Source: a virus. Taken from it: a stretch of 20,145 bases of DNA. Position 1 is the first letter of the stretch; every line of letters begins with the position of its first letter. The DNA lies in the IMG/VR virus record IMGVR_UViG_3300030106_004182, positions 723-20,867 of that record. One strand, written 5' to 3'. This document shows, one piece after another, positions 1-20,145 of this stretch. The translations under genes and the position numbers were made by a program. Below the pieces are notes generated by a model. That model was given only the letters and a program-made list of their open reading frames with translations, was not told the origin of the DNA and did no database searches.

Positions 1-9
1 TTTAGTCAT
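1..9 (-). CDS. Start of a gene that runs off the left edge
   Basis: On the minus strand an ATG (positions 9-7) reads M-T-K before the window ends. A strong ribosome binding site, AGGAG, lies 7 nt upstream of it in the order AGGAGTAAACAAATG. Nothing can be said about the product. Confidence 0.55.
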
Positions 10-65
10 TTGTTTACTCCTAAAGTAATTGGATTTTTAGGTCCGTTCCTTTAGTCGTTTGCGTC

Positions 66-263
66 TCATGTAAAATTACACTCACCTTCCACTTTACTTC
101 TCAGATACCTAACAAGAAATTTTCTTTGATTTATTGGAAGATTTTCATCTTTCATTATTTCTTGAGACCTTTCATGCCATCTGGAACAAGACATGTGCCA
201 GTTGTATTCTTTAGATAAATCAGGTCTATGAGATGCAAAGATGAAGGGTAGAATAAGTTCCAT
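66..263 (-). CDS. Small cyanophage protein downstream of glutamine-type riboswitch (65 aa)
   Basis: A 65-aa protein of unknown function. The basic, Trp/Arg-rich C-terminal half (around SRWHERSQEIMKDENLP, then a FLVRYLRSK stretch) resembles a type of short soluble protein common in T4-like cyanophages. No catalytic motif or membrane segment is visible. It has its own consensus promoter (325-353) and sits directly behind a leader matching the downstream-peptide/glutamine riboswitch class, which is known to precede short ORFs. The first ATG (263) has no Shine-Dalgarno sequence and lies just after the second copy of a 10-nt repeat, so its initiation is probably controlled by leader folding. An internal ATG at 197 is an alternative start giving 43 aa. 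Confidence 0.7.
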   Translation of the reverse strand: MELILPFIFASHRPDLSKEYNWHMSCSRWHERSQEIMKDENLPINQRKFLVRYLRSKVEGECNFT

Positions 264-264
264 G

Positions 265-318
265 AGATGAACGATCCGTTCCGCGACTTACTTGCGTCCA
301 GTTTCCTGGATGAACGAT
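265..318 (-). ncRNA. Glutamine riboswitch, downstream-peptide/glnA-like motif
   Basis: Read on the minus strand, the leader begins AUCGUUCAUC (318-309) and then forms the hairpin UCCAG-GAAA-CUGGA (310-297). The core GGACGCAAGUAAG follows at 299-287, then GGAACG (282-277), which pairs with CGUUC (316-312) to close the element. CGUUCAUC, GGACGCAAGUA and GGAACG are the hallmark segments of the glutamine-binding glnA/downstream-peptide RNAs known from marine cyanobacteria and their phages. A second AUCGUUCAUC (275-266) follows and can compete for GGAACG. The motif starts at the predicted 5' end of the transcript. The match was made from memory of the consensus, not by a covariance search. Confidence 0.8.
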
Positions 319-324
319 GGGAAT

Positions 325-353
325 ATTATAACTCCTATGAACTATATAGTCAA
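325..353 (-). promoter_or_regulatory. Sigma70-type promoter for riboswitch and 65-aa gene
   Basis: On the minus strand, TTGACT (353-348), a 17-nt spacer and TATAAT (330-325). The predicted start near 318 places the riboswitch at the 5' end of the transcript. Confidence 0.8.
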
Positions 354-377
354 ATTGTTTTGTAACTTGTGATACAA

Positions 378-614
378 TTATTTAATGATGCCTCTATCAT
401 TCATATAATGAAGAGTTTCTTTTAATGTTCCTCTATGGTCTAGACCATAGGAGATTTGTGGGTATTCAGCATCTTGACCAAACTCAGCATTAAATTGACT
501 TTGTGTGAAGTCTTCATCCAATAAAAAAACTTTTACATCTTGGTCAATACTGTGGAGAAGACTCTCTGCTCTCTCACATTCTTGACTGCCATTAGAGTAT
601 ACAAGGGCTTGCAT
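378..614 (-). CDS. Glutaredoxin-like protein lacking the first active-site Cys
   Basis: A 78-aa thioredoxin-fold protein that resembles the true glutaredoxin at 3211-3447. YSNGSQEC aligns with YSKDGCPYC, the segment FTQSQFNAEFGQ aligns with YTRQEFYDKFGR, and YPQI aligns with the cis-Pro FPRV. The CPYC motif has become SQEC (Ser10, Cys13), so the nucleophilic N-terminal Cys is gone and Cys13 is the only Cys. Ordinary dithiol chemistry is therefore unlikely; a binding or monothiol role is possible. ATG 614 was chosen because AGAAG lies 9 nt upstream. ATG 623, three codons earlier, overlaps the upstream stop and has no properly spaced binding site. Confidence 0.7.
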   Translation of the reverse strand: MQALVYSNGSQECERAESLLHSIDQDVKVFLLDEDFTQSQFNAEFGQDAEYPQISYGLDHRGTLKETLHYMNDRGIIK

Positions 615-615
615 T

Positions 616-756
616 TTAGTCATCTTCTGTATATGAAATAATAATTCTTTTGGACTTTTTACCGTGATTATCTATAACATCTTGATAGTGAACTTCTCCA
701 CCAAGTTCTTCAGCAATTCTTTGTAGTCTCCAGCGGGGTACATTTTTTTCAGTCAC
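616..756 (-). CDS. Small conserved-type phage protein, GTG start (46 aa)
   Basis: Product unknown. The 46-aa sequence contains an amphipathic helix (WRLQRIAEELGGEVHYQ) and ends in a short strand (SKRIIISYTEDD). The reading frame stays open further upstream, but GTG at 756 is preferred: GGAGG precedes it by 4 nt, and the GTG overlaps the TGA of the upstream gene (749-751) as expected in this coupled array. Confidence 0.6.
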   Translation of the reverse strand: MTEKNVPRWRLQRIAEELGGEVHYQDVIDNHGKKSKRIIISYTEDD

Positions 757-1063
757 GTTGCCTCCAGTCATCAGGTTTATCTCTTTGAAACCAATCCACA
801 ATTTCATCTGCACCATCAAACCCCGTTTTGTGATTGGATGGGTCGGGGTCACCTATTCCCATCCTATTCATAAAATCATCCATACTACCTTCTTGAATGT
901 CCTGAGCAGCTTGACGCCGTGCTTTTTGCAACCAATCTCTAGCGGTGGTATGTGCTTTAGCAAGTTTTTCTACCCAGATCATATCCTCCAAAGGGACTTC
1001 TTCTTTATTGGCAATACACTTACAAATGGACTCTAGTCTAAGTCTGTATTGGGTAGAGAGCAT
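749..1063 (-). CDS. Conserved cyanophage protein of unknown function (104 aa)
   Basis: A soluble, mostly helical 104-aa protein. It has a basic helix (ARDWLQKARRQAAQD), then an acidic segment with MDDFMNRMGIGDPDPSNH and a GFDGADEIVDWF tail. The DPDPSNH-x-TGFDG pattern is one I associate with short proteins found across T4-like cyanophages, with no known role. The start ATG lies 1 nt beyond the upstream gene's stop codon, with a weak GAAAG ribosome site. It overlaps the next gene by 8 nt. Confidence 0.75.
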   Translation of the reverse strand: MLSTQYRLRLESICKCIANKEEVPLEDMIWVEKLAKAHTTARDWLQKARRQAAQDIQEGSMDDFMNRMGIGDPDPSNHKTGFDGADEIVDWFQRDKPDDWRQRD

Positions 1064-1064
1064 G

Positions 1065-1259
1065 TTACTTCTTTCGGAGTTTAGATTCTAGGTCTGTTGC
1101 TTTTTGAAATTCTGCGTAGGCATCTTCAGATCGCTCATGAATAATATCCATAATATCTGCGTAAATCACATCAGCCTCAACATAATTGTCAAAGTATAGA
1201 TCTAGTGATTCTCTTAGAAATCTTTTGCGATGCCACTCTGGTGAGTATGGTTTATACAT
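1065..1259 (-). CDS. Conserved cyanophage protein (64 aa)
   Basis: A short helical protein that begins MYKPYSPEWHRKRFLRESLD, a start typical of a cyanophage family of unknown function. The rest is acidic helix and ends LESKLRKK. It is the first gene behind the promoter at 1283-1311. The leader is only about 15 nt long and has no Shine-Dalgarno sequence. It probably forms a transcription unit with the genes down to position 378. Confidence 0.75.
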   Translation of the reverse strand: MYKPYSPEWHRKRFLRESLDLYFDNYVEADVIYADIMDIIHERSEDAYAEFQKATDLESKLRKK

Positions 1260-1282
1260 GATATTGATGATACATGATTAGG

Positions 1283-1311
1283 ATCATAATATTATTTACT
1301 TAAACTGTCAA
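1283..1311 (-). promoter_or_regulatory. Sigma70-type promoter
   Basis: Minus strand: TTGACA (1311-1306), 17-nt spacer, TATGAT (1288-1283). It overlaps the stop codon of the upstream gene (1308-1310) and would drive the gene at 1065-1259. Confidence 0.75.
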
Positions 1312-1586
1312 GTCAGTGGTTTACCATTCTTATCTACAAGTCCAAGTTTTTTAATGTGTGCTAGATTAGATCTCTCACTCTTTTTTACTTTTTTATATTC
1401 TTTGATTATTTTATCAATCTCGTTTTGAGAGATTTTGACTTTTAATTTTTCTTTATCATCATTAGATACAAATCCAAGACCTGCTTTTTTTGTTTCGTCC
1501 ACAGCATCAACATAATCGTTAATGTCTTCTTGGATTTCATCTCTGATCAGAGAGTTAATTTGTGTCCTAAGATCTTTGTCGTTCAT
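1308..1586 (-). CDS. Unknown Lys/Asp-rich protein (92 aa)
   Basis: A 92-aa highly charged, probably all-helical protein. It begins MNDKDLRTQINSLIRDEIQE and ends HIKKLGLVDKNGKPLT, with a Lys-rich middle (IDKIIKEYKKVKKSERS). No family was recognised. The start at 1586 was chosen because its ATGA overlaps the stop of the upstream gene; a longer frame would need an upstream start inside that gene. Confidence 0.65.
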   Translation of the reverse strand: MNDKDLRTQINSLIRDEIQEDINDYVDAVDETKKAGLGFVSNDDKEKLKVKISQNEIDKIIKEYKKVKKSERSNLAHIKKLGLVDKNGKPLT

Positions 1587-1921
1587 TTTCTTTTCTTTTC
1601 TTTCTTTGGTTTCTGCCCCCACAGTTTTGGGTTCATCGTGCCGTATCCAAAATCTATTTTTTGAACAGCACCTTTGCCGTACTTGTCATAGTACATGTCA
1701 AAAAGTTTTGAAGTTTTTGAACATCGAGTCAAATCAATATACTCAACACCATCAACAACATACCAAACTAATCTAGCATCATTTGGAAAAGTTTTATCAT
1801 TTGCTATATCAAGAGTAGTTTTCTCAAGAAGAATCTGGCAACTGTAATCAGAAGGATTTACTTCATTAACATCTGATCCAAACTCAGCCATTTCCTTTTC
1901 CTGGTCTACTGCTACTGTCAT
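1583..1921 (-). CDS. Conserved cyanophage protein of unknown function (112 aa)
   Basis: A soluble mixed alpha/beta protein. Its middle holds LVWYVVDGVEYIDLTRCSK and FDMYYDKYGKG, followed by FGYGTMNPKLWG and a Lys-rich tail. It looks like a typical cyanophage accessory protein with no assigned function. The start is well supported: GGAGG lies 6 nt before ATG 1921, and the ATGA overlaps the stop of the upstream gene (1918-1920). Confidence 0.7.
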   Translation of the reverse strand: MTVAVDQEKEMAEFGSDVNEVNPSDYSCQILLEKTTLDIANDKTFPNDARLVWYVVDGVEYIDLTRCSKTSKLFDMYYDKYGKGAVQKIDFGYGTMNPKLWGQKPKKEKKRK

Positions 1922-2478
1922 CCTCGACCTCCCCACTGGATATCTGGGTATGCTGTTTCGACAATATCTTTAGTTATCTTATATTTAGTTTGTAAAACTT
2001 TATCTTTGACTAGGCAGACAATTTGTGCCTCTTTCGGATGAAGTCCTCGTAATAGATTGATAAACATCATCTCTCTACGAGTTTTGTTCAGTGAGTCATT
2101 ACCACCTTTCACATAATGATAAAGATTTGCCCACTCTCTACGGAGAGAAGTTTTACCTCTACCGTCTAAATCTTGACCGGTAGCAGATTCTCCACCTTTC
2201 ATTTCCTTTTCTAAGTTATCAGACAAAGTTCCACTATAAACCGATTGATCTTCAATGTCTCCATATGGAACTTCACCTTCAGGAATCATTGAAATCACGG
2301 TCTCATCAAAATTCCAAATAAAAATTGACTTAAGAGAATTATGTTCATACTCTTGAAGAACTTCTACTTTTTTTGCTTTAGATCTTTGCTTACTAGCAAG
2401 TTCCAAAATTTCAAATACAAATGGGTTATGTGGAAGAACTTCTTTTTTAGTCGTCTTCACTGTCTTCGTCGGGCTCAT
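1918..2478 (-). CDS. DUF6433-like conserved cyanophage protein (186 aa)
   Basis: A 186-aa protein. HNPFVFEILELASKQRSKAK near the N-terminus, the central IFIWNFDETVISMIPEGEVP, and RREMMFINLLRGLHPKEAQ near the C-terminus are features of a widespread T4-like cyanophage family of unknown function; I believe it is DUF6433, named from memory. Length is about as expected for that family. ATG 2478 overlaps the upstream gene by 32 nt. A GTG at 2460 is an equally plausible start, and a TTG at 2490 is less likely. It is coupled to the next gene by ATGA. Confidence 0.75.
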   Translation of the reverse strand: MSPTKTVKTTKKEVLPHNPFVFEILELASKQRSKAKKVEVLQEYEHNSLKSIFIWNFDETVISMIPEGEVPYGDIEDQSVYSGTLSDNLEKEMKGGESATGQDLDGRGKTSLRREWANLYHYVKGGNDSLNKTRREMMFINLLRGLHPKEAQIVCLVKDKVLQTKYKITKDIVETAYPDIQWGGRG

Positions 2479-2668
2479 AATCGTTTTCAAATCGTACTGC
2501 TAAAATTTCATCTGGTAATATATTACCATTTTCATCAAACATCTCTGGATGCATATAAACGGGTTGAGTTTGATATACGTGGTCTTTTGCTAACCATCCT
2601 ACCACACCTCCTACAAAAAAGAACATGATTGAAACCAATGTTCCAATGGTCAAAGTTACTGCTAACAT
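2447..2668 (-). CDS. Small membrane protein, single N-terminal helix (73 aa)
   Basis: Residues 1-27 form one transmembrane helix (LTIGTLVSIMFFFVGGVVGW). An acidic tail follows with MHPEMFDENGNILPDEILAV and an Asp/Glu-rich C-terminus. Proteins of this shape, with a HPEM-(Y/F)-D-x-x-GN-x-LPDE motif, are common in cyanophages but have no known function. The start is firm: GGAGG precedes ATG 2668 by 7 nt. Confidence 0.8.
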   Translation of the reverse strand: MLAVTLTIGTLVSIMFFFVGGVVGWLAKDHVYQTQPVYMHPEMFDENGNILPDEILAVRFENDYEPDEDSEDD

Positions 2669-2685
2669 CTTTCTGCCTCCAGAGA

Positions 2686-2892
2686 CTATTTCTTTCTGAT
2701 GTCCAGATAAAAGTTCAGATGAAATACAATCTCTCGCCGGAAAAGAGAGACCATTTTACCAAACTTTATCTGAAAAGTTTTAGGTGGTTCTGGTTTTCTT
2801 CTCCTGTTGCGTAATAGCAACTCCACCCCACGATTAATATGGGGATCTGATTTATTTAGATTGCTTTTTTCTGCGTCCAGGTCTTCGGTCAC
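2686..2892 (-). CDS. Unknown basic protein, GTG start (68 aa)
   Basis: A 68-aa protein. It has an acidic N-terminus, then SDPHINRGVELLLRNRRRKP, and a C-terminal strand-like FRREIVFHLNFYLDIRKK. No family is named here. GTG 2892 was chosen because GGAGG stands 7 nt upstream; an ATG at 2910 would place that GGAGG inside the gene. The first 41 nt overlap the end of the upstream gene in another frame. Confidence 0.65.
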   Translation of the reverse strand: MTEDLDAEKSNLNKSDPHINRGVELLLRNRRRKPEPPKTFQIKFGKMVSLFRREIVFHLNFYLDIRKK

Positions 2893-3211
2893 GGCTGTAC
2901 CTCCATGCATCCTCTAAAATGCCATACAAATAGATTTTAATTTTTCTTGCTTGAGGTTTAGGAATGTGACCATAACCTTCGCGAAGTTGCTTATGTTCGT
3001 TATCTGAACCGCCTTTAATATATTCATCAAGTTCTAATGATATAGTGCTGAGTTCAGTTGCTGTAGGACTCTCAATAAAAGAGTCTATCTCGTGTTTTTT
3101 AATTTTACTATCCTTAAGATAATTGTAAAACTTTAGATTCATTTGTCCCTCAAAGGCATTGTCAATTGCGTGTTCAATTAAATCGTAGATGTCGTTGAGG
3201 TTTTGTTCCAT
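2852..3211 (-). CDS. Unknown helical protein behind glutaredoxin (119 aa)
   Basis: A soluble, mostly helical 119-aa protein. It starts MEQNLNDIYDLIEHAIDNAF. Its C-terminal part, YGHIPKPQARKIKIYLYGIL followed by a basic RRPGRRKKQSK tail, suggests possible nucleic-acid contact (inference). The start overlaps the glutaredoxin stop as TAATG, so the two genes are coupled. No catalytic motif was recognised. Confidence 0.65.
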   Translation of the reverse strand: MEQNLNDIYDLIEHAIDNAFEGQMNLKFYNYLKDSKIKKHEIDSFIESPTATELSTISLELDEYIKGGSDNEHKQLREGYGHIPKPQARKIKIYLYGILEDAWRYSRDRRPGRRKKQSK

Positions 3212-3447
3212 TATACTAGTTTCTGCTCCCGCAAATATTTTACAGTTTCGGTACAACCACCAATAAGTGTATCATCTTTTACCACTCTTGGGAAGGTCGA
3301 ACCTCTCCCAAACTTATCATAAAACTCCTGGCGAGTGTAATCTCGATTAAGTTTATATATGACGTATTTGAGTTCTGCTAACTGTAGCACCTGTTCTACT
3401 TTAGAGCAATAGGGGCATCCATCTTTTGAATATACTGTAAATGTCAT
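3211..3447 (-). CDS. Glutaredoxin
   Basis: A 78-aa glutaredoxin with YSKDGCPYC (active Cys11 and Cys14), a cis-proline loop TFPRVV (Pro53) and the GG motif LIGGCTET (Gly63-64). The length is normal for a single-domain glutaredoxin. It probably reduces protein disulfides with glutathione, and in T4-type phages is thought to serve the phage ribonucleotide reductase. The start at 3447 overlaps the talC stop as ATGA, with AGG 7 nt upstream, so it is coupled to talC. That pairing makes sense if talC supplies the ribose and NADPH that the reductase route uses. Confidence 0.93.
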   Translation of the reverse strand: MTFTVYSKDGCPYCSKVEQVLQLAELKYVIYKLNRDYTRQEFYDKFGRGSTFPRVVKDDTLIGGCTETVKYLREQKLV

Positions 3448-4088
3448 TGTTTTACCTGCTTCCAATCATTGTCAAAAATTTCTAAACCTTTGTCTGTAAG
3501 AATATGATCGTACATCTGTTCAAAAACTTTGGGTGGCATTGTACAGATTTCCGCACCATTGTACCAAGACCTAACAGCACGCTGCACGCTACGAATTGAT
3601 GCCGAAAGAACTTGCGTTTTAACACCATGAATCCGATACAAGTCTGAGATAGATCTTACAACCTCCAGACCTGCCACTGACTGGTCATCCAAGCGTCCTA
3701 CGAAGGGAGAAACATATGTTGCTCCAGCCTTCGCTGCTAAGACTGCCTGAGCGGCACAGAAGATGAGTGTGACGTTTACTTTGATACCTTGTTCTGAGAG
3801 TCTCTTACAGACAATCAGACCCTCTCTTGTGCAAGGAACCTTGACCGTGCATACCTCACCAAACTTTTCATATAGACGAATACCCTCATCATACATTTCG
3901 AGATCAGATCCAACAACTTCCATGCTGATATCTTGAACTCCAATGTCTTTAATTTTTTGATAGACATCTTCTGGATTCTTACCACTCTTCATGATAAGAC
4001 TAGGATTTGTCGTGACACCATCAACTAATCCTGTTGAGAAATATTTTTCAATCACATCAGTGTCTGCTGTATCCAGAAATATTTTCAT
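3444..4088 (-). CDS. talC: TalC-type transaldolase
   Basis: A 214-aa transaldolase of the short TalC/FSA-like class usual in cyanophages. MKIFLDTAD contains the conserved Asp6, DGVTTNPS gives Asn28, and TVKVPCT carries the Schiff-base Lys83. It interconverts sugar phosphates in the non-oxidative pentose phosphate pathway. With the 6PGDH at 11935-12972 it would move host carbon from the Calvin cycle toward NADPH and ribose. The ATG follows directly after seven T residues that end a terminator hairpin, so the gene has no Shine-Dalgarno site. An in-frame ATG at 4106, inside the hairpin, could add six residues (MYSSFF). Confidence 0.95.
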   Translation of the reverse strand: MKIFLDTADTDVIEKYFSTGLVDGVTTNPSLIMKSGKNPEDVYQKIKDIGVQDISMEVVGSDLEMYDEGIRLYEKFGEVCTVKVPCTREGLIVCKRLSEQGIKVNVTLIFCAAQAVLAAKAGATYVSPFVGRLDDQSVAGLEVVRSISDLYRIHGVKTQVLSASIRSVQRAVRSWYNGAEICTMPPKVFEQMYDHILTDKGLEIFDNDWKQVKQ

Positions 4089-4114
4089 AAAAAAAGAGGA
4101 GTACATACTCCTCT
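4089..4114 (-). terminator. Intrinsic terminator abutting the talC start codon
   Basis: Minus strand: a 9-bp perfect stem (AGAGGAGTA / TACTCCTCT, 2-nt loop) followed by TTTTTTT and then the talC ATG. It would end transcripts coming from psbD and the small genes after it. Confidence 0.85.
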
Positions 4115-4115
4115 A

Positions 4116-4145
4116 ATTATATCACTTATTTTTCTTTGTTGTAAA
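4116..4145 (-). promoter_or_regulatory. Promoter for talC, interleaved with the terminator
   Basis: Minus strand: TTTACA (4145-4140), 18-nt spacer, TATAAT (4121-4116). The expected start near 4109 falls inside the 5' arm of the terminator at 4089-4114, so transcripts begun here lack most of that arm and should escape termination. Confidence 0.6.
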
Positions 4146-4341
4146 GGTCTTCCAGTTTATCTCTTGAAAAATCAACATACATGAGTTCATCTCCAGGTTC
4201 CGGTGCCTCCGGATGACGTGGTTTAGGTGGTTCATCCATCATTTTATTGATAGATTGAATATTAGACCACATCAATGCAAAAGCACCACCGGCAATAATA
4301 GCAAAGAAAACAAAGTATATAAACACCATGAAACCATTCAT
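4126..4341 (-). CDS. Small membrane protein with Pro-rich tail (71 aa)
   Basis: Residues 5-26 form one transmembrane helix (FIYFVFFAIIAGGAFALMW). Then come SNIQSINKMMDEPPKPRHPE and an acidic, cytoplasmic-looking tail (PGDELMYVDFSRDKLED). Similar one-helix proteins with a PPKPRHPE-like segment occur near photosynthesis genes in cyanophages; their role is unknown. The start overlaps the preceding stop as ATGA. The terminator and talC promoter overlap or follow its 3' end. Confidence 0.75.
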   Translation of the reverse strand: MNGFMVFIYFVFFAIIAGGAFALMWSNIQSINKMMDEPPKPRHPEAPEPGDELMYVDFSRDKLEDLYNKEK

Positions 4342-4592
4342 AATTCTCTCGTTTGTTGAATTGTTGTCATTGTGTCATGAAGTTCTCCAATATCACGCAA
4401 TCCTTCGGCACTAAACCAAGGAGCATTAGCCCAACTAAATCCCTCACCAAAAGTATTATCTGGTGATACAACGTACCAATGACATGAAGTATCAGGTACA
4501 TCAACTGAACATTTGGACCAATCATCACTCCACTGTGGGACTTGAACCCACATTAGAGCAGCAAACATGAAACTAAAGAATGAAGTGATCAT
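4338..4592 (-). CDS. Exported or membrane-anchored protein coupled to psbD (84 aa)
   Basis: A hydrophobic N-terminus ([17 protein letters not shown]) suggests a signal peptide or anchor. The Trp-rich remainder has two cysteines ([18 protein letters not shown]) that could form a disulfide outside the cytoplasm. It starts inside the psbD stop (ATGA), so it should be made together with D2. Function unknown; the coupling hints at a thylakoid or lumen role (inference). Confidence 0.75.
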
Positions 4593-5644
4593 AGTGCGTT
4601 ACCTCTTGGTAGAACTTCTTCAGGGAATACAAAGTTCTCATGTGGTTGATCAACAGGTGCCAACCATGCGCGGAGACCTTCATTTAATAAAATATTCTTT
4701 GTATAGAAAGTTTCAAACTCAGGGTCTTCTGCTGCACGAATCTCTTGAGATACAAAGTCATAAGCACGTAGATTAAGAGCGAGTCCAATAATACCGATAG
4801 AACTTGTCCAGAGACCCATGACGGGAACAAAGAGCATAAAGAAATGCAACCAACGCTTATTACTAAAAGCAATACCGAAGATCTGTGACCAGAAACGGTT
4901 CGCAGTAACCATCGAGTAAGTTTCCTCCTCTTGCGTACTATCAAAAGCCTTGAAAGTATTTGCCTGTTCACCATCTTCGTAGAGTGTGTTTTCAACAGTC
5001 ACTCCATGAATTGCTGAGAGCAGTGCTCCTCCTAGTATACCAGCAACTCCCATCATGTGAAAGGGGTTGAGTGTCCAGTTGTGGAAACCTTGTAGGAAAA
5101 GAAGGAATCTAAAGATCGCCGCAACGCCAAACGATGGCGCAAAGAACCATGAAGATTGTCCGAGAGGATAGATGAGAAACACACTGACAAAAACAGCGAT
5201 AGGCCCAGAAAACGCAATAGCATTGTACGGTCTAATTCCTACTAAACGACTAATCTCAAACTGCCGAAGCATGAATCCTATAAGGGCAAAGGCTCCGTGG
5301 AGCGCCACAAAATTCCAGAGTCCCCCAAGTTGGCACCAGCGGACGAAATCTCCCTGAGACTCAGGACCCCAAAGTAAAAGAAGAGAATGACCCATAGCAT
5401 CAGCAGGAGTCGAGACTGCTGCTGTAAGAAAATTAGCACCCTCAAGGTAACTGCTTGCCAGACCGTGAGTGAACCACGACGTAACAAAGGTAGTGCCAGT
5501 AAGCCAGCCACCAATTGCAAGATAAGCAGTGGGAAAAAGTAATAGTCCAGACCAACCCACAAAGACAAAGCGATCCCGTTTAAGCCAGTCATCAAGGACA
5601 TCGAACCACCCCCTTGTCGGTTGTTGTAATGTTGATGCAACCAT
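4589..5644 (-). CDS. psbD: Photosystem II D2 protein
   Basis: A full-length 351-aa D2, nearly identical in type to cyanobacterial D2. The landmarks are [20 protein letters not shown] at the N-terminus, [40 protein letters not shown] (with the His that helps bind the iron), and the [21 protein letters not shown]-terminus. D2 pairs with D1 to carry the reaction-centre chlorophylls, pheophytin and plastoquinone QA. Only the N-terminal tail ([10 protein letters not shown]) departs from host sequences. It starts 5 nt after the upstream gene, whose last codons contain its GGAGG ribosome site. Confidence 0.98.
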
Positions 5645-5649
5645 TTTTA

Positions 5650-6039
5650 TTATTTACCTCCATTAGGTTCTTGTTGTTGTTTTAAGTCAGGTTTTACTGA
5701 TACAGGTTCATATTGATGAGCAGGATTAAATTCTTCCATCGGTTGAGATTTAGTCATGTCTCTTCGGTCCTGATTTTTAATGATGATGAAAGCATCTTTA
5801 TTGTACTTACGAGTGCCAATGGGTGATTGCCACTTCTTGTTGTACTCTTCACCAACATCAATACCAGAGACTTGAGTACCTCCAATTTCAACCGTAACAT
5901 CATCATAACAATCCCAACCAAGTTGTGCGATCGTATCAGTAAGATTTTGATAAATTGTTTTCATAACTGCAGCAGATTTTCTCTTTGAAGAAATTTCTTC
6001 CCCCATGACATTTTCTTCTGGATCAAGTTTACCAATCAT
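5650..6039 (-). CDS. Unknown protein between psbA and psbD (129 aa)
   Basis: A soluble 129-aa protein. Residues 26-100 look like one alpha/beta domain ([36 protein letters not shown], then [14 protein letters not shown]). A Gln/Pro-rich tail follows and ends with GGK, which also encodes the psbD ribosome site. Function unknown. The start is uncertain: ATG 6039 is used here, and ATG 6006 or 5964 are alternatives. A weak promoter candidate (TTGCAA 6070-6065, 16 nt, GATACT 6048-6043) would start transcripts near 6036 and favour one of the later ATGs. It lies just past the psbA terminator. Confidence 0.65.
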
Positions 6040-6086
6040 AATAGTATCACGCAAAGTAACGGAATTGCAAGAGTTAATATGCCTAT

Positions 6087-6114
6087 AAAAAACCCCGCCA
6101 CTTGTGTGACGGGG
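6087..6114 (-). terminator. Intrinsic terminator after psbA
   Basis: Minus strand: CCCCGTCAC, loop ACAA, GTGGCGGGG (9-bp stem with one G-T pair), then TTTTTT. It lies 24 nt past the psbA stop and would limit co-transcription of psbA with psbD. Confidence 0.9.
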
Positions 6115-6137
6115 AAAAAATTACCAGGTTCCATTTA

Positions 6138-7214
6138 TCATCCGATAGCAGGAGCGGTAAGAGCAACAGGAGTGGACTCAGCAGCAGCCAGATCCAGGGG
6201 GAAGTTGTGAGCATTGCGCTCGTGCATTACTTCCATACCAAGACCAGCACGGTTGAGTACATCTGCCCAGGTGTTTACAACACGACCTTGACCATCAATG
6301 ATGGACTGGTTGAAGTTGAAACCGTTCAGGTTAAATGCCATCGTGGAGACACCCAAAGAAGTGAACCAGATGCCAATAACAGGCCATGCAGCAAGGAAGA
6401 AGTGCAAGGAACGGGAGTTATTGAATGAAGCGTATTGGAAAATCAGACGACCGAAGTAACCGTGTGCGGCAACGATGTTGTAGGTCTCTTCTTCTTGACC
6501 GAACTTATAACCATAGTTTTGGGACTCAGTTTCTGTGGTTTCACGAACCAGCGAAGAAGTAACCAGACTTCCATGCATAGCAGAGAAAAGAGATCCACCG
6601 AATACCCCAGCAACACCGAGCATGTGGAACGGGTGCATAAGGATATTGTGTTCTGCTTGGAATACAAGCATGAAGTTAAAAGTACCAGAAATACCAAGAG
6701 GCATACCATCGCTGAAACTACCTTGACCGAAAGGATAAACGAGGAAGACTGCAGCTGCTGCAGCGACTGGAGCGGAATATGCTACACAGATCCAGGGTCG
6801 CATACCCAAACGATAGGAGAGTTCCCACTCACGTCCCATATAGCAGAAAATGCCAATAAGGAAGTGGAAAACTACAAGTTGATAAGGTCCACCATTATAC
6901 AGCCACTCGTCAAGCGATGCGGCTTCCCAAATGGGATAGAAGTGAAGTCCAATTGCGTTGGAAGAGGGAACAACTGCACCAGAGATGATGTTGTTACCGT
7001 AGATCAGCGAACCAGCAACTGGTTCACGGATACCGTCGATGTCCACGGGGGGAGCAGCGACGAAGGCGACGATGAAGCAGATAGTTGCTGCCAACAGAGT
7101 TGGAATCATCAAAACGCCGAACCAACCGACATAGAGGCGGTTATTGGTAGAAGTTACCCACTCGCAGAAATTGTCCCAAGTGGATGATTGTTGTCTTGAA
7201 AGAGTTGAAGCCAT
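6138..7214 (-). CDS. psbA: Photosystem II D1 protein
   Basis: A complete, intron-free 358-aa D1. It has [19 protein letters not shown], the plastoquinone-side His in [20 protein letters not shown], and the [16 protein letters not shown] end that supplies ligands to the manganese cluster. A cleavable tail ([15 protein letters not shown]) follows. Phage D1 replaces photodamaged host D1 so photosynthesis continues. The residue equivalent to position 130 is Glu ([11 protein letters not shown]), the form found in high-light D1. MASTLSRQQ was taken as the start. It has no Shine-Dalgarno sequence; an in-frame GTG at 7250 has GGAGG 12 nt upstream and would add 12 residues. Confidence 0.98.
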
Positions 7215-7236
7215 TTTTTGAAAAAGGGTTATGTAA

Positions 7237-7368
7237 TAGTGTAGGGACACTAGGTAAAATATTCCTCCCCCACCCTCAGGGAAAGGTATGAAAGACGTTT
7301 TTAGACACCCTAGAGGTCTTGGTTTAAGAGGTGTTAAGAATAGTTAAGAAATGTTTTGGTTTCTTAAC
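7237..7368 (-). promoter_or_regulatory. Structured psbA leader with two hairpins
   Basis: Two perfect hairpins lie in the roughly 160-nt psbA leader. One has a 9-bp stem, GTTAAGAAA / TTTCTTAAC (7368-7343), and starts within about 10 nt of the predicted 5' end, a position suited to mRNA stabilisation. The other has a 6-bp stem, TAGTGT / ACACTA (7252-7237), just upstream of the start codon, and contains the alternative GTG. The 7215-7497 gap holds this leader plus the divergent promoters and no further gene. Confidence 0.55.
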
Positions 7369-7377
7369 TTGCTGACT

Positions 7378-7411
7378 TATTTATAATACTACGGTTTCCT
7401 CGACCTGTCAA
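7378..7411 (-). promoter_or_regulatory. Composite sigma70 and T4-late-type promoter of psbA
   Basis: Minus strand: TTGACA (7411-7406), 17 nt, TATTAT (7388-7383). The T4 late-promoter box TATAAATA (7385-7378) overlaps this -10. Start expected near 7376. Confidence 0.75.
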
Positions 7412-7464
7412 CCCTCCTGGTCTGTATCAACTCAAACTAAATGCCATTTTTAAAAAAGTGCTTC

Positions 7465-7472
7465 TCTAAATA
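7465..7472 (+). promoter_or_regulatory. Candidate late promoter for plus-strand block
   Basis: TCTAAATA matches the T4 late consensus TATAAATA at 7 of 8 positions, 25 nt before the ATG at 7498. The gene has no clear Shine-Dalgarno site. Late expression would suit virion or surface proteins. Confidence 0.45.
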
Positions 7473-7497
7473 AATAAACACTCAATCATATTACAAA

Positions 7498-7992
7498 ATG
7501 AGAAGATTTCTTCCATTAGTAATGCTTTTGATGACCGCAGGTGCAGCAAATGCTGGCGGATTAGTTCATAAAATGTCCTCAAGTGTCCAACTTACTGTAG
7601 ATAGTGCCAGAACCACTGCGACTCGACTGGGTTCTCAATATAGTATATCTGGATCTAATGTAAATACCACAGACGGTACAACCGCAGGAACTATTTCTAC
7701 TGGTGCAATCACCAGTGGAATTATGGCACCTGGTACAATTTCAGCCACACAGGCAACAGCAGGAGAAGCATTCTCTTTCTCTACTTCATATATTCAAGGT
7801 GATGCTGTAAGCACTTCTGCTCCTACTGTAGGAACCGTTGGTAACTTCTCTAGTCAAACTTCTTACACAGCTGGTGTAGCAGGAGATTTAGCAGGTACTA
7901 TCGCAACTGACGGTGGTGTCGCAATCACTGCTGGTGGGGCTGGATCCACTGCCGTCGGCCAATTCGTAAGTGAAATCACGGTAATAGATTAA
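7498..7992 (+). CDS. Exported Thr/Ser/Gly-rich protein (164 aa), first of a paralog pair
   Basis: A signal peptide is clear (MRRFLPLVMLLMTAGAANA, cut before GG). The mature part is low-complexity Ser/Thr/Gly/Ala with predicted beta structure. QYSISGSNVN and AGEAFSFSTSY recur in the next gene as QYSVSGTNVS and PGEAFQFTQTY, so the two proteins appear to be paralogs. No family with a known function is recognised; a fibre, adhesin-like or envelope role is inference. It begins the only plus-strand block and is divergent from psbA. The TAA overlaps the next ATG as TAATG. Confidence 0.8.
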   Translation: MRRFLPLVMLLMTAGAANAGGLVHKMSSSVQLTVDSARTTATRLGSQYSISGSNVNTTDGTTAGTISTGAITSGIMAPGTISATQATAGEAFSFSTSYIQGDAVSTSAPTVGTVGNFSSQTSYTAGVAGDLAGTIATDGGVAITAGGAGSTAVGQFVSEITVID

Positions 7993-8462
7993 TGAATAAG
8001 TTACAAGAAGCAATCGGTCTCGGATTGCTTCTTGGAGTCATTCACGGACTGACCCAGAGTGCTTGGTCAGTCCCGGTGGTGCCGAACTTCACTCAAGGTT
8101 CGATGACTAGCCACACTGAAACGACTTCAAAGCAAACTGAGACAATTAACTCTATAGACTATGCAACAGGATGGCAATATTCAGTTTCGGGGACAAACGT
8201 GTCCAACAACGGAGCATCACTGCTTCCTCCAACGGTAACAAACAACGTGAATGTGACTCCTCTAGGAGGAATCGAAGGACAAGTAACAAATTCAGCAGTT
8301 GGACTAGACTTCTCCAACTCCAACTTCACGATAACAAATCCAGGGGAAGCATTCCAGTTCACCCAGACTTACATGGGTCCGGGAATGACAAACCAAACTG
8401 TGATCCAAAGAACAACAGAGGTTATAAGCGTCACAGATACCACAAGTGTCTTTACCCAATAA
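7992..8462 (+). CDS. Exported Thr/Asn-rich protein (156 aa), second paralog
   Basis: The N-terminal hydrophobic stretch (EAIGLGLLLGVIHGL) is followed by TQSAWS, a likely signal peptidase site. The mature protein is rich in Thr, Asn and Val (THTETTSKQTET-like segments) and shares QYSVSGTNVS and PGEAFQFTQTY with the preceding protein. It ends in a repetitive VIQRTTEVISVTDTTS strand. Coupled by TAATG to the upstream gene. Function unknown; a secreted beta-rich structural or surface protein is likely from composition. Confidence 0.75.
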   Translation: MNKLQEAIGLGLLLGVIHGLTQSAWSVPVVPNFTQGSMTSHTETTSKQTETINSIDYATGWQYSVSGTNVSNNGASLLPPTVTNNVNVTPLGGIEGQVTNSAVGLDFSNSNFTITNPGEAFQFTQTYMGPGMTNQTVIQRTTEVISVTDTTSVFTQ

Positions 8463-8467
8463 TCGGA

Positions 8468-9439
8468 TTGTTAATCGCATCTCCCGTCAGTGCTGCTGAT
8501 GTGGGAGGTGTTTCTGCGACTGCTAATCCAATCGCTAACAGTTCAGGCTCGGTGACCAACCAAGCAATTCAGGTTTTACAAGGTCCTTATATCACTAACA
8601 CTTATGGAGGAGGTATCAGTTGTCAAGGTCCAACTGCCAACTTCACTCCTTATATTACTCATGCACGTAATGATAAAGACCCCTTTGAAACTCGATACTT
8701 TGAACCTCAATATGATAATAGAGATTTTGATGGGAGATTAGTAGAAGTTACAAAAAATGTGAAAAACTGGCCTTGGGAACCACACTATGATGATAGGACA
8801 TATACAAATGCTGAAGGTGAAGTAGTCAGAGCATATGAAGATGGTCAAGATATGACTATCACTATTATGGAAATGCAGGGTGATGGTGTTCCTGATAATC
8901 CAGGAAGAGAACTCTGGCAGAAACCAGTCAGAACTGGAATGACAAGAAACTACAGCACCAGTATTGGTCTCTCTGCCACACTCTCTCTACCTCTTGATGG
9001 TGGATTACAAGAAAGATGTAAGCAAGCAGCAGAAACACAGATTGCTTTACAAGGTCAGATGCTTGCTAACAAGAGATTAGACTTTGAATTGGCTCGTCTT
9101 AAAAACTGTGGAGAATTAATTAAGAAAGGAATTCAATTTCATCCCAAGAGCCCCTATAGGGCAATATGTGCTGATGTAGTTGTACAAAATGTAACTCACA
9201 TCAAACAACATCGTCATTCTATCCCTTCGGTTTCAGTGCCGAACGTAAAACCTTTATCGCCCGGTTCCGATCCCGTTGCTCCGCTTTCCTCTCAGAAACA
9301 GACAGTACCGGGGGTTTCTTACCCCGTAAGGTCGCAATCTTCTTCATTACCTTCTTCACAGTCGGTTTCACCACTCTTAACAAAAGATCAGCAAGAGGTT
9401 TTGCGAGCAGTGCAGAGGTCGTTGCCACAACAGCAATAG
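8468..9439 (+). CDS. Exported protein with Cys-containing helical domain (323 aa); start unclear
   Basis: The conserved-looking part begins with a signal peptide encoded from about 8420 (YKRHRYHKCLYPIIGLLIAS, cut after PVSA). No ATG or GTG in this frame lies close upstream. The nearest starts are TTG 8468, used here, which leaves only part of the signal, and ATG 8171, deep inside the previous gene. The body has ITNTYGGGISCQGPTANFTP, a charged middle with FETRYFEPQYDNRD, then STSIGLSATLSLPLDGGLQE and LDFELARLKNCGELIKKGI with CADVVV. The Ser/Pro-rich last 73 residues lie antisense to the convergent gene. A -1 shift from the previous gene could also produce it. Confidence 0.7.
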   Translation: MLIASPVSAADVGGVSATANPIANSSGSVTNQAIQVLQGPYITNTYGGGISCQGPTANFTPYITHARNDKDPFETRYFEPQYDNRDFDGRLVEVTKNVKNWPWEPHYDDRTYTNAEGEVVRAYEDGQDMTITIMEMQGDGVPDNPGRELWQKPVRTGMTRNYSTSIGLSATLSLPLDGGLQERCKQAAETQIALQGQMLANKRLDFELARLKNCGELIKKGIQFHPKSPYRAICADVVVQNVTHIKQHRHSIPSVSVPNVKPLSPGSDPVAPLSSQKQTVPGVSYPVRSQSSSLPSSQSVSPLLTKDQQEVLRAVQRSLPQQQ

Positions 9440-10019
9440 TAGCAGTAGTAGTGATTGCACCCGCAGTGGGTATATTTTCAACAATCTGATCAGATATACT
9501 TAATGGTTCAGATACTGGTATACACTGTGTTCCAACTAATCTATATTCAATAATCTTTCCTGTGCCATCTGGAGTTAAACTTCCTACGGGAGCAGTCAAC
9601 TGCTGTGCCTCTGTAGGACACTCAACTTCAGGTGGTTTTGTTTTGGGAACTGGTGGTGCTGCAGGTGCCTTTGGTGCTTCAGGTGGAGCAGTTGGTGCTA
9701 CTGGTGGTGGAGGTGGAGCATCTTGAGTAATGTCCAACTTATTTGCATCATAATCAATCGGTCGATAACTCGGTGTACCTGCATCACACAGAGTCATTGT
9801 GCCTTTATCATCCTCATTTTTTAAATTTGTATTCTGACTACTGTCTTTGTGGGCCTCAACACATCCAGGAATATTGACAATGGGAATTCCTACCTCTGTG
9901 GTAACTGGAGGAACAACAGGAATTGCCATTGGTGGATCAGATGACATCCACCTTGGAACTTCTGGAATATTCAACTCACGAATTTTTAATTGGTTAAGAC
10001 GAATATCAGGAATTTCCAT
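9219..10019 (-). CDS. Pro-rich protein with C-terminal membrane helix and basic tail (266 aa)
   Basis: The N-terminal part (IPDIRLNQLKIRELNIPEVP) is followed by Pro/Val-rich segments, a Pro/Ala linker (DAPPPPPVAPTAPPEAPKAP), and a Cys-containing region (VECPTEAQQLT to GTQCIPVSE). Next come a hydrophobic helix (TATIAVVATTSALLAKPLAD) and a strongly basic tail (KKVMKKIATLRGKKPP, ending RNRAIKVLRSALKPKG). The layout suggests an envelope-spanning or virion-associated protein (inference). The basic tail resembles the ends of other cyanophage proteins. Its start overlaps the upstream stop as TAATG. The last 221 nt overlap the plus-strand gene head to head. Confidence 0.75.
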   Translation of the reverse strand: MEIPDIRLNQLKIRELNIPEVPRWMSSDPPMAIPVVPPVTTEVGIPIVNIPGCVEAHKDSSQNTNLKNEDDKGTMTLCDAGTPSYRPIDYDANKLDITQDAPPPPPVAPTAPPEAPKAPAAPPVPKTKPPEVECPTEAQQLTAPVGSLTPDGTGKIIEYRLVGTQCIPVSEPLSISDQIVENIPTAGAITTTATIAVVATTSALLAKPLADLLLRVVKPTVKKVMKKIATLRGKKPPVLSVSERKAEQRDRNRAIKVLRSALKPKG

Positions 10020-10222
10020 TAGTCACTAAAATATTTTTTAATAACCTCCAAGCGTTCCTCTTCCTTAGCAATCAAATCAATCTGATCTTGAATAGCACCC
10101 AAAACATCTGGATGCTCTCCAATACCAACAGGACTTCTTAAATAAACTTCAATATTCATTTTTGCTTTTTTGATATTCCCAATAGCAACTGCATTGAGAG
10201 CCTCTAACATTTCTCTTCTCAT
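10019..10222 (-). CDS. Small helical conserved-type protein (67 aa)
   Basis: A soluble, two-helix protein. MRREMLEALNAVAIGNIKKA and a C-terminal coiled-coil-like helix (DQIDLIAKEEERLEVIKKYF) flank the loop PVGIGEHPDVLG. Such short proteins are frequent in T4-like cyanophages next to the Pro-rich membrane protein; the function is unknown. The start at 10222 was chosen because GGAGC lies 9 nt upstream and the ATGA overlaps the stop of the 46-aa gene. Confidence 0.75.
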   Translation of the reverse strand: MRREMLEALNAVAIGNIKKAKMNIEVYLRSPVGIGEHPDVLGAIQDQIDLIAKEEERLEVIKKYFSD

Positions 10223-10359
10223 AGTAATAATGCTCCAATAATAATTCCTTTTCCAAATGCAATCCATGACATTTGATATCCATTTAAACCAAACTTCTTT
10301 CTAACTGGTCGGTATAATTTTTTACGATGCCATCTAAAAACAGATTTGATAGAATTCAT
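10219..10359 (-). CDS. Basic one-helix membrane protein (46 aa)
   Basis: A short gene: MNSIKSVFRWHRKKLYRPVR, then KKFGLNGYQM, and a C-terminal transmembrane helix (SWIAFGKGIIIGALLL). The strongly basic N-terminus predicts an N-in orientation. Both ends are coupled by ATGA overlaps to the genes at 10356-10556 and 10019-10222, which is the main reason to accept it. Function unknown. Confidence 0.7.
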   Translation of the reverse strand: MNSIKSVFRWHRKKLYRPVRKKFGLNGYQMSWIAFGKGIIIGALLL

Positions 10360-10556
10360 TTAATAAATTTCCTAAAAACAACAAGAGATGCAAGTAAAAT
10401 AATTACAACGACAGTATTACTAAAAGTGAGGACAGATGAGTCACCTACCTTTACTGGACCTAATTCCAGATCTGCTGGTTGGGATATAGTCTGCTCGATC
10501 TGTAGCCCATCGATATTCGTACCCTCTGGCGCGTTTATCGTTATGTTCTTTGTCAT
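10356..10556 (-). CDS. Tail-anchored small membrane protein (66 aa)
   Basis: The soluble N-terminal part (TKNITINAPEGTNIDGLQIE, then PADLELGPVKVGDSS) is beta-like and is followed by a C-terminal helix (VVVIILLASLVVFRKF) with a positive end, giving a tail-anchored shape. Coupled by ATGA to the nuclease gene upstream and to the 46-aa gene downstream. No known family. Confidence 0.7.
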   Translation of the reverse strand: MTKNITINAPEGTNIDGLQIEQTISQPADLELGPVKVGDSSVLTFSNTVVVIILLASLVVFRKFIK

Positions 10557-11014
10557 TCGACCAACGTGCCATGGGCACGACGAATTTCACGCAATTCTTC
10601 AAAGTTCTTTTGCTTAGTTCCACCATCATATGCCCATGCATATCCTTCATCAATCATTGCTTCGTTGAGAGACACGTTTCCGTCCCCAATGTATAACCAG
10701 CCAAGAAGACGCCCATATTTCCCAACCCCACCAACAAGTTCAGTGCGAATAACAAGATCATCATCACCAGCCACCGCACCTTCCAATTTTTCTTTAAGCC
10801 AGTTGGTTGCGTGAATTCCAAGTTCCTTCTCCTCTAAATCTCTTGTTCTTTTCTCTGGCGTATCAACTCCTGCAACTCTAACTCTTTCTTTCTTGTATAA
10901 GTCAAACCCAAGATCAATGGTGACATCAATAGTATCACCATCAAGAACACGGTTTATCTCCACTACTCGGAAGTTGTAACAACTCTTCCGATTCGGCGGC
11001 GTCATTGCTCCCAT
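10553..11014 (-). CDS. Staphylococcal-nuclease-type (TNase) nuclease
   Basis: A 153-aa OB-fold nuclease of the thermonuclease family. Using ATG 11014, the catalytic set is intact: LDGDT (Asp27, equivalent to SNase Asp21), VRVAGVDTPE (Arg46, Asp51, Thr52, Glu54 matching Arg35, Asp40, Thr41, Glu43) and YGR (Arg102 matching Arg87). It should cleave DNA or RNA using calcium. Unlike bacterial relatives it has no signal peptide, so it probably acts inside the cell, for example on host DNA (inference). GGGAG lies 8 nt upstream of the chosen start. The first 74 nt overlap the end of a membrane-protein gene. Confidence 0.9.
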   Translation of the reverse strand: MGAMTPPNRKSCYNFRVVEINRVLDGDTIDVTIDLGFDLYKKERVRVAGVDTPEKRTRDLEEKELGIHATNWLKEKLEGAVAGDDDLVIRTELVGGVGKYGRLLGWLYIGDGNVSLNEAMIDEGYAWAYDGGTKQKNFEELREIRRAHGTLVE

Positions 11015-11147
11015 TTGATTCTCTCCCATCCATACCAATTATATAGACAATATAATACGAGACGCCAACAAGAAGTATTAGTATCATCCAGATAACACTC
11101 CAAACAGGATCACCAACATTATCAAGTGGTCTAAGGATGAGGTTCAT
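10941..11147 (-). CDS. One-helix membrane protein (68 aa)
   Basis: N-terminal LRPLDNVGDPVWSVIWMILI leads into a transmembrane helix (VIWMILILLVGVSYYIVYII). A hydrophilic tail rich in Ser, Asn and Glu follows. The tail is read out of frame over the first 74 nt of the nuclease gene, so its sequence is constrained by that gene. Start 2 nt after the upstream stop. Function unknown. Confidence 0.7.
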   Translation of the reverse strand: MNLILRPLDNVGDPVWSVIWMILILLVGVSYYIVYIIGMDGRESNGSNDAAESEELLQLPSSGDKPCS

Positions 11148-11149
11148 AA

Positions 11150-11377
11150 TTATACATTTTTACGATTTTTCCAAAGTTCTAAAAAGTATCGATCAACTTC
11201 ATATAGGTCAGACATAATAGGTAAATCTTTATCAACATCTTCCGACCAATCTTTGCATAGTGATCTCATTTCCGGTGAAATATTAGATGGTGTAAACATT
11301 CTTCCAAACGATGACATAGCGAAAGCAAACCTCATTCTAATGCGCTGTTCCATTTCCGTCGTATTTGTCGCTTTCAT
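11150..11377 (-). CDS. Conserved-type soluble protein (75 aa)
   Basis: A helical protein with EQRIRMRFAFAMSSFGRMFT, SPEMRSLCKDWSEDVDKDLP and SDLYEVDRYFLELWKN. Its RMRFAFAMSSF and WSEDV-x-KDLP patterns look like a family found in many cyanophages, function unknown. The start is uncertain: ATG 11377, 11353 and 11335 are all in frame. The frame is open to 11455, but that stretch belongs to the 43-aa gene in another frame. Confidence 0.7.
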   Translation of the reverse strand: MKATNTTEMEQRIRMRFAFAMSSFGRMFTPSNISPEMRSLCKDWSEDVDKDLPIMSDLYEVDRYFLELWKNRKNV

Positions 11378-11468
11378 AATAGATATTTTCACCTTTTCTG
11401 TACCCGAAATATGTGGTGGCACATACAAAGGGTATTGCCAGGGCTGCAAGTACATGTGCGAATGTCAT
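11337..11468 (-). CDS. Short membrane or exported protein (43 aa)
   Basis: A short gene that begins MTFAHVLAALAIPFVCATTY, a hydrophobic helix or signal, then FGYRKGENIYYESDKYDGNG with a hydrophilic end. ATGA overlap with the stop of the upstream exported protein (11465-11467) supports the start; the end overlaps the next gene by up to 41 nt. Function unknown. Confidence 0.65.
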   Translation of the reverse strand: MTFAHVLAALAIPFVCATTYFGYRKGENIYYESDKYDGNGTAH

Positions 11469-11938
11469 TTAAAAAATACCTTAAATCCAACAGATCCCCT
11501 ACCATGCTCAAAATCTCTCAAACCTGCCAGATATTCCATATAAAATTTAAAGTCATCACCAAACTCCAAACCTATATTTCCTAAGGGTGTCTCGAAATTA
11601 TCGTTACTATCAAAATCAGAATTGTTAATGCTGATCCCAGAGTACAGAGTAACATCGTCAATTGGGGCGAGGAACTTAACTCCAACATGGTTGATACCAG
11701 GAAAATCATTACATTGGACGGGGGATGAAAGGTGTTCGGCAAACAACCTAACATGTTCATAGATATCATATTCAATACCAAGAGCACCGACAGGTTCCTT
11801 AAATTTTATTTGTTCATTATTATCTCTGGGATCAAGATTAATAGATGTATAAGTCCTGATCGATTCAGGCGTCACTTCACCAAAGGCGATAGTAGCCAAT
11901 GTCGCTACAATCGTTTGTGCTCCAATACAGAAAGTCAT
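11465..11938 (-). CDS. Exported beta-barrel-like protein (157 aa)
   Basis: The signal peptide is MTFCIGAQTIVATLATIAFG, with the mature start near EVTPES. The mature part alternates polar and hydrophobic residues (LGIEYDIYEHVRLFAEHLSS, VGVKFLAPIDDVTLYSGISI, NIGLEFGDDFKFYMEYLAGL) and ends in an aromatic GSVGFKVFFK strand, as small outer-membrane barrels do. A second protein of similar design is at 19050-19418. Possibly placed in the host outer membrane (inference). Start at 11938 coupled to gnd by ATGA. Confidence 0.75.
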   Translation of the reverse strand: MTFCIGAQTIVATLATIAFGEVTPESIRTYTSINLDPRDNNEQIKFKEPVGALGIEYDIYEHVRLFAEHLSSPVQCNDFPGINHVGVKFLAPIDDVTLYSGISINNSDFDSNDNFETPLGNIGLEFGDDFKFYMEYLAGLRDFEHGRGSVGFKVFFK

Positions 11939-12972
11939 TTTACGTTGTGTCCTCCAAACATGTACCTCATACCATTTAGGCATTTATTAGCAAATTCCCC
12001 TAATCTCCTAGATCCGAAACGTTCATAGAGAGCAGAAGAAATAACAGGGGTTGGAACACCGAGATCCACAGCAGCGTGAATAGTCCAACGACCTTCACCA
12101 CTATCGCTAACTCCCCCATCGAACTTGCTAAGCTCTCTATCGCCCCGTAATACATTAGCGGTAAGGTCAAGTAACCAAGACCCAACAACGCTACCACGAC
12201 GCCATAACTCAGCAACCTCAGATACATCAATATCATAACAATAATCTTTGGGGCATTCCATGGGAGCCACTTCGGCATCACCCTCAACCACATAAGTTCT
12301 TCCTGCATTTGCCTCATGAAGTATATTGAAACCCTCCGCATAAGATTGCATAATTCCATACTCTATACCATTGTGGACCATTTTTACAAAATGTCCTGCG
12401 CCCGGTGGTCCACAATGTAACCAACCATACTCAGCACTTGTAGCATGACTCATAGGATTGGTACGGGAGGCTGCAGATATACCTGGTGCAAGTGCCCGGA
12501 AAATGGGGGCACAGACAGATACTGCGTGATTTGCACCACCAACCATAAGACAGTATCCACGCTCCAGACCATAAACTCCACCACTAGTACCACAGTCAAG
12601 ATATTGGATGCCCATCTTAGACAACCTTTCTGCTCTCCTGCGAGAATACTTAAAGTTGCTATTGCCATGGTCAATAATAATATCCCCGTCGCCAAGTAAT
12701 GGTAGTAACTCATTGAGTGTGTCCTCTACTAATTCTGCGGGAATAACAAGTTGAAAGATACCTGGTGCTTTACCAATAAATCCATCCTGATTATGAACTA
12801 CTTGAACAAGGCTTTCCAGACAAGTGGTAACTCCACTGACATAACCTGCTTCATACGCTTCTTGAGCTTTTGCATAATTTCTCCTGTAACCCCAAACTTC
12901 GATACCTGCTTTCATCATACGGCGAGACATACCCTCGCCCATCCTACCAAGACCAATTAATCCAACTTTCAT
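11935..12972 (-). CDS. gnd: 6-phosphogluconate dehydrogenase (decarboxylating)
   Basis: 345 aa, the short bacterial 6PGDH form. The N-terminal Rossmann motif is GLIGLGRMG (residues 4-12), with GYRRN at the end of beta-2 as expected for NADP binding. DHGNSN, SGGVYGLERG (130-139) and the catalytic FVKMVHNG (Lys197, Asn201) follow. It converts 6-phosphogluconate to ribulose-5-phosphate, CO2 and NADPH, the oxidative pentose phosphate step that complements phage TalC. AGAGG lies 6 nt before ATG 12972. It follows ferredoxin and a 41-aa gene in the same unit. Confidence 0.96.
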   Translation of the reverse strand: MKVGLIGLGRMGEGMSRRMMKAGIEVWGYRRNYAKAQEAYEAGYVSGVTTCLESLVQVVHNQDGFIGKAPGIFQLVIPAELVEDTLNELLPLLGDGDIIIDHGNSNFKYSRRRAERLSKMGIQYLDCGTSGGVYGLERGYCLMVGGANHAVSVCAPIFRALAPGISAASRTNPMSHATSAEYGWLHCGPPGAGHFVKMVHNGIEYGIMQSYAEGFNILHEANAGRTYVVEGDAEVAPMECPKDYCYDIDVSEVAELWRRGSVVGSWLLDLTANVLRGDRELSKFDGGVSDSGEGRWTIHAAVDLGVPTPVISSALYERFGSRRLGEFANKCLNGMRYMFGGHNVK

Positions 12973-12981
12973 ACCCAACCT

Positions 12982-13107
12982 CTATGCTTTCTCATCCTCA
13001 TCATCATCATATAAAGAACATGGTTCCTCAAACAAAAATTCCATACGGAGTTGTCTGATTCTTTCTCTCAACTGTTTATAAAACTCTCGTTTTTCATCCT
13101 CATTCAT
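12982..13107 (-). CDS. Acidic 41-aa protein between ferredoxin and gnd
   Basis: A short gene: [20 protein letters not shown], a helix, then MEFLFEEPCSLYDDDEDE and a short end. The start overlaps the ferredoxin stop as TAATG, and the stop lies 9 nt before gnd and just ahead of its ribosome site. No family known. Its position between two redox genes and its acidic tail are all that can be said. Confidence 0.65.
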   Translation of the reverse strand: MNEDEKREFYKQLRERIRQLRMEFLFEEPCSLYDDDEDEKA

Positions 13108-13397
13108 TAGTATAATTCTTCTTCTGTCTCTGCTTTTATAATACAGTCAGAAGTTGGATATGAAACACAAAGAAGAGCAAAACCTGCCTCCATTTGATCA
13201 TCATCTAAAAATGATTGTTCTTCCTGATTTACACTACCAGAAAGAATTTTTCCTGCACACGAAGAACATGCTCCTGCCCTACAAGAATATGGAAGATCAA
13301 TCTCCGCTTCTTCAGCAGCATCTAAAATATAATTGTCTGGGGCACATTCAAATGTAGATTCTGTGCCATCTGATTTATTAATTGTTATTGAATACAT
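13107..13397 (-). CDS. petF: Plant-type [2Fe-2S] ferredoxin
   Basis: A 96-aa ferredoxin with the full cluster motif: [13 protein letters not shown] (Cys39, Cys44, Cys47) and FALLCVSYP (Cys77), the same numbering as chloroplast and cyanobacterial PetF. It accepts electrons from photosystem I and in the phage setting can feed ferredoxin-dependent reductases such as those of bilin synthesis. ATG 13397 was chosen; a GTG three codons earlier is possible. A promoter lies at 13452-13479, so this starts a transcription unit with the 41-aa gene and gnd. Confidence 0.95.
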
Positions 13398-13451
13398 TTT
13401 ACTCACCCTACGTGTTACGTTTCATGCAATTACACTATCTAGTTAAGATTT

Positions 13452-13479
13452 CTTATAATAAAAATAGAAATGTTAGCAA
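13452..13479 (-). promoter_or_regulatory. Promoter for ferredoxin
   Basis: Minus strand: TTGCTA (13479-13474), 16 nt, TATAAG (13457-13452). Start near 13445, leader about 48 nt. Confidence 0.5.
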
Positions 13480-14054
13480 TCACTAATTATAGAATTGACT
13501 TGAGATCCTGCCTCAGATCCAATATTATTTCCTAATAGTGCTGCCCATCCAGCTGCCAACCATCCAATATATGGAATGTTTACAACAGCAGGAACAAGAA
13601 CACCAGTAGCAACAGCACTACCTGCCATCGCACCTTGTGACCGTGCTCCAGCGTCCGCCACTATGCACTCTACGCTTTCTGCACTCAACTTTCCCTCTTC
13701 AGCCAGCGTTGCGGCACCCCCGATATTACGAGTGCCATCTCTTGTAAATTGATCACGACGATACTCTGTTCTTTTTTCACTTGATCCACCAAGAAAACCT
13801 TTTTTATCAAGGTCAAGATTTAATCCTCTTTCAGACTCAAGAATGGCGGGATCATCTGCACGAAACTGAATACTGTAACCATCCTCACCTGCTTCTATTT
13901 TGTAAGAAGAATATGGTCCATGTGGAATATTAATCGTCGGAGTTTCTATTTTTTTAGGTTCAGGTTGACGTATTAGATATCCTAACACACCAATGTGTGC
14001 AATTGCTATGATACTTCCAAGACCAACAGTTGTCCATTTGAGGTAAGGTTTCAT
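13473..14054 (-). CDS. Membrane-anchored protein with glycine-rich C-terminal helix (193 aa)
   Basis: The N-terminal anchor is TTVGLGSIIAIAHIGVLGYL. A soluble beta-rich part follows (YKIEAGEDGYSIQFRADDPA), then charged linker (SSEKRTEYRRDQFTRDGTRN). The C-terminal half holds small-residue-rich hydrophobic helices (QGAMAGSAVATGVLVPAVVN, IGWLAAGWAALLGNNIGSEA), resembling glycine-zipper segments that pack in membranes. Function unknown; a membrane-active or DNA-injection role is conceivable. It starts 2 nt after the upstream stop. Confidence 0.75.
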   Translation of the reverse strand: MKPYLKWTTVGLGSIIAIAHIGVLGYLIRQPEPKKIETPTINIPHGPYSSYKIEAGEDGYSIQFRADDPAILESERGLNLDLDKKGFLGGSSEKRTEYRRDQFTRDGTRNIGGAATLAEEGKLSAESVECIVADAGARSQGAMAGSAVATGVLVPAVVNIPYIGWLAAGWAALLGNNIGSEAGSQVNSIISDC

Positions 14055-14056
14055 GG

Positions 14057-14491
14057 TTACATCTCGTACTTATCTTCTGATTTGGGTGGTGTAGAAGTAA
14101 TATGTACGGGTGTTTGCTCAATTCTAATCGTTTGGGAAGGTGCAGTTTGTGCTGCCTTTTCTATTAATCTCTCCATCTGTTCTTTCGTTATTCCACCTCC
14201 ACCGCTAGACTTGTCCCCATTTTTCTTTGTTGTCTGAACACCAAAGGTGGCTAAAACTCCAGTAAAAACGCTGGCAATAAAAGTCGGATCAAGTTTCTGC
14301 TCTGGAATACCCAAAGCAGGGGGCAACTTAATATAAGCAAGAGTTAAAATACCACCGGACCATACCAAAATTCCTAAACGGACGAACGTAGAAAGAATCA
14401 TTAATTCCTCATCAGCATCCTCAAGTTTTTCTTTGAGTTTACCAATAGGACCTTTTTTCTTAGGTTCTTCCTTCTTTACTTCTTCAGGCAT
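14057..14491 (-). CDS. Two-helix membrane protein, holin-like topology (144 aa)
   Basis: A charged N-terminus (PEEVKKEEPKKKGPIGKLKE) is followed by helix 1 (VRLGILVWSGGILTLAYI), a short loop, helix 2 (FIASVFTGVLATFGVQT) and a hydrophilic tail with a GGGG hinge. Two helices with charged ends fit a class II holin in topology. The neighbouring lysozyme-like and protease-like exported proteins make lysis possible, but no holin family signature is recognised. A possible late promoter lies just upstream (14514-14521). Confidence 0.7.
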   Translation of the reverse strand: MPEEVKKEEPKKKGPIGKLKEKLEDADEELMILSTFVRLGILVWSGGILTLAYIKLPPALGIPEQKLDPTFIASVFTGVLATFGVQTTKKNGDKSSGGGGITKEQMERLIEKAAQTAPSQTIRIEQTPVHITSTPPKSEDKYEM

Positions 14492-14512
14492 GTGTTACCA
14501 GTAAAGGCAACT

Positions 14513-15190
14513 TTATTTATCAATATAGTTGTTTTCTATGAGCCATTTACGTGTAAGCGGAGTAGGTTCATAAACTTTCCACATCTCACCATCAGCACAT
14601 GCTGCTAATGCTTTTTGTGTCATACCAGCAGTCTTTCCTGCCCAAGTTGCTTCTTTCTCCCAAGGAATTGCATGAGGTGTACTTGTATATGATGCCTCCG
14701 CAATTTTTTGCCAGATCGTAGGAACCTTTTCTTCATCCATAATAAGAGCAATCATACTATTATCAATTGTTCCTGCCATACAATCTTGTGCAGCGTGCCA
14801 TCCTTCATGACGCATCACACTCATCACTGTAGACGGACGAGTCATAAATGATTTATTAAGAAAAAAGTTATTGCCTACTGTATGATAAACACCACGATGT
14901 CCGGGAGGGAAATATTTTTCTTCCGCTAAAAATACTTTAACTCCGACCTTATTAAGGGAAAGAAGCATATTGTTAAATTCATCAGCAATAATATAAAAAT
15001 CGTCAATATTGGGATACTCACTAGAAATATCCAGAATAGTATAAACTTGTTTGACTCCATCCGTACATTCTCGAAGTATCATACATCCCAAAGCATCCAA
15101 CGTGTAATAACCCTTAGTAAGTTTAGGGTCTGCTAGTGCTGGTGTGGACATTGTTACTACAGCCAGCAGACTCATAATAATTTTTTTCAT
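14513..15190 (-). CDS. Exported HExxH protein, putative zinc peptidase (225 aa)
   Basis: The signal peptide is MKKIIMSLLAVVTMSTPALA, cut before DPK. Mid-protein, VMRHEGWHAAQD contains His128-Glu129-Gly-Trp-His132, the zinc-binding HExxH motif of metallopeptidases. ADEFNNMLLSLNKVGVKVFL and FLNKSFMTRP precede it, a typical strand before the active-site helix. A later Glu in WEKEATWAGK could be the third ligand (inference). Two Cys pairs suggest extracytoplasmic disulfides. Substrate unknown; host envelope protein is a reasonable guess. The ATG is 1 nt after the upstream stop. Confidence 0.75.
   Translation of the reverse strand: MKKIIMSLLAVVTMSTPALADPKLTKGYYTLDALGCMILRECTDGVKQVYTILDISSEYPNIDDFYIIADEFNNMLLSLNKVGVKVFLAEEKYFPPGHRGVYHTVGNNFFLNKSFMTRPSTVMSVMRHEGWHAAQDCMAGTIDNSMIALIMDEEKVPTIWQKIAEASYTSTPHAIPWEKEATWAGKTAGMTQKALAACADGEMWKVYEPTPLTRKWLIENNYIDK
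14514..14521 (-). promoter_or_regulatory. Candidate T4-late-type promoter
   Basis: Minus strand GATAAATA, 7 of 8 matches to TATAAATA, 23 nt before ATG 14491. It coincides with the last codons of the upstream gene, so chance similarity is possible. Confidence 0.3.
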
Positions 15191-15191
15191 A

Positions 15192-15470
15192 TCAAGGAGA
15201 ATTAAAATAATCCAAATTAGTGGGAAGAGGAAGTCCAGTTGTAGAGGGCATAGGAAGAGATCCACCAGTGACACCAGGAAGTTCCGGCATAGCAGAGTCT
15301 AACATATCAGGAATTGCTCCTGTGACCGATTCTAATGCTGCCTTAGTCACATTCTCCTTTACTTGTTCGATGATGGCATCTCTACGGAGATATACGACTG
15401 TTCCTCCACCAACGATACCAGCAGTCCCTACAAATGATAGAACTGCTAAAATGTTAATTATCTTTTGCAT
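15192..15470 (-). CDS. Small membrane protein (92 aa)
   Basis: An N-terminal transmembrane helix (INILAVLSFVGTAGIVGGGT) leads into a basic-acidic amphipathic helix (RRDAIIEQVKENVTKAALES). A Pro/Gly-rich tail follows (MPELPGVTGGSLPMPSTTG). This shape is common in cyanophages (a QK-x-INxLAVLSFVGTAGIVGG start), with no assigned role. It overlaps the upstream gene by 17 nt. Confidence 0.75.
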   Translation of the reverse strand: MQKIINILAVLSFVGTAGIVGGGTVVYLRRDAIIEQVKENVTKAALESVTGAIPDMLDSAMPELPGVTGGSLPMPSTTGLPLPTNLDYFNSP

Positions 15471-15675
15471 AATAAGCCTCGTAATACTTTACAATCCCTG
15501 CGGTGCTTGTATTGCCTTGGGATACCCAATCATGAGCACACTCATAAATTGATTGACTGGAGTATTTAGGAACACATCCTTCCATCTGACCAGCAAACTT
15601 AGAGAGCAAAACTCTAAGTGCTTGCTCCCTAACTGTCATTTTCTGATCATTATATCGCCAATCATCAATAGACAT
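15454..15675 (-). CDS. Conserved-type soluble protein (73 aa)
   Basis: A helical protein that begins MSIDDWRYNDQKMTVREQAL and contains LLSKFAGQMEG, SQSIYECAHDWVSQGN and VKYYEAYYA. The SIYECAHDW-(V/I)-x-QGN segment looks conserved among cyanophage proteins; no function is known. GGTGG lies 8 nt before ATG 15675. It overlaps the upstream gene's stop by 11 nt. Confidence 0.75.
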   Translation of the reverse strand: MSIDDWRYNDQKMTVREQALRVLLSKFAGQMEGCVPKYSSQSIYECAHDWVSQGNTSTAGIVKYYEAYYAKDN

Positions 15676-16042
15676 TTTCTGACCCACCAATAAAATTTAT
15701 GTGAAGTGTTGTCGATTGACTTTTAGTTGCAATCTCATACATCAATTCATGAATATTATCTGGTTCAACAGAGAAATTTTGTTCTCTCTCCTGACGTTTC
15801 ATTTCCATTTCTTTCTCCATATAATCAAGTTGTTTTTGGGACCTGACTGGAGCAGGACCAAACCACTCATCCTCTAAGAGGTATACTGGAGCAGGGACAC
15901 CCGTGTAGTAATTAAGAGCATCTTGTTTAAAAGCAATGCTTTCATCTTCTAGTTTATCACAATCAACGATAACATCGTCAATCGCACATTCAATCTCTTC
16001 AGTTTTAAGAGGAAACAATTTGTCCATAAGTTTTTTAATCAT
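15665..16042 (-). CDS. Unknown acidic protein (125 aa)
   Basis: A soluble protein. The N-terminal part is acidic (EEIECAIDDVIVDCDKLEDE); then come YTGVPAPVYLLEDEWFGPAP, a Met/Glu/Lys helix (QLDYMEKEMEMKRQEREQNF) and a C-terminal strand (TTLHINFIGGSENVY). No family was recognised. The start overlaps the stop of the lysozyme-like gene as ATGA. Confidence 0.7.
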   Translation of the reverse strand: MIKKLMDKLFPLKTEEIECAIDDVIVDCDKLEDESIAFKQDALNYYTGVPAPVYLLEDEWFGPAPVRSQKQLDYMEKEMEMKRQEREQNFSVEPDNIHELMYEIATKSQSTTLHINFIGGSENVY

Positions 16043-16635
16043 GCTAGTACCAGTTTCTTAGTGTATTCGTATGCATAATTTTCACGCTGACCTTTGATGC
16101 CCCAGCCTAACCAGTAATAAGCAGGGATCATGTACTGACTGACAGTTTGTCCGTTACCTTCAAACATTGGTAAATGTTTTTGGAAGATATTTTCATTAAT
16201 CATATAACGTGTCTGACATTCAAGAGAACTTGGATCACAATTATACTTTTTAGCAAAGAAACCGAGTCCTCTGTATCTATTGAGTGAAGTCCATTGAATC
16301 AAACCATAACCACCAGAGTAGCAATTATTATATGATACAAGAGCACCTCCCTCACAAATATTAGGAATAAATTTACTCTCTTGTTTAATATTACCCATGA
16401 TCGTTGACAAAGCATTACGATCAGAGATTTGTGTGTGTTCCTGAAGTTCAGCAAGAACGAATTGTTCCTCAGGGGTACATTCAGGACATTTCCATGAAGA
16501 CCTGTATGGTTCCAAAGGAATAGATACAACGTCCTTTTCCTGCACTTCAGTTTCTTTTTGCTTTGCCTGCTCAGCATTGACGCAAGATGCGGTCAACATG
16601 CTAAGGAGAACAAAACTACTAAGTCGTTTGAGCAT
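16039..16635 (-). CDS. Exported phage-tail-lysozyme-type protein (198 aa)
   Basis: A signal-like N-terminus, MLKRLSSFVLLSMLTASC, may be a lipoprotein signal, though the box is imperfect. A charged linker follows, then a domain resembling Phage_lysozyme2: IMGNIKQESKF (Glu86 the probable acid), GGYGLIQWTSLNRYRGLGFF and LECQTRYMINE, with paired cysteines. It should cleave peptidoglycan from the periplasmic side, as an endolysin or entry enzyme. The ATG follows directly after the T-run of a terminator hairpin and has no Shine-Dalgarno site; its promoter lies at 16660-16688. Confidence 0.85.
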   Translation of the reverse strand: MLKRLSSFVLLSMLTASCVNAEQAKQKETEVQEKDVVSIPLEPYRSSWKCPECTPEEQFVLAELQEHTQISDRNALSTIMGNIKQESKFIPNICEGGALVSYNNCYSGGYGLIQWTSLNRYRGLGFFAKKYNCDPSSLECQTRYMINENIFQKHLPMFEGNGQTVSQYMIPAYYWLGWGIKGQRENYAYEYTKKLVLA

Positions 16636-16659
16636 AAAAAAAGGAGCACTGACTGCTCC
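16636..16659 (-). terminator. Intrinsic terminator abutting the lysozyme-like gene start
   Basis: Minus strand: GGAGCA, loop GTCAG, TGCTCC, then TTTTTTT and the ATG at 16635. It ends the hli-cluster transcript. Confidence 0.8.
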
Positions 16660-16688
16660 AGTATAAGTAAAATTATTTAGTTTGTCAA
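16660..16688 (-). promoter_or_regulatory. Promoter for the lysozyme-like gene
   Basis: Minus strand: TTGACA (16688-16683), 17 nt, TATACT (16665-16660). The expected start near 16653 lies just past the 5' arm of the terminator, so new transcripts lack it. Confidence 0.75.
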
Positions 16689-16831
16689 CTGGAAGGAGAT
16701 GGTGAATATACTGGTGTCATTAATCCACCACCTGGACCGTCATCATCATCCTCCTCTGTATCAATCAAAAGTAACATAAAAACAAAGGGAGTCAAAATGA
16801 AAATTATTGTTTGAGCCCACTCTATACTCAT
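16685..16831 (-). CDS. Small membrane protein of the hli cluster (48 aa)
   Basis: MSIEWAQTIIFILTPFVFML forms one transmembrane helix, followed by LLIDTEEDDDDGPGGGLMTP and a Pro/Ser tail. The WAQ-x-IIFI start and DDDDGPGGGLM segment are typical of a short cyanophage protein often found next to hli genes. Function unknown. The start overlaps the stop of the 23-aa gene as ATGA. Its 3' end overlaps the -35 of the next promoter. Confidence 0.8.
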   Translation of the reverse strand: MSIEWAQTIIFILTPFVFMLLLIDTEEDDDDGPGGGLMTPVYSPSPSS

Positions 16832-16899
16832 GACTCTTTTGCTGCTGCAGCAATTGGAATTAGCAGAAGAACTGCTGCTACTATGAATCCCATCACCAT
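16828..16899 (-). CDS. Membrane microprotein (23 aa)
   Basis: A 23-codon frame: MVMGFIVAAVLLLIPIAAAA followed by KES. It is a single hydrophobic helix with an Ala-rich end, which could also be cut as a signal peptide. It starts across the end of hli (the ATG shares bases with the last codons) and its stop overlaps the next ATG, so it is coupled on both sides. In size it recalls the one-helix subunits of photosystems, but no known subunit matches. Confidence 0.55.
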   Translation of the reverse strand: MVMGFIVAAVLLLIPIAAAAKES

Positions 16900-17000
16900 A
16901 ATCCAGGAATGAGTTGACCTGTGATCGCATAAGATCCCATAGCTGCAATGACTCCAATCATTGCTGCCCAACCATTAATACGTTCTGCCCTTTCGTTCAT
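16893..17000 (-). CDS. hli: High-light-inducible protein, short form (35 aa)
   Basis: 35 aa: MNERAERINGWAAMIGVIAA, then MGSYAITGQLIPGLW. It is the single chlorophyll-binding helix of the Hli/CAB family (AExxNGxxAMIG), with the usual Arg of the motif replaced by Trp and a TGQLIPG end as in phage-type Hlis. Hlis bind chlorophyll and carotenoid and protect photosystem II under stress. GGAG lies 8 nt before the ATG, which overlaps the upstream stop as ATGA. Confidence 0.93.
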   Translation of the reverse strand: MNERAERINGWAAMIGVIAAMGSYAITGQLIPGLW

Positions 17001-17146
17001 TGTTCGTTCTCCAAAGTTTTGTTTGTAATGATGATCTTTTGACCATCGTGGGTAAATTGTAACTCGTCGTCTGGATGCCACAGTAACTCTTCGTACATGT
17101 CATCAAGTTTCTGCATATCCTCATAAAGTGCGTTCGGATCTGGCAT
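16997..17146 (-). CDS. Small soluble protein of the hli cluster (49 aa)
   Basis: A short gene: PDPNALYEDMQKLDDMYEEL, LWHPDDELQFTHDGQKIIIT, then a short end. The (L/M)YEELLW-x-P pattern followed by an ELQFTHDG strand looks like a conserved short cyanophage protein without known role. The stop overlaps the hli ATG. A 6-bp hairpin lies just upstream (17150-17166). Confidence 0.7.
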   Translation of the reverse strand: MPDPNALYEDMQKLDDMYEELLWHPDDELQFTHDGQKIIITNKTLENEQ

Positions 17147-17149
17147 ATT

Positions 17150-17166
17150 CGTTAGGTAATCTAACG
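17150..17166 (-). other. Small hairpin upstream of the 49-aa gene
   Basis: CGTTAG, loop ATTAC, CTAACG. It has no T-run, so it is not an intrinsic terminator; it may affect translation or mRNA processing. Confidence 0.4.
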
Positions 17167-17172
17167 TATATA

Positions 17173-17391
17173 TTAACTTGAAAGTTCAAGGTAATATTTT
17201 GTCTGATCGCTTGGAGTATTCTCATAGATAGAGGAATCTCCATATTCTTTATGATCTTTGTATCCAACCATTCGACCCTTTGTATTTTGTAGGGCTGGCA
17301 TGAATACAATGTAGAAAAATACTCCTGGTGCTCCGATGAATACAACGGAGACAATCACATAATAAGTAAGAAGTTCAATGAGATTTTCCAT
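17173..17391 (-). CDS. Membrane protein of the hli cluster (72 aa)
   Basis: The N-terminal hydrophobic region (LLTYYVIVSVVFIGAPGVFF, then YIVFMPALQ) spans the membrane once or as a hairpin. A conserved-looking soluble tail follows: NTKGRMVGYKDHKEYGDSSI, YENTPSDQTKYYLELSS. I associate the MVGYKDHK-x-YGD-x-SIYENTP pattern with a cyanophage family of unknown function near hli genes. The start overlaps the stop of the 28-aa gene (TGATG). Confidence 0.8.
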   Translation of the reverse strand: MENLIELLTYYVIVSVVFIGAPGVFFYIVFMPALQNTKGRMVGYKDHKEYGDSSIYENTPSDQTKYYLELSS

Positions 17392-17477
17392 CAATAAGTC
17401 TCAGCAAGTTGTTGTACAGAATATCCTAGCAGAACAAAGAATGCAATGCTAGTTGTGGTGAAAAGAATTTCAGTCAT
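17391..17477 (-). CDS. Membrane microprotein (28 aa)
   Basis: A 28-codon frame: MTEILFTTTSIAFFVLLGYS, then VQQLAETY. It is one hydrophobic helix with a short polar tail, shaped like a low-mass photosystem subunit, though none is recognised. The start overlaps the hli stop (TAATG) and the stop overlaps the next start (TGATG), so translation is coupled on both sides. Confidence 0.6.
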   Translation of the reverse strand: MTEILFTTTSIAFFVLLGYSVQQLAETY

Positions 17478-17695
17478 TAGAATCCGAACGCACCAAAGAA
17501 AAATACAGAGCCAGTAGTGGCATAACTGATGATAGCAGCAGCAAATCCAAGCATAGCAGTGCGTCCATTTAGTTTCTCCGCTCTTTCTGCATGAGTTTCG
17601 TATCCATAACGCTCAGCATCAGTCTGAGAAACGTACATGCGTGGTTCTGTTGCCCACATATTCTGTTGTCCACGCTCATTAGTTGTTACAGTCAT
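17477..17695 (-). CDS. hli: High-light-inducible protein, long form (72 aa)
   Basis: 72 aa with a soluble N-terminal extension (RMYVSQTDAERYGYETH). The Hli helix follows, AERAEKLNGRTAMLGFAAAI, with the full chlorophyll-binding motif (Glu, Asn, Arg), and then ISYATTGSVFFFGAFGF. It is expected to protect photosystem II in the thylakoid together with D1 and D2. It is first in the cluster, behind a perfect consensus promoter (17722-17750). No clear Shine-Dalgarno site. Confidence 0.93.
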   Translation of the reverse strand: MTVTTNERGQQNMWATEPRMYVSQTDAERYGYETHAERAEKLNGRTAMLGFAAAIISYATTGSVFFFGAFGF

Positions 17696-17721
17696 TTACT
17701 TAATGTAATGAATCTTTACAT

Positions 17722-17750
17722 ATTATATATAAAAAAAATCCCCCTGTCAA
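17722..17750 (-). promoter_or_regulatory. Perfect-consensus sigma70 promoter for the hli cluster
   Basis: Minus strand: TTGACA (17750-17745), 17 nt, TATAAT (17727-17722). The -35 is the loop of the terminator at 17731-17755, and the terminator's 3' arm and T-run form the spacer. Confidence 0.85.
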
Positions 17751-17755
17751 GGGGG
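17731..17755 (-). terminator. Intrinsic terminator ending the pstS unit
   Basis: Minus strand: CCCCC, loop TTGACA, GGGGG, then A and eight T. Stem of 5 G-C pairs. It lies 18 nt past the coiled-coil gene. Confidence 0.8.
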
Positions 17756-17773
17756 TAGTGTAGTAATTTATAC

Positions 17774-17986
17774 TCAATCAGATAAATTATTGATGATTCC
17801 GTTGACTTTCGTTTCTAAATCATCATATTTTCGATTCAGTAGCATGTGTTCATTTTCCAAACCTTCAAGGCGATACTGTAGCCTTTCTACTAGATCGTAG
17901 ATATTTTGACACTCGGAAATGTTTTGTTCTCCTCTGTCAGAATCTTCATAGAACCAATCTAACATCTTCTTAACTTTCTTTTTCAT
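17774..17986 (-). CDS. Coiled-coil protein downstream of pstS (70 aa)
   Basis: MKKKVKKMLDWFYEDSDRGE, then a long heptad-like helix (IYDLVERLQYRLEGLENEHM, LLNRKYDDLETKVNGIINNL). No family was recognised. The start overlaps the pstS end by 17 nt, and AAGG lies 5 nt upstream, so it is coupled to pstS. The role is unknown; coiled-coil oligomerisation is likely. Confidence 0.7.
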   Translation of the reverse strand: MKKKVKKMLDWFYEDSDRGEQNISECQNIYDLVERLQYRLEGLENEHMLLNRKYDDLETKVNGIINNLSD

Positions 17987-18947
17987 TGATACCTTCAACT
18001 GCTTGTAGGGACTTTTGACGTAGGTCTTCTGGAAGAGGAACATAACCCAGAGCATCAGACTTTGCCTGAGACTCTTCACTCAACATATAACGAAGAGTTT
18101 CTTTTACTCCAGGTACAGATTCAGGATAAGCAAGAATCCAGGTCAAGGAAACAATAGGATAAGCATTCTCACCTGCAGGGTTAGCATCAGCACCACGCAG
18201 TTGGTCATCAAGTACAATCTGACTCAGACCAGCAGCAGAAGTTTCTGCATTTGCCTTTACAAAGTTGCCTGCCTTATTCTGAAGAGCAACCTGTTGGAAT
18301 CCATCATTTTTTACATAACCATAGTTCAGATAACCGATAGCACCAGGATACTGTTGAATACCAGCAGCAACACCAGAGTTACCTTTACCACCAACACCAA
18401 CAGGCCACATAACTGCCTTACCAGTTCCTACATTCTTTTTCCATTCGGGAGAGAATGCAGACAGGGAGTTAGTGAATCCTTTGGTCGTTCCTGAACCATC
18501 AGAACGCCATACAGTAACGATCTTCTGATCTTCACAACCAAATGTGCTCCAATTAGTAATCTTACCAAGGAAGACATCAGCAAGTTGTGTCTGTGTCATC
18601 TGCACATCACAACCAGGCATGTTGTAAGTAGGAACAATAGCACCACCAGTCATAGGAACATGAATCATGGGGGTCTTCTGCTTCTTATCACTTACAGCAC
18701 CATCAGAGGCACCGAAGTCAATAGTTTCAGCAATGAACTGTCGGACACCAGAACCACTACCAACTGCTTGATAGTTCACGCGGTTTCCAGTATCTTTATT
18801 AAATTGCTGTAACCATGAGTTATAAAGAGGAGCAGGGAACGTAGCACCTGCTGCATTCAGTTTAAATGTATCTTTCTTTTCCTCAGCACCACAAGCAATA
18901 AGAGCAGGTGCAGTCAATGTAGCAACGAAAAATGCTTTGAGTTTCAT
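17970..18947 (-). CDS. pstS: Phosphate ABC transporter substrate-binding protein
   Basis: A 325-aa PstS. MKLKAFFVATLTAPALIAC is a lipoprotein signal with lipobox LIAC (Cys19). The phosphate-binding segments are present: GATFPAPLYNSW, GSGSGVRQF, FGASDGA, RSDGSGTTKGF and GNSGVAAGI. It captures phosphate in the periplasm for the host PstCAB transporter and helps the phage meet its DNA demand. An in-frame ATG at 19001 right after a terminator would add 18 residues without making a better signal peptide, so 18947 is preferred. Upstream is a possible Pho box. Confidence 0.96.
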   Translation of the reverse strand: MKLKAFFVATLTAPALIACGAEEKKDTFKLNAAGATFPAPLYNSWLQQFNKDTGNRVNYQAVGSGSGVRQFIAETIDFGASDGAVSDKKQKTPMIHVPMTGGAIVPTYNMPGCDVQMTQTQLADVFLGKITNWSTFGCEDQKIVTVWRSDGSGTTKGFTNSLSAFSPEWKKNVGTGKAVMWPVGVGGKGNSGVAAGIQQYPGAIGYLNYGYVKNDGFQQVALQNKAGNFVKANAETSAAGLSQIVLDDQLRGADANPAGENAYPIVSLTWILAYPESVPGVKETLRYMLSEESQAKSDALGYVPLPEDLRQKSLQAVEGINEKES

Positions 18948-18979
18948 CTGTTTGTTAGATAAACCTTGATATATATGGA

Positions 18980-18998
18980 CACTTAATTTAGATTTAAC
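18980..18998 (-). promoter_or_regulatory. Possible Pho box upstream of pstS
   Basis: Minus strand GTTAAATC, TAA, ATTAAGTG: two octamers with TTAA cores 11 nt apart, the period of cyanobacterial Pho boxes (consensus close to CTTAACCT repeats). TATATA (18975-18970) could be the -10. The match is partial. Confidence 0.4.
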
Positions 18999-19001
18999 CA
19001 T

Positions 19002-19025
19002 AAAAAAAGGGGTGCGTTAGCACCC
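19002..19025 (-). terminator. Intrinsic terminator between the barrel gene and pstS
   Basis: Minus strand: GGGTGC, loop TAAC, GCACCC, C, then TTTTTTT. It lies 24 nt past the stop of the gene at 19050-19418. Confidence 0.85.
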
Positions 19026-19049
19026 TGTAACATGGTTAAGAACTGATTA

Positions 19050-19418
19050 TCAGAAGTTGTACTTCACACCCAGTTTACCACCGACACCGAAGTCATCATC
19101 ATCTTCTGTAGTCAGGAAGGAGAGTTCACCGTAGACTCCAACAGCATCAGAGACGGGGAATCCAAGACCTGCCTTACCAGAGAATTCAGTCTCAGTCTCT
19201 TCACCGTCAACAGAGACGAGTGCAGGGCCTGCTTGAACGTAATATGCACCAGCACCAACTTCTCCTTCGTAGCCTACGTGAAGATCTGTGACTGCTCCAG
19301 AGTAGTCATCTCCAACCCAACCAGCATTTGTCTCCACATTAACGTAGGGACCGGCTAGGGCAGCAGCAGGAGCGAAAGCAACAGCGGCAGCTGCTGCAGC
19401 GATAGTCGTATTGAACAT
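19050..19418 (-). CDS. Exported beta-barrel-like protein (122 aa)
   Basis: The signal peptide is Ala-rich (MFNTTIAAAAAAVAFAPAAA, cut after LA before GPY). The mature part is a run of short amphipathic strands with acidic turns (YVNVETNAGWVGDDYSG, DLHVGYEGEVGAGAYYVQAG, EFSGKAGLGFPVS, VGVYGELSFLTTEDDDD). It ends GKLGVKYNF with a terminal Phe, the signature of outer-membrane barrel assembly. It is like porin-type small barrels but too short for a porin. GAGG precedes the ATG. Ala/Gly-rich codons make it richer in GC than its neighbours. Confidence 0.8.
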   Translation of the reverse strand: MFNTTIAAAAAAVAFAPAAALAGPYVNVETNAGWVGDDYSGAVTDLHVGYEGEVGAGAYYVQAGPALVSVDGEETETEFSGKAGLGFPVSDAVGVYGELSFLTTEDDDDFGVGGKLGVKYNF

Positions 19419-19468
19419 TTGTTTTTACCTCGTTTGTTTACTTGCGGAATGGTTACCCGCAGATGAAA

Positions 19469-19528
19469 GGGATTTCGACAATCCCGTTGTATCCTTTTGT
19501 AACTTTAATTACTGAAAGACAAAAGGAT
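19469..19528 (-). other. Structured leader of the barrel gene
   Basis: Two perfect hairpins in the roughly 110-nt leader: ATCCTTTTGT / ACAAAAGGAT (10 bp, 18-nt loop, 19528-19491) at the 5' end, and GGGATT / AATCCC (6 bp, 19485-19469). A weaker GCGG / CCGC pair follows nearer the start codon. Confidence 0.55.
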
Positions 19529-19531
19529 AAG

Positions 19532-19565
19532 TATTTATACTATCAGTTTCTTTAGAATCTGTCAA
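19532..19565 (-). promoter_or_regulatory. Composite sigma70-like and T4-late-type promoter
   Basis: Minus strand: TTGACA (19565-19560), 17 nt, TAGTAT (19542-19537), overlapped by TATAAATA (19539-19532). Same arrangement as at psbA. It overlaps the stop codon of the upstream glycosyltransferase. Confidence 0.65.
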
Positions 19566-20145
19566 GAGGGTGGGTTTTCCACCTCTTGTGCCTCTTTTGC
19601 TCGTTGAGCAGCAGTGTTCTCGGTAATTCGACCGAGATAAGGATCATAGTTCATGTAGTCTGCGATGTCAACATTTGCTCCATGTTGAGACCAGTAGTTC
19701 CACAATGCAGTGTGATTACCTCTATGGAAGGCATCAATATGATCCTCATGAATGCTCGATCCCAACTCAATCTTATACATTAAGAGTGGGATAGCAAACG
19801 TGTTTCCTGAGTTATAGATTAGATCATCAGCAACTGGTCTCGGTTTGACACCTTGATCCAATTTGTATTTTTCCTTACGACAATGAAATCTAACAAGTTT
19901 CTCTGCATGATGTCTACTGATGACGTAGCAAGCAGTAGAAAAATCATTTACAAATCTCTTGTGAAGTTTGACATGCAAATCACCAGTGCAAATGATTGCT
20001 AGTTGAACTACATCCCAATCATATGGAAACTGAGAGTATAGATCTGTCCAAGTAAAGTTCCAGAACCTAACAATATCCAGATCACAATCATCTTCCATCA
20101 TGATTGCATAAGGTGAATCAGATGTTTCAAGAAAATGCTTCATAG
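19562..20145 (-). CDS. Glycosyltransferase, family-25-like, partial (5' end outside window)
   Basis: 193 residues seen to the stop. YAIMMEDDCDLDIVRFWNF holds the EDD motif that family-25-like transferases use for metal and nucleotide-sugar. DLHVKLHKRFVNDFSTACYV followed by ISRHHAEKLV fits the G/S-T-x-x-YVISRxxAxKL region of that family. The N-terminal part usually ahead of EDD is missing, so the gene probably continues past the right edge, although an ATG does occur at 20143. It may modify host lipopolysaccharide or phage proteins. The Ala/Glu tail ends EVENPPS. Confidence 0.75.
   Translation of the reverse strand, partial: MKHFLETSDSPYAIMMEDDCDLDIVRFWNFTWTDLYSQFPYDWDVVQLAIICTGDLHVKLHKRFVNDFSTACYVISRHHAEKLVRFHCRKEKYKLDQGVKPRPVADDLIYNSGNTFAIPLLMYKIELGSSIHEDHIDAFHRGNHTALWNYWSQHGANVDIADYMNYDPYLGRITENTAAQRAKEAQEVENPPS

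Follow-up and report, generated by a model that had tools for sequence, protein, structure and literature searches.

Interlocked glutamine-type aptamers with a gene as hairpin loop: a probable double riboswitch in a T4-like cyanophage

Does the leader of a small cyanophage operon hold an ordinary glutamine riboswitch with a decoy strand over its start codon, or a different arrangement of the same parts? The window, i.e. the whole 20,145-nt stretch that was analysed, belongs to a 20.9-kb viral record carrying psbA, psbD and a PhotoRC-II RNA, and its source is a T4-like cyanophage by gene content. The PhotoRC-II RNA (window 7251-7346, 72.4 bits) is located immediately upstream of psbA. On the minus strand, the initial annotation had named CGUUC (316-312), a hairpin (310-297), GGACGCAAGUAAG and GGAACG (282-277), followed by a repeat, AUCGUUCAUC, at 275-266 and by GGAAC (261-257) directly after the AUG (263-261), and all of these were found in place. 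The strong promoter that it had placed at 353-325, TTGACT-17-TATAAT, was recovered as well, and the predicted transcription start lies about 7 nt past it, on the aptamer's first base. Its identification of a glutamine-aptamer leader also holds, as the Rfam Glutamine model (RF01739) matched 318-273 of the minus strand with 31.3 bits (E 7.7e-5), far above chance and below the cut-off of 35. Of the two covariance models proposed as a check, the second, Glutamine-II (RF01704), likewise gave a match that stays below its cut-off (21.8 bits versus 33), and the P2 helix of that match includes non-standard pairs.

That reading covered one half of the element and overlooked 70-44, where the distal half, CATGAGACGCAAACGACTAAAGGAACG, lies about 200 nt downstream, beyond a 65-aa ORF. 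The full element, 316-44 on the minus strand, reads P1A[P2A P3[P1B P2B]] and is probably an interlocked double glutamine riboswitch, in which we infer ligand binding at both junctions. The features are as follows, in window coordinates.

325-353, minus strand: sigma-70-type promoter TTGACT-17-TATAAT (TTGACT 353-348, 17-nt spacer, TATAAT 330-325)
312-316, minus strand: CGUUC, 5′ strand of P1A, pairing with 44-48 by the Rfam Glutamine model on locus L005 and the MFE fold of 44-316
297-310, minus strand: P2A hairpin UCCAGGAAACUGGA, GAAA-capped, all four pairs with compensatory variation in long-P3 relatives
289-296, minus strand: junction CGCAAGUA of aptamer A, with the G22 equivalent and the 5′ half of the E-loop by comparison with 5DDP
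284-288, minus strand: AGUCG, 5′ strand of P3, pairing with CGACU 53-57 by covariation
277-282, minus strand: GGAACG, 5′ strand of P1B (GAACG 277-281), by GCAACG:CGUUG compensatory variants
269-273, minus strand: CGUUC, 3′ strand of P1B, with triloop GAU 274-276, by compensatory variants and MFE
261-267, minus strand: UCUCAUG, 5′ strand of P2B, containing the ORF start codon (inverted repeat I7)
66-263, minus strand: 65-aa ORF in the P2B loop, phrog_6471 (unknown function; phrogs E 8.6e-17), a relative of syn9 gp196
64-70, minus strand: CAUGAGA, 3′ strand of P2B, overlapping the UGA stop of the 65-aa ORF
59-63, minus strand: junction CGCAA of aptamer B, with the G22 equivalent by comparison with 5DDP
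53-57, minus strand: CGACU, 3′ strand of P3, by covariation with 284-288
44-49, minus strand: distal GGAACG, 3′ strand of P1A (GAACG 44-48), with the AAA half of the E-loop before it
20-25, minus strand: CUUUAG, alternative partner of CUAAAG 49-54, overlapping the Shine-Dalgarno AGGAG 17-21
1-9, minus strand: DUF4278-like downstream gene (AUG 9-7; phrog_545), running beyond the window end, with a 10-N gap in the contig

Two glutamine-I three-way junctions thus have P3 in common. Aptamer A (P1A, P2A and P3) is a normal glutamine-I junction closed by the distal GGAACG, and it is the distal strand together with the shared P3 that gives it all of P1, P2 and P3. Aptamer B sits inside P3 of aptamer A as a circular permutation of it: the ends of its P1 are linked by a loop of 3-6 nt, which in the window makes the hairpin GGAACG-gau-CGUUC (P1B), P2B serves as its P2, and P3 of aptamer A is used from the opposite side. 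In the window P2A is a plain hairpin, while the loop of P2B consists of an entire 65-aa gene. The 35-bit gathering score of RF01739, missed by the window, was reached by the related loci L005 (43.6), L151 (36.8) and L132 (35.5), and in L005 (8338-8418) the model formed P1A and P3 and treated the 38 nt of the B domain as the loop of P3.

The glutamine-type match recurs at at least 120 viral loci, retrieved from viral contigs by scanning for the pattern CGTTCATC-hairpin-GGACGNAAGTA, and in 450 phage records. Many of these loci carry a compact form of about 81 nt, CGTTCATCC-hairpin-GGACGCAAGTA-AGTCGC-GGAACG-gat-CGTTCATCC-hairpin-GGACGCAAA-CGACT-GAAGGAACG, and about 60 a split form, in which an ATG interrupts after the second CGTTCATCC and the remainder follows 148-253 nt downstream. 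Among 161 distinct elements parsed, 83 had two plain hairpins and no ORF, 49 had an ORF in P2B, 28 had one in P2A and one, in S-IOM18, had ORFs in both; the same double occupancy of P2A and P2B was seen in syn9, P-HM1 and S-TIM5. The layout was present in all 12 cyanomyovirus isolates examined. The pattern of the B element, found at at least 120 loci in viral contigs, had 53 matches across 257 Gb of cellular genomes, almost all of them scattered and without the remaining architecture. The complete architecture was seen in three of the 53 (L282, L242 and L246), all on phage or phage-like contigs: one is a phage contig of 189 kb that is also present as a viral record (L156/L282), and the other two are MAG contigs on which PHROG hits indicated phage-type genes (L242 and L246). 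No host cyanobacterial copy was found in the 257 Gb with the exact pattern, which divergent copies could escape. At the site examined in podovirus P-GSP1 (L289, 505-862), no element was found near a gp196-like match; this match overlaps a gene annotated as a high-light inducible protein, upstream of psbA. Some variants of the arrangement were also observed. At L039 (6503-6830) three aptamer units stand in a row, namely one with a hairpin, one bearing an ORF and a closing one. One P2 arm, either P2A or P2B, is often exchanged for a long hairpin, ATTCGCTATTcgcAAATAGCGAA, whose sequence hardly differs between phages (L014, L021, L036, L123 and L195).

The strand assignment is decided by P1B. In loci chosen without any constraint on P1B, distinct loci comprised 80 with GGAACG:CGUUC, six with GCAACG:CGUUG and none with a mixed pair, and the 5′ CGUUC was unchanged. 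The crystallised glutamine-I RNA carries CGUUG/GCAACG in its construct sequence (PMC5393176), which marks the change at pair 5-55 as one that occurs naturally. Since the second copy reads CGUUG in each of the six GCAACG variants, it is the second CGUUC that pairs with the first GGAACG, just as the initial annotation had proposed for one of its folds; and with that strand taken, the first CGUUC depends on the distal GGAACG, some 200 nt downstream. The proposed switch between the first and the second CGUUC does not survive, for the first copy stays constant in six of six GCAACG:CGUUG loci. These variants exclude both the local P1 of the earlier reading and a simple tandem. A single glutamine-I riboswitch, whose 5′ CGUUC would pair with the nearby GGAACG and whose repeat would be a switching decoy over the AUG, is scarcely credible, since the glnA model does give the proximal half alone its 31.3 bits with local P1 pairing, but the first CGUUC is kept in the variants, the proximal GGAACG has neither the GAA half of the E-loop nor its own P3 hairpin, and the distal half recurs in dozens of loci. 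Very improbable, too, are two ordinary tandem aptamers, a pseudo-cooperative doublet with one aptamer per CGUUC...GGAACG unit and no interlocking. True simple tandems do occur in the same viral scan (L084 and L103), and 157 glutamine doublets have been reported (PMC9481103); but a tandem predicts CGUUC1:GGAACG1 and CGUUC2:GGAACG2, both of which the GCAACG/CGUUG variants would break, and a separate P3 is absent from both units, whose P3 strands are instead complementary to each other and covary. Given the P1B variants and the shared P3, the two aptamers do not close independently, each with its own strands.

P3 itself occurs in short forms (AGUCG/CGACU, AGUCA/UGACU and GGUCG/CGACU) and in long forms (AGCCGACN/N'GCCGACU and GGACGACG/CGCCGCCC). 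With loops trimmed for equal length, 92.2% of positions were paired in the long-P3 set (53 sequences) versus 83.0% after shuffling, with 127 versus 30.4 cells of double changes, and 29-53% (at most 52.5%) in slid versions, which are the better control because relatedness inflates the shuffles; the short-P3 set (31 sequences) gave 99.7% versus 93.1% shuffled. One pair of the long form was UA in 28, AU in 15 and GC in 10 sequences. RNAalifold on a plain MAFFT alignment did not recover P3, because the length polymorphism of P3 had misaligned its strands. For P1A, covariation was sought without fixing this helix, and it was invariant in 64 of 64 parsed compact elements, so that this helix contributes no covariation. 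Most long forms have A.C or C.A at two P3 positions: of 53 sequences, 51 have no standard pair at pair 3 and 45 have none at pair 6, and the mismatches, at fixed symmetric places, are nearly always C.A or A.C. They may represent protonated A+.C wobbles or a motif with dyad symmetry; the window has the short form.

The P2 strands are complementary even when parted by a gene. P2A strands parted by an ORF (29 pairs) had a duplex energy of -8.9 versus -5.65 (z -7.2), P2B strands (45 pairs) of -9.4 versus -7.7 (z -5.9), and for each none of 5000 permutations was as good. The AUG was paired in all 74 of the ORF-split duplexes. In the window, the start codon (263-261) of the 65-aa ORF is base-paired within the P2B duplex 267-261/70-64 (UCUCAUG/CAUGAGA, -9.2 kcal/mol) and the stop lies at the P2B 3′ strand. 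The start codon is therefore in structure as the initial annotation had it, with P2B as its partner instead of the GGAAC at 261-257; that GGAAC is conserved in only 7 of 47 loci with an ORF in P2B and 3 of 28 with one in P2A. Furthermore, an unconstrained MFE fold of the 273-nt element of the window, with the ORF in place, gave -72.0 kcal/mol (z -3.58, 0 of 200 shuffles as good) and contained P1A, P2A, P3 (AGUC/GACU), P1B and P2B. At the level of sequence, the fold, the shared P3, the position of the start codon within P2 and the extension of the ORF's end into the aptamer are established; the structure is well supported, and the function is what we infer from it.

Glutamine-I crystal structures show the ligand held by C1, G2, G22, C58 and G59 (PMC6698751), and comparison with 5DDP located equivalents of all five in both A and B. 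Aptamer A also has both E-loop halves, AAGUA and (G/A)AA, and aptamer B is devoid of the glutamine-I E-loop (AGUA/GAA). Both junctions may thus bind L-glutamine, as all the contact bases are in A and B, and B is the uncertain one owing to its missing E-loop. A conserved fold that serves translational coupling, mRNA stability or protein binding, glutamine sensing having been lost in phages, appears rather improbable: the ORFs overlap the fold exactly and phage copies are known from sequence, but the binding-site bases are invariant while the helices drift, and the downstream family is the one found under glutamine riboswitches in hosts (PMC6316151). A more serious alternative, though still an unlikely one, accepts the interlocked fold and lets A alone bind glutamine, with B serving as a structural cap and carrier of the loop gene. 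It would account for the full E-loop in A and its absence from B; against it, B keeps all contact bases, the core shared by glutamine-I and -II, and the C5-G55/G5-C55 exchange that glutamine-I P1 shows in nature.

The loop ORFs encode 50-69 aa, start 3-7 nt past CGTTCA and extend into aptamer sequence. Stops of P2A ORFs are mostly the UAA of CGCAAGUAAG (19 of 29) and those of P2B ORFs the UAA or UGA of CGACURA (47 of 50), so that the ORF ends read GRK or DAND, with aptamer bases as codons. The 65-aa ORF of the window had tblastn matches in 56 phage records. In isolates, gp196 (phrog_6471) and gp197 (phrog_504) are followed by gp198 (phrog_545, DUF4278-like), commonly near nrdB and talC. The downstream 52-aa ORF contains YRGVKYE and YRGRTYTK and matched DUF4278 (PF14105) with an E of 1.4e-4, below the Pfam cut-off, which the P-HM1 homologue exceeds. 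A suggested link to photosynthesis genes could not be upheld, as the operon encodes small unknown proteins and the DUF4278 protein. IF17, a glutamine synthetase inactivating factor, has DUF4278 as its N-terminal domain, and in hosts glutamine riboswitches of both classes lie upstream of DUF4278 genes, where they work as ON switches (PMC6316151; PMC6698751).

Because both aptamers share P3, cooperative glutamine binding would be expected. The folded sensor would lock the AUG of the loop gene in P2B, repressing that gene when glutamine is bound, and a ribosome translating the loop gene would have to melt the sensor, so glutamine and translation would be mutually exclusive. By analogy with cyanobacterial glutamine riboswitches, glutamine would turn the DUF4278-like gene on and the loop gene down. 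This ON direction is drawn from the analogy and is unsupported by the energies, because aptamer closure in silico did not systematically free the Shine-Dalgarno: its mean unpaired probability went from 0.34 to 0.38 in the compact set, stayed at 0.38 (0.38 before closure) in the split set and fell from 0.48 to 0.29 in the window. When 1-43 was included in the MFE calculation, the distal half left the aptamer for a CUAAAG/CUUUAG hairpin over AGGAG, a stem that covaries weakly (permutation z -3.1). Tentatively, then, the element could be a two-site, cooperative, strand-swapped sensor with genes as loops, a reciprocal toggle between loop proteins of the gp196/gp197 type and DUF4278 proteins of the gp198 type that tunes host glutamine synthetase during infection.

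Like glutamine-I (glnA RNA, RF01739), the element has the three-way junction, the CGUUC/GGAACG P1, the P2 hairpin, CG(C/G)AAGUA, GAA before GGAACG and the contact bases C1, G2, G22, C58 and G59 (PMC6698751, PMC5393176). Unlike it, the phage P3 holds a second, circularly permuted aptamer in place of its own loop, the P2 loops can contain whole genes, and scores lie near or below the family cut-off. Glutamine-II (Downstream-peptide RNA, RF01704) has the same core and binding site, precedes short peptides or DUF4278 genes and is marine; the phage element is nested instead of a pseudoknot, and where glutamine-II was shown to bind in an artificial two-piece form (PMC6698751), the ORF-bearing forms are split naturally by a gene. 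Tandem riboswitches, glutamine-I doublets included, also place two same-ligand aptamers in one leader (PMC9481103), whereas the phage aptamers share a helix and neither closes without the strands of the other. As the tandem survey set overlapping hits aside as single riboswitches and required that no ORF intervene (PMC9481103), an interlocked layout would stay hidden from it. A glutamine riboswitch in T4-like cyanophages is already known by name (PMC9964418; PMC9602691). In the literature searched we could not find a shared-P3 permuted pair or genes in aptamer loops, an earlier mention of overlapping tandems being possible; the phage element is therefore a known riboswitch class in an apparently undescribed arrangement. 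In group I introns, ORFs can sit in peripheral loops, which likewise places a gene in the loop of a structured RNA, but neither splicing signals nor a catalytic core was seen in the phage element. If the interlocked reading is right, an aptamer is locked as a circular permutation into its twin, the hairpin loops of a sensor are genes, and ligand binding and translation compete directly for one RNA. It would also explain the GRK or DAND endings of gp196/gp197 and connect cyanophages with how the inactivating-factor family of glutamine synthetase is controlled. The element's presence in the well-studied isolates syn9, P-HM1, S-PM2 and S-TIM5 makes it directly testable.

A second phage class appeared in the same scan, consisting of single classic glutamine-I aptamers (L007, L019, L022, L037, L046 and L116); after them comes GGAAAC...GGAGUUUCCAAUG or a similar sequence, within which lies the Shine-Dalgarno of another small gene family. 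As for the promoters, a sigma-70-type promoter precedes the element in 108 of 153 relatives, its -10 box mostly ending 7-9 nt before CGTTC. Of 91 distinct element promoters (L001-L229; e.g. GGTCTATAATAGACC and TGTGTTAGTATTAACACA), 69% have an inverted repeat centred on the -10 box with arms of at least 6 bp, versus 3.6% in shuffles. Its arm sequences differ between phages and it is weak in the window (3 bp); it could be an operator or a DNA structure. Within the upstream ORF 378-623, window 433-450 is a perfect 18-nt palindrome, CTATGGTCTAGACCATAG.
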